This document shows, piece after piece, positions 1 through 64,000 of a stretch of 64,000 nt of DNA. The stretch spans positions 124,001 to 188,000 of the forward strand of contig JANQPV010000009.1 of NCBI GenBank assembly GCA_028285305.1, in the 5' to 3' direction. Under the pieces are notes generated by a model. It did no database searches. It was not told the DNA's origin and was given only the letters and a program-made list of their open reading frames with translations. This DNA comes from Alphaproteobacteria bacterium (GTDB lineage Bacteria > Pseudomonadota > Alphaproteobacteria > SMXP01). A program made the translations under genes and the position numbers. Position 1 is the first letter of the stretch. The number at the start of each line of letters is the position of its first letter.

Positions 1-217
1 GATCGCCAACTAAACCTAGTCGGCGCTCCGCGTGGAAGTGCTCGCCGTCAAAGCTCACGATCCCCGCCGCCTCCTGGCCCCGATGTTGAAGCGCATGTAA
101 TCCCAACGCGACGAGGGTGGATGCATTGTCCTCACCGAAAATGCCAAATACTCCGCACTCTTCTCTTAATCTGTCTTCCTCTGGATCAAGAGAAAAGCCA
201 ATGGGGGTATCTTGCAT
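1..217 (-). CDS. purF: Amidophosphoribosyltransferase, N-terminal part (cut by window edge)
   Basis: Commits PRPP to purine synthesis by transferring glutamine amide nitrogen to make phosphoribosylamine. Only the first 72 codons are inside the window. Translation gives a short propeptide of 20 residues followed by Cys21 in the context ECGVFGI, the N-terminal nucleophile exposed after self-cleavage in this family, then LQHRGQEAAGI, a hallmark of class II glutamine amidotransferase domains. The start ATG (217-215) lies just 5 bp after the cvpA stop, so it is co-transcribed with cvpA and radA, the usual cvpA-purF pairing. Family assignment is firm; nothing can be said about the phosphoribosyltransferase half. 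Confidence 0.93.
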   Translation of the reverse strand, partial: MQDTPIGFSLDPEEDRLREECGVFGIFGEDNASTLVALGLHALQHRGQEAAGIVSFDGEHFHAERRLGLVGD

Positions 218-222
218 ATCTG

Positions 223-852
223 TCAGTCCTCTGAGGTCGTTACGATGAGCTGGTCGAGCTCTTGGCGTTCGTTTCGGTCATAGCCTTGCTCTTTGTTTTG
301 CTCGGCTGAGCTCGATCCCGTGTTTGCTTGCGGGCTGGGTTTGGGTGATTGGGCAGCCTGCGAGGCATCTTCTCCCGAAGATACGCCAACATCATCGGGA
401 AAAATGCCTGCAACCCCTTTTATCACGGGCAAGAACGTGGCGTCGCGAAACAATTCCGGTTCTGTACCAGGTTCCGCGATTTGCAAAGTTCCCCAATAGA
501 CCAGTGCCCACAGGAAGAGACCGCGAAATGTGCCAAAAGCGAATCCCGCCACGCGGTCAATCGGTCCTGGGTCGTCCCGGCCAAACCGCCGGCTGATGAT
601 ATTGGTTAGGAACATTGCCGGTATGAGAGCCACGACGAAGACGAACAAGAACGAGGCTGCATCCGCCATTTCCGGAGATGTAAGATACTCCCGAAAGGAG
701 CCGCTCAAGTAGCGAAACGAGGCAATCGCAACAATAACGGCTGAGACCCAAGCGAATATGGTGAGCGTTTCGCGAACGAAGCCGCGCAATAGAGCCATCA
801 GTGCAGAGAGTAAGACGACGACAGCGATGGCGGTGTCAATTCCCGTCAGCAT
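223..852 (-). CDS. cvpA: CvpA family inner-membrane protein
   Basis: A 209-residue protein with four clear hydrophobic segments (about residues 5-22, 30-48, 67-88 and 105-125), matching the CvpA fold first linked to colicin V export. The biochemical role is still unclear in the family. Residues 155-209 form a Ser/Gln/Asn-rich, probably disordered tail. The gene sits directly before purF and after radA on the same strand; the cvpA-purF link is widely conserved and is the strongest support. The ATG at 852 is preceded by a reverse-strand purine-rich stretch. No regulatory site was recognised. Confidence 0.85.
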   Translation of the reverse strand: MLTGIDTAIAVVVLLSALMALLRGFVRETLTIFAWVSAVIVAIASFRYLSGSFREYLTSPEMADAASFLFVFVVALIPAMFLTNIISRRFGRDDPGPIDRVAGFAFGTFRGLFLWALVYWGTLQIAEPGTEPELFRDATFLPVIKGVAGIFPDDVGVSSGEDASQAAQSPKPSPQANTGSSSAEQNKEQGYDRNERQELDQLIVTTSED

Positions 853-894
853 GCTTTTTCTCGCTCATACATCTCTTTGTGTTCCGTTCTGCCC

Positions 895-2289
895 TCAGAT
901 TTCCCGGATCTTTGCAACGAGTTCGTTAAGATCGCCCAATTTGATACACTCCAGCTGGGATGACGGCCTACGAGTTTCCGATGTACTTGGCACTATAGCA
1001 CGTTCGAAGCCAAGTCGTTCCGCTTCTCTTAACCGCGCTTCAGGCTGAGCGACGAGTCGTATCGCTCCTGATAAGCTGATTTCCCCAAACACCACAGTGT
1101 TCTGCGGAAGAGGCCGATTTAGGGCAGACGACACCAAGGAGGCCGCAACCGCCAAATCCGCGGCGGGTTCATTGATGCGAAGTCCCCCGGCGACGTTCAA
1201 GTAAACATCGTGCTGGCCCAGGTTAAGGCCACAGCGTGCATCCAATACTGCCAAAATCATTGCCAAACGCGATGCATCCCAACCGACAACGGCCCGGCGA
1301 GGGGTACCAAGGGATGTGGACGCAACCAGGGTTTGTATCTCAACCAAAACCGGCCTTGACCCCTCCATGCCGGCAAAGACAGCGAGGCCGGGGACATCGC
1401 CGGATTGTTCACTTAAAAAAAGTTCAGAGGGATTATCGACTTCTGCTAGACCTTTGTCTCCCATATGAAACAGGCCAATTTCATTTGTGGCGCCGAAACG
1501 GTTTTTCACTGCTCGCAGAATTCTGTACTGATCGCCGCGTTCACCTTCGAAATACAGCACCGTGTCGACCATATGTTCCAAAACGCGCGGCCCTGCGAGT
1601 TGGCCGTCCTTGGTCACATGGCCCACCATCAAAAGGGCCGAGTTCGATTGCTTGGCAAATCTGATTAGTTCTTGTGCGGACGCCCGTACTTGGGAGACCG
1701 TGCCGGGGGCTGCTGAAATTACGTCCGACCACATGGTCTGGATTGAGTCGATGACAATGAGGGCGTGGTTTGCGGGACTCTTTGACAAGGATGTCAGGAT
1801 GTCGCGCAGTCCTGTTTCGCACGCCAATTGAAGGTCTGCTCCCTCCAAGTTCATGCGCTTTGCGCGCAGTCTAATCTGGTTGATGGATTCCTCACCGGAA
1901 ATGTAAGCGACGGGCAAACCTTGCTCCGCAAGACGTGCGCATATTTGAAGAAGGAGTGTGGATTTCCCGATGCCGGGATCTCCCCCAAGAAGAAGCGTGG
2001 AGCCGGGCACCAATCCGCCTCCGCAGATATGATCATATTCCCGAATCCCCGTCTTAAACCGACGCGGTTCGGCTTGGCCGCCAGTGAGAGAGACAAAGTC
2101 GATGACGTTGCCGCCGTCCTGAACGGGAGTGCTGCTTGGTGTGCTGAATGCCATGCTACCAGGGGGCGATTTCGACGCCGCTTCCAGCTGGATGGTGTTC
2201 CATTCCCCACAGGCGTCGCATTTGCCGGTCCACTTTGAGGTTACGTTACCACACGACTGACAGACATACCGATCCCGAACTCGCGCCAT
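895..2289 (-). CDS. radA: DNA repair protein RadA (Sms)
   Basis: RecA-like ATPase that drives branch migration in recombinational repair. In the 464-residue reading the order is: a zinc finger with Cys10, Cys13, Cys24 and Cys27; Walker A GGDPGIGKST (102-111); Walker B LIVIDS (about 177-182); the RadA-specific KNRFG motif (262-266); and a C-terminal Lon-protease-like domain, which in RadA lacks proteolytic activity. The upstream in-frame ATG at 2301 adds only MIQT; I prefer 2289 because the family begins close to the zinc finger. It is followed by cvpA and purF on the same strand, a typical alphaproteobacterial order. Confidence 0.95.
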   Translation of the reverse strand: MARVRDRYVCQSCGNVTSKWTGKCDACGEWNTIQLEAASKSPPGSMAFSTPSSTPVQDGGNVIDFVSLTGGQAEPRRFKTGIREYDHICGGGLVPGSTLLLGGDPGIGKSTLLLQICARLAEQGLPVAYISGEESINQIRLRAKRMNLEGADLQLACETGLRDILTSLSKSPANHALIVIDSIQTMWSDVISAAPGTVSQVRASAQELIRFAKQSNSALLMVGHVTKDGQLAGPRVLEHMVDTVLYFEGERGDQYRILRAVKNRFGATNEIGLFHMGDKGLAEVDNPSELFLSEQSGDVPGLAVFAGMEGSRPVLVEIQTLVASTSLGTPRRAVVGWDASRLAMILAVLDARCGLNLGQHDVYLNVAGGLRINEPAADLAVAASLVSSALNRPLPQNTVVFGEISLSGAIRLVAQPEARLREAERLGFERAIVPSTSETRRPSSQLECIKLGDLNELVAKIREI

Positions 2290-2413
2290 TGTCTGTATCA
2301 AGACCTCACATAAGGAATAACCGTTTGAACAGCATACCTTATTCGCAGAATTGAGAGAAAAAGATTTCAGCGATGTTTCCCAAGCCTCTTGCGGAATTCA
2401 GAGCCGAGGTGAA

Positions 2414-3184
2414 CTAGCGCTTTATATCAATCTCAATAGGACCATCTGCACGCCCATGAATAAACTGGTCTACGACCTCATTGCCGGAGTTATCGATGTC
2501 GGACGCGGCGCCGGCCCAGACAATTTTGCCATGATAGATCATCGCGATGTAGTCTGCGATCTTGCGGGCGCTTGCCATGTCGTGCGTAATAGACAGAGTT
2601 GTCGCGCCCAGCTCTTGAACACGCTCTACGATAAGATCGTTGATGACATCTGCCATTATGGGATCGAGACCGGTGGTTGGCTCATCAAAGAAAATGATCT
2701 CCGGATGCGTGGCAATAGCGCGGGCGAGGCCAACGCGTTTTTGCATGCCGCCCGACAGCTCCGCTGGGCTCAACGAGGCAACGTCTTTGCCGAGTCCCAC
2801 TTTGGCCAACATTTCAATTGCCACTTCCCGAGCTTCTTTGCGTTTCACGCCTTGGCCTTGGATGAGACCAAAAGAGACGTTTTGCCAAACGGGGAGACTG
2901 TCAAAGAGAGCCGCCCCCTGAAAGAGCATGCCAATTTTGCTGAGAACTTTGCTCCGGTCTTTACCGGAGAGTTTGGTCACGTCTTGTCTGTCAATTCTTA
3001 TCGAGCCCGCATCGGGTTTTACGATCCCCAAGATTGATTTTAGCATCACGGACTTGCCGGTGCCGGATCCCCCGATCACCACAACAGATGAGCCCGTTGG
3101 GATGTTGAGCGTTAGCCCCTGGAGGACGTGCTTGTCGCCAAAACTCTTGCTGACCCCGCTTAGTTCGATCTTGTAGTCGTTCAT
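2414..3184 (-). CDS. mlaF: ABC transporter ATP-binding protein, MlaF type
   Basis: ATPase subunit of an Mla-type phospholipid transport system that keeps the outer membrane asymmetric. The 256 residues contain Walker A GGSGTGKS (38-45), the signature LSGGM (143-147) and Walker B IIFFDEP (163-169), and end soon after the H-loop region, the full size for this family. It begins 4 bp after the mlaE stop, so the two are one unit. The substrate-binding partner mlaD is not next door; a candidate lies at 49678-50133. Assignment as MlaF rather than another MCE-type ATPase rests on the MlaE neighbour. Confidence 0.88.
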   Translation of the reverse strand: MNDYKIELSGVSKSFGDKHVLQGLTLNIPTGSSVVVIGGSGTGKSVMLKSILGIVKPDAGSIRIDRQDVTKLSGKDRSKVLSKIGMLFQGAALFDSLPVWQNVSFGLIQGQGVKRKEAREVAIEMLAKVGLGKDVASLSPAELSGGMQKRVGLARAIATHPEIIFFDEPTTGLDPIMADVINDLIVERVQELGATTLSITHDMASARKIADYIAMIYHGKIVWAGAASDIDNSGNEVVDQFIHGRADGPIEIDIKR

Positions 3185-3188
3185 GGCA

Positions 3189-3962
3189 TCATTCCGAAAA
3201 GAAGATTGTTGTCATGAAATAGTTGGAGGCCAGAATAAAAATGGAGGCGGAGACAACTGCATTGGTCGTGGCGCGTCCCACGCCTTGTGCGCCGCCTTCG
3301 CTATAGTAGCCGTTAAAGCAGCCCATGAGGGCAATTATAAAGCCGAACACGGCGGCCTTGATCAGGCCAGAGGTCACATCACCGACTTCGATGAAGTCAA
3401 TTGTACTGCGGATATAGACCGACGGGTTGAAGTCCAAACTCTGGGTTGCCACAAGAAAGCCTCCCAGGATGCCAATAATATCGGCGACTGCGACCAGGAG
3501 GGGCAAGCAGATGATGGCAGCAACGACCCGCGGCACGATCAAATACTTGACAGGATTGGTTGAAAGGGTGGTGAGCGCGTCTATCTGCTCCGTCACTCGC
3601 ATAGTTCCGATTTCGGCCGCAATAGAGGCGCTCACGCGTCCCGCTACCATCAGGCCGGCCAATACCGGTCCCAGTTCTCTTGTAATGCCGAGGGCCACGA
3701 TATTCGCGACAAAGTTCTCGGCGTTAAAACGCGAACTTCCGATGTAGATCTGAAGCGCAAGAACCCCGCCGGTAAACAATGCGGTCAGGCCGACCACGGG
3801 GAGCGAATAGTACCCCATTCGCAAAAGTTGCTGCAGTACGGCTCGCCAGTAAAATGGCGGCTGGACGGTGTTGATGAGTGCCGAGGCTGCAAAGTTCGCT
3901 AAACGCCCCGCAAGCGCGCATACAACAAGGGCGGTTCGACCGATGGGTTGAAGTATATTCAT
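3189..3962 (-). CDS. mlaE: ABC transporter permease, MlaE type
   Basis: Inner-membrane permease of the phospholipid transporter. The 257-residue protein has several hydrophobic helices and the family signature EIGTMRVTEQIDAL at 117-130, which in MlaE permeases forms the coupling region toward the ATPase. Its ATP-binding partner follows immediately (4 bp gap), and alr precedes it by 24 bp on the same strand, so alr-mlaE-mlaF may be transcribed together. The mlaD, mlaC and mlaB parts are absent here, a split arrangement that is common in alphaproteobacteria. Confidence 0.9.
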   Translation of the reverse strand: MNILQPIGRTALVVCALAGRLANFAASALINTVQPPFYWRAVLQQLLRMGYYSLPVVGLTALFTGGVLALQIYIGSSRFNAENFVANIVALGITRELGPVLAGLMVAGRVSASIAAEIGTMRVTEQIDALTTLSTNPVKYLIVPRVVAAIICLPLLVAVADIIGILGGFLVATQSLDFNPSVYIRSTIDFIEVGDVTSGLIKAAVFGFIIALMGCFNGYYSEGGAQGVGRATTNAVVSASIFILASNYFMTTIFFSE

Positions 3963-3986
3963 ACGTGCGTTGCGCTCTGTCCCCGT

Positions 3987-5123
3987 TCAGCGGCCTGTGT
4001 ATATACGCTTAGAGCGGGCGCCGAGTCTTGTTAAAATTTCGTACGATATTGTGTCAGCTTGCTTCGCGACATCGTCTATCAGATTTTGGGTGTCGATGAG
4101 AGGAACGTGATCGCCTTCACGCAGATATGAGGGCGGTAGATCAGTTACATCAAGGGCGAGCACGTCCATTGAAACCCTGCCCACGATCGGTACGGCGTAG
4201 CTACCGATCATGAGTGAAGAAGTGTTTCCCAGCGATCTCAGTATCCCATCAGCATAGCCCGCACCCACTGTCGCAATTTTGCTGGTTCGTTCGGCCCGGA
4301 ATTCAGCGCCATATCCTACGGTTTCCCCTTCGTCGACATCGCGAAGCTGGAGGATTTTGCCCGCGAACCGAACAACGGGCTGCATTCGGTTTCCCGGCGA
4401 CGGGGAGCCACCGTAAAGCGCAATTCCCGGCCGCACGACGTCAAAGTGATATTCGCTGCCCAAGTGAATTCCGGCGGAGTTCGCCAGCGAGGCCGGTGCG
4501 GGAGGCAGTTTCTCAAGAGAGGAATTGAAGCGGTCCAATTGTCGTTTGTTCAAGGGGTGGTCAGGATCTTCGGCGCACGCTAAATGGCTCATCCAAAGGA
4601 TAATGTTGAGCCGTTCTAGCGACCCCTTTGACTGGGAGAGTTCGCTGATTTCTTTTCGAGACAGACCCAACCGATTCATGCCTGTGTCCATCTGCACAGC
4701 AACCGGGGATTCGGAATCAATCTCTGTTTGCGCAAGAAAAGTCTGGATTTCTTGGATTGTGTTCAGAACGGGGATCAAATTGTGCTTTGCGAACTGAGGC
4801 GCGGCACATAGGTCGAATCCGTTCAGTACGAATATTTTCCGCTCGGGGAACGGCTTGGTGGCCTCCCTGATTTGAACCCCCTCAAACACATTTGCGACAA
4901 AGAAAGTTTTCACACCGTACTCGCATAGGGCAGGGACGATAGGGTCTGCGCCCAATCCATAGGCATCCGCCTTCACGACGGCCGCCGTCTCTGCGGCTCC
5001 GCTCGCTTTGTCCAATCGGTGCCAGTTCTCGCAGACCGCTTTTACGTCCACCTCGAGAGTAGAGTGTTCGATGGGATTGTTTTGCACGTCAGACAGAGTA
5101 CGGATCTTTCGTTTCGGACGCAT
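3987..5123 (-). CDS. alr: Alanine racemase, biosynthetic
   Basis: PLP enzyme making D-alanine for peptidoglycan. The PLP-binding lysine lies in KADAYGLG (Lys51 of this 378-residue reading), and the C-terminal beta domain carries the catalytic-tyrosine context VGYGAEF. An in-frame start at 5168 would add 15 residues (MVCASERF...) that do not resemble the family N-terminus; I chose the inner ATG, though neither has a strong ribosome site. It lies between dnaB and the mlaE-mlaF pair on one strand, and dnaB-alr-radA is a recurring order in this class. Confidence 0.9.
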   Translation of the reverse strand: MRPKRKIRTLSDVQNNPIEHSTLEVDVKAVCENWHRLDKASGAAETAAVVKADAYGLGADPIVPALCEYGVKTFFVANVFEGVQIREATKPFPERKIFVLNGFDLCAAPQFAKHNLIPVLNTIQEIQTFLAQTEIDSESPVAVQMDTGMNRLGLSRKEISELSQSKGSLERLNIILWMSHLACAEDPDHPLNKRQLDRFNSSLEKLPPAPASLANSAGIHLGSEYHFDVVRPGIALYGGSPSPGNRMQPVVRFAGKILQLRDVDEGETVGYGAEFRAERTSKIATVGAGYADGILRSLGNTSSLMIGSYAVPIVGRVSMDVLALDVTDLPPSYLREGDHVPLIDTQNLIDDVAKQADTISYEILTRLGARSKRIYTGR

Positions 5124-5218
5124 TCGGCGTTCCGTGATTGAGCGAAACCTTTCGGAAGCGCACACCATACCCCGAATAGCGGCAGAACTTTGAAGGGAAA
5201 TTAACGTGGGAGGCCGGC

Positions 5219-6862
5219 CTAGTACGACGGCTCAGTCGGATAGTCTTGGTCGCTTTTGTTGCCAAAGCGCGTGATATTGGCCTCAAACTGGAGCTCAACG
5301 GTGCCCGTTGGTCCGTGACGCTGCTTGCCGATGATAAGTTCGGCTAGGCCGTGGACCTTCTTGATTTCAAGCATCCAGGCCTCCATCCGCTGGAGGTCAT
5401 CTTCAGGTGGTTTGATGCGCTCCAGATAGTATTCTTCGCGATAGACGAACATGACGACGTCGGCGTCTTGTTCGATCGAGCCAGATTCCCGGAGGTCCGC
5501 CAATTGAGGACGCTTATCATCGCGGTCTTCGACCTTTCTCGACAGTTGCGACAAGGCGATGATTGGAATATTCAGCTCTTTGGCCAGTGCCTTTAGGCCC
5601 TGTGTGACTTCCGAGACTTCTTGCACGCGGCCATCGTTCCGGCGCGAGCCCGAGGTCGTCACAAGCTGCAAGTAATCGACGACCAGTAAATCGAGGCCCT
5701 GCTGGCGCTGCAATCGCCGCGCCCGCGCGGCAAGCGCGGCGATTGAGAGGCCTCCAGTATCATCGATATATAGGGGAAGTGAGGTCAGTGTTTGGTGCGC
5801 TTCCACGTAAGCGCGAAATTCCTCCTCCGTGATGTCTCCTTTGCGAAGGCGGTGCGAAGGGATCTGGGATTGTTCCGAGAGAATTCGGGTTGCGAGCTGC
5901 TCCGATGACATTTCAAGGGAGTAGAAACCGACGATGCCACCGCGTTCCCGTCTTGGGGAACCGTCTGGATTTTCGCCCTGCTGATAGGCCTTGGCGACGT
6001 TAAACGCGATGTTTGTCGCGAGCGCGGTTTTTCCCATGGACGGGCGCCCCGCCAGAATGATCAAATCAGACTCGTGCAGTCCGCCCAACTTGTGGTCCAA
6101 ATCGATGAAGTCGGTGCCGATGCCTGACAATCCCCCTTCTCGCTGGCACGCCTCGCTTGTGATGCGTACGGACTGTTGCGCGGCTTCGTCGAAGGAGATA
6201 AATCCACCTTCGTACAAACCATGTTCTGCCAACGAATAGAGCCTTTGTTCTGCCTCGGCGATCTGTTCGCTTGGACCAGTGTCCAAATCCACGTCCAGCG
6301 CGCTGTTGACGACATCCTGGCCAATTTCGACCAAACTGCGCCGCTGATAGAGTTCAAAGACGATGCGCGCATATTCCGGCGCATTGATGACAGTCGGGGC
6401 GGCGCCTGCCAAGCGCACCAAATATCCGGTTCCACCAACATCTTGAATCGTGGGATCCGTTTCAAAGTAAGGTTTGAGCGTGACCGGTGATGCGAGTTGC
6501 CCGCGGCTGATTAAGGTGCTGACGATATGGAAGATACGCTGATGAAGGGGTTCGTAGAAATGTTCCGGATTGAGGACGTCTGAAACGCGCTCATAGGCGT
6601 TGTTGTTAATGAGTATCGCACCAAGTAATGATTGTTCCGCCTCAATATTGTTCGGCAGTTCATTATAGGGGATTGACCGCAGATCGCTTGAGGTATTGGT
6701 CCCGTTCACGGCACCGGAATCGTCGTGGCTGGGCTGCAAGCGCTCTGCTTCAGAAACTCCGTTCCCTGATGAAGTCTCTACTTCGACCGGTGATTCAGAC
6801 CCTTCTTGCGAAGTTCCACTTTCGTTCGTTTCTTGAGGGGGGTCCAAGTCATCCGAAGCCAT
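5219..6862 (-). CDS. dnaB: Replicative DNA helicase DnaB
   Basis: Hexameric fork helicase. The 547 residues begin with a roughly 65-residue acidic, Ser/Thr/Glu-rich extension not needed for the fold, then the N-terminal primase-interacting domain (about 66-175), a linker, and the RecA-like domain with Walker A GRPSMGKT (272-279) and Walker B LLVVDYLQL. The C-terminus includes the R-finger region GKQRHGPTG. It is longer than the usual 470 or so because of the N-terminal extension. No in-frame intein interruption is visible around the Walker A site, a common intein site in dnaB. Confidence 0.96.
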   Translation of the reverse strand: MASDDLDPPQETNESGTSQEGSESPVEVETSSGNGVSEAERLQPSHDDSGAVNGTNTSSDLRSIPYNELPNNIEAEQSLLGAILINNNAYERVSDVLNPEHFYEPLHQRIFHIVSTLISRGQLASPVTLKPYFETDPTIQDVGGTGYLVRLAGAAPTVINAPEYARIVFELYQRRSLVEIGQDVVNSALDVDLDTGPSEQIAEAEQRLYSLAEHGLYEGGFISFDEAAQQSVRITSEACQREGGLSGIGTDFIDLDHKLGGLHESDLIILAGRPSMGKTALATNIAFNVAKAYQQGENPDGSPRRERGGIVGFYSLEMSSEQLATRILSEQSQIPSHRLRKGDITEEEFRAYVEAHQTLTSLPLYIDDTGGLSIAALAARARRLQRQQGLDLLVVDYLQLVTTSGSRRNDGRVQEVSEVTQGLKALAKELNIPIIALSQLSRKVEDRDDKRPQLADLRESGSIEQDADVVMFVYREEYYLERIKPPEDDLQRMEAWMLEIKKVHGLAELIIGKQRHGPTGTVELQFEANITRFGNKSDQDYPTEPSY

Positions 6863-7072
6863 CTCAATGGTCTAAACCAGAGCAGGATTCGTGAAAAGCG
6901 GGAATCGAGACAATTCACAAATTTCAAATGGTTGTATGCAAGGACAGGGAAGGTCAGTGAGGTGCCCCGGGCATAACGCGTCCGGGGGATGGGCTTTATT
7001 CAGTCCACTGACGAGTTTTTCGGAAGTGTCCAACAGATATGGAGGCCCGCGCTACTCTAGTGAAATGCGCGC

Positions 7073-7732
7073 TCAGTCTTGCGAGGGTTCGTCTTCTGCT
7101 TCAGAAGCTTGCGGCTCGGTTTCTTCGGTTGTCTCTTCAGACGCCTCCGCATCGGTCAAGTTTGCCTCTGCGGCTTCGGCCAGATCGGCACGCTCAAACA
7201 CGTCTTCTGCCTCTATTGCTTCCTCGTCATCGAATTCGTCAGGTCCGCCGATTAGGATTTCACCCTGAGCCTGTCGTTCCGCCTCTTCGGGCGAGCGCGC
7301 CACATTCAATTCAATCATCACGCTGACTTCTGGATGCAGCACCACTCGGATATTGTGTAGGCCAATCATCTTGATAGGTCGGTCAAGGCTGACTTGGCTG
7401 CGTTGAATGGTTGTGCCGCCTTCCGTAACTGCGTTGGAGATATCCCGGGTTGTCACCGAACCATAGAGCTGGCCAGACTCGCCTGCCTGACGAATAACCG
7501 TGATCATTTGGCCATCGAGTTGCTCGGAGACCGCTTCTGCATCATTCTTGCGTTCCAAGTTTTGAGCTTCCAACTGAACCCGCTGGGTCTGAAAGTATTC
7601 CAGGTTCGCTTTGTTGGAGCGGAGCGCCTTTTTCTGGGGCAGCAAAAAATTGCGTGCATAGCCGTCTTTGACTTTGACCACATCACCCATTTGGCCAAGC
7701 TTTTCTATGCGCTCGAGTAAGATAACTTCCAT
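7073..7732 (-). CDS. rplI: 50S ribosomal protein L9 with long acidic tail
   Basis: The N-terminal domain begins [14 protein letters not shown] and contains the RNA-binding GYARNFLLP stretch, followed by the long linker helix and C-terminal domain ending near residue 150. The chain runs to 219 residues instead of about 150, the extra 60 or so being very rich in Glu, Asp and Ala. Such acidic extensions of L9 are known in some alphaproteobacteria. It ends the rpsF-rpsR-DUF2232 gene series, starting 7 bp after the DUF2232 stop. Function of the tail is unknown. Confidence 0.95.
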
Positions 7733-7739
7733 CTTGTCC

Positions 7740-8711
7740 TCAGTCTGAAGGGCCGACAGGGCCGGGCTTAATTTTACGCCTCAGATCAAACCACTGATCC
7801 GTCAAGCCCATGATTGCAACTAAAATCGGAAAGCCAGGGAATACAGCCAACGCTATGTAAAAGACAACCAAAAAAAAGGGGTGTTGCCGGGACTGCTCGG
7901 AAACCAGGTGGGCGAGCCCCAGGCCAACAAAAAAGAACGGTGTCAGGACAACCGCGACCATAGACCACGACAGCAACGCGATATCTCCGCCCATCACGCT
8001 TGCGCCGATCAGGAGCAAAAGGGCGATGCTAAAGATCTCAGGGAGTTGGACGGATGCAATCCGAAGAGGAGGCCGTACGCTTCGACCAAGACGGCTCAGG
8101 AGCCACTGGGCGAGCCAGGCATTGGCGATCAGCATCAAAAGCATGCCCACGCTGATGATCGCTGGCGCGATTGCGCTTGCTAGAGATATGAACTCCTCGG
8201 CACTGACAGGAGAATTGTTGTCGGCTAGAATTTGTTCGATTCCTTCTTCGCCTTCCAAAAGAAGCAAAATCGACTCCTTGAAGAGAGACCTCACGCCTCC
8301 GTCCGCCCCCATCGCCGAGACGAACAACATCGCGATGAACACCAAAGCCGCTATCGTGCAGATAACGATGATCGTCGACGTGGAGTACCATCCGCTCGTG
8401 TCTCCAAGCGATTGATTGTCGCTTGGCTGTTTGCGCCGTTTGAGCAAGGCCAACATGGCAAGCGTTGGTGCAGCGAACATGAGCGCAAAGGCAAAGGAGG
8501 CGTTGGGACCCATCGAGCCTGCGATGGCAAGTCCCGCCGTAAGGCTGGATATCCAAAAGCCTGCAAATCCTGCTGTGGAAAGCCCGGTGAGCATAAGCGG
8601 AAATGGAATGAACATGCTGGTGATCGAACCAACAACACTCATTGAGCTGATGAACAGAAAAGCGCAGAAAATTCCCGCCAGCACACCAGGCAGAATATAA
8701 GATCGCAGCAT
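7740..8711 (-). CDS. DUF2232 family multi-pass membrane protein
   Basis: About 323 residues with roughly eight hydrophobic segments and no catalytic motif I recognise. It resembles the DUF2232 (YybS-like) membrane family, which in alphaproteobacteria is regularly placed between rpsR and rplI, as here. I start it at the ATG at 8711 ([13 protein letters not shown]), since the segment encoded upstream to 8768 (MCGDRSKHRS...) is charged and unlike the family. The biochemical role is not known. The gene spacing suggests co-transcription with the ribosomal protein genes. Confidence 0.8.
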
Positions 8712-8783
8712 GCTCGATTTCGCCTTCGCGGAACTCAACGACCGATGTTTGGATCGGTCGCCGCACACCGCTTTTTCACAACA

Positions 8784-9047
8784 CTATTTGACTACGTAAG
8801 GCAAAAGCGCCAAGTACCGCGCCCTTTTGATGGCTTTGGATAGTTCTCTCTGCTTTTTCGCCGATACCGCTGTAATTCGGCTCGGAACAATTTTTCCGCG
8901 TTCCGATATAAAGCGCTGAAGCAACTTTACGTCTTTGTAATCGATGGCTGGTGCGTTCGGGCCCGAGAATGGGCAAGTTTTCCGCCGTCGGAAAAAGGGA
9001 CGCCGTCCGCCGCCACCGCTTGGAGCTCTGGATTGGGGTCGATTCAT
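8784..9047 (-). CDS. rpsR: 30S ribosomal protein S18
   Basis: 87 residues containing the family core [21 protein letters not shown] and a basic C-terminal half ([20 protein letters not shown]). The first ten residues are rich in Gly, Arg and Ser. Its ATG overlaps the rpsF stop by four bases (ATGA at 9044-9047), implying translational coupling; S18 and S6 bind each other on the 30S platform, so balanced synthesis makes sense. Confidence 0.97.
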
Positions 9048-9523
9048 TCGGCGGCTCCTTCAGTTTCCGGCTTTGCCTCTTCAGCTGCGGCCGGCGTTTC
9101 TTTGGGTTTTTCGTCATCGCGGCGGTCACGGGGTCGATCATCGTCACGGCGGCGCCGGTCATCAGGGCGATCGCCGCGCGGTCTTCTATCGTCTCCCCGG
9201 TTGCGACTGCGCATAATCGCGGACTCCTCGGGATCCAATTCGTCCACGCGGATCGTCATGTATCTCAAGACATCCTCGTTTATTCTCATCTGGCGTTCCA
9301 TTTCCGCGACGGCGTCATGGGAGGCGTCGATGTTGAACAAACAATAATGACCCTTTCTGTTTTTGTTTACCCGGTAGGCCAGTGTTCGAAGACCCCAATA
9401 TTCTCTCTTTTCGATCTTGCCGCCTCCATCTTCGATGATCTGGGCGAGACCGTCTGCGAGCGTATCGACTTGTTGGGGAGAAATGTCCTGTCGTGCAATG
9501 AGCACGTGTTCGTAAAGGGGCAT
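9044..9523 (-). CDS. rpsF: 30S ribosomal protein S6
   Basis: 159 residues. The ferredoxin-like core starts [15 protein letters not shown] and includes [20 protein letters not shown], both typical of S6. After residue 110 comes a tail of repeated Arg-Asp and Pro/Glu/Ala stretches ([18 protein letters not shown]), longer than in E. coli but common in this class. First gene of the rpsF-rpsR-DUF2232-rplI set. The upstream region is shared with fabD on the other strand. Confidence 0.96.
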
Positions 9524-9826
9524 AGGAAAACCTTTCCGTGTTAAGATTGCGGCGCCCGCGTCACCCCTTATGTCTTACGATTGTGTAGCGGACGGTGGCT
9601 CAATCAACGGGGAGCGTCTGACCAATTCGCCAGCACGCTCCAAACCTGTCTCGGTGTTGATGACCGCAATCAGTGTAAGCGCGCGGTTATAGTAGAAGGC
9701 GGCAGAAATGCAAGCGGAGAACGAAATTGTTTCTGCTGGGAACTCTTGACACAAAATCCTGTGACGTGTCTTTTGGCGCCATCGACAGGTTTCACTCATT
9801 CATTGGGCAGATAGAGAAAAAACGCG
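9524..9826. promoter_or_regulatory. Divergent intergenic region rpsF/fabD
   Basis: 303 bp between two genes that start in opposite directions, so it should hold both promoters. I could not assign convincing -35/-10 pairs. The rpsF side (about 9530-9600) contains a GC-rich run GGCGCCCGC that could form an S6:S18-type leader hairpin, but I cannot show the specific motif. No open frame in it resembles a known protein. Confidence 0.4.
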
Positions 9827-10768
9827 ATGTCACTGGCGTTCACCTTTCCCGGACAAGGCTCGCAGAAGATTGGAATGGGGCGCGAGCTCGCCGAAGCCTT
9901 TGCGTCAGCCCGTGAAGTGTTCGAGGAGGTCGATGATGCCCTTGGACAAAATCTATCTCGTCTTATGTGGCATGGCGATGAAGACGAGCTGACTCTCACC
10001 GAAAACGCTCAACCCGCCCTGATGGCATCCAGCATGGCGGTGATCGCAGTGCTTAGGTCCGAGGCAGGCTTCACATCTGCCGATCATGTCAAGTTTGTGG
10101 CTGGCCATTCGCTGGGAGAGTACTCTGCTTTGGCAGCGGCAGACGCGCTATCTATTTCAGACGCGGCAAAGACTCTAAGAACTCGCGGCAAGGCGATGCA
10201 ACATGCGGCGCCCAAGGGGACCGGCAACATGGCCGCGTTGCTCGGCATACAGATAGAAAATGCTCACCAGGTCGTTGACGAGGCCGCGCAAGGGGAGATT
10301 TGTAGTATCGCCAACGACAATGCTCCGGGCCAGGTGATCATTAGCGGGCACGCTCAGGCGGTCTCAAGAGCGGCCAATCTCGCCAAGCAAGCCGGCGCCA
10401 AGCGGTCCATGTTGTTGCCCGTCAGCGCGCCGTTCCACTGTCCGCTTATGGAGCCTGCCGCGGCCGCCATGCAGCAAACGCTTTCTGAGCTCGAAGTGCG
10501 CCGACCCTCCACACCATTGGTTGCGAATGTCACTGCGCGCCCTGTCGAAGAGCCTGATGCCATCAAGGAACTCCTGATTCAACAAGTGACGGATGTGGTC
10601 AGATGGCGTGAAACCGTGCTTTATCTGTCCGAGCAAGAGATAACGACAGTTGCCGAACTCGGCACAGGAAGCGTATTGACGGGTCTGGCCCGGCGGATCG
10701 ACAAATCCATGAACGCGATTCGGTTGGAAACGCCGGAAGATATCGAGACTTTTCTTCAAGACCAATAA
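9827..10768 (+). CDS. fabD: Malonyl-CoA:ACP transacylase
   Basis: Loads malonate onto acyl carrier protein for fatty-acid synthesis. The 313 residues begin with the typical LAFTFPGQGSQ oxyanion segment; the nucleophile is Ser95 in GHSLG (93-97) and the catalytic His is His205 in SAPFHCPLM. The ATG at 9827 is the natural start, close to the PGQG motif. It heads the forward cluster fabD-fabG-acpP-fabF, whose products work in one pathway. Confidence 0.97.
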   Translation: MSLAFTFPGQGSQKIGMGRELAEAFASAREVFEEVDDALGQNLSRLMWHGDEDELTLTENAQPALMASSMAVIAVLRSEAGFTSADHVKFVAGHSLGEYSALAAADALSISDAAKTLRTRGKAMQHAAPKGTGNMAALLGIQIENAHQVVDEAAQGEICSIANDNAPGQVIISGHAQAVSRAANLAKQAGAKRSMLLPVSAPFHCPLMEPAAAAMQQTLSELEVRRPSTPLVANVTARPVEEPDAIKELLIQQVTDVVRWRETVLYLSEQEITTVAELGTGSVLTGLARRIDKSMNAIRLETPEDIETFLQDQ

Positions 10769-10883
10769 GTCTTATCAATCGAAACTAACTTCGGGGTTAT
10801 CCCAAGAGATCGCCTCGGTCGCATTCTGGTTGACTTCTCCGTCAGATGATTGTTGCCAAGGTATGAAGACTACGGATGATTGA

Positions 10884-11621
10884 ATGTTAGATTTGTCTGG
10901 TAAACATGCCCTGGTTACCGGGGCGACGGGTGGCATAGGTCAAGAAATTGCCAGAAAACTTCGCGCACAAGGCGCCACGGTTGGGTTGTCTGGAACGCGC
11001 ACGGATCGATTAGAAGAGTTGGCGAGTGAGTTGGGAGAGAACGTTGTCTCGCTTCCGTGCCGCCTCAGCGAGAGGAAAGACGTTGATGGGCTTCCTCGTC
11101 GAGCTGAAGAGGCGCTTGGCGGATTAGATATTATTGTGAGCAATGCCGGCGTCACCCGTGACAACATCATGTTGCGTCTGAAGGACGAGGATTGGGACGA
11201 TTTGCTCGAAATCAACCTTACGGCCTACTTTCGTTTAGCGCGGGCGGCTTTGCGGGGAATGATGAAGCAACGTTGGGGTCGAATCATCGCCATCACATCG
11301 GTGGTCGGTGTGACGGGAAACCCTGGACAGACCAATTATGCGGCCGCAAAAGCGGGACTAATCGGCATGAGCAAGGCGCTTGCTCAAGAAGTTGCAAGTC
11401 GGAACATCACCGTCAATTGCGTTGCGCCCGGGTTTATTGAAACACCCATGACAGACGCGCTCTCCGATACGCAGAAGGATGACCTCCTTTCACGAATTCC
11501 TGCGGGAAAACTCGGAAAAGGAGAAGATGTGGCCAATGCCGTCGCCTTTCTGGCGAGCGATGAAGCCGCCTACATTACCGGACAGACCGTCCATGTGAAT
11601 GGTGGCATGGCAATGATCTGA
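10884..11621 (+). CDS. fabG: 3-oxoacyl-ACP reductase
   Basis: NADPH-dependent reduction of 3-oxoacyl-ACP, second step of the elongation cycle. A short-chain dehydrogenase of 245 residues with the cofactor motif TGATGGIG (12-19), NAG at 87-89, and catalytic Ser139, Tyr152 and Lys156. It ends GGMAMI, as FabG proteins usually do. It lies 115 bp after fabD in the same direction and before acpP, so the assignment to fatty-acid synthesis rather than another SDR function is well supported. Confidence 0.96.
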   Translation: MLDLSGKHALVTGATGGIGQEIARKLRAQGATVGLSGTRTDRLEELASELGENVVSLPCRLSERKDVDGLPRRAEEALGGLDIIVSNAGVTRDNIMLRLKDEDWDDLLEINLTAYFRLARAALRGMMKQRWGRIIAITSVVGVTGNPGQTNYAAAKAGLIGMSKALAQEVASRNITVNCVAPGFIETPMTDALSDTQKDDLLSRIPAGKLGKGEDVANAVAFLASDEAAYITGQTVHVNGGMAMI

Positions 11622-11761
11622 ATTCGGTTTGTTGTGTCCCCGACTTTAAAAAAGTGCACCAGACCCGCTGAATTCGGGAATCTCAAAAGAGGGTTCCATT
11701 TGAAGGCAAGTGTGCTACTTAGCCCCTCATCATCAGTACTTCTGGCGTTGGGCTTTTTTGC

Positions 11762-11790
11762 TTGAAACGCCAACCTTAGGGCCTCCATAT
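11762..11790 (+). promoter_or_regulatory. Candidate acpP promoter overlapping a small inverted repeat
   Basis: TTGAAA (11762-11767) and CCATAT (11785-11790) are 17 bp apart and lie 57 bp before the acpP ATG; CCATAT differs by one base from the alphaproteobacterial -10 form CTATAT. A perfect inverted repeat TGGCGTT (11743-11749)/AACGCCA (11766-11772) overlaps the -35. A weak stem AGCCC (11721-11725)/GGGCT (11750-11754) followed by six T could end the fabG transcript. A separate acpP promoter would fit the high demand for carrier protein. Confidence 0.35.
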
Positions 11791-11846
11791 GCGGACCGAC
11801 AAATCGGGGCACGATAAACAATTACGAAGAGAGTGAGGGTCAAACC

Positions 11847-12086
11847 ATGAGCGACGAGATCTTGAGCCGCGTTAAAAAAATCGTAGTAGACCACCTAGAT
11901 ATCGACGATGAGAAAGTGCAGGAGAATGCGAGCTTTATCGACGATCTGGGCGCCGACAGCTTGGATACGGTCGAACTGGTTATGGCCTTCGAAGAAGAAT
12001 TCAGCATTGAAATCCCCGATGACGCCGCGGAAACAATTCAGACCGTCGGTGATGCTGTGAAATACATTTCCGACAACGCCGCCTAG
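11847..12086 (+). CDS. acpP: Acyl carrier protein
   Basis: 79 residues, strongly acidic. The phosphopantetheine attachment site is Ser38 in [12 protein letters not shown], the invariant motif of helix II. It carries the growing acyl chain among FabD, FabG and FabF, whose genes flank it. A purine-rich ribosome site (GAGAGTGAGGG) precedes the ATG. Length and sequence are fully typical. Confidence 0.98.
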
Positions 12087-12103
12087 ACCCCGTCTTTGCT
12101 CCA

Positions 12104-13369
12104 ATGAGGCGTGTCGTCGTTACAGGTCTGGGGTTGGTGACGCCATTAGCCAACGGTGTAGAAGAAACTTGGCACCGGTTACTCAACGGGCATTCTGCCG
12201 GTCGGCCAATCACGAAATTTGATGCTTCACCCATGCCGTGCCGCATCGCCTGCGATGTTCCATTAGGCGATGGGTCGGATGGAACGTTCAACCCTGACGA
12301 CTGGATGTCAGCAAAAGAACGTAAACGGGTAGACGATTTTATTTTGTTTGGGGTTGCAGCTGCAAAGCAGGCAGTTGTGGATTCTGGATGGGCGCCCACA
12401 AACGAAGAGCACCGGCACAGAACGGGGGTTATGATCGGGGCCGGTATCGGAGGTTTGCCTGGAATCGAACAATCGTCCGTCACGCTCCATGAAAAGGGCC
12501 CTCGACGCATCAGCCCGTTCTTTATTCCCGGACGTCTGATAAACTTGGTGTCGGGCTATGTTTCAATCGAATTTGGCTTTACCGGTCCCAATCATGCGGT
12601 GGTGACCGCTTGTTCTTCGGGCGCTCATGCCATTGGGGACGCGGCGCGCATGATCATGTTGGATGATGCCGATGTTATGGTTGCGGGCGGTGCGGAAGCC
12701 GCCATCTGTCCGATAGGAATCGCCGGATTCGCGGCCTGCAAAGCGCTTTCCACTGGATTCAATGATGAACCTGAACGTGCCTCGCGACCCTATGACCGTG
12801 ATCGAGATGGATTTGTCATGGGGGAAGGGAGCGGCATTGTCGTTTTAGAGGAATTGGAGCACGCAAAGGCGAGGGGCGCTCAGATCTACGCAGAAGTTAC
12901 CGGATATGGAATGTCAGGGGATGCCTATCACATTACGGCGCCAGCCTCGGATGGTTCGGGTGGATTTCGGGCCATGGAAATGGCACTCAAGCGCGCGAAG
13001 CTGAGCCCATCGGATATCGATTATGTGAATGCCCACGGAACATCGACGCCGGTTGGTGATGAGATCGAATTGGGTGCTGTCGAGCGCTTGTTCGGCGATG
13101 CAGCGGACGGACTGGCCATGTCTTCGACAAAATCTGCGGTCGGCCATTTGCTTGGGGCCGCCGGGGCGGTCGAGGCCATTTTTTCGATCCTGTCGCTCAA
13201 GCATCAAGTCGTTCCGCCGACCATTAATCTCGAAAACCCTTCCGTTGAGTCAAAGATCAACTTGGTGCCCCACGAAGCCCAAGAGAGAAAACTTACCGCT
13301 GTTCTTTCGAATTCCTTTGGCTTTGGCGGGACCAACGCGTCCTTAATCTTGTCACAACCTTCGATTTGA
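12104..13369 (+). CDS. fabF: 3-oxoacyl-ACP synthase II
   Basis: Condenses malonyl-ACP with acyl-ACP. The 421-residue thiolase-fold enzyme has the catalytic triad Cys170 (VVTACSSGAHAIG), His311 (YVNAHGTSTPVGD) and His348 (KSAVGHLLGAAG), plus the C-terminal NSFGFGGTNAS loop. The gene starts 17 bp after the acpP stop, so the two are certainly co-transcribed. The His-His active site and the size identify a KAS I/II enzyme; position next to acpP favours FabF over FabB. Confidence 0.96.
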   Translation: MRRVVVTGLGLVTPLANGVEETWHRLLNGHSAGRPITKFDASPMPCRIACDVPLGDGSDGTFNPDDWMSAKERKRVDDFILFGVAAAKQAVVDSGWAPTNEEHRHRTGVMIGAGIGGLPGIEQSSVTLHEKGPRRISPFFIPGRLINLVSGYVSIEFGFTGPNHAVVTACSSGAHAIGDAARMIMLDDADVMVAGGAEAAICPIGIAGFAACKALSTGFNDEPERASRPYDRDRDGFVMGEGSGIVVLEELEHAKARGAQIYAEVTGYGMSGDAYHITAPASDGSGGFRAMEMALKRAKLSPSDIDYVNAHGTSTPVGDEIELGAVERLFGDAADGLAMSSTKSAVGHLLGAAGAVEAIFSILSLKHQVVPPTINLENPSVESKINLVPHEAQERKLTAVLSNSFGFGGTNASLILSQPSI

Positions 13370-13448
13370 TTGAGCCCGCGCGTAAGTGCGCCCGAAAGAT
13401 TTTTTTGGTACCTTTTTGTCTTTCGGGGGTGGCTCGCTAACTGGTCTC

Positions 13449-14510
13449 ATGACTCTTATGGCTGAAACTCAGAACGGTTCAGATCGTCAACATTCTTCGC
13501 GGGGGCCGAATTGGCTCCTGGTGTTGGGCATCGGCGCGGTTGCTCTCTTTTTGTTGGCAGCGGCCGCGGCTGGCGGAATTTATTACTATGCGGTTAGCGA
13601 ATTTGAGAAGCCGGGACCGGTTGCTTCCGGTTCGTCAGAAGAAACAATATACACGCTTCCTCGCGGTCAGGGCCTGATCCAGATCGCGCAAGACCTTGAG
13701 AACATGGGGCTCATCTCCAATGCGGTCATTTTCCGCTTTGGAGTGATGCAAAACGAGGCTTCGGGCTCTCTCAAGGCGGGAGAATATGCCATTCCCTCAA
13801 GGGCAAGCATGTTTGACATCATGGAGATCCTGCGAGAGGGCAAATCAATCCTCTATAAGCTGACGATCCCTGAAGGACTAACAAGCGCCCAGATCATCCG
13901 TCTTGTGAACGCCGACGAAACTCTGGTGGGGTCTGTAGAGGCTGTTCCTGATGAAGGCACGTTGTTGCCGGAAACTTATTTGTTCCAGCGGGGTACAACG
14001 GCAGAAGGGATTGTCGAGCAGATGCAATCGGATGCGCGCGCGACCATTGACGAGCTTTGGGAGAATCGGACCCCGGACTTGCCGCTTAAATCAAAAGAAG
14101 AAGCCATTATTTTGGCGTCGATTGTTGAAAAAGAAACCGGTGTTGCGGCGGAGCGCAAGAGAGTGGCTGCTGTGTTCATCAATCGGTTGCGGCGTGGTAT
14201 GCGCATGGAGTCGGACCCGACGATCATCTATGGCCTAACACAAGGTGAACCGCTTGGCCGCGGATTGCGAAAGAGTGAGCTCGCAAAAGAAACGCCCTAC
14301 AATACTTACATCATAGACCGGCTTCCCCCAACACCAATCGCCAATCCAGGATACGCCTCAATAGAAGCTGTGCTCAACCCTGCCGATACAAAAGAACTCT
14401 TTTTTGTCGCAGACGGGACGGGTGGGCACGTGTTTGCGAAGACCTATGCACAGCATCGAAGAAATGTTGCCGCTTGGCGCAGAATCGAGCGAGAGAGAAA
14501 ACAGCGGTAG
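13449..14510 (+). CDS. mltG: Endolytic transglycosylase MltG (YceG-like)
   Basis: Inner-membrane lytic transglycosylase that cuts nascent glycan strands and is thought to end their polymerisation. About 353 residues: a short cytoplasmic N-terminus, one transmembrane helix (about 22-47), a LysM-like region, and the YceG catalytic domain with the conserved glutamate in ILASIVEKETG. Near the C-terminus DPTIIYGL and TPYNTY are family motifs. The frame is open from 13386, but the ATG at 13449 gives the usual N-terminus. It follows fabF in the order seen in many alphaproteobacteria. Confidence 0.92.
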   Translation: MTLMAETQNGSDRQHSSRGPNWLLVLGIGAVALFLLAAAAAGGIYYYAVSEFEKPGPVASGSSEETIYTLPRGQGLIQIAQDLENMGLISNAVIFRFGVMQNEASGSLKAGEYAIPSRASMFDIMEILREGKSILYKLTIPEGLTSAQIIRLVNADETLVGSVEAVPDEGTLLPETYLFQRGTTAEGIVEQMQSDARATIDELWENRTPDLPLKSKEEAIILASIVEKETGVAAERKRVAAVFINRLRRGMRMESDPTIIYGLTQGEPLGRGLRKSELAKETPYNTYIIDRLPPTPIANPGYASIEAVLNPADTKELFFVADGTGGHVFAKTYAQHRRNVAAWRRIERERKQR

Positions 14511-14617
14511 GGATACGGCCTGGGCTTTCGACGTTCTCGTATCGTTGCCGAATGTAAACTCTTTCAAAAGAATCATGGAGTCGCTGGCCGGTGGCTCATA
14601 AGGGGTCCAAGAACGCT

Positions 14618-15505
14618 ATGTCTCTCTCAAGTATGACGGGATTTTCCAGAACTTCCGGGGACATTGACGGCCATAAGTGGACCTGGGAGTTGCGCAGTTT
14701 CAATGGTCGTGGTCTCGATGTGAAATGCCGGTTGCCTGGCGGCTACGAAGAAATTGAGGCTCATGTACGGGAGAGGGTGGCTAAGTCGATTTCCCGGGGA
14801 TCGCTGCAAGTGGGCTTGCAGGTCAGGTCGGATTCTCGCACTCAAGAAGTCACTGTGAACCACCAAGTTCTTGAGCAAGTCACTGGCTTGATCGAGGATC
14901 TTTCAGCACGGCTTGAAACTGCACCGCCAAGCGCAGCAGAACTACTGGCATTGCGCGGTGTCCTGGAGATGACGGAGCGATCGGAAAGCGACGAAGAAGC
15001 CCAGCGTCGCATGAATGCCGTAACCACTGGATTTGACGATGCCCTTCGCGCTTTGATTGAAGCACGGCAGAGCGAGGGAAAAGAAATTGAAAAAGTGCTT
15101 CGCTCTTCCCTTGATGAAATATCCAAACTCTCTCAAGCCGCGACCACCCATGCGCGCGCGCAAAAAGACTTGATCCGGGATCGTTTGCAATCCCAGATCG
15201 GAGACCTACTGGAGATGTCGCCCGCCTTGCCTGAGGACCGGTTGGCCCAAGAAGTCGCGGTTCTCGCCACGAAAGCCGACGTGAGTGAGGAGCTGGACCG
15301 GTTGACCGCGCATATGACTGCGGCTAGCGCGCTGCTCGATCAGGATGGTCCCGTTGGCCGAAGGCTTGATTTTCTGATGCAGGAGTTCAACCGTGAAACG
15401 AACACCTTGTGTTCCAAGTCCACTCATGTGGACCTGACGAATGTCGGACTTGAGCTTAAAGCCGTGATTGATCGCGTTCGCGAGCAAGTGCAGAACATCG
15501 AATAG
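14618..15505 (+). CDS. yicC: YicC family endoribonuclease-type stress protein
   Basis: About 295 residues. The N-terminus MSLSSMTGFSR is the family signature (SMTGF), and the C-terminal half ends with EFNRETNTLCSK and the final helix ending EQVQNIE, both highly conserved. E. coli YicC has been reported to act as an endoribonuclease (YicC/RloC-type activity on small RNA). Start placed at 14618 because an earlier GTG at 14591 adds nine residues not found in the family. Its stop is directly followed by the gmk ATG, a pairing found widely. Confidence 0.9.
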   Translation: MSLSSMTGFSRTSGDIDGHKWTWELRSFNGRGLDVKCRLPGGYEEIEAHVRERVAKSISRGSLQVGLQVRSDSRTQEVTVNHQVLEQVTGLIEDLSARLETAPPSAAELLALRGVLEMTERSESDEEAQRRMNAVTTGFDDALRALIEARQSEGKEIEKVLRSSLDEISKLSQAATTHARAQKDLIRDRLQSQIGDLLEMSPALPEDRLAQEVAVLATKADVSEELDRLTAHMTAASALLDQDGPVGRRLDFLMQEFNRETNTLCSKSTHVDLTNVGLELKAVIDRVREQVQNIE

Positions 15506-16147
15506 ATGGACGAAAAACCGATCAAACGGCGCGGGCTTTTGTTGGTTCTTTCCTCGCCCTCCGGTGCGGGAAAAACGACCCTTTCCCGACTTCTGATCGA
15601 ATCCGACCCCGATATCTCCATGTCCGTTTCGGCAACCACACGTGCGCCGCGTCCCGGCGAGGAAGAGGGCCTTCATTACTTCTTTGTTTCACCGGATCAA
15701 TTCGAGCGTAGCAGGGACCAGGGGGACTATTTGGAACATGCGGAAGTTTTCGGACACTATTATGCAACGCCCAAGGCGCCCGTTGATGCGGCGCTCGCGG
15801 AGGGGCGAGATGTTTTGTTCGACATCGATTGGCAAGGCACCCAACAATTGAGCGAAGCGCGGCGCGGGGATGTTGTGCGCGTGTTCATCTTGCCGCCGTC
15901 CGGAGCGGAGCTCGAGCGGAGATTGCGTATGCGTGCACAAGATTCAGAGGACGTTGTTCGCAAACGTATGTCGAAAGCCGAAAGTGAGATTAGTCATTGG
16001 GCGGAGTATGACTATGTTGTAACGAATTTCAACGTCGACGCCGCATTGTCTCAGATTAGGTCGATATTGGCGGCAGAGCGCCTTCGGCGAGAGCGACAGC
16101 CGGGATTGAGCGCCTTTGTGAAGACGCTGTTCCCTGGATCAGAATAA
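15506..16147 (+). CDS. gmk: Guanylate kinase
   Basis: Phosphorylates GMP to GDP. The 213-residue protein has the P-loop SSPSGAGKTT (16-25), the GMP-binding region with SVSATTRAPRPGEEEG, and the lid residues near RLRMRAQDSEDVVRKRM. The ATG immediately follows the yicC stop codon with no spacer, so translation is coupled. Length is normal for the family. Confidence 0.97.
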   Translation: MDEKPIKRRGLLLVLSSPSGAGKTTLSRLLIESDPDISMSVSATTRAPRPGEEEGLHYFFVSPDQFERSRDQGDYLEHAEVFGHYYATPKAPVDAALAEGRDVLFDIDWQGTQQLSEARRGDVVRVFILPPSGAELERRLRMRAQDSEDVVRKRMSKAESEISHWAEYDYVVTNFNVDAALSQIRSILAAERLRRERQPGLSAFVKTLFPGSE

Positions 16148-16189
16148 TGCGAACGATCGTTTTTGCAGAACGAACCTTCGCGATAGCGA

Positions 16190-17248
16190 CTAAGGAGCCA
16201 ACACCACTCTGCCTAAGACATTGCCCTCTCTTAGGTCATTGAGTGTCTTTGTGGCTTCGGCAAGAGATCTGGTTTCAACCGGGATCGGATCGATTTTGCC
16301 TGCTTTCACAAGCTCAAGCATTTCTTTGGTTTCCTCTAGCGACCCCACAAAGGAACCCAAAATTCCCATTTGACGCATTGGGAACATAGGAATTGGTGTT
16401 GCGTAGCCTCCGCCAAAGAGACCGACGACAACGACGTAACCGCCTTTACGAATGATCCCAGTTGCAAAATTAAGTGAAGGTTCGGCGCCAACAAAATCGA
16501 TTGCTCCGTATACACCGCCATTCGTGTCGCCGAGGACGGATTTGACCACACCCTCATCGGACGTGTTGTAGACTTCATCGGCTCCGGCGCCCTTTGCCGC
16601 TTGCAGCTTGTTGGCATCGATATCCGCCCCGATGATCTTGTTGTCAGGGAACAATGCTCTTGCGAACTGCAATCCCATCATGCCGACGCCGCCTAAGCCC
16701 ACAATGCAAATGGTTTCGCCGCGGGGAACGTCGCCGAGTTTCTTTAGGGCGGAAAAAGCCGTTAGTCCAGAGCACATATATGTGGCGGCCAATCCGTCTT
16801 GGATACCGTCGTAAGAGAGAAGGTACCGCGGGTGGGGAACGACCACATGAGAGGCAAATCCGCCGTTGACGTTCACGCCAAGGCTTCGGGGCGTATTGCA
16901 AAGATGTTCGTCGCCGCGTTCACACACGCCGCATGTGCCGCAGCCGATCCAGGGGAAAACGACGTATTTGGACCCTTTTTTGAGCCCGTCTTGGGGCGCC
17001 TCGGGGCCGATGCTCTCAAGTGTGCCTTCGATTTCGTGCCCTAGTGTGAACGGCAGGGCGCGTCCCCTCGTCACGTCCAGTTTGTTGCCGCCACCCATAT
17101 TGAAGTGCCCATCATGGAGGTGGACATCTGAATGGCAGACCCCGCAATGGGTGGTCTTGATCAAAACTTCAGTGCCTGAAAGGGAAGGGGTGTCGGCGTC
17201 CAACTCTTGGAGGGGCGCTCCATACTCGACCATGGATTGACTTTTCAC
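16190..17248 (-). CDS. Zinc-dependent alcohol dehydrogenase
   Basis: Medium-chain dehydrogenase of 352 residues. Catalytic zinc ligands lie in CGVCHSDVHLHDGH and GHEIEG; the structural zinc site is CGTCGVCERGDEHLC; the dinucleotide motif is GLGGVG, followed by an acidic residue in GADID, which favours NAD over NADP. It resembles propanol-preferring (AdhP-type) enzymes, but the substrate cannot be read from sequence. The gene is convergent with gmk (42 bp gap) and precedes nothing obviously related; it looks like a single transcription unit. Confidence 0.85.
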   Translation of the reverse strand: MKSQSMVEYGAPLQELDADTPSLSGTEVLIKTTHCGVCHSDVHLHDGHFNMGGGNKLDVTRGRALPFTLGHEIEGTLESIGPEAPQDGLKKGSKYVVFPWIGCGTCGVCERGDEHLCNTPRSLGVNVNGGFASHVVVPHPRYLLSYDGIQDGLAATYMCSGLTAFSALKKLGDVPRGETICIVGLGGVGMMGLQFARALFPDNKIIGADIDANKLQAAKGAGADEVYNTSDEGVVKSVLGDTNGGVYGAIDFVGAEPSLNFATGIIRKGGYVVVVGLFGGGYATPIPMFPMRQMGILGSFVGSLEETKEMLELVKAGKIDPIPVETRSLAEATKTLNDLREGNVLGRVVLAP

Positions 17249-17317
17249 GACCTCGACTCTCCTCTGCAGATCTGTTCGCGATTTCGGCGTTGAATTAACA
17301 GGAGAATGCGACGCTTC

Positions 17318-18199
17318 TCAAGCGCGGAGACTGTGACCTCTTTTCGCAAGCCGTTCAGAGATTCGGACATAGTCTTCCACGGTAAACTGCTCCGGTCTTG
17401 CAGACGCGGAGAGTCCGAGCTCTTCGAGGATTTGCGGCAGCCCGGTTACGGCCGCACCCAAACTCGATTTGATCATCTTGCGCCGTTGCCCGAACGCGTG
17501 CCGAACAACAAACTCGAGAGCCGCGGACAACTCCTGCGACTTTGAGTCGGGGTTCGGCACAAGCTTGACGACTGTTGATGTCACTTTCGGTGGCGGCACG
17601 AACGCGGACGGGGGCACATCGAATGCTTTTGTCACTTGGGTTCGCCATTGGGTCATCACAGACAAACGGCCATAGCTCTTTTTTCCGTGTGGAGATAAAA
17701 GCCGTTCAGCGACTTCTTTCTGAAACATCAGTATCAGTTCTGACCACCACGGAGGCCATTGAGCTTGAAGAACCCATTTGAGTAGCAACTGCGTCGAAAT
17801 GTTGTACGGCAAGTTTGCCATTACAATGACATCGCGTGTGTCGCCGATAAGGTTCGTTTCCGCAACGTCCAATGCGTCTGCAAAGGCGATGCTTAGCTGG
17901 CCGGGGTAAGCGTTCTCAAGCTCGTTTAGCGCACCTGAGAACCTTGCATCTTTTTCAATGACCCAAAGATGGTCAGGTTCCGCTTCCAAGATCGCCCGCG
18001 ACAAACCGCCTGGACCAGGACCTATTTCAAGAACGGGACGGCCCTTGATGTTCGATGCTACGCGAACGATCTTTCTTGTAATATTGAGGTCAAGGAGATA
18101 GTTCTGCCCAAAGACTTTTGAAGCGCTTAGTCCGTCCTCTCTGATGACGTCGCGCAGAGGCCGCAAGCGGGCAGGCCGACTATCGGAGGACTCAGCCAC
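17318..18199 (-). CDS. rsmA: 16S rRNA dimethyladenosine transferase
   Basis: Dimethylates two adjacent adenines in the 3' end loop of 16S rRNA (KsgA). The 293 residues carry the SAM-binding motif LEIGPGPGGLSR, the acidic residue following it (VIEKD), motif IV NLPYNIS and the PPPKVTSTVV segment typical of KsgA/Dim1. Its start overlaps the pdxA stop by eight bases, and pdxA-rsmA coupling after surA is the standard order downstream of lptD. Confidence 0.96.
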   Translation of the reverse strand: MAESSDSRPARLRPLRDVIREDGLSASKVFGQNYLLDLNITRKIVRVASNIKGRPVLEIGPGPGGLSRAILEAEPDHLWVIEKDARFSGALNELENAYPGQLSIAFADALDVAETNLIGDTRDVIVMANLPYNISTQLLLKWVLQAQWPPWWSELILMFQKEVAERLLSPHGKKSYGRLSVMTQWRTQVTKAFDVPPSAFVPPPKVTSTVVKLVPNPDSKSQELSAALEFVVRHAFGQRRKMIKSSLGAAVTGLPQILEELGLSASARPEQFTVEDYVRISERLAKRGHSLRA

Positions 18200-19214
18200 G
18201 TGCTGTTCGCTGATCGGCGATTGCCCGGGCGGTGTTCAGAGCTGCGATCAGACTCTCAGGACTGGCGACGCCCTGGCCCGCGATATCGAGGGCCGTGCCG
18301 TGATCCGGTGAAGTTCTGACAATTGGCAGGCCGAGTGTGATGTTCACACCTCGCTCGAAGTCCAGTGTCTTAAGCGGAATGAGGGCTTGATCGTGATACA
18401 TGCAAATGGCGGCATCATACCTCGACCGTGCCGCCGCATGAAACAGGGTGTCGGCTGGATGGGGCCCTGAGATGTCCACACCAGACTCTCTGAGTTTTTC
18501 CAATGCTGGCCTGATAATTGTAATCTCTTCCTCGCCGAGTTGACCTCCTTCGCCCGCATGAGGGTTCAGTGCTGCTACGGCGAGGCGCGGTCGATCGATC
18601 CCAAAGTCCGTTTGTAGCGCATGGGCTGTCGTTCGGGACGCCTCGATGATGGCGTCCGATGATAACCGCTCCATCACGTCTCCCATGGCTATGTGGACCG
18701 TTACCGGTACGACCTTCAGTTCGGCAATCATCAACATCATGATCGGTTTTGTTTCGGCGGCGCACAAGGTCCCGATAAACTCCGTATGACCGGGGTGTTC
18801 AAATCCTGCGGACCAGAGCGTTTGCTTTTGGATGGGATTGGTAATGAGGCCGTCCGCCCTGCCGTCAAGTGCGTCAGCGACCGCCCGCTTTATGCACTCG
18901 GTCACCGTCTTGACGTGCTCCTCTTGCGGTGTTCCCGGGAGGGGCGGCCTCGTGAGCGGCAGGTCCAATACGGGCAGACGGTCTGCGAAGAGAGTATTCG
19001 TTTCTCGCGGGTCTTCAATCGTTTGGACTTGCGCTGAGATTTCAAGCTTGGCCGCGATGTTCCGGAATGTTTGGGCGCATCCAATGCAATAGAATGGCGT
19101 CAGCTTTCGTTCGGTTCGGTTGGTCCAGGCCTTTAAGGCAATTTCTATTCCGATGCCCGCGGGCTCGCCCATCGTAACCGCCAGCGGGGCCGGCAGATCA
19201 ATGGAGGAACGCAT
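18192..19214 (-). CDS. pdxA: 4-hydroxythreonine-4-phosphate dehydrogenase
   Basis: NAD-dependent step of DXP-dependent pyridoxal phosphate synthesis. 340 residues starting near LPLAVTMGEPAGIG-like sequence (here PAPLAVTMGEPAGIGIEI), with the metal-binding motifs GHTEFIG, HIAMGDV and MYHDQALIPLK and the C-terminal SPDHGTALDIAG. All hallmark PdxA segments are present. It lies between surA and rsmA, overlapping rsmA. Confidence 0.96.
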   Translation of the reverse strand: MRSSIDLPAPLAVTMGEPAGIGIEIALKAWTNRTERKLTPFYCIGCAQTFRNIAAKLEISAQVQTIEDPRETNTLFADRLPVLDLPLTRPPLPGTPQEEHVKTVTECIKRAVADALDGRADGLITNPIQKQTLWSAGFEHPGHTEFIGTLCAAETKPIMMLMIAELKVVPVTVHIAMGDVMERLSSDAIIEASRTTAHALQTDFGIDRPRLAVAALNPHAGEGGQLGEEEITIIRPALEKLRESGVDISGPHPADTLFHAAARSRYDAAICMYHDQALIPLKTLDFERGVNITLGLPIVRTSPDHGTALDIAGQGVASPESLIAALNTARAIADQRTARG

Positions 19215-19241
19215 GGCGGATGAGCCGAAGTGGTTTGTGGA

Positions 19242-20525
19242 TCACCGGATCTCGATCGTTGCATCGGACCGTAAGTCGCGAATATAGCGCTGTGCCTGCA
19301 TAGCGAGTTGCTGATTGAACAGATGATCAGCAACACCGTCCTTGGTTGGCGGTTCGACGTTGCGCTCAACATCTTTTCTGCTGCAAACGACGAACACATG
19401 GATGCCGGCTTGGGAGGCTACCGGCCGCGAAGATTGGCCGGCCGCTAAAGACGCCACGGCCGTTCCGATCGGACCGGGCAGTTCAGAAACCACCCGTGTC
19501 ATCGCCTCATCCACAGCGATCGCACCTGTGTCTCTCGCAACGGCCTTGAGGGAGTTGCACCCAGAGATTTGAGACCGCATTTGCTCAGCTTTGCCAAAGA
19601 CCTGCCGTTTCTCAGACTCCGGAGCTTCAGGGGCCACCGGAATGAAGACCTGTTTCAGGCTCACTGTCGATTGTAGGGGGTCCGGACCGCCCAGTCGGCG
19701 CTTGTCGCGCAGACCGAGTATGACGTATCCATCCGAAGTGCGGATCGGCCGAGAGACCTCGAATTTGGTCATCTTCTTGAGTTCGGCGGCGGCTGCTGGA
19801 TCCAGACTATCCGCGCGGATCCAACCCAAATCGCCGCCCCGGGCTGCGGTAATTGATTGGCTGAACTGTTGGGCGAGAGAGGGAAACGGCACGCCATTGC
19901 GCGCTTGCTGTTGAATCTGATTTGCGTTCGCTCTTACTTCTTGCTCTTGCACCGAATCGTCAACGTCGAAATAGATCTCGGAAACGAGGTACTCGGGCTC
20001 TTCAATTCGAGCAATTGCCTCGTTGTATGCATAGTCGATCTCACTGTCGGTGACGTTCACCCTTTGCATCATGCGCCCACGCACGATCTTTGCCCAAATC
20101 AACTCCGCTTTGAGCTGGTCGCGAACCGTTGACATCTTGACCCCGGAAGATGTCAACGCATTTTCGAACTGGGCGACTGACATATTGTTTTGCCGGGCCA
20201 TGCGCCCGATTTCCTCATCGATCTCGCCGGCCTCCAGTTCGACCTCAAATCGCTCCCCCTCTTGGAGTTGAAGCTTCTCGTCGATGAGATTTCGAATAAC
20301 TTGGCCTTGTACGCGCTGGACCAGGTCATCAGTGACTTTGATTTGCGAAGACGACAGAACGAGATTGACCCTCTGCCGGACGTCCCAAGACGAAATCACA
20401 TCATCGTTAACAATCGCAACGATGGTTTCTCCTGATTGTGCAGCGGCCTGTTGGCTGCCGAACGCAACAGTGACCAGCACCAAAAGCGTTTCAAGCGTTC
20501 GTTTTGAAAGTCGATACAACATCAA
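19242..20525 (-). CDS. surA: Periplasmic chaperone/peptidyl-prolyl isomerase SurA
   Basis: Escorts outer-membrane proteins, including LptD encoded just upstream, through the periplasm. 427 residues: a signal peptide (about 1-29, cleavage likely after AAA before QSG), a SurA N-domain, one parvulin domain (about 170-275, with GGDLGWIRADSLDP) and a C-terminal segment. Only one clear parvulin domain is visible, unlike the two in E. coli, which is usual in alphaproteobacteria. Placed lptD-surA-pdxA-rsmA in the conserved order. Confidence 0.9.
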   Translation of the reverse strand: MMLYRLSKRTLETLLVLVTVAFGSQQAAAQSGETIVAIVNDDVISSWDVRQRVNLVLSSSQIKVTDDLVQRVQGQVIRNLIDEKLQLQEGERFEVELEAGEIDEEIGRMARQNNMSVAQFENALTSSGVKMSTVRDQLKAELIWAKIVRGRMMQRVNVTDSEIDYAYNEAIARIEEPEYLVSEIYFDVDDSVQEQEVRANANQIQQQARNGVPFPSLAQQFSQSITAARGGDLGWIRADSLDPAAAAELKKMTKFEVSRPIRTSDGYVILGLRDKRRLGGPDPLQSTVSLKQVFIPVAPEAPESEKRQVFGKAEQMRSQISGCNSLKAVARDTGAIAVDEAMTRVVSELPGPIGTAVASLAAGQSSRPVASQAGIHVFVVCSRKDVERNVEPPTKDGVADHLFNQQLAMQAQRYIRDLRSDATIEIR

Positions 20526-20723
20526 AACAATCCTATATTTCGAATACGGGTCGAAAAAGTTCGGTATCTTGTTGTGAAACCGAATCCGAGCGAATCTATA
20601 GCAATTTCTGCGTAAATTAGTGAATACTGACCTGCTAATCAGTTAATCGCCAAACAGATGCAGAGCGGTTTCAGCAAAAAGACGATCCAATACTAGGATA
20701 AAAGCCAAAAAAATCGGGCAATA

Positions 20724-22961
20724 TCAAGGCTCATTTGGCAAGAAGGAGTACCCTTCGGGATCTCCGAGCGTTCGTAACGCAATATTGAACAGTATCGAAT
20801 CGGACGGTTGAATGTCGCGGTCTCGGAAAAAGTTGCGCTGGAACGCTAACGAAAAGATTGTGCAGTCGTCTCTGTAGACAATTCCGGCGTAGGACTGGAG
20901 TGGATTGCCAGAGGCTAGATCCCGACGTGTGCCGAAGGTCGTCGCCCAATTCCGGGTCAAATCCAAGCGACCGGAGAGATTTAGTTCTTCGCTTGAGGGA
21001 AGACCGACCGCTTCGTTTAGTTTGTCGACCTTAAAGTACTGTGTGTAGAAATTAACGCGCCAATAGTTGAGGCTCGTTTCAATTTCGTTGAGCTTTACCG
21101 CAAACGATTCGGAGTCAATTCGCATTCTCTGATTAAACGTGAGCCAAGATACCGGCTTCAGTCTAAGACTTGCAACGTAGTCGGAGCTCGTAGACGCCAA
21201 TCCCGTTTCTACGCCGAAATCAAGTTGCTCCCGTGCACGGAATGAACGGCCGAACATCAGCTCGGCCGTTCCCCCCTCGTTTAGATAGGCCCCAAGCTTG
21301 AGGCCGATATTGGCTCTTTGGCCTTCCTCCCAGCGGTCTAGACCGGAAAACTTGTTAAATGCAAAGAGGTTCGAGGTATCAAACACAAGCGATTGGCTAT
21401 CCTCGTTGGGCAAGCCTTCGGGGTTTCCGCCAATGGGACTGACGACAGCCTGGGCGATCGGTTCCACAAGAAGACGGACATTCTTGCCGGGCCGGATGAA
21501 TGGCCAACTGACATCCACTCCTGCTGCGGGCAGACCCCGGATGAAGAACCGTTTGCCGTCGCCACCCCCAAAGCCCGGGTTCTGGTCCGAGTCGTCAACA
21601 TGGTATAAGTCGCCCCGCAAATAGGCGAATGGTCGGATGACGTGGCCCACCGGCGTCATAAAACGCCGTTGCCAATCTGTGCTTAGGGAGAGGCGTCTGG
21701 TATCCACTCCTTCTGACCGCTGAAGAATCAGGGTGTCTGCGTCGAAGTTGACGCGGCCAAGTTTGCCGCGGTCTATGGTATAGTGGAGCTTGCCGCGCGG
21801 CAGAACGAACGGCGTTTCGCCTTGATCGTCCTCGGCTCGAAGCCCTTGGAAGTAGTGGCCGCTAACCCAGGCGAAATTTCGTTTCTTTATTCGATCAAAG
21901 AATAGTGTGGTTTCCAAATCAGTTTCGGAATCCAATTCGTATCGCCGCAAATACGTGTCATCATTCGTGTTCTGGACTTGGAACCCCCAGCGCCGGTGTT
22001 GTCCAACGTCAAAGCTGCCTTCGCCGAAAATGTGACCGGTCAATTGCCGTTGGCCGGTCCGGATCCCAAAATCATCGCGATCCTGGAGATTGGTTATGCT
22101 GCCCTCCAGTGAGTACTGCCCCCTCCTTGTTCGGTGCCGCCATTCGCCAATTAGCACGCTGGCGTCGTCGGAAACCAAATAGGGCTCGATCGTGGCATCG
22201 TAGTTCTTGGCCAGCGCGAGGAAGACGGGGGCCCTGACGAACGCGCCCAAGCGGTCGGACGAGCCAATGATCGGCGGCAACAGGCCCGACTTGCGTTTCA
22301 CGGACGGATCGGGATGGGAAAGATAGGGCAGATAGAAGACAGGCACACCCATCACCTCCAGCACAACGTCGCGATAGGAGACGGTTAGGTCCTCTTGGTC
22401 CTGGACGACGCGCGCCGCCTTGATGCGCCAAACAGGCGTGCGCGGCTCGCCGTCAGTGTCGCAGACTCGGCAGGCGCTATAAACGCCTTTGGTGAGGATG
22501 TGACGGTTGCCCCCCATGCGCGTAGCTTTCGCGGCAGCGACCCTGCTGCTGTCGGCAAGAAGGGCTTTGAAGCCCTCAACGACCCCGTCTTTGAATTGAT
22601 CTGTGAGTTCCATTTCTTCGGCGAAGAAGACGGTTCCGTCGATTTCGGTGAGGCTGACATTGCCCTGTGCAACCACTCGATCTTCGGATTGGAAATAGAC
22701 CACTTTATCGGCCCTAAGTGTTCGATCCGTATACAGAGCTTGAACGCTGCCTTCGGCTTCGACCACTTTGAGCTCGGAAAAATAGCGTACAGAATCAGCT
22801 TGAAGGAGCAACGCCTCCTTTTGGGTGGGCTCCGAAGTGGCGCCGGATGTCTGTTCTGATTCAGATTGGGTTTGAGCAAAGGCAGGAGTCGCAAGACCAG
22901 CGCAAATCATTAGTCCGGCCCATAGACCGGCGATTGCGCGGATCACATTAATGGAGCGCAT
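20724..22961 (-). CDS. lptD: LPS assembly outer-membrane protein LptD
   Basis: Outer-membrane barrel that inserts lipopolysaccharide at the surface. About 745 residues: signal peptide ending near TPAFAQ, an N-terminal OstA/LptA-like beta-jellyroll (about 45-150), then a long barrel domain with many aromatic-rich alternating strands. An in-frame start at 23048 exists but lies within lptG; the ATG at 22961, 20 bp after the lptG stop, gives a proper signal sequence. The two-cysteine pattern CRVCD is present but other conserved cysteines are not obvious. LptF and LptG precede it. Confidence 0.92.
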   Translation of the reverse strand: MRSINVIRAIAGLWAGLMICAGLATPAFAQTQSESEQTSGATSEPTQKEALLLQADSVRYFSELKVVEAEGSVQALYTDRTLRADKVVYFQSEDRVVAQGNVSLTEIDGTVFFAEEMELTDQFKDGVVEGFKALLADSSRVAAAKATRMGGNRHILTKGVYSACRVCDTDGEPRTPVWRIKAARVVQDQEDLTVSYRDVVLEVMGVPVFYLPYLSHPDPSVKRKSGLLPPIIGSSDRLGAFVRAPVFLALAKNYDATIEPYLVSDDASVLIGEWRHRTRRGQYSLEGSITNLQDRDDFGIRTGQRQLTGHIFGEGSFDVGQHRRWGFQVQNTNDDTYLRRYELDSETDLETTLFFDRIKKRNFAWVSGHYFQGLRAEDDQGETPFVLPRGKLHYTIDRGKLGRVNFDADTLILQRSEGVDTRRLSLSTDWQRRFMTPVGHVIRPFAYLRGDLYHVDDSDQNPGFGGGDGKRFFIRGLPAAGVDVSWPFIRPGKNVRLLVEPIAQAVVSPIGGNPEGLPNEDSQSLVFDTSNLFAFNKFSGLDRWEEGQRANIGLKLGAYLNEGGTAELMFGRSFRAREQLDFGVETGLASTSSDYVASLRLKPVSWLTFNQRMRIDSESFAVKLNEIETSLNYWRVNFYTQYFKVDKLNEAVGLPSSEELNLSGRLDLTRNWATTFGTRRDLASGNPLQSYAGIVYRDDCTIFSLAFQRNFFRDRDIQPSDSILFNIALRTLGDPEGYSFLPNEP

Positions 22962-22981
22962 AATGAACGTGCTTCCCCCGA

Positions 22982-24076
22982 CTATCCATCTTCCAAGTAA
23001 AATAAAGATGTTAGCCCCAAAAGCATAGCAATAAATGTGGGGGCCCACGCTGCGACAGTGATGGGCATATTCCCCGAAATGCCCAGCGCGCGCGAGATAT
23101 CGGAGACGAAGTAGAGGGCGAAGCCTGCAAGTACGCCGGTCATGATAAGCTGGCTGGTGCCACCAGAACGCGAATAGCGAATGGATACTGACGCTGCGAT
23201 AAGCACCATAGCGCAGAGCAGAAGCGGCAGGGACAGCATCGAATGGAAGTGCATTTTATGGTTCAATGCGGAAAATCCTGCTGCTTCGGTCATGGCGATG
23301 AACCCAGGAAGTGCCCAGAACGATATCGTATCAGGATCCGCGAAGCTCTCTTGAATCTTTTCTTTTGTTAAACTTGTTCGCAGTTTGAAGAGCTCGTAAT
23401 CTGTTCCCGGACGATCGATTTCCAGGGTCCTTGCATCGTAGAGTTCCCAGAAGCCATTCTTAAGCTCTGCCCTGGATGCGTTGATCCTGCGGACCCAATC
23501 GTCCACGTTTTCAAAAACATAGACTTTAACGTCTTCTAATCGCGCGCCCCCTTCAAAAGTGCGTTTGGCATGTATGATTGAATGGGTTTCCCCGTAGCCC
23601 TGACGGAGCCAAAAACCGTTTTCAGAGACGTCCAACAAGTCTTGGTTTTTTCCCAGGATATCTGATTCCATGGCATGGAATCGCGAATAGAGATCAGAGG
23701 CAATTGGGTTGAACGCCGCAATGAGAAAGAGACCTAAGGTGAGCGATATAAACAGAGCGGGCGTTAAAAATTGCCAAGCCGAAACGCCTGCCGATCGGAC
23801 AACCACGAGCTCCTGATTTCTGCTCAGTCGGCTGAGTGTCCACATGGCGCCGAATAAGAAGGCAAACGGAACCACCTGTTCCAGCAGATAGGGCAGTTTT
23901 AGGAAGACCAGAACGATCACCGTTCCAAACGCTGCGTCATGTTTTCCCGCGAATACGCGGAGCATTTCTACCATGTCGATCAGAAAGACGAGGGCTGCTA
24001 CGCCAAACAAAGTCATGGCAACGCCGCCCAAAAACTGAACGCCAAGATAACGATAAAGAATCCATGAAGTCGGCAT
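22982..24076 (-). CDS. lptG: LPS export permease LptG
   Basis: Inner-membrane half of the LptB2FG lipopolysaccharide exporter. 364 residues with an N-terminal and a C-terminal membrane section (about three helices each) separated by a periplasmic jellyroll-like domain around 150-260. The segment LLCAMVLIAASVSIRYSRSGG and the final ALGISGNMPITVAAWAP helix match the YjgP/YjgQ family C-terminus. It starts 10 bp after the lptF stop. Assigned LptG because it is the second gene of the pair. Confidence 0.92.
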   Translation of the reverse strand: MPTSWILYRYLGVQFLGGVAMTLFGVAALVFLIDMVEMLRVFAGKHDAAFGTVIVLVFLKLPYLLEQVVPFAFLFGAMWTLSRLSRNQELVVVRSAGVSAWQFLTPALFISLTLGLFLIAAFNPIASDLYSRFHAMESDILGKNQDLLDVSENGFWLRQGYGETHSIIHAKRTFEGGARLEDVKVYVFENVDDWVRRINASRAELKNGFWELYDARTLEIDRPGTDYELFKLRTSLTKEKIQESFADPDTISFWALPGFIAMTEAAGFSALNHKMHFHSMLSLPLLLCAMVLIAASVSIRYSRSGGTSQLIMTGVLAGFALYFVSDISRALGISGNMPITVAAWAPTFIAMLLGLTSLFYLEDG

Positions 24077-24086
24077 GAGTTCCCTT

Positions 24087-25241
24087 CTACGCGTGAGTCG
24101 CGGCGCCGCGCGTGGTCAGGTCGGGCGGGGGCTGAACGCGCCGGGAAAGTGGAGTGCTCGTCAGTCCTTTGCCTACGAGCAGATATGCGCAGACAATGAT
24201 CACAACAATTGGGACCGCATACTGAAAGTATATAAAAATTGCGTTCTGCGAGGCGAGGCTTTGGAGATAAAGCCCGGAGAGCCTCACGAGCAGGCCGGCC
24301 GATATTGCCGCACTAATCCGAAGTGGGCGTCCCCGCCGGTTCGAAGGGCCGGTCAAAAAGGCGACAAGCGCGATGAGGGCGAACGTCAGATTGTATAGCG
24401 GCGAGGTAATACGATTGTGTCCCTCGGCCCAAAGTTGCAGGCGGTTTTGTTGGTCCCAGGAGCGTGACAGATCTGGCCATAACAATTCGTGCAGATAGCG
24501 TTCCGTCGTTTCTCTCAATACGGCGCCGTCCGCTTCGCTCATATCTGACAAATCGAGCACATATTTTTGAAAGGTGAGTTTGTCGTCGCTGCCGTCCGCA
24601 TCGCTCGGCAGAATTCGACCATCGACCAAAATCAAACGCGGTCCCTGTGCCGATTGCACGAGCCGACCCAATTTAGCCGTATACGCTACGGGCGAATTTG
24701 TTTCTCGCGCATCGTAGAAAAAGAGGCTTTTGAATTCTCCATTGGAGTTGCTGTCGCCCGTGAAGATGGTGACCCCTTTCTTGGGATGCGAAAAGGTTCC
24801 GTCTTTGATAAGAGTTGAGGCGATGTCCGTACGGATCTGATAGGCTTTGTCCTTCATGCTTCGATAGCCGGCCGGCATGAAATACAAGTTGATAGCCAAA
24901 GTTATCAAAGCGACGCCAACTGCGACCAGCGTTACGGGTCGCGCGATCTCCCAGTTGCTCGCGCCCGCCGACCACATGACCGCTATTTCACTGTCTGTGG
25001 TCAAACGGTTAAGTGTGTAGAGCACCGCACAAAAAAGAGCAAAGGGGAGGATGATCGTCAGCAAACTGGGAAAGACAAACAGCGTCATCATCATGAACGT
25101 GCCCAGGCTTTGGCCTCGGTTGATGATGAGATCCAGCATTTGCAAGGATTGGGTCAACCACACCACAGCCGACAAGATGAGGGCAGCCGCAACAAGCGGG
25201 CGCCAGATCTCGCGCACGATATACTTACTCAAATGGGTCAC
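24087..25241 (-). CDS. lptF: LPS export permease LptF
   Basis: Partner of LptG; together they extract LPS from the inner membrane. 384 residues with the same six-helix plus periplasmic-domain plan and the YjgP/YjgQ signature around NRLTTDSEIAVMWSAG. The C-terminal tail after the last helix (LTSTPLSRRVQPPPD) is Pro-rich. First gene of lptF-lptG-lptD, divergent from pepA with a 139-bp intergenic region that must hold both promoters. Confidence 0.93.
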   Translation of the reverse strand: MTHLSKYIVREIWRPLVAAALILSAVVWLTQSLQMLDLIINRGQSLGTFMMMTLFVFPSLLTIILPFALFCAVLYTLNRLTTDSEIAVMWSAGASNWEIARPVTLVAVGVALITLAINLYFMPAGYRSMKDKAYQIRTDIASTLIKDGTFSHPKKGVTIFTGDSNSNGEFKSLFFYDARETNSPVAYTAKLGRLVQSAQGPRLILVDGRILPSDADGSDDKLTFQKYVLDLSDMSEADGAVLRETTERYLHELLWPDLSRSWDQQNRLQLWAEGHNRITSPLYNLTFALIALVAFLTGPSNRRGRPLRISAAISAGLLVRLSGLYLQSLASQNAIFIYFQYAVPIVVIIVCAYLLVGKGLTSTPLSRRVQPPPDLTTRGAATHA

Positions 25242-25380
25242 TCTGGATCCACAGTTTGCTCAACTTTGCCTGACCGCGAGCGCACGCTGTATTGCGAAGT
25301 CGCCCGGTGATGGTCTATTCAGCAACATTACACGACCTAATACCAGTCAAATCAATCATCTAGAAGAGAAGTCCTAATCC

Positions 25381-26874
25381 ATGGAGATAACATTTTCGAA
25401 GAAGGCTTTGCCTAAACGAGGCTCTGTCATTGTGCTGATAACGGAAGGTGATCACGATTCAGATTTGGTGGATGAGTTGGACACTGCAAGCGACGGACTT
25501 CTTCGAAAGGCTATAAAAACCGAGAGTTTCAAGGGACAAAAGGGCAAAATTTTGAAAGTTGTGCCCGGCGCTTCCTCGAATTTGGAGCGGATTATTCTCT
25601 ACGGCGTTGGCAAAGTCGCTGACTTGACTCCTCTTAAGGTCGAGCATTTGGGCGGTGGCATTGTTGCCAACGGATTGGGCAAGAATGTTAAGTCGCTCAC
25701 GGTTCTCACACCCCACATCGAACACAAGGATCTGGGAGATGCTGACTTTGCTGCCCATTTTGGCGTTGGGCTCTATCTTCGAGATTACGCCTTTGATCGC
25801 TACAAAACGAAGTTGAAGCCGGAGGACAAATCAAAACTGACAAAAGTTGCGATCGGAACGGACGCCGCCGCCGGTGCGCGCCGAAAATTCGCGGTTCAAC
25901 AAAGTGTCGCGGACGGTGTTTTCCTCACACGTGATTTGGTCTCAGAACCGGCGAATGTTCTGTTTCCGGAGGAACTTGCAAATAGAGCGAGTGAACTCAG
26001 TGATCTTGGAGTGGATGTGCAGGTTCTCGGCGAAAAGCAGATGACCAAGCTTGGTATGGGGTCCTTGCTAGGTGTCGGCCAAGGGTCCGCCCGTGAATCC
26101 AAATTGGTGATTATGAACTGGAAAGGGGCAACGAAAGCGAAAGCAAAAACACTCGCTCTGGTCGGTAAGGGCGTTACGTTCGATACCGGCGGAATTTCGT
26201 TGAAGCCCGCTGGCGGTATGGAGCAAATGAAATGGGACATGGGCGGTGCGGGTGCCGTGGTTGGGGCCATGCATGCTCTTGCTGCGCGCAAAGCCAAAGC
26301 CAACGTGGTGGGAATTGTCGGGCTCGTTGAAAACATGCCGGGCGCCAATGCACAGCGACCTGGGGATGTGGTCACCTCGATGTCGGGCCAAACGATCGAA
26401 GTCATCAATACCGATGCTGAGGGACGATTGGTCTTGGCCGATGCGCTCTGGTATGTGCAGGAGAAGCATAAGCCCGATTGTATAGTTGATCTTGCCACGC
26501 TTACCGGCGCCATCTTGGTTTCGCTTGGGCACGAGTTTGGCGGCTTGTTCTCCAACAATGACGATCTGAGTGGCCAGTTGACCCAAGCGGGGGAGTCAGT
26601 TGGCGACCTCCTGTGGCGGATGCCCATGGGGGACGCCTATGACAAAATGATCAACTCACAGATCGCGGATATGAAAAATGTCGGCGGGCGCAATGGGGGG
26701 TCGATTACGGCTGCCCAATTCCTAGCGCGGTTCATACAGAACGACACGCCTTGGGCGCATTTAGACATCGCCGGGATGGCTTGGTCGGACAAGGATCTGC
26801 CAACGGCTCCCAAAGGAGGGACAGGATTCGGGGTCAGGCTGCTGGACAAACTCATTGCGGATCACTTCGAGTAA
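25381..26874 (+). CDS. pepA: Leucyl aminopeptidase
   Basis: M17 family two-metal aminopeptidase, 497 residues. Metal and active-site motifs are present in the right order: GKGVTFDTGGISLKP (Lys and Asp ligands), KWDMGGAGAV, NTDAEGRL (Asp/Glu ligands plus catalytic Arg). The N-terminal domain is the usual regulatory/hexamer part. PepA also binds DNA in E. coli, but nothing here tests that. It is followed by holC at 35 bp, a conserved pepA-holC pair. Confidence 0.96.
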   Translation: MEITFSKKALPKRGSVIVLITEGDHDSDLVDELDTASDGLLRKAIKTESFKGQKGKILKVVPGASSNLERIILYGVGKVADLTPLKVEHLGGGIVANGLGKNVKSLTVLTPHIEHKDLGDADFAAHFGVGLYLRDYAFDRYKTKLKPEDKSKLTKVAIGTDAAAGARRKFAVQQSVADGVFLTRDLVSEPANVLFPEELANRASELSDLGVDVQVLGEKQMTKLGMGSLLGVGQGSARESKLVIMNWKGATKAKAKTLALVGKGVTFDTGGISLKPAGGMEQMKWDMGGAGAVVGAMHALAARKAKANVVGIVGLVENMPGANAQRPGDVVTSMSGQTIEVINTDAEGRLVLADALWYVQEKHKPDCIVDLATLTGAILVSLGHEFGGLFSNNDDLSGQLTQAGESVGDLLWRMPMGDAYDKMINSQIADMKNVGGRNGGSITAAQFLARFIQNDTPWAHLDIAGMAWSDKDLPTAPKGGTGFGVRLLDKLIADHFE

Positions 26875-26908
26875 GATATTTCACACGTAACGTGATTGAG
26901 CCGGGTTC

Positions 26909-27358
26909 ATGAGCGAGGTTTGGTTCTATCATTTGCAGCGGGTTTCATTGGAAGCGGCGCTGCCTGGTTTGATTGAGAGAACGCTGCAGCGCAGCTGGCG
27001 TGCCCTGGTGCGAACGACTTCTCAGGAACGTGTCGAATTCCTAAACGGCCATCTTTGGACGTTCAGTCAGAATTCGTTCATCCCGCATGGGTCGAAGTCC
27101 GATGGCAATGCCGAGAGACAGCCGGTCTATCTGACTGCGGATCAAGAAAATCCCAACGGCGCAGATGTGTTGTTTCTCGTGGATGGGGCAGAGGAGTCCG
27201 CACCTGAAGACTTTGCGCGATGTGTTCTTCTCTTTGACGGCAAGAATGAAGAGCGTGTTGCTCAGGCCCGTTCATATTGGTCAAACCTCAAGGATACCGG
27301 TATTGCCATCACCTATTGGCAGCAACAAGAGGATGGCAAGTGGGTGCAAACCGCTTAG
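26909..27358 (+). CDS. holC: DNA polymerase III chi subunit
   Basis: Clamp-loader accessory subunit that links the holoenzyme to single-strand binding protein. 149 residues starting EVWFYHLQR, with LPGLIERTLQRSWRALV and the FLVDG segment, all characteristic of HolC. Directly downstream of pepA in the same direction. The C-terminal region ending YWQQQEDGKWVQTA is the typical alphaproteobacterial HolC ending. Confidence 0.93.
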   Translation: MSEVWFYHLQRVSLEAALPGLIERTLQRSWRALVRTTSQERVEFLNGHLWTFSQNSFIPHGSKSDGNAERQPVYLTADQENPNGADVLFLVDGAEESAPEDFARCVLLFDGKNEERVAQARSYWSNLKDTGIAITYWQQQEDGKWVQTA

Positions 27359-27519
27359 TTGGCATCTGTGCTCATACAAAACGACTCGCTGACCGGAATG
27401 CGGGCTTGAAGGCACGGACAGATACGGCTATGACGCCGCGGCTAATAACCCAATAATGGTGTGCCCTTAAGCGAGCGCAAGCTGGCGCGCGTTGATAAAC
27501 GAGAACTAGGAATATTGAT

Positions 27520-27942
27520 ATGGCCGTAGAGCAGACGCTGTCGATCATCAAACCCGATGCCACCGCGCGGAATATAACCGGAAAGATCATCAACTTGTTT
27601 GAAGAGGGTGGCTTGCGGGTCGTGGCCCAAAAGCGTCTGAGGCTGTCCAAGGAACAAGCTGAGGGCTTTTATGCGGTTCATAAAGAGAGGCCGTTTTACA
27701 ACGACCTCGTTTCGTTCATGATGTCCGGACCGGTGGTCGTTCAAGTCTTGGAAGGCGAAAACGCTATCCTTCGCAATAGAGAAATCATGGGTAACACAAA
27801 CCCAGACGAAGCGGATCCTGGAACGATACGCAAACTGTTCGCCGAGAATATCGAGCGAAATTCTGTGCACGGTTCAGATGCGCCGGAGACGGCTGCTACC
27901 GAAATCGCCTTCTTTTTCGATCCTTCGGAAATCGTCGGCTGA
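27520..27942 (+). CDS. ndk: Nucleoside diphosphate kinase
   Basis: Transfers phosphate among nucleotides through a phosphohistidine. 140 residues beginning [13 protein letters not shown]; the active-site histidine is in [10 protein letters not shown], and the Kpn-loop region [11 protein letters not shown] is conserved. An AGGA ribosome site precedes the ATG at 27520. It converges on purN with only 16 bp between stop codons, leaving little room for separate terminators. Confidence 0.98.
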
Positions 27943-27958
27943 GACGGGTGGGCACTGC

Positions 27959-28618
27959 TCACACCGTAGCGGCTGACAAACCTGCATGCAGCGTAAGCGT
28001 TGACGCGATTTCACTGGTATTATAGCGCACGACGTTGTCTTTCAGAGAGATGTGCCCATTCGCTATTGCTCTTACCACGCGCGGATAGAGAACGTGCTCG
28101 CATGCGAGGACCCGCGCGCCCAAAGTTTCTTCAGTGTCTTCAGGCAACACAGGTACAGCGGCTTGGCCGATCGTCGGTCCCTCATCCATTTCTGGGCTGA
28201 CAAAATGCACCGTGCATCCGCTTAGTCGAACACCCGATTCGATAACACGCTGATGAACATTCAATCCTTTGAAAGCTGGTAGGAGCGAGGGGTGAATGTT
28301 GATTAACTTGCCATACCAATCAGTGACAAAAGCCTGGTCTAGAATGCGCATAAAGCCTGCGAGACAAACGAGATCAACGTTGTGCTCGTGGAGAATACGC
28401 GCCAATCTGGCATCGTAGTCCTGCCGTGACGCAAAACCCTTGTGGGACAGGGTGGTCGAGGGAATCTGGGCGTCTTCGGCATGGGCGAGGCCTGGGGCCT
28501 CGGCGACATTGGAGATGACGCAGCCAATCTCGGTCACCGCATCAGGGGTTTGCGAATCGGCGATGAGCGATTGCAAATTTGATCCGCGTCCGGAAATTAG
28601 AACTCCTAGTCTCAACAT
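27959..28618 (-). CDS. purN: Phosphoribosylglycinamide formyltransferase
   Basis: Formylates GAR in purine synthesis using 10-formyltetrahydrofolate. The 219-residue reading starts MLRLGVLISGRGSNLQSLI; the catalytic region includes LAGFMRIL and the conserved NIHPSLLPAFKG plus GCTVHFVSPEMDEGP. The open frame extends upstream to 28846 but that part overlaps purM and is unlike the family, so the ATG at 28618 is chosen. purM precedes it on the same strand by 40 bp. Confidence 0.95.
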   Translation of the reverse strand: MLRLGVLISGRGSNLQSLIADSQTPDAVTEIGCVISNVAEAPGLAHAEDAQIPSTTLSHKGFASRQDYDARLARILHEHNVDLVCLAGFMRILDQAFVTDWYGKLINIHPSLLPAFKGLNVHQRVIESGVRLSGCTVHFVSPEMDEGPTIGQAAVPVLPEDTEETLGARVLACEHVLYPRVVRAIANGHISLKDNVVRYNTSEIASTLTLHAGLSAATV

Positions 28619-28658
28619 TGTCTTGGGCTCGTCTTGGATGGAGATCGTCGCGGACCGA

Positions 28659-29735
28659 TTATGTTTGTGTGGAGGAACCAACGTAATCGACCCGTTCAAA
28701 TTCATCGGCCGTGGCCTGACCGAGGTCGCCGATGACGGTGGCGTCTTCGCCAGATGCTTGGAGCGCCGATAGGATCTGTTGAGAGTCGGATTTGGCGGCG
28801 ACCAAAACCAGGCCGATGCCACAATTGAACGTCCGCAGCATTTCATCGGGCGCGATTGCGCCCAGCGTGGAGACCCACGAAAAGACTTCAGGCCATTGCC
28901 ACGTCGTAGGATCGATATGGATTTGCAAGCCCTCGGGGATCACGCGCGGAACGTTCTCGGTTAGACCGCCACCCGTTATGTGGGCGACCGCCTTCACTGG
29001 CGCTGCGGAAAGAGCCGTCTGAACTGCGTCGGCGTAGATCCGGGTGGGCGTGAGCAAGGCTTCTCCGAGCGCCAAACCTGGATGAAAGGTACACTCAGCG
29101 CTTAAGTCTGATTGAGATCGCTCGATGACCTTACGAACCAAGGAGAAACCATTCGAATGGATGCCGTTGGAAGGAATCCCGATTAGAATATCTCCCGGGG
29201 ACATATCCCTGACCGGTAGGAGATTTTTGCGTTCCACAACGCCTACGGCAAATCCTGCCAAATCATAGACTCCGTCCGCATACATCCCAGGCATTTCAGC
29301 GGTTTCGCCACCGATGAGGGCGCATCCGGCCTGGCGGCACCCGTCGGCAATGCCTGCAACGACCTGTTCGGCTGTCTCCAAAGAGAGTTTTCCGGTTGCG
29401 AAGTAATCAAGAAAGAATAGCGGTTCGGCTCCCTGGGCGACGATGTCATTGACGCACATGGCGACAAGATCGATACCGATGCTCGAATGCAGGTCGAGTT
29501 CGTGAGCAAGCGCAAGTTTTGTCCCAACGCCGTCCGTCGACGAAACCAGAACGGGATCCTCAAGAGTAAGGGACGCCAAGTCGAAGAGGCCGCCGAAACC
29601 GCCCAATTTTGCATCCGCTCCCGGTCTGCGGGTAGATTCTGCGAGTCCGGCGATGCGTTTGACAAGATCATTGCCTTTGTCAATGTCTACGCCAGAATCG
29701 CGGTAAGTTAGCGAATTAGGAAGCCTTGAATTCAT
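28659..29735 (-). CDS. purM: Phosphoribosylformylglycinamidine cyclo-ligase
   Basis: AIR synthetase, fifth purine step. About 358 residues from the ATG at 29735 (MNSRLPNSLTYRDSGVDID); motifs GGFGGLFDL, VLVSSTDGVGTKL, LIGGETAEMPGMY and HITGGGLTENVPR are all typical. An earlier in-frame start at 29786 adds 17 residues that look non-conserved. Forms a purM-purN unit, divergent from the DUF2066 gene. Confidence 0.96.
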   Translation of the reverse strand: MNSRLPNSLTYRDSGVDIDKGNDLVKRIAGLAESTRRPGADAKLGGFGGLFDLASLTLEDPVLVSSTDGVGTKLALAHELDLHSSIGIDLVAMCVNDIVAQGAEPLFFLDYFATGKLSLETAEQVVAGIADGCRQAGCALIGGETAEMPGMYADGVYDLAGFAVGVVERKNLLPVRDMSPGDILIGIPSNGIHSNGFSLVRKVIERSQSDLSAECTFHPGLALGEALLTPTRIYADAVQTALSAAPVKAVAHITGGGLTENVPRVIPEGLQIHIDPTTWQWPEVFSWVSTLGAIAPDEMLRTFNCGIGLVLVAAKSDSQQILSALQASGEDATVIGDLGQATADEFERVDYVGSSTQT

Positions 29736-29916
29736 ATAGTAAATGAGTCCAGAAAAGGATGGGAAAAACGCCGAGGGCATCCTCAACCGATATTTACGAC
29801 AAATTGTCTTACAAAAGCCAGGATTTGAAGGCTAAGACGGACCTCGCGGTTGCTTAATCTCTGAATAACTGTCGATGTGTCCCTAGCTTTGGGTTCTGCA
29901 CCAGACCAAAGGAACT

Positions 29917-31173
29917 ATGATGCGCAATGTTCTTTGCTCCCTATTTGCCACGCTCGTGATCGGCATTTGGGCCGTGCATCCCGCTGCGGCCGGGGATATC
30001 TTCACTGTGGATAACATCGCAGTCGACGGCACTGGCGAGACAGCGGCTCAGGCGCGGGACGCAGCGCTCGCGGTTGGACGTTCGCAAGCCGTGCGGAAAC
30101 TGTATGAGCGCCTGACACCGGAAGAGTATTGGCCGAGCTTGCCGCAAATGACAGGGCAAGAAGCGCTTTACATCGAACGCGGGTTCCAAGTGGCGAATGA
30201 AAAGTCAAGCGCGACGAGATACATCGCCAATGTCTCATTCAGCTTCCAAGAGGATCGCATCAAACAAGAATTGCGCTCGCGAAACATTCCTTATACGGAG
30301 AGCCAAGCACGAAGTGCCGTTGTCCTTCCAGTCCTCAGGACAGGTTCCGGGGTTCTTTTGTGGGAAGAAGGAAACTACTGGGCTGATGCTTGGAGAAGCC
30401 GGTCGTTCAACAACACGCTCGTACCCTTGGTAACGGCGCTCGGTGAGATCGACGACATTGCAAATGTGACGGCGGCGAACGCAAGTACGGCGGGTTGGCA
30501 AACGCTGAGCCCTCTCGCCACGCGCTACGGCGTTGGCGATGTGATGGTGGCGGAAGCTGTCGCCCAAGGGTCCCAGTCGCTTTCAGTTACAATGCGGCGT
30601 GTGTCGAGTACGGGAGCCTCCTCTGATCCGGTGTCGATTACGGTGCAGAACATCGATGGGTCGTCGCCTTCACAACTCGCCAATGCTGCGATCGACCAAG
30701 CGTATGCGGTTCTAGAGACCAGATGGAAATCGCAAACCATCATTAGCCCCAATGCGCCCGCACAGTACTTGTCGGCGACTCTGCGATTTAACGATATCAG
30801 GGAATGGGCGGTTATCAGGCAACGTCTTGCTGATCTCAATATGGTTCGGAACTTGGCCGTGCGCGCGATTTCGCCGACCGGTGCTGAGCTTGGCCTGACT
30901 TATTCCGGGAGCGTTGACCAGTTGCGGGTTGCGCTTGCGCAAAAAGAACTTCTGTTGGTGAACAGCGAACAGCTCACCGTCATCGAACTTGCAAAGCCGT
31001 TAGCTGAACTCGAGATTCCTGTCGACGAGCAAATGGATGGAGAGGGGCAGCTGGATGCTGAGCCCCTCATTGAAGGGGCGGAAGAGATCATCTCCGATCC
31101 AGAAGCGGCCGCTACGCCAATGGAGACCGAAGGATCCGAGACACAGATCTACGGCGCTGAAAACGACCTCTAA
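29917..31173 (+). CDS. DUF2066 domain protein, exported
   Basis: 418 residues with a signal peptide (about 1-25, ending HPAAAG). The mature part begins with FTVDNIAVDGTGETAAQARDAAL, a motif recurring in DUF2066 proteins, followed by repeated Rossmann-like halves around residues 95-280. The last 70 or so residues are Glu/Ala-rich and likely unstructured. Function is unknown. In alphaproteobacteria this family commonly lies between purM and hda, exactly as here, which suggests a stable but unexplained link. Confidence 0.8.
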   Translation: MMRNVLCSLFATLVIGIWAVHPAAAGDIFTVDNIAVDGTGETAAQARDAALAVGRSQAVRKLYERLTPEEYWPSLPQMTGQEALYIERGFQVANEKSSATRYIANVSFSFQEDRIKQELRSRNIPYTESQARSAVVLPVLRTGSGVLLWEEGNYWADAWRSRSFNNTLVPLVTALGEIDDIANVTAANASTAGWQTLSPLATRYGVGDVMVAEAVAQGSQSLSVTMRRVSSTGASSDPVSITVQNIDGSSPSQLANAAIDQAYAVLETRWKSQTIISPNAPAQYLSATLRFNDIREWAVIRQRLADLNMVRNLAVRAISPTGAELGLTYSGSVDQLRVALAQKELLLVNSEQLTVIELAKPLAELEIPVDEQMDGEGQLDAEPLIEGAEEIISDPEAAATPMETEGSETQIYGAENDL

Positions 31174-31220
31174 GAGACTGTCTGGTTGCGTCTCCATTTC
31201 GCTCGCACTAAACGTCCTAT

Positions 31221-31907
31221 GTGAGCACTCAGTTAACGTTTCGTTTCGACCAGCGCCCGATTTTCACGGAAGCCAGCTTCTGTGTTGGCCCCAGCAACGA
31301 AGCTGCCTGGAATGCGGTCGGCCGCTGGCCGGATTGGCCGGGAAATATGTACGCGCTCTGTGGCCCTCGGGGGTCGGGAAAGTCTCATTTGGCAGCCATC
31401 TGGGCGCACCGGGCAAGTGCGGCATATATCCGAGCAGATGAAATCACCGAAGAGAAGTTAAGCGGGCTTGCTGGCTTTTCCGCACTGGTCGTTGATGGGA
31501 GTTCCCAATTGGATCACGACCAGGGCGGATTTTCCTGCGACGAAAGGGCCCTGTTTCATTTCTTCAATATTGCAGTCGAAAATGAGATTGCAGTCCTTTT
31601 CACTTCGCGCCTTTTGCTCGCCGACTGGGAAGTGTCGTTGCCAGATCTCGTTTCAAGACTGAAGACGGTTCCCACTGCGCTTCTGAGCGAGCCCGATGAA
31701 GAAACATTGGGTCGCGTGCTGGTCAAATTGTTTGGCGATCTCCAGCTGAGCGTCTCCGAAGAGGTGGTTGCTTATCTCGTGATCCGGATGCCGCGGTCCT
31801 ATAGTGCCGCGCAGCAAGTTGTCGCAAAAATCGATGAAATCTCGTTGAGAGACGGTGGTGGAATTTCCAAAGCGGTGGCCGGAGCGGCGTTGCGCTCGTT
31901 GATCTAA
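31221..31907 (+). CDS. hdaA: DnaA regulatory inactivator Hda-like AAA+ protein
   Basis: Works with the DNA-loaded beta clamp to trigger DnaA-ATP hydrolysis and prevent over-initiation. 228 residues: QLTFRFD at 4-10 resembles the clamp-binding motif of Hda proteins; Walker A is GPRGSGKS (48-55); ALVVDG is the Walker B-like site; the C-terminal lid follows, with no DnaA DNA-binding domain. The start is a GTG at 31221 since the nearby ATG runs straight into a stop. Called HdaA on length and the N-terminal motif. Confidence 0.88.
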   Translation: MSTQLTFRFDQRPIFTEASFCVGPSNEAAWNAVGRWPDWPGNMYALCGPRGSGKSHLAAIWAHRASAAYIRADEITEEKLSGLAGFSALVVDGSSQLDHDQGGFSCDERALFHFFNIAVENEIAVLFTSRLLLADWEVSLPDLVSRLKTVPTALLSEPDEETLGRVLVKLFGDLQLSVSEEVVAYLVIRMPRSYSAAQQVVAKIDEISLRDGGGISKAVAGAALRSLI

Positions 31908-32013
31908 GTTGGACGGAGGCGAGCTCGGGCATTCCTTGTGAGATTCTTCCACAATGGTAATAAAAGTAGAGTATTCCCTTCTATAATGCGTATCAAAGGG
32001 CGTAGGAGTGGCC

Positions 32014-34251
32014 ATGGCGGACGTGCAAAATGTCGATGACTTGGGAACGCAAGACGCAGCGGGTCTAAGTACGTCCCAAGTCGCCGCGGGGGATGGAGCT
32101 TCTGCGTATTTCGCCGACATGACGTCTCCGGATCGGTTCGTTAATCGCGAATTGTCGTGGTTGGCCTTCAATACCCGCGTCTTAGAAGAAGCCGCCAACC
32201 GGGCGCACCCGCTTCTTGAGCGTCTCAGATTTCTCTCGATTTCTGCATCGAACTTGGATGAGTTCTACATGGTTCGCTTTGCCGGCTTGCGCCGCCTTGT
32301 GAAACAGGGTGTGACGGCGACCAGTCAAGATGGAAGAACGCCTGCAGATCAACTCAAGCTGCTCCGTGCAGAGACGGAGGAGCTCATTCGGCAGCAACAA
32401 AACCGTTGGGCGCAGTTGGTGAACGAATTACGCGAGAATGGGCTCAATATCGTTCAGCCGGCGGAGTTGACGCCGGACGAACAGCAGTGGCTTGAATCCT
32501 ATTTTGAGGAGTTTGTTTTTCCTGTCCTTACGCCGCTTGCTATCGATCCGGCCCATCCGTTCCCGTTTATTCCTAATCTCGGTTTTGGTATGACCCTGGA
32601 GTTTCTCAGACCAGGCGGGCAGGAGCAGACAAAGGCGCTCATTCTTCTTCCGCATACAACATCTCGGTTTATCAAACTTCCTGAAACTTCAGGCAATGGC
32701 AACGCTCAGCTGCAAGCGCGTTATATCAAACTCGAAGATATTACGAGTATGTTTCTCTACAAGTTGTTCCCCAATTGCGAGATATTGGGGAGCGGCGTGT
32801 TCCGGGTCGTGCGCGATAGCGATATCGAGGTGGAAGAAGAAGCCGAAGACCTCGTTCAATTCTTTGAGACGGCCTTGAAGCAACGCCGGCGAGGCGACGT
32901 GATCCGGTTGAAAATGGACGGTAAGATGCCCGAGGGGTTAAAGTCCTTTATCGCCGGTCATCTCGAAATGAGCGATGAAGACATTGTCGAAGTCGACCAT
33001 ATTCTTGGGATGGGTGACGCGTCTGAATTGATCACCGACGACTGGCCGCATCTAAAGTTCAGCTCTTTCGAACCGCGTTTTCCGGAGCGGATAAAAGATC
33101 ATGGGGGCGACGCGTTCTCTGCCATCAGAGAAAAAGATTTCATCGTTCATCATCCATTCGAATCTTTTGATGTGGTTGTGCAGTTCCTGCGCAAAGCCGC
33201 CGAAGACCCTGACGTTGTTGCCATTAAGCAAACGCTTTACCGGACGAGTGAAAATTCTCCCATCGTTGCGGCGTTGATTGAAGCAGCTGAAGCCGGAAAA
33301 TCGGTCACGGCGATCGTCGAGCTGAAAGCCCGCTTTGACGAAGAGGCCAATATTCGCTGGGCCCGGAATCTGGAACGGGCCGGCGTTCAAGTTGTGTATG
33401 GCTTTGTCAGCTTGAAAACTCATGCCAAACTCAGCCTGGTCGTGCGCAAAGAAGGCTCAGCAATGCGCACCTATACACATATCGGGACCGGCAATTATCA
33501 TCCCATTACCGCACGGATCTATACGGACCTTTCGCTGTTCACGGGTGATGTTGCGTATGGTCATGATGCGAACAAGGTGTTTAACTTCATTACGAGCTAC
33601 ACCGAACCCGAGCATCTCGAGAAGCTCAAGATTTCGCCTCGGCAAATTCGAACTGAAATCATCAACCAGCTTGATGCCGAAATCGCCCACGCTCAAAGTG
33701 GCCGTCCCGGCCGCGTGTGGGCAAAGATGAACTCTTTGGTCGATGAGGCCGTTATCGACAAATTGTACGAAGCAAGCGGTGCTGGTGTGAAGATCAATCT
33801 TGTCGTGCGCGGCATCTGCTGTTTGAGACCCGGCATTCCCGGCTTGTCTGACAACATTTCCGTCAAGAGCATCGTGGGCCGGTATCTTGAGCACTCGCGC
33901 ATAGTTTGTTTTGGAAATGGGCAAGAGCTGCCCTCTCGTCAAGCGAAAGTCTACATCTCATCTGCGGATTGGATGCCGAGAAATTTGGACCGGCGTGTTG
34001 AAATTCTGTGCCCGATAGAGAACCCGACCGTTCACGAACAAGTACTTGATCAAATAATGATGGCCAACTTGAATGACCGGGCGCAAAGTTGGGAGATGAA
34101 CTCGGATGGCAGCTACACGCGGATCACTCCGGTGAGCGATGGGGACGAGATGTTTAGTGTCCATGAATATTTTATGACAAACCCGAGTTTGTCGGGGAGG
34201 GGATCGGCTTCCACAGACGATCTTCCTTCATTGATTGCGCGCAGCTCTTAA
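32014..34251 (+). CDS. ppk1: Polyphosphate kinase 1
   Basis: Makes inorganic polyphosphate from ATP. About 745 residues with the four PPK1 domains: N-terminal ([13 protein letters not shown]), head, and two phospholipase D-like C-terminal domains. The phosphohistidine region [11 protein letters not shown] and [14 protein letters not shown] are present, as is [15 protein letters not shown] at 32014 has an AGGAG site five bases upstream; the GTG at 32008 overlaps that site and is unlikely. Followed by DUF1737 and the ppx gene, pairing polymer synthesis with its breakdown. Confidence 0.96.
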
Positions 34252-34326
34252 CCGGGCTAAACGAGTGAATGGGTTTCAGCACTTGGCGGAACCCCTATAC
34301 TTGCATCCTTGGGAGGATTGGGCGTC

Positions 34327-34578
34327 GTGGCTGATGAAGAAGAGCGTTTGGCCTATCGCTACTTGACCGGCAAAGACAATCGTGAGTTCTGTGAGCGAGT
34401 GAGTGCCGCTTTAGAGGACGGCTACGTTTTGTACGGTCATCCAGCTCTTGCTTTCAACGGGGAGCATATGGTGGCGGGACAGGCGGTGGTCCTGCCAGAA
34501 GTCGTCGACGATATGGACGTTGAGATCGATCTTGACGGCCTAGACTTAGAAGCGTTGCTTGGAGATGACTCGAAGTAG
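34327..34578 (+). CDS. DUF1737 domain small protein
   Basis: About 83 residues. The core YRYLTGKDNREFCERVSAAL and GYVLYGHPALAFNGEH match the DUF1737 pattern of small alphaproteobacterial proteins; the tail is Asp/Leu-rich. A GGGAGG site lies 10 bp before the GTG at 34327, which I take as the start; a TTG at 34309 is possible. Its stop lies inside the start of the ppx gene (overlap near 34565-34578), suggesting coupling. Function unknown. Confidence 0.7.
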   Translation: MADEEERLAYRYLTGKDNREFCERVSAALEDGYVLYGHPALAFNGEHMVAGQAVVLPEVVDDMDVEIDLDGLDLEALLGDDSK

Positions 34579-36112
34579 CCGAGCCGTCGAACCTGTGCCG
34601 GTTTCGCTGAAGTCGGCGCGGACGAACTCCATAGGCGTCGTTGATATCGGTTCGAATTCAGTGCGACTTGTGGTTTTTGAGGAGGCCAGTCGCAGCCCGA
34701 TCTCAATATGTAACGAAAAGGTCATGTGCGGCCTTGGGCGTGCGGTGGTCTCTTCGGGCCGTCTCGATGAGGAAGGGATCGAGCGGACGCTTGCGGAGTT
34801 GGCCCGCTTCAAAATCCTAGCCGATTATCATTCCGTTAGTCGCTTGCTGGCGTTTGCGACGGCGGCCGTGCGCGGAGCAAAGAACGGCCAAGAATTTATC
34901 GATGCCGCAAGTGCGCAACTGAATTGCCCAATCCTCATTCTCTCGGGAGAAGATGAGGCGCGCTTGGCGGCGGCCGGGGTAAAGTGCGGCATTCTCAACG
35001 CGACCGGACTTGTGGCGGATTTGGGCGGGGGAAGCCTTGAAATCTCGATCCTTAAAAAGGGTGTACTGAAGAAAACGCATACGTTGGGAATCGGTGCCCT
35101 GACCTTGAAAGATGTTTCGGGCGGAGACTTGCAAACGGCTGAAGAAATCGCGCGGCGGGAGTGCAAGAGCGTGGATTGGCTCGACAGGATTCCGGACGAT
35201 AGAATATATGCAGTGGGCGGAGCTTGGCGCACGATTGCCCGGTTGCATATGAAGCGGCGCAACTATGAGCTGCATGTTTTGCACCAATATAGTATGCGTG
35301 CTGAGGAAGTTGTTGAACTTGCCGACTACCTCATCCAAATGAAGCCTAAGGAGATGATCGAATCAATCGATATTCCTTCCAAGCGCGTGGAAAGCTTGCC
35401 GTTTAGCGCAATCGCAATTAAGCAACTGATCCAGCGTTCCAGGGCGCGGGAAGTCATGATTTCGGCCTTCGGTGTTCGCGAAGGGGTCATGTACGAGACG
35501 CTTTCTAAGGCCGAAAAGAGCGCCTATCCACTCTCGATCAATATCGAGCGCATTTCTTCCACACGCAGCCGGACCGGAAACAATCTGGAAGAAATTGAGT
35601 TGTGGACGGACCGTTTTTTTGAAAGTCTGGGCGAAGATCAAGCTGACTATAAGAGACTGTTCCGTCAAGCCGCCTGCAAGCTGAGCGGTATCGAATGGTC
35701 CACGCATCCCGACCAGCGAGCAGAAATCGGGTTCCGTGAAGTCTTGTTCATGAATGCGTCAGGGATTTCTCATTACGATCGTCTTTACTTGGCGGCATGT
35801 GTCTATTGCCGTTATTCCAACCACGCTTTGCCGGTCGTATCGGGGGGATTGAGATTGACTGCGGCGGACGAAGCGCACGCACGCCTCGTAGGTGCGGTCA
35901 TTCGTGTGGGACACACTCTTTCGGGCGGAGCCGCGGGACTATTGCACCGATGTTCCCTGCGACGTATCGGCGGGGAGGTCTCCCTCGAACTGCCGGATGA
36001 CTTACGAGACTTGGCTGGAGAAAACGTTGAAAAACGACTTGGGGCCGTCGCTGCTTGCCTCAAGATGCGGTATTCGCTCGATGTGCGCAGTCCTGAAGCT
36101 GAACTTGTTTAG
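34565..36112 (+). CDS. ppx: Exopolyphosphatase / Ppx-GppA family phosphatase
   Basis: About 515 residues. The ASKHA-fold motifs IGVVDIGSNSVRLVVFE, ATAAVRGAKNG and VADLGGGSLEIS (phosphate-binding loops) are clear, followed by an HD-like C-terminal helical domain. It degrades polyphosphate or pppGpp; sequence alone does not separate the two, though the ppk1 neighbour favours polyphosphate. The start ATG at 34565 overlaps the preceding DUF1737 gene. Confidence 0.9.
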   Translation: MTRSSRAVEPVPVSLKSARTNSIGVVDIGSNSVRLVVFEEASRSPISICNEKVMCGLGRAVVSSGRLDEEGIERTLAELARFKILADYHSVSRLLAFATAAVRGAKNGQEFIDAASAQLNCPILILSGEDEARLAAAGVKCGILNATGLVADLGGGSLEISILKKGVLKKTHTLGIGALTLKDVSGGDLQTAEEIARRECKSVDWLDRIPDDRIYAVGGAWRTIARLHMKRRNYELHVLHQYSMRAEEVVELADYLIQMKPKEMIESIDIPSKRVESLPFSAIAIKQLIQRSRAREVMISAFGVREGVMYETLSKAEKSAYPLSINIERISSTRSRTGNNLEEIELWTDRFFESLGEDQADYKRLFRQAACKLSGIEWSTHPDQRAEIGFREVLFMNASGISHYDRLYLAACVYCRYSNHALPVVSGGLRLTAADEAHARLVGAVIRVGHTLSGGAAGLLHRCSLRRIGGEVSLELPDDLRDLAGENVEKRLGAVAACLKMRYSLDVRSPEAELV

Positions 36113-37263
36113 TCCGCCCCGTTTTTTGTGATGACGCGTCCGTTCTCGACGACGAGCGATGTTTTTCCCTGTAGCAGATCGAGCGCATAGGATCCGTACA
36201 CTGTCTTACGCCATCCCTCCAAAGCGGGAATGCTTTCGGTTTGGCCCGCCGCGATCTTTTCCAGATCTGCGGTTGAGGCGACCAATTTTTGAGCGACGCC
36301 GTGGCGTTCGCATTGCAGTTTGAGAAGAACCTTGAGGAGGTCGACAATTGCTCCGTCAACCGCACCGTTTGGTTTCAGCTCGGGCAGAGGTGGAAGATCT
36401 TCCTTAGGGCGCTCTAGGCCTCTATGGATGGCTTCAATCAGGGATTGTGAAGCACCTGACTTGGCAAATCCTCTGGGCAAGAATCGCATCTTTTCTAAGC
36501 CCTGTTCCGTCTTTGGGGCTTGGCCGACAATGTCGTAGAGGGCGTCGTCTTTGAGAACGCGGCCCCTTGGGACGTTGCGCGCCTGGGCTTCTTGTTCGCG
36601 CCATGCGGCAACCTCGATCAGAACGCCTAACTTCTTGCGCACCGAAGGCCTCAGTTTCAGTCGGCGCCAAGCGTCTTGGGGCTCAGCGCGGTAGGAGCCC
36701 GGGTCGGTCAGAACCGCAGCCTCTTCTGTGAGCCAATGGAGCCGGTCCAATCGCTCAAGCTCCTTTTTGAGATGAAGGTAGACTTCTCTAAGATGGGAAA
36801 CGTCCTGGGCGGCATAACGCATTTGGCGGTCTGAAAGGGGTCGGTGGCTCCAGTTGCTCACCCGGAACGATTTGTCGATGTTCGCGCCGAGCAGACGTTT
36901 GACGATCGTGTCGTAGCCGATGGAGTCTCCCATGCCACAAGCCATAGCCGCAATTTGCGTATCAAAAAGGGGATCGGGAATGGTCTCGTTCAAGGAGTAG
37001 AAGATTTCGACATCTTGCCGAGCTGCATGGAAGACTTTTACGACAGCCGACGCCGACAAGAGATCGTAAAAGGAAGAGAGGTCGAGGTCTTGGGCAAGAG
37101 GATCAACGAGGTAGACGCTGTCCGGCGTGGCGAACTGTATGAGGCAGAGCTCAGGCCGATAGGTGTTTTCGCGCAGGAACTCCGTGTCGACCGTCACAAA
37201 AGGGGCGGAGAGCGCCTCGCGGCACGCAGCGTCTAGTGAGTTTGTTTCGGTGATGAGTTCCAT
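36109..37263 (-). CDS. rnd: Ribonuclease D
   Basis: 3'-5' exoribonuclease for tRNA maturation. From the ATG at 37263 the protein has 384 residues; DEDD-family site I is Asp26 and Glu28 in FVTVDTEFL, site II lies in VKVFHAARQDVEIF, and site III in DRQMRYAAQDVSHL. An HRDC-type region follows at about 210-290. The frame is open upstream to 37413, but that part lacks family resemblance. Its stop overlaps the ppx stop by four bases; convergent. Confidence 0.93.
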   Translation of the reverse strand: MELITETNSLDAACREALSAPFVTVDTEFLRENTYRPELCLIQFATPDSVYLVDPLAQDLDLSSFYDLLSASAVVKVFHAARQDVEIFYSLNETIPDPLFDTQIAAMACGMGDSIGYDTIVKRLLGANIDKSFRVSNWSHRPLSDRQMRYAAQDVSHLREVYLHLKKELERLDRLHWLTEEAAVLTDPGSYRAEPQDAWRRLKLRPSVRKKLGVLIEVAAWREQEAQARNVPRGRVLKDDALYDIVGQAPKTEQGLEKMRFLPRGFAKSGASQSLIEAIHRGLERPKEDLPPLPELKPNGAVDGAIVDLLKVLLKLQCERHGVAQKLVASTADLEKIAAGQTESIPALEGWRKTVYGSYALDLLQGKTSLVVENGRVITKNGAD

Positions 37264-37424
37264 GAATTTGACCAGAGCGGTGGCTACCTTGTTCTTGCGG
37301 AAATAGCAATGGCAGGATTTGACGGGCCTGCCCATCGGACTTGACAAATGGCCGCCGATTATGCGCTCTAACGCCGTTGTGCTGCTCGTTCGGGCGCCCG
37401 TTTTCAGCTTCAAAGGAATGCAAA

Positions 37425-39212
37425 ATGCACACTTATCGCACGCACACTTGCGGCGAGTTGAGATCCGCTCATGTCGGCGAAACGGTCCGTTTGTCCGGTT
37501 GGGTCCATCGCAAGCGCGATCACGGAGGTCTGCTCTTTATCGATCTTCGCGATCACTATGGGATCACCCAGTGTGTTATCGAGCCCGACAACAAGATTTT
37601 TGCTGCAGTAGAGGCAGTGCGGGCCGAAAGCGTGATCACGGTGACCGGCCCCGTGGTGGCCCGGACAGACGACACTGTCAATGAGGACCTGCCGACAGGC
37701 CATGTTGAAGTGCGAATCGGTGAATGGGAAATGCAATCGTCGGCCGACGAGCTGCCGCTTCCTGTGTTTGGCGATCAGGAATACCCCGAAGAAACCCGGC
37801 TTAGGTATCGCTTTCTGGATTTGCGGCGGGAGCGCATTCATCACAACATCGTTTTGCGCAGTCAGGTGATCTCATCCATTCGCCGCCGGATGACCGAAGC
37901 GGGGTTCATGGAGTTTCAAACGCCGATCCTGACGGCGTCGAGCCCGGAGGGCGCCCGTGACTTTTTGGTGCCGAGCCGTTTGCATCCGGGCAAGTTCTAC
38001 GCACTGCCTCAAGCGCCCCAGCAATTCAAGCAGCTGATCATGGTGGCGGGCTTCGACCGGTACTTTCAGATCGCGCCCTGTTTTCGCGATGAAGATGCCC
38101 GTGCGGACCGGAGCCCGGGAGAATTCTACCAGCTCGACTTGGAAATGAGTTTCGTGACGCAGGAGGACGTGTTCCAGACGATGGAGCCGGTGCTCCACGG
38201 GCTCTTTGACGAATTCGCCGGCGAACGGATTGTCTCGCCGGCGCCGTTCCCGCGCATTCCCTTTGCGGAGTCCATGGCCAAGTATGGTTCGGACAAACCG
38301 GATTTACGCAATCCGATTGAAATGACCGATGTGAGTGAGACGTTTCGCGGGTCAGGGTTCAAAGTCTTTGCGGGCATGCTGGAGAAAAACGAGAAAGCGC
38401 AAGTCTGGGCCATTCCGGCCGCCACGGGCGGCAGCCGGGCTTTCTGTGACCGGATGAATAATTGGGCTCAGTCCGAAGGTCAGCCGGGCCTTGGCTACAT
38501 TTTCTTCCGGGACGGGGAAGGAGCCGGCCCGGTGGCCAAGAATATTGGCGAAGAACGAACGCTCGCGCTTCGTGATCAGCTCGGCTTGAAGGATGGGGAT
38601 GCTGTCTTTTTTGTAGCAGGTGAGCCGAAATCGTTTGTTCAGTTTGCGGGAGCCGCGCGGCAGAAAATCGGAACTGAGCTGGATCTTTGTGAAAAGGATA
38701 CGTTCCGCTTTTGTTGGATCGTTGACTTTCCCATGTTCGAGTACGACGAGGCCGAAAAGAAAATCGACTTCAGCCATAATCCGTTTTCCATGCCGCAAGG
38801 GGGTATGGAGGCGCTGGAGACCCAAGATCCGCTCGATATCCTGGCCTATCAATATGATATCGTGTGCAACGGCGTGGAGCTGTCGTCCGGTGCCATCCGG
38901 AACCATTTGCCCGAGATCATGCTGAAAGCCTTTTCAATCGCAGGCTATGAGGCAAGTGCCGTCGAGTCTGAGTTCAGCGGCATGCTGAATGCGTTGCGTT
39001 ATGGGGCACCGCCCCACGGCGGGTTCGCTCCGGGCGTGGACCGGATTGTGATGCTGCTCGCCGGGGAAGAGAATTTACGCGAAGTGACTCTCTTCCCAAT
39101 GAATCAGCAAGCGGAAGATTTGATGATGGGCGCCCCGTCTGAAGTGTCAAATGCGCAGATGCGCGAGCTGAATATTCGCGTCTCTTTGCCGCCGGCGGAG
39201 AAGAATGAGTAG
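37425..39212 (+). CDS. aspS: Aspartyl-tRNA synthetase
   Basis: 595 residues from the ATG at 37425 ([13 protein letters not shown]). It has the N-terminal OB anticodon-binding fold ([14 protein letters not shown]), class II motif 2 ([20 protein letters not shown]), the bacterial GAD insertion domain in the middle and motif 3 ([13 protein letters not shown]). The size and the GAD insertion mark the bacterial type, which in many alphaproteobacteria is non-discriminating (also charges tRNA-Asn); that cannot be decided here. Frame extends upstream to 37341 without conservation. Confidence 0.96.
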
Positions 39213-39271
39213 TGTACGTAAGAGTAGTGTCCGCCGCAAAATAAGATAATACTTGCAATTTCTTGCTCTCA

Positions 39272-39298
39272 GGCCCATATCTATATTAGATTTGGGCC
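39272..39298 (+). promoter_or_regulatory. Near-perfect palindrome upstream of cold-shock gene
   Basis: GGCCCATATCTA (39272-39283) and TAGATTTGGGCC (39287-39298) are complementary at 11 of 12 positions around a 3-base TAT centre. It lies about 127 bp before the csp ATG in an AT-rich stretch between aspS and csp. It could be a dimeric-regulator operator or, if transcribed, a leader hairpin; csp genes often have long structured leaders. It contains a TATATT run that could serve as a -10 (39282-39287). Confidence 0.45.
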
Positions 39299-39424
39299 GA
39301 CCATGGGCCGTTGCGCCGCTTACAAACCGGCAATCGTTTCTTAATCCCCCCAAAATCGATAATTGGACGAGGTAGCGCCATAGTGGCCTGAACCTCGCGT
39401 TTACCTAAAGAACAAGGAATTTTT

Positions 39425-39637
39425 ATGAGCGACGGCGTTGTGAAGTGGTTTAACCCGCAAAAAGGGTTTGGTTTTATCGAGCTTGATGGAGGCCAGCGGG
39501 ATGTTTTCGTGCACATCAGCGCCGTAGAACGTGCCGGATTAAGCACCTTACGCGAAGGATCGCGAGTTTCTTTTGATGCGGTAACCGACACGCGTACCGG
39601 AAAGACATCCGCGGAGAATTTGAAAGAGATTCGGTAA
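39425..39637 (+). CDS. cspA: Cold-shock domain protein
   Basis: 70-residue single OB-fold nucleic-acid chaperone. RNP1 is KGFGFIE and RNP2 is VFVHISA; the N-terminus [17 protein letters not shown] is the standard form. A GGAAT-type site lies before the ATG. It stands alone with long leader sequence upstream, and a small hairpin follows the stop. Whether it is cold induced cannot be read from the sequence. Confidence 0.94.
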
Positions 39638-39652
39638 GTCATACGCGTGTAC

Positions 39653-39673
39653 GGAGTAGCATGAATGCACTCC
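39653..39673 (+). terminator. Hairpin after the cold-shock gene
   Basis: GGAGTAGCAT paired with ATGCACTCC around GA, nine pairs with one bulged A, starting 15 bp after the stop. No T-run follows, so it may stabilise the mRNA end rather than terminate transcription. Confidence 0.35.
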
Positions 39674-39753
39674 TGCAGCATAGTCGCAGTGTCTGCGGAC
39701 TCGTAGGTATACAGAGCGACTAGTTGATGCAGACTATTTTGAGGACGAATGAA

Positions 39754-39990
39754 ATGGAAAATCAGACGACCAAAGTCTATGATCGGCAGACGGTGCTTGC
39801 AAAAAGGGCTGAAAGAGCTCGTGACGCTCAAGAAGCTTTGCGCGAGCACAGAGCGGAAATCGTCGCCCGACAGGCAAAGACATCTCGTCTAAGGGAGCTT
39901 CGATTGGCGAAGATGCAAGAATCCGAGGACGGAGAAGAGACGAAGCCGATCCTCAAGAAGCGCGTCCGCAAAATCGTACGAAAATTTTAA
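39754..39990 (+). CDS. Small basic, helix-rich hypothetical protein
   Basis: About 78 residues, very rich in Arg, Lys, Glu and Ala, with no signal peptide or membrane segment; the middle (AKRAERARDAQEALREHRAEIVARQ) should be a single long charged helix. It loosely recalls the DUF6481-type proteins found near cold-shock genes, but I cannot confirm that. A GAGGA site eight bases before the ATG at 39754 supports this start over 39727. Could bind RNA or ribosomes given its charge; unproven. Confidence 0.6.
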   Translation: MENQTTKVYDRQTVLAKRAERARDAQEALREHRAEIVARQAKTSRLRELRLAKMQESEDGEETKPILKKRVRKIVRKF

Positions 39991-40264
39991 GGTATTGAGA
40001 TCAAGAATGCGCTGTGCGTTGTTTTAAGGTGCACGCGGCTGTGGTCGAACGACCCTACCGCTTGACTTTTGAGAGACAATAGCGCATTCGACAGCTTATC
40101 GTGAAATTGCGCGAATTGCGGGCAGCCGCTTTATCATTTCACGGCATTTCAATCTAAATTCGCTAATTCCAGGTGCGTGTGGAATACGGCGCAACGCCGA
40201 ATTCCTTTCTGGTGGCATTTCTTGAATTTGCCGTCAGGGGACTCGAGCACTTAGGTAGCAATCA

Positions 40265-41503
40265 TTGACTTCTTCATTTTCTTCACTCGGATTATCCGAA
40301 ACCATCAAACGCGCCGTAGCGGCAGCGAAGTACTCAACTCTTACGCCGATCCAATCAAAGGCCATTCCGGCACAATTGGAGGGGCGTGACTTGCTCGGAA
40401 TTGCGCAGACGGGCACCGGGAAAACTGCGGCTTTCGTTTTGCCATTGCTATATCACCTGGAACAACAGCGCCGTCACCCTTTGCCACGCACAACCCGTGC
40501 GCTCATTCTCGCGCCCACACGGGAGCTTGCAGTTCAGATTTCTCAGAGCATTTCTGTTTATGGCGCATACTCCAAATTGCGGCACGCCGTGATCACCGGC
40601 GGTGTTGGACATCAAAAACAGATAGCCCAGCTTAAGGGTGGTCTTGATATTCTTGTAGCCACCCCTGGTCGACTGATCGATTTGATCGACCGCAAAGAAC
40701 TGGATTTGGGAAGGACCGCTTATTTCGTCTTAGACGAAGCTGACCGGATGCTCGATATTGGTTTTATTCGAGATGTGAGGAAAATCGCCAAGCTCGTCGC
40801 CAAGCCGCGCCAGACCATTTTGTTTTCGGCCACGATGCCCAAGAGTGTGAAATCTCTGGCTGATGAGATATTGACCGATCCGGTCACGGTTGAAGCACCT
40901 GCCAAGTCAGTTGCGGCTGACCGCGTCGATCAGAAGGTGCTCTTCCTGGGTACGAAAGACAAAAATGCCCAACTGTGCAGAATCGTGAAGGATCCAGCCG
41001 TTGAAAGCGTCATTGTCTTCGTGCGCACTAAAAGACGCGCCGACAGAGTGACAAAAGTGTTGGATCAAAACAGCATCAAAACGTCTGCGATCCACGGAAA
41101 CAAGTCGCAGAACGTACGCCAAAAATCCTTGGAGCGCTTCAAGAAGGGCCGGATTAAAGCGCTTGTTGCAACGGATATTGCGTCAAGAGGGATTGACGTT
41201 GATGGTGTGACGCACGTGATCAATTTTGATCTGCCCGATGAGGCAGAAAGTTATGTCCACCGGATTGGGCGAACGGCGCGGGCGGGAAAGAGTGGGACGG
41301 CCATTTCCTTTTGCGACCCTTCCGAAACCAATCAGCTTCGTTCCATCGAAAAGCTGCTTGGGAAACAGATCGCAGCCGAACAAATCGAGGCCTCCGGAGT
41401 TCACAAGCTCCCCGAGCCGCGAGCTACAGCAGATGCAGATAAACTAAGTCCCAAGAAGCGGCGGCGTCCTTCCCGGAGCCGCCAACGAAGGCGGGCCGCC
41501 TGA
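40265..41503 (+). CDS. rhlE: DEAD-box RNA helicase, RhlE-like
   Basis: 412 residues. Q motif region (SSLGLSETIKRAVAAAKYSTLTPIQ), motif I AQTGTGKTA, motif Ia APTRELAVQI, motif II DEADRML, motif III SATMP and motif VI HRIGRTARAG are all present; the C-terminus is a short basic tail ending RRRPSRSRQRRRAA, typical of RhlE. The start is an unusual TTG at 40265 with TTAGGTAG upstream; no ATG fits. It shares one base with the next ORF. Placement after csp suits a role in cold RNA metabolism. Confidence 0.9.
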   Translation: MTSSFSSLGLSETIKRAVAAAKYSTLTPIQSKAIPAQLEGRDLLGIAQTGTGKTAAFVLPLLYHLEQQRRHPLPRTTRALILAPTRELAVQISQSISVYGAYSKLRHAVITGGVGHQKQIAQLKGGLDILVATPGRLIDLIDRKELDLGRTAYFVLDEADRMLDIGFIRDVRKIAKLVAKPRQTILFSATMPKSVKSLADEILTDPVTVEAPAKSVAADRVDQKVLFLGTKDKNAQLCRIVKDPAVESVIVFVRTKRRADRVTKVLDQNSIKTSAIHGNKSQNVRQKSLERFKKGRIKALVATDIASRGIDVDGVTHVINFDLPDEAESYVHRIGRTARAGKSGTAISFCDPSETNQLRSIEKLLGKQIAAEQIEASGVHKLPEPRATADADKLSPKKRRRPSRSRQRRRAA

Positions 41504-41733
41504 TGAACACTTATGGTGCCGAACCCACCCATCGATACCGTGTTGGGCAGATGGTTCGCATTGTGAGTTTTTCCATAAGTGCGAGGTACAAGTCCAGCAA
41601 CGCCTTTCCGAGGGAGGCATTCGAAGTCGTACGTTTGCTACCTCCTGAGCACGGCTATTGTCAGTATCGGATTCAGTCAAGCCACGACCAGCATGAGCGT
41701 GTGGTCGTGGAAAGCGAAATATCGCTCGTGTAG
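41503..41733 (+). CDS. Conserved small hypothetical protein
   Basis: 76 residues; its ATG overlaps the helicase stop (TGATG at 41501-41505), so it is translationally coupled. The sequence contains YRVGQMVRIV near the start and EAFEVVRLLPPEHGYCQYRIQS with HERVVVESEISL at the end, a pattern I associate with short alphaproteobacterial proteins of unknown function, perhaps an SH3-like beta barrel. No signal or membrane segment. Function unknown. Confidence 0.7.
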   Translation: MNTYGAEPTHRYRVGQMVRIVSFSISARYKSSNAFPREAFEVVRLLPPEHGYCQYRIQSSHDQHERVVVESEISLV

Positions 41734-41774
41734 ATCCGAGCAATGCGCTCGACAACGACTGATTGGTGAGACTT

Positions 41775-42572
41775 ATGATTTATCGTGACTTGATTTCATT
41801 GCTTTGTCGAGGTATGCGCGCGCGTTCTTCAGTTTCGATGCTTATTGTTATCCTTTGTACAGGCGCCGTCTCCCCCACCTCCGCAACAGAATCGCTCGTG
41901 CCAGAAAACGCCTATGAAAAACGCTTCGGCAATGGTTGGGCGTGTCTGCGCGGCTTCAAAGCCGTCAACGACCAGTGCGTTCCTGTCGTTTTACCTGAAA
42001 ACGCTTACTTAGAGGGATCGGACGGACGGTGGAAGTGCCGGCGTGGATTCATCGAGAATGAAGGACAATGCACGAAAATCGTTGTACCCGAAAATGCTTT
42101 CTTGTCGGAAGAAATTCGCCTCGGCCGGGGCTGGAAGTGTGAACGGGGCTATCGGGATTCGGGTGGGGGGTGCCAGAAGATTAGCGTTCCTGAGAATGCC
42201 TTTATGACCGATAATACCGCGTACGGAAAAGGATGGGAATGCGAGCGTGGTTTTCGTGCGTCCGACGATACTTGTATTCGTATCGACGTTCCCGCGAACG
42301 GCTATCTCACGAACTCGCAATTCGGACCCGGATGGGTTTGTGAGCGGGGTTTCGCTGCCGACGGAAATCGGTGCGAGCCTGTAACCGTTCCCGAAAACGG
42401 ATATCTCTCCGACAAGGGAAATGATTTTAAGTGTGAGCGTGGATACGCGAAGGTGTCAAAGACCTGCGAGTTGATTGTTTTGCCCGCGAACACGCAGCTT
42501 GATTACTCGGGAAACAATTGGGAATGCAGCGAACCGTATATCCGGGATCGGGCTGGATGTGTGCTGAGGTGA
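41775..42572 (+). CDS. Secreted protein of seven cysteine-pair repeats
   Basis: 265 residues. Residues 14-38 form a signal-peptide-like stretch (SMLIVILCTGAVSPTSA). The rest is seven tandem repeats of 29-34 residues beginning at about 42, 73, 104, 138, 172, 205 and 236. Each follows [VL]P-[EA]-N-x, then W-x-C-x-R-G-[FY] and a second Cys. Cysteine pairs are 57/68, 88/99, 122/133, 156/167, 189/200, 220/231 and 251/262: every pair is 11 apart. The last repeat diverges (CSEPYI). An oxidised, disulfide-stapled extracellular or periplasmic fold is likely. I do not recognise a named family; GTG/TTG starts upstream (41763-41766) are less likely than the ATG at 41775 with GGTGAG before it. Confidence 0.8.
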   Translation: MIYRDLISLLCRGMRARSSVSMLIVILCTGAVSPTSATESLVPENAYEKRFGNGWACLRGFKAVNDQCVPVVLPENAYLEGSDGRWKCRRGFIENEGQCTKIVVPENAFLSEEIRLGRGWKCERGYRDSGGGCQKISVPENAFMTDNTAYGKGWECERGFRASDDTCIRIDVPANGYLTNSQFGPGWVCERGFAADGNRCEPVTVPENGYLSDKGNDFKCERGYAKVSKTCELIVLPANTQLDYSGNNWECSEPYIRDRAGCVLR

Positions 42573-42752
42573 TTTTTGGGGCTGTCACTGATGTTTGATG
42601 GGTGAAAGAAAACGACACTCCCTCCATTTTAACTTGTTCGGCGCTGCGCGGGCTTGTTTTCTCGGTAGCCGCTTCCGCGGGCGAAAACTCCAGATCGGAT
42701 CAAGTGCTTTTTGGACCATTGGTTCTATCAAGTCTCTGGTGATTTTAGACTT

Positions 42753-42800
42753 CTGGATCCCCGATCAGCGCGATCTTCGATCGCTTGTCGGGGATGACGG
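42753..42800 (+). repeat. REP-like palindrome, copy 1
   Basis: Starts CTGGATCC and ends GGGGATGACGG. Outer arms ATCCCCGA (42757-42764) and TCGGGGAT (42788-42795) and inner arms GCGATC (42770-42775) and GATCGC (42779-42784) are perfect inverted pairs around TTC, giving a cruciform-capable double hairpin. Same ends as the copies at 42828, 44862 (reversed) and 45080. Confidence 0.65.
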
Positions 42801-42827
42801 TTGCTTGTGACCCCAAGAATTGTCCCC

Positions 42828-42857
42828 CTGATCGCTATGCTCCGCAAGCGATGACGG
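42828..42857 (+). repeat. REP-like palindrome, copy 2
   Basis: CTGATCGC...GCGATGACGGG; arms ATCGC (42831-42835) and GCGAT (42848-42852). It aligns with the copy at 45080-45110 apart from one missing G and a changed centre. A shorter, degenerate member. Confidence 0.5.
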
Positions 42858-42911
42858 GCGACGGAGTTCCTCTCCGGCACCGACTTGCGGCTGGATCGCA
42901 TCCCTTGTTAA

Positions 42912-43205
42912 CGATCGGATGGAGCGACGCTCGTTCTCGAGTGTTCGCGATGTCAGACGCGGGAGGATCGCCGCCGGCCATCGCAAGGCGCTACCCCCAA
43001 AGAGCAGCGCGTCCCGTCTAAGGCAAGACCCGTACCGGAGGTCCGCCTCGAAGTGGATGTGAATGGCCGGTGGGGGTCGGATGTTTTCCGGGAGATAAGT
43101 GTTGAAGAGTATCTGGTGATCGGTCGTTTTCGGCCGCACCCAAACCGACTTGTATGGGTCTTGCGAATCGCCGGCTTAGGGATTGGCCGCAAGCGTTCTG
43201 CTTGA
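42912..43205 (+). pseudogene. Possible gene remnant: start-less open frame
   Basis: 97 codons in one forward frame between stops, with ordinary codon use and a C-terminal half that reads like a real protein (VRLEVDVNGRWGSDVFREIS, then EEYLVIGRFRPHPNRLVWVL). No in-frame ATG, GTG or TTG lies near its beginning; in-frame GTG codons occur only in the second half. Two REP-like elements lie just before it. It could be the 3' end of a decayed gene or chance. I do not recognise a family. Confidence 0.25.
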
Positions 43206-43280
43206 TTTGTGATGAGACCTTAACTTCCGAGTTATTCATGATTCGCCTCATTCGTGATTGCACAGCTTCGTGGCTCCAAA

Positions 43281-43679
43281 TCAGCTGATCTCGATACGCC
43301 GTGGTTTGGCCTTTTCCGCTTTGGGAAGGCGGAGTGTCAAAACGCCGTCTTCCATTTCCGCGGAGATCTTACTTTGGTCGATTGCGTCGGGAAGCGAGAA
43401 CTTGCGATTGTAATGCCCGACATTATACTCCGTATACACTGGTTTCATTTCCGAATAGCTCGAAAGGTCGATACGGCCTTCGATCTGAAGGACATTTGCT
43501 TCGATCGAAATATCGATGTCGGTTTTTTCAACGCCTGCCATCTCCACAACCAGCGTCAATCCTTCTTCGGTTTCATAGATATCTGTGTAGGGAACAAAGT
43601 AGCGAGCCGGTATCGTCTTTTCTTCTTTTTCGAGGAGCTCCTGCTTTTCTTGAACTTCCATGGATTGGTTTTCCGTCAT
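43281..43679 (-). CDS. Small heat-shock protein (Hsp20), second of a pair
   Basis: 132 residues from the ATG at 43679, which has TAAGGAG upstream; a start at 43706 would lack one. Alpha-crystallin domain from about residue 25, with YTDIYETEEGLTLVVEMAGV and the ending GVLTLRLPKAEKAKPRRIEI (the G-V-L-T-L motif). N-terminal part is short and Glu/Gln-rich, unlike the aggregating N-arm of IbpA. Follows the other Hsp20 by 32 bp, so both share the upstream heat controls. ATP-independent holdase, probably hetero-oligomerising with its neighbour. Confidence 0.93.
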   Translation of the reverse strand: MTENQSMEVQEKQELLEKEEKTIPARYFVPYTDIYETEEGLTLVVEMAGVEKTDIDISIEANVLQIEGRIDLSSYSEMKPVYTEYNVGHYNRKFSLPDAIDQSKISAEMEDGVLTLRLPKAEKAKPRRIEIS

Positions 43680-43711
43680 TTCACATCTCCTTAAGAGTGT
43701 TCGCAATTCTG

Positions 43712-44137
43712 CTAGTTAATCGCGATGGACTTGGGTTTATCGCGCTCTGCACGCGGCAGACGCAGGGTCAATACGCCGTTCTTATAATCGGCTTTCACCC
43801 CCTCGGCGTCGACTTCAAATGGGATCGCCAGAGTCCTGTCGAATTGGCCCGCGCTGCGTTCCCGGCGATGCACACTGGCGACTTCTCCGTACAAGATGCG
43901 TTTGGCACCAGCGATCCGCAGACGGTTGTTTTGCACTTCCACCGCGACGTCTTCGCGCCGGATGCCGGGGAGTTCGGTAACCACGACAAATTCGTCGCCA
44001 TCTACAAACACGTTTAGGGGCGGGTAGGCGCCGCCGCCGCTGGTGCTGCGATTGAGCCAATCGCTGCCGCGAAAGGAGTCTAATGCGTGCTGAAGCTGAT
44101 TCAGTCGTTCAAACGGGTCGGAGAAAAGTCTGGGCAT
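43712..44137 (-). CDS. Small heat-shock protein (Hsp20, IbpA-like), first of a pair
   Basis: 141 residues. The N-arm is typical of IbpA/HspA (PRLFSDPFERLNQLQHAL); the alpha-crystallin domain starts near 45 (YPPLNVFVDGDEFVVVTEL) and ends with GVLTLRLPRAERDKPKSIAI. Its AAGGATG ribosome site is base-paired to an upstream CATCCTT, and the promoter region carries a CIRCE operator (see those features). First gene of a two-gene hsp20 operon. Confidence 0.94.
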   Translation of the reverse strand: MPRLFSDPFERLNQLQHALDSFRGSDWLNRSTSGGGAYPPLNVFVDGDEFVVVTELPGIRREDVAVEVQNNRLRIAGAKRILYGEVASVHRRERSAGQFDRTLAIPFEVDAEGVKADYKNGVLTLRLPRAERDKPKSIAIN

Positions 44138-44141
44138 AATT

Positions 44142-44183
44142 CATCCTTCGGTATGTTTGAGAACAAGGCTCGATCAAAGGATG
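44142..44183 (-). promoter_or_regulatory. Ribosome-site hairpin (candidate RNA thermometer)
   Basis: On the mRNA strand CATCCTT (44183-44177) is a perfect complement of AAGGATG (44148-44142), which holds the Shine-Dalgarno site 4-11 bases before the hsp20 ATG. Two further pairs (U-G, G-C) extend the stem. An alternative pairing uses TTTGA with TCAAA inside. Hairpins that mask the ribosome site and melt with heat (ROSE, fourU) control Hsp20 in many proteobacteria; this one lacks obvious ROSE consensus. Confidence 0.6.
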
Positions 44184-44317
44184 TGGGTGCGGGCGCTTAG
44201 GGAAATCAGCGGTGCCAAGCAAGCCCGCCAGCGCCGCGCCCTGCGGTTGGTTGTAGGGAGTTAGGACTTCAGGCAGAGCCATCACCACACATCCTCGATC
44301 AAGCAACATGCGATAAG

Positions 44318-44344
44318 ATCGGCTGAGCCTAAAAATCAGCCGAT
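44318..44344 (-). promoter_or_regulatory. Leader stem-loop next to the CIRCE element
   Basis: ATCGGCTGA (44318-44326) and TCAGCCGAT (44336-44344) are perfect 9-bp arms around a nine-base loop. On the transcript it directly follows the CIRCE sequence. It may act with CIRCE in mRNA stability or transcription control. Confidence 0.4.
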
Positions 44345-44345
44345 T

Positions 44346-44372
44346 TTGGCACTCGATAACAGAGAGTGCCAA
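44346..44372 (-). promoter_or_regulatory. CIRCE operator (HrcA site)
   Basis: TTGGCACTC (44346-44354), nine bases, GAGTGCCAA (44364-44372): perfect arms matching the CIRCE consensus TTAGCACTC-N9-GAGTGCTAA except for one complementary base in each arm. HrcA binds such sites to repress chaperone genes at normal temperature. It sits just after the predicted start of the hsp20 transcript. CIRCE normally controls groESL; here it lies upstream of hsp20. Confidence 0.85.
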
Positions 44373-44383
44373 GGTGCCCTACG

Positions 44384-44411
44384 AGATGGTTTTTCTTGGT
44401 TATGAGTCAAG
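44384..44411 (-). promoter_or_regulatory. RpoH-like promoter of the hsp20 operon
   Basis: On the reverse strand CTTGACT (44411-44405) is followed 15 bp later by CCATCT (44389-44384), fitting the sigma-32 pattern CTTG...-CCATNT. The start point would be near 44376, right at the CIRCE element. CTTGAC also fits a housekeeping -35, but no matching -10 is seen. Confidence 0.45.
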
Positions 44412-44535
44412 GGTCTGTGCGCGATTTTTTTGGTTTTCGTTTAATGGTTTTTGGGCTCTGGAGTTGGTAAGGCGGTCGGGCGGTGAAGTCGTTTTGGAGT
44501 TGCCGATGGTCGATCATCCATAGCAACGAAGGTTA

Positions 44536-44847
44536 ATGGGTATCATCAAACAGCCAGCTGTTTCTATCGTTGCGAGCAAAGGCAATGGCACCCTCTATAC
44601 AAATGGCACCCTCTATACAGGAGTTACGTCTAATCTGATCAAACGGGCCTATGAGCACCGCGAGGGTCTGGTGGAGGGTTTTTCAAAAAAGCACGGCTGC
44701 AAACTCTTGGTTTGGTATGAATCACATGAAGAGATGGAAAGCGCCATACTGCGTGAGAAGCAAATCAAAGCGGGTTCTCGCAAAAAGAAGATTCAACGGA
44801 TCGAGGCGGACAATCCCGGCTGGCGCGATTTGCACGAGGAACTTTGA
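44536..44847 (+). CDS. GIY-YIG single-domain nuclease (UvrC-N/YhbQ type)
   Basis: 103 residues. The GIY-YIG core is altered to GTLYT...GTLYTGVTSNLIKRAYEHREG with the catalytic Arg/His region; a second helix AILREKQIKAG matches the family. An 18-bp tandem duplication lengthens the first strand (see repeat). The C-terminus ends NPGWRDLHEEL as in typical members. Such stand-alone genes are frequent in alphaproteobacteria and have no known role. GAAGG lies before the ATG at 44536. REP-like elements lie after this gene and after nrdJ. Confidence 0.8.
   Translation: MGIIKQPAVSIVASKGNGTLYTNGTLYTGVTSNLIKRAYEHREGLVEGFSKKHGCKLLVWYESHEEMESAILREKQIKAGSRKKKIQRIEADNPGWRDLHEEL
44584..44619 (+). repeat. 18-bp perfect tandem duplication inside the nuclease gene
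   Basis: AATGGCACCCTCTATACA occurs twice in direct succession (44584-44601 and 44602-44619), keeping the frame and giving GTLYTNGTLYTG in the protein, that is one extra copy of the GIY-like strand. Looks like a replication slip. Confidence 0.9.
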
Positions 44848-44861
44848 CGCCTCGCCAAACA

Positions 44862-44899
44862 CCGTCATCGCGAGCCGCCGGAGGCGGCGCGGTGATCCA
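44862..44899 (-). repeat. REP-like palindrome, copy 3 (reversed)
   Basis: CCGTCATCGCGAGC...GTGATCCAA; inner hairpin GCCGCC (44874-44879)/GGCGGC (44883-44888). The first 14 bases are the exact reverse complement of the end of the copy at 45080-45110. It begins 14 bp after the nuclease stop. Confidence 0.65.
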
Positions 44900-45079
44900 A
44901 GGGCGATCGCGCACGGATCTTGAATTTTTGAGGAGTTGACGGCTTTGGCGATGTGGTCCTGAAAAGTGGCGGTCGACCGGTTGAATTTCAGGTCGGCGTC
45001 TTGATCTTTAAGCTTCGGCCGTTGTTCAGAACCAAGGCCAATTGTGCCGTGGCGGTAACTGGTCCGAATCCCAACGCCC

Positions 45080-45110
45080 CTGGATCGCTTCGCTTTGCTC
45101 GCGATGACGG
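45080..45110 (+). repeat. REP-like palindrome, copy 4
   Basis: CTGGATCGC...GCTCGCGATGACGG. It lies 15 bp past the nrdJ stop (downstream on the reverse strand), with 14 bases inverted relative to copy 3, so the two bracket the 180-bp spacer between the nuclease gene and nrdJ. Confidence 0.65.
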
Positions 45111-45124
45111 GTCAAAGCTGTTCC

Positions 45125-48100
45125 TTACGAACACCCCGTCGTTGCGCCGCAGGTCTCGCATTTCAAGCACGTGCCGTTGCGCACCAATGTGAAGTTTCCG
45201 CATTCGGGGCAGGCGTCGCCCTCAAAGCCTTTGAGTTTGGCTTCATACAAACTCCGCGAGCGGAGGTCCCCCGAAGATGCCGCGGCGCCCAAGCCGGCAG
45301 ATCCCGCACCAGCGGCTTGGGCGATAGCTTCGACATCCTCACTCTTGCGAGCGGTCGCCGAATTGGCCTCCTCTTCTTTCGCGACATTGCTGAATACGAC
45401 CAGTTTGTTGGGCAGGTTCGAGCGGATATAGCCCTGGCTGGCGACGCTCTTGACCACATTGATGACCTCGTTTTGCCCGTCTTCTTCCGGGTTCCGGCCC
45501 TCCAAGATGCCGTCGCCGATGGCATCGACTTTCTGGTCGTCTGCCGTCACATGAGCCAAATCCTCGCGGCCGAGATAGGACACGGCGAGTTCCCGGAAAA
45601 TGTAGTCCAGCAAAGATGTGGCGTGCTTGATCGTGTCGTTGCCTTCAACAGGGCCGGCCGGTTCAAAGCGGGTGAAGGTGAAGGCCTCCACAAACTCTTC
45701 CAGCGGGACCCCATATTGCAGGCCGATGGAAATGGCGATGGCGAAGTTGTTCATCAGGGACCGGAAGGCCGCGCCTTCTTTGTGCATATCGATGAAGATT
45801 TCACCGACCGTGCCGTCTTCATACTCCCCCGTGCGCAAATACACTTTGTGGCCGCCGACGACGGCCTTTTGGGTATAGCCTTTGCGCCGATCAGGAAGGC
45901 GGCGCCGCTCGACGAGGCGCTCGACAACGCGTTCGACGATCTTTTCCGTCACCATCTTTGTTTGAACAGCTGCCGGCTGTTTGGCTACGGCGGGAAGACT
46001 TTCTTCTTCCTCTTTGACCTCTTCGTCTTCGATGAGTTTGGCGCTCAAGGGCTGGCTTAGTTTTGAGCCGTCCCGATAGAGGGCAATTGCTTTGAGCCCA
46101 AGCTTCCAGGCTTGTTCATAGGCCAGGGCGCACTCGTCCATCGGTGCGGTGTTTGGCATGTTGATGGTTTTAGAGATGGCGCCGGAAATAAAGGGCTGCA
46201 CAGCCGCCATCATTTGCAAATGGCTTTGGACGGACAGGTAGCGGGTGCCGATGCGTCCGCAAGGATTGGCACAATCGAACACCGGCAAATGCTCTTCCTT
46301 GAGATGAGGGGCGCCCTCTAACGTCATGGCGCCGCTGCAGTGGAGATTGGCGGCGTCAGTCTCCGCTTTGGAGAATCCAAGCTTGCCCAAGATATCCAGA
46401 CGGGGATCGTCAAGCTCCTCTTCGCTGAGGTTCAAGACGGATTTGCAAAAATCATCGCCCAGTACCCATCTGTTGAAACAGAAGGAAATGTCGAACGCTT
46501 CAGCTATTTGAGCTTCGAGTGCTTGGAGTTGTTCGTCGCCAAATCCCTTCTCTTTGAGTGTCTGATGATTGACGCCGGGAGCCGTTGCAAGCGAACCGGT
46601 GCCAACCGCATACTGAACAATGTCTTCTATTTGTTCCGGCGTATAGTCCAACTGGCGCAGCGCTTCAGGCACTTGCTGATTGATGATCTTGAAATAGCCG
46701 CCACCGGCCAATTGCTTGAATTTGACCAAGGCGAAGTCGGGCTCGATACCGGTCGTGTCGCAGTCCATCACGAGGCCGATCGTGCCGGTTGGCGCGATCA
46801 CACTGATTTGGGCGTTGCGAAAACCGTGTTGCTCGCCCCGGTCGATGCATTCGTCCCACGCCTTTTCCGCCCGCTCGACAAGGCCGTCCACCGGAACGTT
46901 TTCGCGGTTCAGCACTTTCGGCTCCGTGCTGAGGTTTTCGAAGGGCAAGCCTTTGATCGCTGCGGCGCGGTGGTTCCGCACAACCCGCATCATCGCTTTG
47001 TCATTTTCCCAATACTTGGCAAAAGCGCCAAGGCGCTCGGCCATTTCTGCGGACGTGGCATAGGCTTTCCCGCTGAGGAGGGCCGCCAGGCCGCCGGCAA
47101 GGGCGCGCCCGTCTTCACTGTCATAGCCAAGACCCATGGCCATCAAAAGGCCACCTAGATTGGCAAAGCCCAATCCGAGCGTGCGGTAGTCGTAGGAGTT
47201 GCGGGCGATCTCAGGTGAGGGGAATTGCGCCATCGTCACCGAAATCTCGAGTGCGATTGTCCAGAGCCTGATGGCTTGCTCATAGGCATCCAGGTTGAAC
47301 GCTCCATCTTGCTGGCGGAAGGAAAGTAAGTTAAGGGAGGCAAGATTGCACGCAGTGTTGTCCAAAAACATATATTCAGAGCACGGATTTGAGGCTCTGA
47401 TTTCACCGCCTTCCGGGCAAGTATGCCAGTCGTTGATGGTGGTGTGAAACTGAATGCCCGGGTCGGCAGAAAACCAAGCCGCTTCCCCCATGGACCGCCA
47501 GAGGTCCCGTGCGCGCACTGTTTTTGCGATCTCGCCATCGGTGCGCCGGGTCAGGTGCCACTCCCCGTCGCGGCTGACTGCCTGCATAAAGTCATCGCTT
47601 ACGCGTACGGAGTTGTTTGAATTCTGACCGGAGACGGTTCTGTATGCCTCTGAATCCCAATCTGCGTCGTACACATCGAAGGCAATCGACTCGAAGCCTT
47701 GCTTTGCGTACTGAATGACTTGGTAGATACAGTTCTCGGGAACAAAGGCTGCTTTGGCTGCGGCGATCTCGCGCTTCAATGCCGGATTCTTATAGGGGTC
47801 AAAACAGTCGTCTTGAGATCCTTGACAATTTAGGCAAGCCTTCATGACCGCGTTGAGATGCTTGTCTAGGATTTGGGAGCCAACGATGAGGGCAGCCACC
47901 TTGCGCTCTTCGACCACCTTCCATTCGATGAATTCTTCGATATCCGGGTGATCAATGTCGACGACCACCATTTTGGCCGCGCGGCGCGTGGTGCCTCCCG
48001 ATTTGATCGCGCCCGCCGCCCGGTCGCCGATGCGCAAAAAACTCATGAGGCCGGAGGATCGTCCGCCTCCGGACAAGGGCTCGTCGGCGCCCCGCAAGTT

Positions 48101-48808
48101 TGAAAAGTTTGAGCCTGTTCCCGAGCCATACTTAAACAAGCGAGCTTCGCGGGTCCAAAGATCCATGATCCCGCCATCGTTCACTAGATCATCCTCTATG
48201 CTCTGGATGAAGCAAGCGTGCGGTTGCGGATGCTGGTAGGCGGTTTGGGACTCCGTGACGAGCCCGGTGGACGGATTCACGAAATAGTGACCTTGAGATG
48301 GCCCATCAATGCCGTAGGCCCAATGCAGGCCTGTGTTGAACCATTGAGGGCTGTTCGGCGCAGCGATTTGGGCCGTCAGCATATAGCGCATCTCATCGAA
48401 AAGGGCCTGAGCATCTTCCTCGGAAGAGAAGTAATCGTGCTTCCAGCCCCAATAGGTCCAAGTTCCCGCGAGCCGATCGAACACCTGCTTGACGCTCGTC
48501 TCAGGGCCGAATTGATCTTCTTCGGCCAGAGATTTGAGCTGCTCGTGATCGGGTTCCTGGCGCCAAAGCCATTCCGGAACGTTTGGCTCCGGAACCGGTT
48601 TCACAAATGCCGGAACACCGGCCTTACGAAAGTACTTTTGCGCGAGAACGTCGCAGGCAACCTCGCTCCATCCGGCAGGAACTTCGGCATCATCGAGATA
48701 GAAAATCAGCGTTCCATCCGGGTTACGGATTTCGCAAGAGGTCGTGCGGAACTCGAAACTCTCATAAGGAGAGACGCCTGATTCGGTGTAAAATCGTTCG
48801 ATGCGCAT
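45125..48808 (-). CDS. nrdJ: Adenosylcobalamin-dependent (class II) ribonucleotide reductase
   Basis: Makes deoxyribonucleotides without oxygen requirement, using B12. 1227 residues, the long NrdJ form. Large alpha-fold domain with active-site region containing [21 protein letters not shown] and the substrate motif [20 protein letters not shown]; a C-terminal half with [12 protein letters not shown]-like sequence (here [13 protein letters not shown]) and a final Cys-rich ribbon [22 protein letters not shown] that shuttles electrons. No R2 (nrdB) gene is nearby. Preceded by candidate NrdR boxes and a structured leader. Confidence 0.96.
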
Positions 48809-48829
48809 GCCTTGGCCCGGTCGTTATGG

Positions 48830-48897
48830 GGTTGAGAGAACCACAAGAACTAAAGGTCGTCCTCCCTTTCAGGAGGCCCCAAAAAGGTCTCTCAACC
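48830..48897 (-). ncRNA. Candidate structured leader of nrdJ
   Basis: On the mRNA, GGTTGAGAGA (48897-48888) is perfectly complementary to TCTCTCAACC (48839-48830), a 10-bp outer stem, enclosing an inner hairpin CCTCC (48876-48872)/GGAGG (48865-48861) with a six-base loop. The 68-nt unit ends 21 bp before the ATG and starts at the expected transcription start. Two AAAGGTC copies (48852, 48883, forward) lie inside. A leader motif named nrdJ RNA has been described for some class II genes; membership cannot be checked here. Confidence 0.5.
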
Positions 48898-48942
48898 ACT
48901 ATATAGTGAGTGTCTTACGCCAACAAACACTAACTGTAGCTT
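48896..48942 (-). promoter_or_regulatory. Candidate NrdR box pair and -10 element of nrdJ
   Basis: CCACTATATAGTGAGT (48896-48911) agrees with the NrdR box ACACWWTATMTWGTGT at 13 of 16 positions; ACACTAACTGTAGCTT (48927-48942) agrees at 11. Their starts are 31 bp apart, three helical turns, the spacing usual for NrdR sites. The first contains CTATAT (48906-48901), an alphaproteobacterial -10, so a bound repressor would cover the promoter. No clear -35 is seen. Confidence 0.5.
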
Positions 48943-49180
48943 ATCGAGGAAAACGACTCAATGTTACAGTTTGCCAATATTGTGGATGGGAAAAGGGCTT
49001 GTGGATGTGCGCGTGCGCTGCCGCATTCCTGGCCTGTCTGTCTTTGTTGGAGGGATTTCTTCAATCGAATTCAGTAGAGTTTTCACAGGCTAGCCACAGA
49101 CGTTTACCTGGACGGGGAGATCTTGCGGTGCCATATTCCAGCGCGATCAGAGGCGCTAAGATGATGACGGCGATGGTTTC

Positions 49181-49579
49181 ATGACGATTTTGAAGTCACT
49201 TTTTACATGGTGGAACGATGCCACGATTGGGACGCAACTTTGGGCGCGTTATCGCGGCAAAGAGGTCGGCCGGGACGAGAGTGGCAACATTTACTATGAA
49301 GAGGCGAAAGCTTCTCGGCCTAACGGTCGTAAGCGGCGCTGGGTTATCTATAATGGCACCGCGGAAGCCTCGCGTGTTCCCGTGGAATGGCATGGGTGGC
49401 TGCATCACACGTTTGATGAGCCCCCCTCGAAGGCGCCCTTTGCCACCAAAGAGTGGGAGAAGGACCACTCCCCCAACCTCACCGGTACGGAAGGAGCCTA
49501 CCGGCCAAGCGGAAGCTTATGGAAGGGTGCCCAGCGGCCGCATGCGACGGGTGACTATGAGCCCTGGCAGCCGGAGTGA
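49181..49579 (+). CDS. NDUFA12-family complex I accessory protein
   Basis: 132 residues, starting MTILKSLFTWWNDATIGTQLW, with ESGNIYYEE, VPVEWHGWLH and the C-terminal YEPWQPE. This is the B17.2/NDUFA12 family, an accessory subunit of NADH:ubiquinone oxidoreductase kept in alphaproteobacteria and mitochondria. It lies alone, followed by mlaD; the same neighbours occur in many genomes of the class. Confidence 0.92.
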   Translation: MTILKSLFTWWNDATIGTQLWARYRGKEVGRDESGNIYYEEAKASRPNGRKRRWVIYNGTAEASRVPVEWHGWLHHTFDEPPSKAPFATKEWEKDHSPNLTGTEGAYRPSGSLWKGAQRPHATGDYEPWQPE

Positions 49580-49677
49580 CGCTCGGTGAACGGACATACT
49601 TTGATCAAATTGGCAATTCAAGATGAATTGCTCTAGGAATGCTGCCGAAATGGGCGGGTGTAGCAGGTGAAACGATT

Positions 49678-50133
49678 ATGAAAACGGATGTGGTCGAGAC
49701 TATTCTTGGGGCGGTGGTTCTGGTGGTTGCGTTTGGTTTTCTCTACTACGCAACGACACAGACGAATGATGCCGGCTCCGGCAATGCGTATTCACTGACC
49801 GCGAAATTCGATCGCGTGGACGGTGTTTCGACCGGCAGCGATGTGCGGATGTCGGGTATTAAGATCGGGACGGTTACGGACCAGGTGCTGGATCCAGACA
49901 CGTACTCTGCGGTGATCACCATGTCGGTTGATAATTCTATTCAGGTTCCGGACGACTCCTCGGTTAAGATTTCCTCCGATGGCTTATTGGGAGGGGCGTA
50001 CCTCAATATTGAGCCAGGTGGCAGTCCAGTTATGCTCGCAGACGGTGAAGAAGTCCTCTATTCACAAGGGGCCGTCGACTTATTCGGTCTGATCGGACAA
50101 GCCATTACCGCTGTCGGAGGATCGGGAAATTAA
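49678..50133 (+). CDS. mlaD: MCE-domain lipid-transport protein, MlaD-like
   Basis: About 151 residues: an N-terminal membrane anchor (VVLVVAFGFLYYA) and a single MCE domain (YSLTAKFDRVDGVSTGSDVRMSGIKIGTV, later ISSDGLLGGAYLNIEPGG). It presents phospholipids to the MlaE-MlaF transporter encoded far upstream at 2414-3962. Start at the ATG 49678 gives a proper anchor; 49639 is an upstream alternative. The DUF2155 gene follows with a one-base gap. Confidence 0.92.
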   Translation: MKTDVVETILGAVVLVVAFGFLYYATTQTNDAGSGNAYSLTAKFDRVDGVSTGSDVRMSGIKIGTVTDQVLDPDTYSAVITMSVDNSIQVPDDSSVKISSDGLLGGAYLNIEPGGSPVMLADGEEVLYSQGAVDLFGLIGQAITAVGGSGN

Positions 50134-50134
50134 A

Positions 50135-50566
50135 GTGACCGGTCTGCACATTCGGGCGTTACGAAGCTTCGCTCTAGGCATTGCAATTGCTGCGACCTTT
50201 GTTCTGGTGTCGATTCGTCCGGTCGACGTCCAAGCAAAACCCGGATCCGACGTTGTGGTGCGGGCTCTCGAAAAAATTACGGCGCGAACAACGGACATAA
50301 CAATTCCGATTGGAGAGTCCGTTCTCTTTAAGCATATCGAGATTACGGCTCGCGCTTGCGATAAGACGCCCCCTGAGGAGCCTCCCGAAGTCAAAGCATT
50401 CCTCGAAGTAAACGAGCAAACACCTGAAGGAGAGATCAAGCCTTTGTTTTCGGGGTGGATGTTTGCCTCTAGTCCTGGCCTCAATGGGCTCGAACACGCC
50501 GTTTACGACGTCTGGGTTATCGACTGTAAAACGTCGTCCGGAGAGGCGTCTTCCGGTAGCTTGTAG
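50135..50566 (+). CDS. DUF2155 domain exported protein
   Basis: 143 residues with a GTG start directly after mlaD. N-terminal hydrophobic segment (SFALGIAIAATFVLVSI) acts as signal or anchor; the conserved core is ITARTTDITIPIGESVLF then ACDKTPPEEPPEVKAFLEV, the DUF2155 hallmark. The last 64 bp overlap the opposite-strand aat gene. Found in alphaproteobacteria next to mlaD and aat; function unknown, though the company suggests a cell-envelope role. Confidence 0.85.
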   Translation: MTGLHIRALRSFALGIAIAATFVLVSIRPVDVQAKPGSDVVVRALEKITARTTDITIPIGESVLFKHIEITARACDKTPPEEPPEVKAFLEVNEQTPEGEIKPLFSGWMFASSPGLNGLEHAVYDVWVIDCKTSSGEASSGSL

Positions 50567-51153
50567 AAGTCGGGCTCGATGTTGAGCGCTGTTCTCAGCA
50601 AATCCAGATACTGTGATTGAGGGATCTCTACGGCGCCGAATTGTCGCAAATGGTCCGTGATGAACTGAGTGTCGAGCAGGGCGTATCCGCCGACTTTTAA
50701 GCGGGCGACCAGATATGCCAGGGCGATTTTGCTCGCATCGGTTTGGGTCGAAAACATGCTTTCTCCAAAGAAGGCGCCGCCCAAAGAGACACCGTAGAGG
50801 CCGCCGACCATTTCAGATCCCCTCCAACTCTCGATGCTGTGGGCGAAGCCGTGTTCATGGAGTTCTGTGTACAGGTCTATAATACGATCATTGATCCAGG
50901 TTGTGTCTCGGCGTTCGGAAGATTCAGCACATCGTAAAACACAGTCTTTGAAACTGGCATTCACCGTGATCGAATACGGAGACTGGCGAATGGTTCTCTT
51001 GAGACGCCGAGGGATATGAAAGTCGGCGAGTGGCAAAATGCCCCTTTGATGGGGCTCAACCCAATGGATGTCCGGGTCGTCACGACTGTCGGACATCGGA
51101 AAAATGCCGTTGGCATAGGCGTTGAGCAGGTCAATTACAGTGATATCGGCCAA
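50503..51153 (-). CDS. aat: Leucyl/phenylalanyl-tRNA-protein transferase
   Basis: Adds Leu or Phe to N-terminal Lys/Arg proteins, marking them for ClpS-ClpAP (N-degron pathway). 216 residues; core motifs YANGIFPM, VEPHQRGILPL, GLYGVSLGGAFFGESMFS and LLDTQFITDHLRQFG are present. Its end overlaps the DUF2155 gene by 64 bp tail to tail. Its start lies 57 bp after accC on the same strand, so accB-accC-aat may share a transcript. Confidence 0.95.
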   Translation of the reverse strand: MADITVIDLLNAYANGIFPMSDSRDDPDIHWVEPHQRGILPLADFHIPRRLKRTIRQSPYSITVNASFKDCVLRCAESSERRDTTWINDRIIDLYTELHEHGFAHSIESWRGSEMVGGLYGVSLGGAFFGESMFSTQTDASKIALAYLVARLKVGGYALLDTQFITDHLRQFGAVEIPQSQYLDLLRTALNIEPDFYKLPEDASPDDVLQSITQTS

Positions 51154-51210
51154 GGTGATATCTCATCACGAGTCTCATCACGCGAGAGGAGCTGCGCGTA
51201 TGAGAGCGTC

Positions 51211-52551
51211 CTATTGACCGGCGAGAAAGTTCTCAAGCCAGTGGATGTGATAATTTCCCGACCGGATGTCTTCTTCATGGAGCAATCTCGAGAACAGCGG
51301 GATTGTTGTGTCCACGCCCTCGATCACAAACTCTTTTAATGCCCGGTCCAAACGCTTGAGTGCTTGATCTCGCGTCGGCGCGTGGATGATGAGCTTGCCG
51401 ATTAGGCTGTCATAGTAAGGAGGGATCCGATAGCCGCTATACACGGCTGAGTCGACTCTCACGCCCATGCCTCCCGGTGTGTGAAAGCGGTTGATTTGAC
51501 CGGGACTGGGTACGAATGTTTCGGGATGCTCTGCGTTGATGCGGCACTCAATTGAGTGACCGGAAATCTTGATATCATCCTGCTTCAGCGTGAGCTTGTA
51601 GCCGCCTCCAGCAATAATCTGCTCTCGAAGCAAATCAATCCCGGTGATCATCTCGGAGATCGGATGCTCAACCTGGATTCGCGTGTTCATCTCAATGAAG
51701 TAGAACTCACCGTTCTCATAGAGAAATTCAATTGTTCCAACGCCCCGGTAGCCCAGTTCGCGCACCGCCTGGGTGCAGATTTCTCCGATGCTGGTGCGCT
51801 CGTCCGGGGTCAAAACCGGGGAGGGGGCTTCTTCCCAAACCTTTTGGTGGCGGCGTTGCAAAGAGCAGTCGCGTTCTCCAAGGTGAACGACGTTGCCGTG
51901 AGTGTCTGCGAGTATCTGGATTTCAATGTGCCGCGGACGTTCGAGATACTTTTCCAGATAGACTGAATCATCGCCAAAGGCTGTTTTCGACTCCAGCCGT
52001 GCCGTCTCGAATGCGGATTCGAAGTCTTCTTCCGTCTTGGCGACCTTCATGCCGCGCCCGCCGCCGCCGGCAGCCGCCTTGACGAGGACCGGGTAGCCGA
52101 TATCCGCGGCCACGCGCTTGCCGTCATCGATATCAAGAATGGCTCCCGCTGAGCCCGGAACCACTGGGATGCCGGCTCTTTCAACTGCAGCCTTGGCGTT
52201 GATCTTGTCGCCCATAAGCCGGATGTGATCTGCTTCCGGACCAATGAAGCTGATGCCATGAGCCTCGAGAATATCAGCGAACTTGGCATTCTCCGCGAGG
52301 AAGCCATAGCCAGGATGAACTGCATCGGCCCCGCTGATTTCGCACGCGGCAACGATGGAGGGAATATTCAGATAGCTTTCTTGAGGTGGGGGCGGCCCAA
52401 TGCATACGCTCTCGTCTGCCAGACGGACATGCATGGCCGTTTCATCGGCGGTCGAATGGATCGCGACCGTTGAGATACCCAATTCATGGCAAGCACGGTG
52501 GACACGAAGCGCAATTTCGCCTCGATTTGCAATGAGAACCTTGTTGAACAT
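51211..52551 (-). CDS. accC: Acetyl-CoA carboxylase, biotin carboxylase subunit
   Basis: 446 residues with an ATP-grasp fold: MFNKVLIANRGEIALRVHRA, KAAAGGGGRGMKV (ATP loop), EMNTRIQVEHPISEMITG (active-site metal/ATP region). Carboxylates the biotin on AccB, encoded 5 bp upstream, to feed malonyl-CoA to the fab genes at 9.8-13.4 kb. Complete and typical. Confidence 0.97.
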   Translation of the reverse strand: MFNKVLIANRGEIALRVHRACHELGISTVAIHSTADETAMHVRLADESVCIGPPPPQESYLNIPSIVAACEISGADAVHPGYGFLAENAKFADILEAHGISFIGPEADHIRLMGDKINAKAAVERAGIPVVPGSAGAILDIDDGKRVAADIGYPVLVKAAAGGGGRGMKVAKTEEDFESAFETARLESKTAFGDDSVYLEKYLERPRHIEIQILADTHGNVVHLGERDCSLQRRHQKVWEEAPSPVLTPDERTSIGEICTQAVRELGYRGVGTIEFLYENGEFYFIEMNTRIQVEHPISEMITGIDLLREQIIAGGGYKLTLKQDDIKISGHSIECRINAEHPETFVPSPGQINRFHTPGGMGVRVDSAVYSGYRIPPYYDSLIGKLIIHAPTRDQALKRLDRALKEFVIEGVDTTIPLFSRLLHEEDIRSGNYHIHWLENFLAGQ

Positions 52552-52556
52552 GAGCT

Positions 52557-53060
52557 TTACTCGATAATCGCCAAGGGTTCTCCGAACTCAACCGGTTGTT
52601 CGTTCTGAACCAAGATCTTTTTGACAATGCCGGACTTGGGCGCCGGAATATGATTCATCGTTTTCATCGCCTCGACGATCAATATTGTTTGGCCTTCGCT
52701 GACCTGATCACCTTCGGAGACGAACGCGGCGGCTTCGGGGCGCGGCGAGAGGTAGGCGGTGCCGACCATCGGTGATTTCACAACACCGGGATGGGATGTG
52801 AAGTCATCTGCCGGAGGCTGGGGAGCGGCGGGCGCGGCCGGGGCCGGTGCCGGCGCGGCCGCAGCGGGAACCGCGGGTGCAGCAGGTGCGGCGGCAAGCG
52901 CAGTTACATTCAACTGTCTTGAGACCTTGAGGCGAAAGCCTTCCCGTTCGAGCTCGATTTCCGACAGGTCGGTATCTCTCAAAATGGTTGCTAACTCTCG
53001 AATGACACCTTGATTGACCAAAGTGTTTTCTTTTGTGTCGTCGTCAGTCACGGAGGCCAC
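52557..53060 (-). CDS. accB: Acetyl-CoA carboxylase, biotin carboxyl carrier protein
   Basis: 167 residues: an N-terminal domain, an Ala/Pro-rich linker (about residues 55-85), and a biotinyl domain whose attachment lysine is in [10 protein letters not shown] (usual form EAMKMMN; here Thr replaces the first Met after Lys). accB-accC is the standard pair. aroQ precedes it by 62 bp on the same strand. Confidence 0.96.
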
Positions 53061-53122
53061 CTCTTTGTTCTAATTCTGGGTGTTTCAGTCGCGCCGCGGC
53101 ATTCCAAGCCGCAATTGAGTAC

Positions 53123-53560
53123 CTAGTCCAATAGGTCCTTTATCGCAGCCAGAGCAAGTCTATACCCTTGAGCACCAAGCCCGCATATTACGCCCTTCGC
53201 TGCCTGTGATACAAAAGAATAGTGACGAAAGTCTTCGCGCTGGAAAGGATTTGACAGGTGAACTTCAATTATTGGCACGTTAAGTATCTTCAGCGCATCG
53301 AAAATCGCCACGGAGGTATGCGAATAGGCTCCCGCATTTAAAATGACGCCGTCGGCATTTTTTCGCGCTTCTTGAATCAAATCGACGAGTTGTCCCTCCC
53401 CATTGGTTTGGTGGAAGTCTATATCGAGTCCTAGCCGGCTTCCTTCGTTCCTGCAGAGCTGTTCAATGTCTGACAGAGTCTGAGTCCCGTAAACTTCCGG
53501 TTCTCGTTCTCCAAGCAAGTTCAGATTCGGCCCGTTGAGGATGGCTATTTTTTTGGTCAT
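53123..53560 (-). CDS. aroQ: 3-dehydroquinate dehydratase, type II
   Basis: 145-residue dodecameric enzyme of the shikimate pathway. Starts KKIAILNGPNLNLLGEREPEVYG and contains the lid/active Tyr region, NAGAYSHTSVAIFDAL (substrate Asn/His) and PIIEVHLSNPFQREDFRHYS. The open frame runs on to 53902, but the ATG at 53560 fits the family. aroQ-accB-accC order is common in alphaproteobacteria. Confidence 0.96.
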   Translation of the reverse strand: MTKKIAILNGPNLNLLGEREPEVYGTQTLSDIEQLCRNEGSRLGLDIDFHQTNGEGQLVDLIQEARKNADGVILNAGAYSHTSVAIFDALKILNVPIIEVHLSNPFQREDFRHYSFVSQAAKGVICGLGAQGYRLALAAIKDLLD

Positions 53561-53760
53561 ATATACGCAGCCAAAGAATACAGAATCACACGCTACCGTA
53601 ACCCATTGATTTCGCGGCGTATACTGCTTTGACAAATACGTGGGCTGTCGGATATGTCGGTTGTCGGATAAAGCCTCAGGCTTGGATGGGCGCCGTGACT
53701 GAGGGCACCGCGACCAAAACGACCTTTCGTCAGCACAAATATTATGCTTGGGAAGCCCAA

Positions 53761-53961
53761 ATGAACATCTTGGTGAATGGGGAGTCGCGAAATATCGAAC
53801 CCGGAACATCTGTGTTGGGGTTGTTGGGGGTCCTAGAGATCGAGCCCCGCAAGGTCGCGGTGGAAAGAAATCTCGAAATCGTGCCAAAATCGGCTTACCC
53901 AACGACTATATTAGCAGAGAACGATCGATTGGAAATCGTTCAGTTTGTAGGTGGCGGCTAG
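53761..53961 (+). CDS. thiS: Thiamine-biosynthesis sulfur carrier ThiS
   Basis: 66 residues, beta-grasp fold starting MNILVNGE; the C-terminus ends VGGG, where ThiF-like adenylation of the terminal Gly-Gly would occur. Start chosen at 53761 since the longer frame (from 53629) adds nothing family-like. thiG follows by 38 bp. No thiF, thiC, thiE or thiO copy lies in this window, and I see no convincing TPP riboswitch in the 200 bp before it. Confidence 0.9.
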   Translation: MNILVNGESRNIEPGTSVLGLLGVLEIEPRKVAVERNLEIVPKSAYPTTILAENDRLEIVQFVGGG

Positions 53962-53999
53962 GGTTCTCCTTTGGCCAGTTGTGAAGTGATGATGAAGAA

Positions 54000-54770
54000 A
54001 TGTCAGAGATACTCGAAATAGCGGGCCGGTCGTATACATCACGGCTAATTATCGGTACCGGAAAATACAAAGACTATGAACAGAACGCGAGGGCGCTTGA
54101 GGCCTCGGGCGCGGAAATCGTGACGGTCGCTGTGCGCCGGGTGAATTTGACGGACCGCAGTCAACCCATGCTCGTCGATTTCATAGACCCCGGCAAGTAC
54201 ACCTTTCTTCCAAATACGGCCGGTTGTTTCACGGGAGAGGATGCGATCCGCACGCTCCGGCTGGCGCGAGAAGCAGGCGGCTGGGATCTGGTGAAACTAG
54301 AGGTTCTCGGAGACCAAAAGACACTTTATCCCAATATGGTTGAGACCCTGAAGGCGGCTAGGCTTCTCTTGGACGATGGCTTTGACGTCATGGTCTATTG
54401 CAGCGACGATCCGATCATGGCGCAGGAGTTGGAGGATATGGGATGCTGCGCCATCATGCCGTTGGCCGCACCGATCGGTTCGGGTCTGGGGGTTCAGAAT
54501 CCGGTGAACATCCGGCTTATTGTCGAACAATCAAAGGTCCCGGTTCTCGTAGACGCGGGCGTAGGCACCGCATCTGATGCTGCGGTTGCGATGGAGCTGG
54601 GATGTGATGGGGTGCTTATGAACACTGCTATAGCGGAAGCTAAAGATCCCATCCGCATGGCCAGAGCGATGAAGCTTGCTGTGGAGGCGGGACGCGATGC
54701 CTATTTGGCCGGCCGCATGCCCAAAAAGAAATATGCCGATCCGTCGTCGCCGCTCTCCGGTCTTATCTAG
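54000..54770 (+). CDS. thiG: Thiazole synthase ThiG
   Basis: 256-residue TIM barrel joining DXP, ThiS thiocarboxylate and dehydroglycine to form the thiazole. The Schiff-base lysine is in LVKLEVLGD; other motifs are [41 protein letters not shown] and [18 protein letters not shown]. Its stop overlaps the DsbA-like gene's stop by four bases, tail to tail. Confidence 0.96.
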
Positions 54771-55654
54771 CCCTTCTTTTTGGCTTTAACGGCGTCATTG
54801 ACCAAACGCTCGAACCGTTCTTCGCCTGGCCAGCCGCGCATGATTTCGTCTCCAACGATGAATGCGGGTGTGCCATCGATGAAGAGGGAGTCCGCTAGAA
54901 GATGGTTCTGCTCGATGGCCCGCTCGACCTCGCTTGAGTTCATATCTTTGCGGAGCTTGTCGACATCGATGTCGAGCTTCTCTGCAACTTGTTCCAGCCG
55001 CGCCATGTTGATCGCGCCTTTGCTCATCATGAGTTCGCGGTGAAGTTCAAAATACTTGTCTTGTTTGATCGCGGCGAGCGCGGCCCGTGAGACATTGAAC
55101 GACTCTTCGCCGCGAATGGGAAACTCCTTAAAGACAACGCGAACGTTCTTATTCTTTTCGGCGATGTCCAGAAGCACGGGCGTGGCCTGGCGGCAATAGC
55201 CGCAATTGTAATCGAAGAATTCCACGATGGTCACGGCCGCTTCGTCGGGGCCCGTTGCATATGCGGATTTGCTGAACGCCAACTGGTCCCAGTTATCCTT
55301 GAGAGCTTGCTGTGCGCTCAGCTCTTGCAGTTTTTCACGGTTCGCCATGTGCTTGTCGAGCGCGTCAGCGATGATCTCGGGATTGTCCAAGATGTACTCA
55401 CGGACAATCGTCTCTATGTCTCCGCGGGAAAGCGATCCTGTTTCGCCACGCACCGGGATCACATTTGTTGTTTCTGCGGCATCTGAAGAACTTGGATCGG
55501 CGGAGCCTGCTTCTGACAAAGGGACCGGTTGTTCGGACGCGTTTGCAAATGAGTCGTCTTCGTTGGCTTGGGAACCAAGAAAGAAGAGGCCGATGCTTGC
55601 AAGCACAGCGAAAGCGAGAACTACGGGTGTCCCGTTCTGTTCAATCCAACTCAT
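54767..55654 (-). CDS. DsbA-family thiol:disulfide protein, membrane anchored
   Basis: 295 residues: a single N-terminal membrane anchor (about 11-27, [17 protein letters not shown]), a low-complexity Ser/Glu spacer, a helical segment, then a thioredoxin fold with the CGYC active site in [16 protein letters not shown] and a cis-Pro region TPAFIVGD. Resembles Com1/BcrD-type Dsb proteins of alphaproteobacteria, which oxidise or isomerise periplasmic cysteines. It ends 23 bp before the M48 protease gene begins on the same strand. Confidence 0.85.
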
Positions 55655-55677
55655 TCTATTCTCCAGTTTCGGCTAGA

Positions 55678-57078
55678 CTACCGCCTGCGATTTTCCTGCC
55701 CAGCGCCGTGGGCCGCAGCGATCTGCATGATGTCAGCGGCCCGGTGCCACTCCGTCGAGCCTTTCTCAAGGCCAGAGATGGCCTGTTTGGCAAAACTCAT
55801 CGCGCGGCCCAAGTTGTTGCCATGATAAAAGCGCTCGGCGGTTGCGTACTTGGCTCGGGCGGTATCGAGATTACGTTCGTAACCGATGGCAAGTTGAGAC
55901 CATGCCAAGGTGTTTGTCGGCTCTTGTTTTACCGCCGCATTCAACACCGTTATTGCTTCGTTGGTTGCCGCGATTGTATCTGCTTCAATCAAGGAACGCC
56001 CCAAGTTTACCTTGAACAAGGCGATGTCGGGACGCAGTTCTACGGTCTTGCGGTGATAGGGGAGGGCGTCTTCCACGCGTCCGCTTTCGAACAGCATCTG
56101 GCCGGCCAGCTCGTGGAAATACGGATTGCCTGGTTCCATCGCAATAAGCCGGTCGGTGAGTTCAAGGGCCTTATCTAAGCCGTGTACACCGCGCAGCCCG
56201 TCCAAACTGGTGTCGCGATAATAGGCAATGGCCCGGGCATAGAGAGCCGGTTTGGACGTATCGTGCTCTTTGTATTTGTTGAGGGTGTGTTTGGGTTTCG
56301 CGAGAAATCCATCCAGCTTTGCCTGGATCATTTTGAAAGCCGCCATCTCTTTTTGCGAGTCTTCAATCTCCGCATAGGGAGACTCAAATGTCCTGGTGCG
56401 CAATGCGCTCACGCGGTCACTCGGGGCGGGATGCGACAAAATGTAGGGATCAAGATTGTAAGTATTGAGGTTTGTTGATCGACGGAGCTTTTCAGTTATT
56501 TGAAGCAATCCCGCCGCGGACTGCTTGCTGTTCGTTAACAAGGTGATCGCCGCCTGATCGGCGGAGGATTCCTGGATGCGGCTAAACTTCAGAATGTTTC
56601 GGTTGGCGATGTGTTGGCTTCCTTGGATGATCGCAATGCCTGCATCTCCCGCACCGGTCGCAGCAGCGGCCGTTCCCAACAGCATTCCGAGGATCATGGG
56701 AATGGACTGCGAAGCGGCTACTTCTCCAATTCGGTCCACGTGATCGCCGATAATGTGACCCAGCTCATGGGCGATCACGCCTTTGACTTGGAGCGGAGTA
56801 TCGGCTTGAGCAATGAGACCGGTATGGATAAACATCAAATTGCCCTTCGTCACGAAGGCATTGATGGTCGGATTGTTCACGATCAAGATCGTGACTTGGT
56901 CACGTTCGAGACTGGGTGCGGCATCAATTAGGGGGTACGTATAATCAGCCAGCATCTCTTCGAGTTCGGCATCTCGAATAAGACCTTGCGCGGAGGCGCT
57001 TGACGAGAACTGGGGCGCCAAAGCCAAAACAACTGCGAGAAAAGCAACAGAACGAAGTACGAACGAACGAATGGGCAT
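55678..57078 (-). CDS. bepA: M48 metalloprotease with TPR domain (BepA/YfgC-like)
   Basis: 466 residues: signal peptide (1-31, ending SASAQG), zinc site HELGH at 104-108 with the third ligand Glu in the ESSADQAA segment, then a TPR region from about 300 to the end. BepA checks the outer membrane: it degrades misassembled LptD and helps BAM. The lptD gene lies elsewhere in the window. It precedes the Dsb-like gene, which might supply disulfides to the same LptD pathway (inference). Confidence 0.88.
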   Translation of the reverse strand: MPIRSFVLRSVAFLAVVLALAPQFSSSASAQGLIRDAELEEMLADYTYPLIDAAPSLERDQVTILIVNNPTINAFVTKGNLMFIHTGLIAQADTPLQVKGVIAHELGHIIGDHVDRIGEVAASQSIPMILGMLLGTAAAATGAGDAGIAIIQGSQHIANRNILKFSRIQESSADQAAITLLTNSKQSAAGLLQITEKLRRSTNLNTYNLDPYILSHPAPSDRVSALRTRTFESPYAEIEDSQKEMAAFKMIQAKLDGFLAKPKHTLNKYKEHDTSKPALYARAIAYYRDTSLDGLRGVHGLDKALELTDRLIAMEPGNPYFHELAGQMLFESGRVEDALPYHRKTVELRPDIALFKVNLGRSLIEADTIAATNEAITVLNAAVKQEPTNTLAWSQLAIGYERNLDTARAKYATAERFYHGNNLGRAMSFAKQAISGLEKGSTEWHRAADIMQIAAAHGAGQENRRR

Positions 57079-57278
57079 TTGCGATCCATAGCGATGGTTG
57101 GAGGCGGAATTATGGTACGCCGGTTGACCTATAAACGCAAAGGGCGACCTAGTCCGTTGTTAACTCTAAGAAAGCGCGACTCTCCTCCTTCGATTCGACA
57201 CTCGCTTCTACCTGAGTTCTGCTCGCTATGTGGTAATGATTTTGTGAACTTGAAGACTTTGCGGGGAGCGGTTGGCGC

Positions 57279-58451
57279 ATGAGCCACGTAAAAACTGACC
57301 GAAGGGAGCCCGTTGGAGAAGAGATCCAACCCTTCTTAGTCATGGACATTTTGGACCGTGCCAACGCGCTGGAAGCCGAGGGTCGATCAATCATCCATAT
57401 GGAGGCTGGTCAACCGGGGGCGCCTGCGCCCCACGCAGTGAGGGAGGCTGCCCGTCGGGCGTTGGAGGGTGGAAAAATCGGTTATACGGAAGCGTTGGGT
57501 CAGCCGGGCCTGAGAAAGCGCATCGCGCAGTATTATGGCGAACAGATCGGCGTCGACATTGCTTGGAGGCAGATCGTGATCACGACCGGCTCATCGGCCG
57601 GCTTCATACTGGCGTTCCTCTCAAGTTTGCCGCGCGGGGCAAAGATCGCTCTCGCTGCGCCATACTATCCTGCCTATCCCAACACCATCCGGGCGCTTGG
57701 ATTTTATCCTGTGATCTTGCGATCGAATGCGGCTTCAAACTTTCAGATGTCGGTCGATTTGCTGGAGAGTGCGGTGCAGGATGTCGATGGGGTATTGATT
57801 GCAAGCCCGTCTAACCCAACTGGGGGCATGATTGATGACGACGAGCTCGACCGGTTGTCCACATACTGCCGGGACCGCGGATTGGTCTTGTTTTCCGATG
57901 AGATCTATCACGGGCTCTCCTATACAAAGAAGGAACGCTCGCTGTTGGAATATTCGCGAGACGGGTTCGTCATAAACTCGTTTTCCAAGTATTACTGCAT
58001 GACCGGGTGGCGCATTGGGTGGACGGTGGTGCCGGAAGATCGCCTCCGAAGCGTGGAGCGACTGAGCCAGAATCTCTATATCTCCAGCCCGACTTTGTCC
58101 CAGTTGGCTGCTCCGTTCGCGTTTGACGCGGTTGATGAACTGAACGGTCACGTGAGGAACTATGCTCAGAATCGTGACTTTCTGTTGGACAGTTTGCCAG
58201 AAATCGGTTTGCCGCCTTCGGCTGAACCCGATGGGGCGTTCTATCTTTACTGTGACGTCTCCCGCCTCACCGATTCGCCGACTCAGTTTTGTGTGCGGAT
58301 GTTGGAGGAGTGCGGCGTCGCGTGCGCGCCCGGCAATGACTTCGATACGGGCTCACACGCCAATCGCGTTCGCTTTTCCTATGCAGGTTCGCATGCGGAT
58401 ATTCTAGAGGCCGCCGATCGTCTGGCCCGTTGGCTTGGTTCCAAGACTTAA
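57279..58451 (+). CDS. Pyridoxal-phosphate aminotransferase, class I/II
   Basis: 390 residues. PLP lysine in NSFSKYYCMTGWRIGW; other landmarks are YTEALGQPGLRKRIAQYY, ITTGSSAGF, SPSNPTGGMI and SDEIYHGLSY. Class I/II (aspartate/alanine/aromatic type); substrate undetermined. A GGGGAG site precedes the ATG. Its stop overlaps by four bases with the YeeE/YedE gene on the other strand. Confidence 0.86.
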   Translation: MSHVKTDRREPVGEEIQPFLVMDILDRANALEAEGRSIIHMEAGQPGAPAPHAVREAARRALEGGKIGYTEALGQPGLRKRIAQYYGEQIGVDIAWRQIVITTGSSAGFILAFLSSLPRGAKIALAAPYYPAYPNTIRALGFYPVILRSNAASNFQMSVDLLESAVQDVDGVLIASPSNPTGGMIDDDELDRLSTYCRDRGLVLFSDEIYHGLSYTKKERSLLEYSRDGFVINSFSKYYCMTGWRIGWTVVPEDRLRSVERLSQNLYISSPTLSQLAAPFAFDAVDELNGHVRNYAQNRDFLLDSLPEIGLPPSAEPDGAFYLYCDVSRLTDSPTQFCVRMLEECGVACAPGNDFDTGSHANRVRFSYAGSHADILEAADRLARWLGSKT

Positions 58452-58885
58452 GTCGCCGGACGAGAGCCTGCCGCTCCCATTCGATCGAATAGTTCGAAAG
58501 CTGCCATGCCTGCCAGCATTGCGCCAAAGAAAGTCCAAGCGGGTGCTGCGCCGATCGCGAGGGCGGCGATCGCCGGGCCAGGACAGAGCCCAACCAGCCC
58601 CCACCCCACACCAAACAGGGCCGCTCCGGCAGCCAACCGGGTGTCTATGGCTGTGCTCGTCGGAACGGAAAATGTGTCGGCGAACATGGGTGACTCCTGG
58701 GCAAACGCGAGCCGGAACCCAAGAGCGGTAACCGCTAGTGCAGTGCCCATTACAATGGCGAGAGATGGGTCCCAATTGCCTAAGACATCCAGAAAGGCAA
58801 GAACTTTAGCTGGATTGACCATTTGCGAAATCGTCAAACCAAGACCAAATACCAAGCCGGCGATCAGTGCAGAGAGTTCTTTCAT
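58448..58885 (-). CDS. YeeE/YedE family membrane protein, second half (DUF6691-like)
   Basis: 145 residues with four or five hydrophobic helices and the conserved GLCPGPAIAALAIG segment, which in the YeeE family lines the sulfur-compound channel. Pairs with the next gene on the same strand; together they match PmpB and PmpA, two half-size proteins corresponding to a single TsuA-like thiosulfate transporter in other bacteria. Substrate not provable from sequence. Confidence 0.75.
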   Translation of the reverse strand: MKELSALIAGLVFGLGLTISQMVNPAKVLAFLDVLGNWDPSLAIVMGTALAVTALGFRLAFAQESPMFADTFSVPTSTAIDTRLAAGAALFGVGWGLVGLCPGPAIAALAIGAAPAWTFFGAMLAGMAAFELFDRMGAAGSRPAT

Positions 58886-58888
58886 GAC

Positions 58889-59314
58889 TTATCCGATCAG
58901 CAGAGGACGAACAAGGGAGACGGTGATCATACCGATCAGCATAAAGATAAGAGTGGCGGAGATCGATCTGGGGGAGAGGCGCGATATGCCGCAAACACCA
59001 TGCCCGCTGGTGCAGCCCGAGCCCATCCGCGTCCCAAAGCCGACGATCAGACCACCGGCAATGATGAGGGGCAAGGGGGTGTCCATCTCAAAGAGCGGCT
59101 GGGCATTTGAAACCGCCTGGTAGGCGATCGGCGCTGCGACAAGCCCTAAAACAAAAGCAAGGCGCCAGGTGCGATCATCTGAAGCCCCGAAAATCCCGCC
59201 CGAGAGAATGCCGCTGACTCCGGCGATGCGTCCCGTCGTTAACATGAGAAGTACAGCTGCAAGACCGATCAATGCGCCTCCAATTGCTGCGGAAGCGGGC
59301 GTGAAATTTTCCAT
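58889..59314 (-). CDS. YeeE/YedE family membrane protein, first half
   Basis: 141 residues, hydrophobic throughout. GMGSGCTSGHGVCGISRLS is the hallmark cysteine motif of YeeE/YedE proteins, thought to handle thiosulfate. Ends 3 bp before the second half starts, so they are one unit. Possible role in sulfur import or detoxification; no sulfurtransferase or regulator gene adjoins. Confidence 0.78.
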   Translation of the reverse strand: MENFTPASAAIGGALIGLAAVLLMLTTGRIAGVSGILSGGIFGASDDRTWRLAFVLGLVAAPIAYQAVSNAQPLFEMDTPLPLIIAGGLIVGFGTRMGSGCTSGHGVCGISRLSPRSISATLIFMLIGMITVSLVRPLLIG

Positions 59315-59423
59315 TCGGAGCGTCCCTTTCTAAAGTTATTCTGGAAGTATAGGATTTCGTTTCTCGAATGTAACGACCACAATTCGGTGGATCGGTTTTG
59401 AGAACTGGAAGGGGAGGAGCCTT

Positions 59424-60551
59424 ATGAATATAGAAGGACGCGTCCAGTCGGGACTTGAAGGCGTGCACGAGGCTTTTGCACGCAACTTCGATGAATATGG
59501 AGATGTTGGCGCCTCATTCGCTGTCTTTGCAAACGGTGAGTGTGTCGTAGATCTGTGGGGCGGATTTCGTGACCCAGGAAAATCTATTCCCTGGACCAAA
59601 GACACTCTGGCTAATGTCTGGTCGACCACAAAAGGCGCTGCCGCCATGTGCATCGCTAAGTTAGTACAGGACGGAAAGCTCAATTATGGTGAGAAGGTCT
59701 CGGAGTACTGGCCGGAGTTCGCTGCGAAGGGAAAACAAAATGTTACCGTCGCGCAGTTGATGTCGCATCAGTCGGGCCTATGCGGTCTTAGAAGGCCCAT
59801 CTCAGTAGAAGCATTTTATGATCATGACGAGATTGCGCGTGAGTTAGCGGCGCAAGAGCCGCTTTGGACCCCGGGGGCGTTTTCGGGCTATCATGCAATC
59901 ACCTATGGATTTCTCGCGGGCGAGTTGGTTCGCAGAGTGACGAACAAATCGTTGGGAGCCTACTTCCACGAAGAATTCGCGGTCCCGCAAGACATAGATT
60001 TTTATATCGGTCTACCTGAGAGTGAAGAACACCGTGTTGCGAAGATGATCGCAAGTCCAAATACGTCCGCCAACTTGCAAGATACGGTGAATACAGACAT
60101 TAAGAAAGCAGCGCTCGCCAACCCACCCATGTCGCCGGACTATCCAAATGACCGCGCATGGCGCAAATCTGAGATTCCCGGTGCAGGTGGACAAGGCAGC
60201 GCCTACGGCGTTGCCAAGCTCTACGGATTGCTCGCCCATGCCGCCCATGGGAACGGCAAATCGCCCTTGAATGCAGAAGGGCTCCGCGCCATGACGCAGA
60301 AACAAATTGAAAATGAGGATGCGGTGCTGGGTCTTGAGGTGCGTTGGGGCGCAGGTGTGTTGTTGAACAATTTGGGGGCCTACGGGCCAAATGAGTCAGC
60401 GTTCGGTCATTCTGGTTGGGGCGGATCTTTTGGTGCCTTTGATCCCGCCACCGGTTTGGGCATGGGTTATGTCATGAATCAAATGGGTGACAATCTGGCG
60501 GGTGATCCCCGTGCCATGGCACTCTTACAGGCCGTGTACGACGCACTTTGA
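59424..60551 (+). CDS. Serine hydrolase, beta-lactamase-fold esterase (EstB-like)
   Basis: 375 residues of the class C beta-lactamase/esterase VIII group. Nucleophile motif SxxK is WSTTKGAA; a Tyr in GYHAITYGFLAGEL is the probable YxN equivalent; FGHSGWGGSFGAFDP matches the family's C-terminal HxG region. No signal peptide, so likely a cytoplasmic esterase rather than a penicillin target. GGAGG precedes the ATG. Substrate unknown. Confidence 0.82.
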   Translation: MNIEGRVQSGLEGVHEAFARNFDEYGDVGASFAVFANGECVVDLWGGFRDPGKSIPWTKDTLANVWSTTKGAAAMCIAKLVQDGKLNYGEKVSEYWPEFAAKGKQNVTVAQLMSHQSGLCGLRRPISVEAFYDHDEIARELAAQEPLWTPGAFSGYHAITYGFLAGELVRRVTNKSLGAYFHEEFAVPQDIDFYIGLPESEEHRVAKMIASPNTSANLQDTVNTDIKKAALANPPMSPDYPNDRAWRKSEIPGAGGQGSAYGVAKLYGLLAHAAHGNGKSPLNAEGLRAMTQKQIENEDAVLGLEVRWGAGVLLNNLGAYGPNESAFGHSGWGGSFGAFDPATGLGMGYVMNQMGDNLAGDPRAMALLQAVYDAL

Positions 60552-60855
60552 CCAGCGTAGGTTATCTTATCACGGAGGAGCGTTCCGCACGCCCCCAGGG
60601 CGACAGAAGCAACCGGCGGCCGTGCTCTGAGAACTCATCGCTTATTGCTAATCTTTAGCGGCAGATTGACAGCCTGTATGTTTTTCCAGACGCCGCTAGA
60701 GCGTTTCCAGGTGTGAGCTTGAGAGTCGATTGATCGAGGATCAATCGACCAAGCGAACGGAAACGTTCGGCGCGAATGCGCCTCACCACCGTCAGGAGAC
60801 GCGTAAAACAAGGAATCTGGAGCCGTTTTGTGTTTCCGTCAAAACCAAAACGGCT
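60552..60855. other. 304-bp convergent spacer with palindromes
   Basis: Between the esterase stop and the rne stop. It contains a perfect 11-bp-arm palindrome (60725-60749), the rne-end palindrome (60817-60859), and a short GGCGC/GCGCC hairpin near 60769-60782. No gene-like frame was recognised. Likely holds the ends of both transcripts. Confidence 0.6.
60725..60749 (+). repeat. Perfect palindrome GTCGATTGATC/GATCAATCGAC
   Basis: Eleven-base arms (60725-60735 and 60739-60749) around GAG. It could be an operator-like site or a transcript-end hairpin; no T-run follows on either strand. A TAGAGCGTTTCC element nearby (60697) resembles a common alphaproteobacterial intergenic sequence. Confidence 0.5.
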
Positions 60856-60859
60856 CTAG
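60817..60859 (-). terminator. Palindrome at the end of rne (contains its stop codon)
   Basis: CTGGAGCCGTTTTG (60817-60830) and CAAAACGGCTCTAG (60846-60859): 14 pairs with one G-T wobble, around a 15-base loop. The rne stop TAG (60858-60856) and part of the codon before it fall in one arm. No poly-T run follows, so Rho-independent termination is uncertain. Confidence 0.5.
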
Positions 60860-63609
60860 AAAAAGCGTTTCTGCCACCAGCCCTTGCGAGATGGCTCCGA
60901 CTTTTGAGCAACCACGTCGCTTGTCGGCGGTTGGCTATACCCCTCGTCAGGGGATTGCCGGTCAACCGTCTCAATTTCCTCTGTAGGTGCTTCCCGGTCG
61001 ACGTGTTCTTCGTCAGAGACGTTTTCCGACGCGTCTGCACCGTGACCATTTGAGGGGAAACTTTCGTCCGAAGCTGGAACATAAGCCTCGTCTGTTGCTC
61101 GTTGAGAGGCGTCCTCGTTTGCATTGTCCACGAATTCGATGGGTGTAGATGGCTCCGAAGCCGTCTCAATTTCATCTGTCGACGTTTCTGATACGTTTGG
61201 GGATGCGTCAAAGGTCTGCGCAAGATCCGGTTGGCTTTCCTCCAGATTAGCTCCGGTGGGTTCTTCGCCCGATGACTCGATGGGTGCCGCTGCATCCTGT
61301 TGCGGTGCTTGTTCGCCGCGGCGTTTGCGGCCGCCTCTGCGTCCGCGTCTCCTCTTGCCGTTTCCTGACCCGTTTTCACGGCTTTCATCGGCACCTTCGT
61401 CCGTTGACGCTTCTTTTTCGAGCTGGTTGGAATCGTCCTCAGATGTTCGGCCGGACTTCTTACCGCCTCTGCGGCGGCGGCGCTTGCGTCCGCGGCCATT
61501 TCCTCCTTCGGCATCGTCTTCCTCGCGCGATTGATCGGGGGACGCGGTGCGTGCTGAGGGTTGAGGAGCAGCTTTGGTCTCTTGGAAACTGTCGCTGGTC
61601 ACTTGCTGGGTGCCGCGGGTTACAGAAAACACACTCTGCGAGAAACTGTCGTCAATTGTTACCGTTGCATGGACGCCGCAGCGGTCTTCGGCCTCGCGTA
61701 GTTCCGCCCGCTTGGTATTCAACAGATATAACGCAACCTTCTCGCAAGCCCGGACGTTTATTTCCTCTTCGCTGTTGTCCAGGTGACCAATTTCTTCGAT
61801 GGCCCTCAGAATGCGCAATGCAGTGGAGGATTCCGACCGCACCAATCCAGAGCCATGGCACGTCGGACATGTCTGCGAGCTGCCCTCTAAGACCCCCGAC
61901 CGCATACGCTGCCGAGACATTTCAAGGAGGCCAAATGTGCTCAGCCGTCCAACTTGGGTGCGCGCACGATCTTGCTTGAGCGCTTCGCGCAAGCGCCGCT
62001 CCACGGTCCGGTTGTTGCGGCCTTCTTCCATATCGATAAAATCGATGACGATGAGGCCGGCAAGGTCGCGCAATCGGCATTGACGTGCCACCTCTGCGGC
62101 CGCCTCTATGTTCGTGCGAACCGCGGTGTTTTCGACGTTCCGCTCTTTGGTCGACTTACCGGAGTTTACGTCGATCGACACAAGCGCTTCGGTGGGGTTG
62201 ATGACGAGATATCCGCCAGAGGGAAGGGGCACTTCCGGCGACAATGTTGCATCCAGCTGATTTTCGACTTCGAATTTTTGGAAGATCGACTTTTGCTCTT
62301 TGTGCTGCTTTACGTTTTTGGCGTGGCTGGGCATCAAGAGCCGCATAAAGCCTTTTGCTTCTTTGTAGGAGTCCTCACCTTCAACGAGAACTTCGTCGAT
62401 ATCCTTGTTATAAAGATCCCGGATGGCCCGCTTGACCAGGCTGCCTTCTTCATACACAAGCGTTGGCGCAATGGATTCGAGTGTCAGTGTGCGAACATTC
62501 TCCCAAATTCGCAGAAGATACTCGTAATCTCTTTTGATTTCGGTCTTTGTGCGTTTGGAACCGGCGGTGCGGATGATAAGTCCCATACCTTCTGGGACCT
62601 CCATGGCGTCGACAATTTTGCGAAGCCGCTTACGGTCCGTTCCATTTGTGATTTTTCTGGAGATCCCTCCGCCTCTCCCCGTATTGGGCATCAGAACACA
62701 ATAACGGCCGGCGAGCGACAAATAGGTGGTCAGAGCAGCGCCTTTGTTGCCCCTTTCTTCTTTTACGACTTGAACTAAGAGAACTTGGCGTCTTTTGATC
62801 ACCTCTTGGATTTTGTAGCTGCGTAATTTTTGCCGGCGAAGCCGTCGCAGCTCCAGCATCGGATCTTCGTCATCAGGATCGTCCGTCGCTTCGGTATCGA
62901 TCGAAGGATCGGCCTCGATCGATTCGATTGGCTCTTCGTTCTCGGAGATGGCATCGGTCAACGACGCCTCGTGTGCGGGAGCCTCACCGTCTTCGCCATC
63001 TTCACTATCTGCTGTTTGCTCAGGTTCAACAGCGCCGACATCGTCTGCATCCGAGATCCCCTCGGGAGATGCAGTTACAGGAATGCTTAGATTTTCAGTG
63101 TCTTCGACCTTAAGGGCGATTTCGTTGTCGCTTGATTGTGTGTGCTCGCTTTCCTCTGAGGTATCCTCATGTGATTGGGCGCTTACGCTTTCGGCCGCGT
63201 CTTCTTCCGCCGATACCGGATCGTCATCCCCCACGACCTCATCGGCATCGTTTATGTCACCAGAGTCTCCCGAAATCTCGGTGTCGATGGCCTTTTCTTC
63301 TTCCGCCAAAGCTTCGTTCGCTGCGGCTTCCGCTTCAAGAAGGAGTTCCTTGTCCGCAATTGGTATTTGGTAATAGTCGGGGTGAATCTCGTTAAAGGCC
63401 AGAAAGCCATGACGATTGCCGCCATAGTCGACAAATGCGGCCTGAAGTGAAGGTTCGATCCGCGTGACTTTTGCTAAATAGATATTGCCGCGTAACTGGG
63501 TTTTGGCTTTGGACTCAAAATCAAACTCTTCAACTTGGTTTGATTCCGAAACGACGACGACCCGAGTTTCCTCCTGGTGGACCGCGTCGATCAACATTGT
63601 TTTTGCCAT
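60856..63609 (-). CDS. rne: Ribonuclease E, degradosome scaffold
   Basis: 917-residue endonuclease that starts most mRNA decay. The S1 RNA-binding domain (about 37-330) is split by an unusually long acidic insertion near residues 85-250, rich in Glu, Asp, Ser and Thr. The DNase-I-like catalytic part has VSIDVNSGKSTKERN and VIDFIDMEEG metal-ligand regions; the Zn-link CPTCHGSG tetramerises it. The C-terminal scaffold has Arg-rich RNA-binding blocks (GRGRKRRRRRGGKKSG, KRRRGRRGGRKRRGE) and ends GWWQKRFF, the Gly-Trp-Trp tail that docks PNPase in Caulobacter RNase E. Confidence 0.95.
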   Translation of the reverse strand: MAKTMLIDAVHQEETRVVVVSESNQVEEFDFESKAKTQLRGNIYLAKVTRIEPSLQAAFVDYGGNRHGFLAFNEIHPDYYQIPIADKELLLEAEAAANEALAEEEKAIDTEISGDSGDINDADEVVGDDDPVSAEEDAAESVSAQSHEDTSEESEHTQSSDNEIALKVEDTENLSIPVTASPEGISDADDVGAVEPEQTADSEDGEDGEAPAHEASLTDAISENEEPIESIEADPSIDTEATDDPDDEDPMLELRRLRRQKLRSYKIQEVIKRRQVLLVQVVKEERGNKGAALTTYLSLAGRYCVLMPNTGRGGGISRKITNGTDRKRLRKIVDAMEVPEGMGLIIRTAGSKRTKTEIKRDYEYLLRIWENVRTLTLESIAPTLVYEEGSLVKRAIRDLYNKDIDEVLVEGEDSYKEAKGFMRLLMPSHAKNVKQHKEQKSIFQKFEVENQLDATLSPEVPLPSGGYLVINPTEALVSIDVNSGKSTKERNVENTAVRTNIEAAAEVARQCRLRDLAGLIVIDFIDMEEGRNNRTVERRLREALKQDRARTQVGRLSTFGLLEMSRQRMRSGVLEGSSQTCPTCHGSGLVRSESSTALRILRAIEEIGHLDNSEEEINVRACEKVALYLLNTKRAELREAEDRCGVHATVTIDDSFSQSVFSVTRGTQQVTSDSFQETKAAPQPSARTASPDQSREEDDAEGGNGRGRKRRRRRGGKKSGRTSEDDSNQLEKEASTDEGADESRENGSGNGKRRRGRRGGRKRRGEQAPQQDAAAPIESSGEEPTGANLEESQPDLAQTFDASPNVSETSTDEIETASEPSTPIEFVDNANEDASQRATDEAYVPASDESFPSNGHGADASENVSDEEHVDREAPTEEIETVDRQSPDEGYSQPPTSDVVAQKSEPSRKGWWQKRFF

Positions 63610-64000
63610 TTAGTAGTTCTCCTTTGGATCGGATCCGCACGCGCTGTTCGCTCTTGGAAGCCCAAGAACCTGATTTGAGGCGTTGGATCCCGATCCAATA
63701 GTGTCGAAATGTGTTGAGTGTAGAAAAACAGTCGGCGCGGGGCTGTAAAGCCGCCCCGTAAGGAAAATGTCCGGTCGCCGAACTAAAGACCGGATTGTGA
63801 CCAAATGATTTGATCAGATAAATCGAGATGCGAATGAAAATGTTCGCCATACCACTATGAATTAGGCCAAATGCCCGACTTCGCTGGATTTTGCGGTCTG
63901 CAGCGAACGGTCTATGCTCCTATTGGGATCGACCCACCTGGGTCCCGCGGAATTGGTTGGCTTTTGAGAGCGTCCATTCGCCATACCAATAGCAGCATTA
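63610..64000. promoter_or_regulatory. rne 5' region with GATCC palindromes, window end
   Basis: Upstream of rne on the reverse strand. Palindromes: GGATC-G-GATCC (63626-63636, next to the AAGGAG ribosome site), TTGGATC-CC-GATCCAA (63683-63698) and CGGGGC (63738-63743)/GCCCCG (63753-63758). RNase E genes often have leaders through which the enzyme limits its own mRNA, so these are candidates. A forward frame open from an ATG at 63871 to the edge (43 codons) might be a gene start; nothing in it is recognisable. Confidence 0.4.

Follow-up and report, generated by a model that had tools for sequence, protein, structure and literature searches.

A gene at positions 41775-42572 of the window (the whole 64,000-nucleotide stretch of DNA that we analysed) encodes a small protein made of a chain of tandem repeats in which all the cysteine pairs have the same spacing. 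The original prediction described a secreted protein of seven repeats with no known named family, encoded beside two Hsp20 genes and possibly serving in surface adhesion, the matrix or envelope stress. This raises the question of what kind of module the repeat is, how widely it occurs and what such a chain might do for the cell. All coordinates given below are window positions, and L numbers denote family loci.

The gene and its seven repeats

The open reading frame is real: on the plus strand an ATG at 41775 is followed by 265 codons and a stop codon at 42570-42572, so that the coding sequence, stop included, occupies 41775-42572. An alternative in-frame TTG start at 41763 would give a protein four residues longer. 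A probable Sec signal peptide (41775-41885, plus strand) was read directly from the sequence; it has a charged start followed by a hydrophobic stretch, SVSMLIVILCTGAVS, and is probably cut after PTSA, at residue 37. Residues 2-28 of this leader form a helix in the AlphaFold model. The GC content of the gene (0.528) is near that of the window (0.542) and composition is therefore no mark of foreign origin. No RNA family was found around the gene, promoter-like matches near it were no commoner than chance, and its own genome holds no paralogue, the second match there having an E value of 0.06 and an internal stop.

Behind the leader a P-[EA]-N motif starts seven times, at residues 42, 73, 104, 138, 172, 205 and 236, and thereby sets out seven repeats, all on the plus strand. 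Repeat 1, of a type found at the start of such chains, spans 41898-41990 (residues 42-72, Cys57-Cys68) and is followed by repeat 2 at 41991-42083 (residues 73-103, Cys88-Cys99), repeat 3 at 42084-42185 (residues 104-137, Cys122-Cys133), repeat 4 at 42186-42287 (residues 138-171, Cys156-Cys167) and repeat 5 at 42288-42386 (residues 172-204, Cys189-Cys200). Repeat 6, in which Phe replaces Trp, lies at 42387-42479 (residues 205-235, Cys220-Cys231), and repeat 7, a family-specific closing type with the pattern N-x-x-LDYSGN-x-WEC-x-x-PY, lies at 42480-42569 (residues 236-265, Cys251-Cys262). The predicted succession of a signal-like leader and seven tandem repeats is thus borne out by the frame and by the positions of the motifs and cysteines. 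A motif W-x-C-x-R-G-[FY]-x6-C had been expected in every repeat; most repeats carry it, the exceptions being repeat 6 with its Phe and repeat 7, which reads C-S-E-P-Y.

The repeats are 31-34 residues long (30 for the last), and in spite of this variation the two cysteines are exactly 11 residues apart in 7/7 pairs, as had been claimed. When the mature sequence was shuffled 20,000 times, at most four neighbouring cysteine pairs fell at distance 11, against the seven observed. We found no tandem similarity among the repeats at the DNA level, which argues that they are old.

A widespread family without a name

A query with the whole protein against 40 related genomes gave no relatives. A profile built from the repeats recovered a family of leader-bearing proteins with the same cysteine spacing: multi-repeat frames were found in about 10 of 289 alphaproteobacterial genomes, tblastn placed relatives on 29 plasmids (mostly of Rhizobium, Ensifer and roseobacters), and a genome scan gave 48 loci, most of them alphaproteobacterial and several gammaproteobacterial. 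No phage or viral relatives were found. The family proteins are mostly standalone, with 190-340 amino acids and about 5-9 repeats, and their leaders resemble that of the window protein, frequently ending in A-x-A-[QE].

We cut 271 repeats from 40 family members. C-x10-C is kept in 268 of these repeats, Trp stands two residues before the first cysteine in 269, and an aliphatic residue precedes the proline in 256. The spacing is conserved across the family, which supports this part of the earlier interpretation. Cysteines outside the pairs are rare; in 32 of the 40 proteins their number is exactly twice that of the repeats counted and the remaining eight have two extra, which is consistent with one repeat having been missed by the pattern. 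First repeats were closest to the first repeats of other proteins in 33/40 cases, and last repeats to other last repeats in 40/40. We conclude that each end of the chain has its own type of repeat.

The family is unnamed. No Pfam or NCBIfam family matches the window protein above its cut-off, no NCBIfam family covers it, and a literature search found no text on the repeat; the absence of a named family, as first proposed, therefore stands for this protein. The MXAN_6577-like cysteine-rich protein family (NCBIfam NF041328) matches 12 of the 40 members weakly, with a best E value of 9e-5, and does not match the window protein itself.

Some loci depart from the usual form. Two repeat genes are apparently broken, one by a frame change (L044:3708-4430) and one shortened to a two-repeat frame (L101). 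On a Shewanella plasmid (L037:4068-5513), five repeats end a protein annotated as peptidoglycan-binding domain-containing, whose gene is near genes for an Hsp70-family protein and an ATP-binding protein. At L124, a protein that appears caspase-like by eye has a related cysteine-rich tail, CPLVCDRGFKADGDTCVKITC; it shares the C-D-R-G-F-x6-C hairpin motif with the window protein but differs from it in that the tail sits on an enzyme-like protein, has more cysteines and forms no repeat chain.

A predicted fold of two hairpins per repeat

AlphaFold gave high-confidence models both of the full-length protein (run with 40 sequences, mean pLDDT 90.2) and of a two-repeat segment (mean pLDDT 89.1). It can be seen in these models that each repeat consists of two hairpins, one spanning P-x-N...W-x-C and the other lying inside C-x10-C; in repeat 1 the modelled strands 61-64 and 67-70 form this minor hairpin, and likewise in later repeats. 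The predicted hairpins support the proposal of one loop closed by cysteines in each repeat. The pTM values are 0.62 for the full-length and 0.66 for the two-repeat model, and the overall form of the chain is consequently less certain than that of each bead.

Structure comparison with Foldseek and VIA matched the models to EGF, TNFR, laminin-EGF and CCP/sushi modules, with Z scores of at most 3.8. For the full model the top row of VIA was 1n1i, the MSP1-19 fragment of Plasmodium knowlesi (Z 3.8, 2.8 A over 39 residues). The scores of TNFR and CCP/sushi modules came close to those of EGF. Since all of these scores are low, comparison of folds does not by itself decide between them.

The repeat as a probable reduced EGF-like module

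Sequence comparison was more selective. The Pfam family EGF_MSP1_1 (PF12946) matches 32 of 40 family members at E values up to 0.1, the best being 1.6e-12, and the repeat thus reads as kin to a known module, a change from the original prediction. The window protein itself scores 24.2 bits, below the gathering cut-off of 27 bits. The cEGF family matches nine of the 40 members. When single repeats were compared with PF12946 over whole genomes there were no matches to an E value of 0.001, and the controls were silent too, which makes this comparison uninformative. The best sequence match in the PDB was again P. knowlesi MSP1-19 (1n1i).

An EGF-like domain has six cysteines bonded 1-3, 2-4 and 5-6, a pattern that the window protein, with two cysteines in each of its seven repeats, does not have; only the 5-6 pair has a counterpart. 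The printed sequence of 1n1i, C-IDTN-V-PENAA-C-YRYLDGTEE-W-R-C-LLGFKEVGGK-C, can be set beside the bacterial pattern [VIL]-P-x-N-[AG]...W-x-C-x-x-G-[FY]-x6-C. By our own reading of the cysteine order, the P. knowlesi domain appears to carry Val and Trp at the places of EGF cysteines 2 and 4. In the bacterial repeats these same places are taken by an aliphatic residue and by Trp, the Trp standing two residues before the C5 place in 6/7 repeats of the window protein, and cysteine 3 is absent too. Between the closing cysteine of one repeat and the aliphatic residue of the repeat that follows, the offset is five residues, which equals the distance of EGF cysteine 1 in 1n1i. In the first repeat of a Vibrio relative, cysteines occupy both the aliphatic and the Trp sites (C-PANA...C-x-C), as in a true EGF domain.

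The first EGF-like domain of MSP1 thus shares with the bacterial repeat [VIL]-P-x-N-A, W-x-C, C-x-x-G-[FY]-x6-C and the two-hairpin layout. The two differ in that MSP1 keeps the 1-3 disulfide whereas the bacterial repeat has the 5-6 pair only, and in that the MSP1 module belongs to a eukaryotic surface protein, as one of a pair of domains, whereas the bacterial one is repeated in tandem about 5-9 times. With cEGF and classical EGF domains the repeat shares the minor hairpin C5-x-x-G-[FY]-...-C6, present as C-x-R-G-[FY]-x6-C in 6/7 repeats of the window protein; in contrast to classical EGF, which has three disulfides and often a calcium site, it has neither. Ahead of P-x-N the residues are aliphatic or vary, and the D-x-[DN]-E pattern is missing, so the repeats are not of the calcium-binding type (EGF_CA). 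On the strength of the EGF_MSP1_1 matches, the MSP1-19 match, the correspondence of sites and the Vibrio cysteine pair, we interpret the repeat as an EGF-like module in reduced form, which would have kept only disulfide 5-6. This reading concerns fold and probable descent, not membership of the EGF class.

It is also conceivable, though we think it unlikely, that the repeat is unrelated to EGF and is either a convergent W-x-C/C hairpin module or a relative of sushi/CCP or TNFR modules. A single disulfide offers little anchor for homology, and CCP and TNFR chains reach nearly equal Z scores; however, the sequence matches single out EGF_MSP1_1, with which the aligned P-x-N-A, W-x-C, G-[FY] and last-cysteine positions agree. 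Sushi/CCP modules have about 60 residues and four cysteines bonded 1-3 and 2-4, which does not fit repeats of 31-34 residues with two cysteines, and no Sushi match was found in Pfam among the 40 family members.

Neighbouring genes and cold shock

Upstream of the repeat gene, and on the same plus strand, lie genes for a cold-shock-domain protein of 70 amino acids (39425-39637) and, about 270 bases away and immediately upstream, for an rhlE-type DEAD-box RNA helicase (40265-41503). Between these two is a frame for a basic protein of 88 amino acids (39724-39990) that has no Pfam match; the idea that it is a DUF6481 protein was dropped. A small GIY-YIG domain protein is encoded at 44536-44847, near the Hsp20 genes.

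To put these neighbours in a wider setting we used the surroundings of 50 family genes (593,694 bases) and a background of 310 cold-shock protein genes in 269 Mb from 96 alphaproteobacterial genomes. A cold-shock protein gene is found near 13 of the 50 loci against about 0.7 expected, an enrichment of ~19-fold, and even the density of the densest genome would predict only 1.7 loci. The corresponding P value of about 1e-12 overstates the significance, as the loci are not fully independent, although they span many lineages. An rhlE gene lies upstream of the repeat gene in six loci, the window included; in Kordiimonas gwangyangensis (L049) it lies directly upstream, and a fatty-acid-desaturase cluster is near it in three. 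At L045 rhlE ends at 6397, the cold-shock gene occupies 6478-6690, and the start of the repeat gene follows at 6697; these gaps of 80 and 6 bases suggest that the three genes form one transcript. In Caulobacter, RhlE is induced by cold and growth in the cold needs cspA/cspB (PMC10715135). The remaining 37 of the 50 loci have no cold-shock gene in the DNA examined and other neighbours recur as well, so the link to cold may be limited to some lineages. The stress setting originally suggested is matched by stress-type neighbours, but not by those first named: no recurrence of Hsp20 was seen among the neighbours of family loci, and the ones that recur are cold-shock protein, rhlE and fatty-acid-desaturase genes.

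DUF1488 is a further recurrent neighbour. SulP-type transporter and universal-stress-type protein genes, so named by our own reading of the sequences, adjoin the repeat gene at L041, L042, L044, L055 and L085. At L058, L059, L075 and L076 it is adjoined by a conserved run of small genes, encoding proteins of about 115 amino acids, of 65-73 amino acids with CxxC motifs, and with CPDC/CPKC. In five Rhodobacterales loci (L034, L036, L039, L064 and L070) a 117-amino-acid protein with a probable membrane segment precedes it.

Other neighbours bear on the possibility that the protein binds peptidoglycan or D-amino-acid fragments, as a periplasmic wall factor whose repeats line the wall. A gene for a D-Ala-D-Ala-ligase-like ATP-grasp protein lies directly upstream at five loci (L048, L052, L063, L066 and L078), in the same five Rhodobacterales loci DUF1611 and a gene of alanine/ornithine-racemase type come after the repeat gene, and the Shewanella protein with five repeats bears its peptidoglycan-binding annotation. 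We regard this as rather improbable for the window protein, because the ligase and racemase neighbours are lineage-specific and absent beside the window gene, and the enzymes could serve another pathway.

Proposed role of the protein

The explanation that we favour overall, and hold to be probable, is that the protein is an exported chain of seven reduced EGF-like modules stabilised by disulfides, its likeliest role being in the envelope or at the surface after induction by cold or stress. We infer the following course. The protein would be expressed with the cold-shock protein and RhlE in the cold or under similar stress, exported via Sec, and oxidised at each cysteine pair in the periplasm. 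Each module would retain the disulfide equivalent to that between EGF cysteines 5 and 6, with the aliphatic residue before P-x-N and the Trp before x-C taking the place of cysteines 2 and 4. The modules would line up as a rod with distinct beads at its two ends. In the envelope or at the cell surface this rod would have a structural function or bind a partner, in the latter case perhaps by way of the Arg and aromatic residues that recur, conserved, along the chain.

Tandem EGF-like beads might instead act outside the cell, in a secreted adhesin or matrix protein. Eukaryotic EGF-like chains are mostly extracellular binding rods, and the variation in repeat number from about 5 to 9 between species resembles that of many surface proteins; against this, the standalone family members show neither an apparent membrane anchor nor an outer-membrane domain, and we give this alternative only a small chance.

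Tandem EGF-like chains are regarded as eukaryotic extracellular building blocks. The leader and the repeats are in themselves ordinary; a wide, unnamed family of one-disulfide EGF-like proteins tied to cold-shock genes is not. Our broadest proposal, which is tentative and may well prove wrong, is that these widespread tandem proteins belong to the envelope, are induced by cold and carry, where EGF has one of its disulfides, an aliphatic residue and a Trp, as MSP1 does in some malaria parasites. With one disulfide per bead and a hydrophobic pair in place of another, they would offer a simple system for asking how few disulfides such a module needs. A further implication is that the cold response may include an exported protein, listed in the annotation records examined only as 'hypothetical protein' and amenable to expression and deletion tests in culturable relatives.

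Follow-up and report, generated by a model that had tools for sequence, protein, structure and literature searches.

The heat-shock sigma factor RpoH, the repressor HrcA with its CIRCE operator, and the ROSE thermometers are usually described on separate genes, the classical ROSE element consisting of three to four hairpins in series. In the groESL operon of Caulobacter crescentus, HrcA/CIRCE control is combined with a sigma-32 promoter (PMC8119881), and ROSE elements downstream of sigma-32 promoters are common for small heat-shock genes in rhizobia and pseudomonads (PMC3989490; PMC3669281). The hallmark motif of ROSE-like thermometers is U(U/C)GCU (PMC3669281). In Lactobacillus acidophilus, CIRCE is reported ahead of hsp16, which encodes a small heat-shock protein (PMC3179173), and in Geobacter sulfurreducens it lies ahead of rpoH (PMC545781). 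Within the open-access literature searched, no report was found of CIRCE together with a ROSE-like element on one operon. Below, we describe a small heat-shock operon on which RpoH, HrcA/CIRCE and ROSE-like layers appear to coincide.

The operon lies in a 64-kb stretch of DNA (here called the window) from the genome of an uncultured alphaproteobacterium (5.4 Mb, 95% complete). It comprises hsp20A (43712-44137, encoding a small heat-shock protein of 141 aa; PF00011, E 1.9e-21) and hsp20B (43281-43679; PF00011, E 6.8e-22), the second of which starts at ATG 43679 and has the Shine-Dalgarno (SD) sequence AAGGAG. The two genes are paired in all 16 of the orthologous loci examined. They are on the minus strand, as are all the elements named here for the operon leader, which is inferred to run for roughly 240 nt ahead of hsp20A. 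The original prediction for this leader, made from the sequence alone, described a promoter, CIRCE, a stem-loop and two complementary heptamers, all of which proved correct on re-reading. A plasmid search for the leader DNA in other replicons gave no match. Between the operon and a class II ribonucleotide reductase gene lies an ORF with a GIY-YIG domain (PF01541; 44536-44847, plus strand), which contains two exact 18-nt tandem copies of AATGGCACCCTCTATACA.

The promoter, at 44384-44411, is of the sigma-32 (RpoH) type. It reads CTTGACT-N15-CCATCT, with its boxes at 44411-44405 and 44389-44384; written as CTTGAC-N14-AACCATCT, it agrees at 10 of 13 defined positions with the sigma-32 consensus CTTGAA-N13-18-CNCCATAT quoted in PMC3669281. 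On the two strands of the window the pattern CTTGA[AC]-N12-17-NCCATNT occurs three times, whereas base-shuffled sequence would be expected to yield about 0.4 occurrences. A CTTGA-N15-17-CC-like promoter stands ahead of 12 of the 16 orthologous hsp20 operons, the window's counted in, and the genome has rpoH (TIGR02392, 375 bits, above the cut-off), the search for which had been suggested with the original prediction of this promoter. Because most orthologous operons have such a promoter and rpoH is present, the assignment, as predicted from sequence, is well supported and clearly above chance.

CIRCE, TTGGCACTC-N9-GAGTGCCAA, is found at 44346-44372 and would occupy about +5 to +31 of the transcript. 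Its 9-nt arms form a perfect palindrome and differ from the canonical TTAGCACTC-N9-GAGTGCTAA at two positions, one in each arm; the variant is common in the class. No second exact copy of this form exists in the 5.4 Mb of the genome, and a search there for the reversed pattern, as a control, gave no hits. The lack of an hrcA gene had been named in advance as one of two results that would refute the original prediction; the gene is present (PF01628, 200 bits, E 9.3e-59). With up to three mismatches allowed, the genome holds three CIRCE-like places, namely that of the window, a canonical copy with perfect arms ahead of groES, and a weaker, degenerate one just upstream of a gene of the DUF1178 family (C16:362729-362755; L002, 1501-1527), so that the proposed search for further sites yielded two. 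The operator in the window can be regarded as certain and far beyond chance, because the palindrome is perfect, hrcA is in the genome and the same site precedes the operon in two other families; it is predicted to bind HrcA.

As for the weaker site, the notion that it is spurious was dropped. It is probably real, since the DUF1178 family (PF06676, function unknown) also has CIRCE in relatives, where the operator lies just upstream of the gene (loci L156, L158, L163 and L165); the DUF1178 gene is thus a recurrent putative target of HrcA.

Across the class, the form TTRGCACTC-N9-GAGTGCYAA was found in 124 of 385 genomes. At 30 sampled CIRCE loci, groES is the neighbour in 27, rpoH in one and hsp20 in none, which bears out the statement of the original prediction that CIRCE usually sits at groESL; its position at small heat-shock genes is unusual in the class. 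Closer to the window, the collection holds five genomes of the order, and both hsp20A and the window-type leader are absent from all four of the others. Orthologous hsp20A-hsp20B pairs are found instead in families f67, f57 and f61. Family f67 is taken to be Reyranellaceae or Reyranellaceae-like, because the leader sequence of its locus L134 is the same as that of L006, which belongs to a Reyranella MAG. In three orthologous loci CIRCE lies 118-124 nt ahead of hsp20A: L121 and L131 of f67, the former with TTGGCACTCGATGCCAGAGAGTGCCAA and the latter with one arm mismatch, and L122 of f57, where the site is degenerate on one side. The HrcA/CIRCE layer of the original prediction hence recurs ahead of orthologous operons. 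Judged by these sequences, the RpoH layer is general across the orthologues and CIRCE is common to part of the group, and neither is an accident of the window.

In several f67 and f57 relatives CIRCE also lies about 100-135 nt ahead of the rpoH start (L155, L160, L162, L173, L169, L152 and L172, in genomes G189, G455, G388, G385, G458, G352 and G181). This position makes the gene for the heat-shock sigma factor a probable target of HrcA repression in these organisms. No CIRCE was found ahead of rpoH in the window genome (G000) or in G002 and G003.

Downstream of CIRCE comes a 9-bp stem-loop, ATCGGCTGA-N9-TCAGCCGAT (44318-44344), which had also been predicted. It is not likely to act as an intrinsic terminator within the leader, a reading that was ruled out because no T-run follows. 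The next hairpin, CAUGUUGCUU-GAUC-GAGGAUGUG (44288-44310), sets UUGCU opposite the SD sequence AGGA with a single G, at 44304, bulged out. When the Rfam ROSE model (RF00435) is applied to the leader alone, it aligns end to end with 44369-44279, such that hairpin I is the CIRCE palindrome, hairpin II the 9-bp stem-loop and hairpin III the hairpin with UUGCU. The score is 17.7 bits, with an E value of 2.2 over 4227 families and so about 5e-4 for a single family in the leader stretch. Because this score is far below the Rfam gathering score of 45, the element is called only ROSE-like and is not filed in RF00435. Its architecture is that of a ROSE-like thermometer in that two stable hairpins in series, CIRCE palindrome and stem-loop, precede a 3'-most hairpin in which the U(U/C)GCU motif pairs imperfectly with an SD sequence. 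It does not guard a heat-shock coding sequence directly; what it guards is the start of a leader ORF, and hsp20A follows 145 nt later. A second covariance model, built from Reyranella leaders only, ranks this hairpin second in the 64 kb (E 1.4); over the whole genome it gave no match at E 10 among the 150 of 800 candidates that were scored.

Folding in isolation separates the three hairpins. At 25, 37 and 45 °C, the predicted energies are -15.8, -13.1 and -11.4 kcal/mol for the 9-bp CIRCE RNA hairpin and -15.1, -12.6 and -10.9 kcal/mol for hairpin II. Those of the ROSE-like hairpin are -4.3, -1.7 and 0 kcal/mol, the last meaning unfolded, which puts its predicted melting between 37 and 45 °C. 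Taken together, motif, alignment and predicted melting give moderate, not decisive, grounds for placing a ROSE-like element in the hsp20 leader. Elsewhere in the same genome, a textbook example of a ROSE-type hairpin, UUUGUCGCUU-AUGA-AAGGACAAAG, stands ahead of the start codon of an ibpA-like gene (L090, C5:175099-178386); Rfam does not list this hairpin at E 1.

The leader ORF has 57 codons (44109-44282), starting at ATG 44282 or, alternatively, GTG 44285. Its SD sequence sits inside the ROSE-like hairpin, and its last 29 nt overlap the beginning of hsp20A. By codon usage its frame is the best of the six, with an intermediate coding score below that of typical genes. A similar arrangement is seen in eight Reyranella orthologues, in which, as in the window, ATGTTGCT...GTGATG stands ahead of a leader ORF. 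The Reyranella leaders are mostly longer and conserve ATGTTGCTC..GGAGGA.GTGATG ahead of an ORF of 60-68 codons; the corresponding stretch of the window is CGCATGTTGCTTGATCGAGGATGTGTGGTGATGG at 44312-44279, followed by the 57-codon ORF. Three of the Reyranella leader stretches are scored as ROSE by Rfam at 32-34 bits, also below the gathering score of 45. The Reyranella leader protein itself (60-68 aa; L125-L129 and L132-L134) is encoded immediately ahead of hsp20A with the ROSE-like element upstream, and varies along its length apart from a constant C-terminus, VSPPPxP[FW]PR[VI]FPxL, which in L127 is altered to HRPPPSLWPRVFPGL. The window's leader ORF was considered as a homologue of this protein and rejected, since it lacks the C-terminal motif and has no Pfam match; a Pfam scan of three of the Reyranella proteins likewise gave none.

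The arrangement that we consider rather likely to be correct is one of layered control, in which an RpoH promoter and HrcA/CIRCE govern transcription and a ROSE-like thermometer couples the leader ORF to hsp20A. The hsp20A-hsp20B operon would be transcribed from the sigma-32-type promoter, with HrcA bound to CIRCE just after the start site and repressing it at normal temperature. On heating, active RpoH would rise, HrcA would be released, and the operon would be transcribed. The thermometer in its leader would begin with a stable hairpin formed by the CIRCE palindrome once transcribed, continue with a second stable hairpin and end in the weak hairpin in which UUGCU pairs with the SD sequence. 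In the cold, the latter would hide the start of the leader ORF, while a further hairpin would hide the SD sequence of hsp20A. With rising temperature the ROSE-like hairpin should melt first and let ribosomes start on the leader ORF; in passing the hsp20A SD hairpin and, owing to the 29-nt overlap, the start codon, these ribosomes would open hsp20A by translational coupling.

The further hairpin involves the hsp20A SD region, CGAAGGATG (44142-44150). Here CATCCTT (44183-44177) and AAGGATG (44148-44142) are complementary, and an added U-G and G-C extend the match to nine contiguous pairs over the SD sequence. In the original prediction this hairpin was itself the hsp20A thermometer and the third heat layer, which would leave the leader ORF without a role. 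The local fold does hide the SD sequence from 25 to 45 °C, and its predicted accessibility is lower than in 98% of shuffles (as low in 2%). However, when the 72 nt upstream are shuffled by dinucleotides, 5.5% of the shuffles offer the SD sequence at least seven Watson-Crick pairs, and folding at 25, 37 and 45 °C gives the isolated hairpin -12.6, -8.9 and -6.8 kcal/mol, so that the prediction leaves it closed even at the highest of these temperatures. In the full-leader fold, moreover, CATCCTT has a more stable partner in the leader-ORF SD sequence. The hairpin is not conserved: occlusion of the hsp20A SD sequence is not consistent across the 16 orthologues (combined p 0.03, window included). 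Pairings visible by eye near the SD sequences of L121, L130 and L131 had hinted at compensatory changes, but covariation in CATCCTT/AAGGATG is not claimed, because these regions cannot be aligned and their SD occlusion is not below that of shuffles (fractions 0.53, 0.23 and 0.59). The complementarity thus exists, but the hairpin is only marginally better than chance by these predictions. Whereas the RpoH and HrcA/CIRCE layers of the original prediction stand, its translational layer is weak in the form described, and we think it quite unlikely that this hairpin is the thermometer; the ROSE-like hairpin, which shows the predicted thermometer profile, is the better candidate. It might also be argued that only the RpoH promoter and HrcA/CIRCE are real, the long leader being a remnant with no thermometer function and its hairpins, except CIRCE, incidental. 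CIRCE and the promoter are indeed the sole parts kept in the short-leader orthologues of other families, the scores of the ROSE-like and SD hairpins range from weak to marginal, and the leader ORF shows no homology to the Reyranella leader protein. Against this, the hairpin shows the ROSE motif with a bulged G, agrees in syntenic position with the ROSE-like elements of Reyranella and has a predicted melting range that suits a thermometer, and the leader contains long-range complementarity far beyond chance; we hold a purely transcriptional control to be unlikely.

This complementarity is the basis for yet another reading. An anti-SD strand, CACCCACATCCTTTGATCGAGC (44168-44189), has two possible partners: the leader-ORF SD region at 44303-44283, CTTGATCGAGGATGTGTGGTG, in a helix of about 20 bp, and, via CATCCTTTG, the hsp20A SD sequence. 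The leader could accordingly be a two-state RNA switch, in which the anti-SD strand binds the hsp20A SD sequence, the ROSE-like hairpin then being closed and both SD sequences hidden, or binds that of the leader ORF, which shuts the leader ORF and frees the hsp20A SD sequence, the state being chosen by temperature or by translation; we consider this possible but somewhat unlikely. The long-range duplex is predicted at -34.7 kcal/mol, against -20.2 ± 2.4 kcal/mol for shuffled sequence, and none of 500 shuffles was as good, although part of the complementarity is automatic, because both SD sequences share AGGATG. Forcing the ROSE-like hairpin in the fold closes the hsp20A SD hairpin too, and the resulting state differs from the long-range-helix state by 3.3 kcal/mol at 37 °C, a gap no larger than the energy model's error. 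When the growing transcript is folded, the ROSE-like hairpin is the first SD structure to form, the long-range helix appearing only after the anti-SD strand has been made. On the other hand, the predicted states are nearly constant with temperature, the full-leader fold favouring the long-range helix and hiding the leader-ORF SD sequence throughout the range up to 50 °C, and no such helix was found in any of the eight Reyranella leaders (z -0.6 to +1.4). The helix may belong to a bistable switch, or it may simply be an alternative that folding kinetics avoid. The most elaborate proposal, in which the transcribed CIRCE doubles as ROSE hairpin I, the thermometer acts on the leader ORF and both SD sequences share one anti-SD strand in a two-state switch coupling the two starts, is tentative and, in our view, improbable.

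If layered control is accepted as the working model, hsp20 joins an HrcA regulon in the Alphaproteobacteria of which groESL is nearly the sole target in the sampled loci. Operons in related families have the promoter, the promoter with CIRCE, the promoter with ROSE and leader ORF, or all of these, a series that is useful for asking how such layers are gained, lost and split between transcription and translation. With respect to described systems, the nearest transcriptional parallel is groESL of C. crescentus, which likewise places CIRCE near a sigma-32-responsive promoter with HrcA as the repressor (PMC8119881); the window differs in that small heat-shock genes, not groESL, are the target, and in its long, thermometer-like leader. 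The hsp16 gene of L. acidophilus resembles the window in that its 5' region has CIRCE and the gene is of the hsp20 family, but the organism is Gram-positive, the promoter is of the sigma-A type, and the accessible part of the report describes neither ROSE nor a leader ORF (PMC3179173). The CIRCE-rpoH arrangement of G. sulfurreducens resembles that of the Reyranellaceae-like and f57 relatives, where an HrcA operator also lies at a heat-shock regulatory gene, and differs from the window genome, which has no CIRCE at rpoH. The ROSE family (RF00435) offers the serial hairpins, a last hairpin whose U(U/C)GCU blocks the SD sequence, and the sigma-32 promoter; the window departs from it in its sub-threshold score, in guarding a leader ORF rather than hsp20, and in a hairpin I that coincides with CIRCE. 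The hsp20 leader is best regarded, then, not as a new kind of system but as a new combination of known controls.
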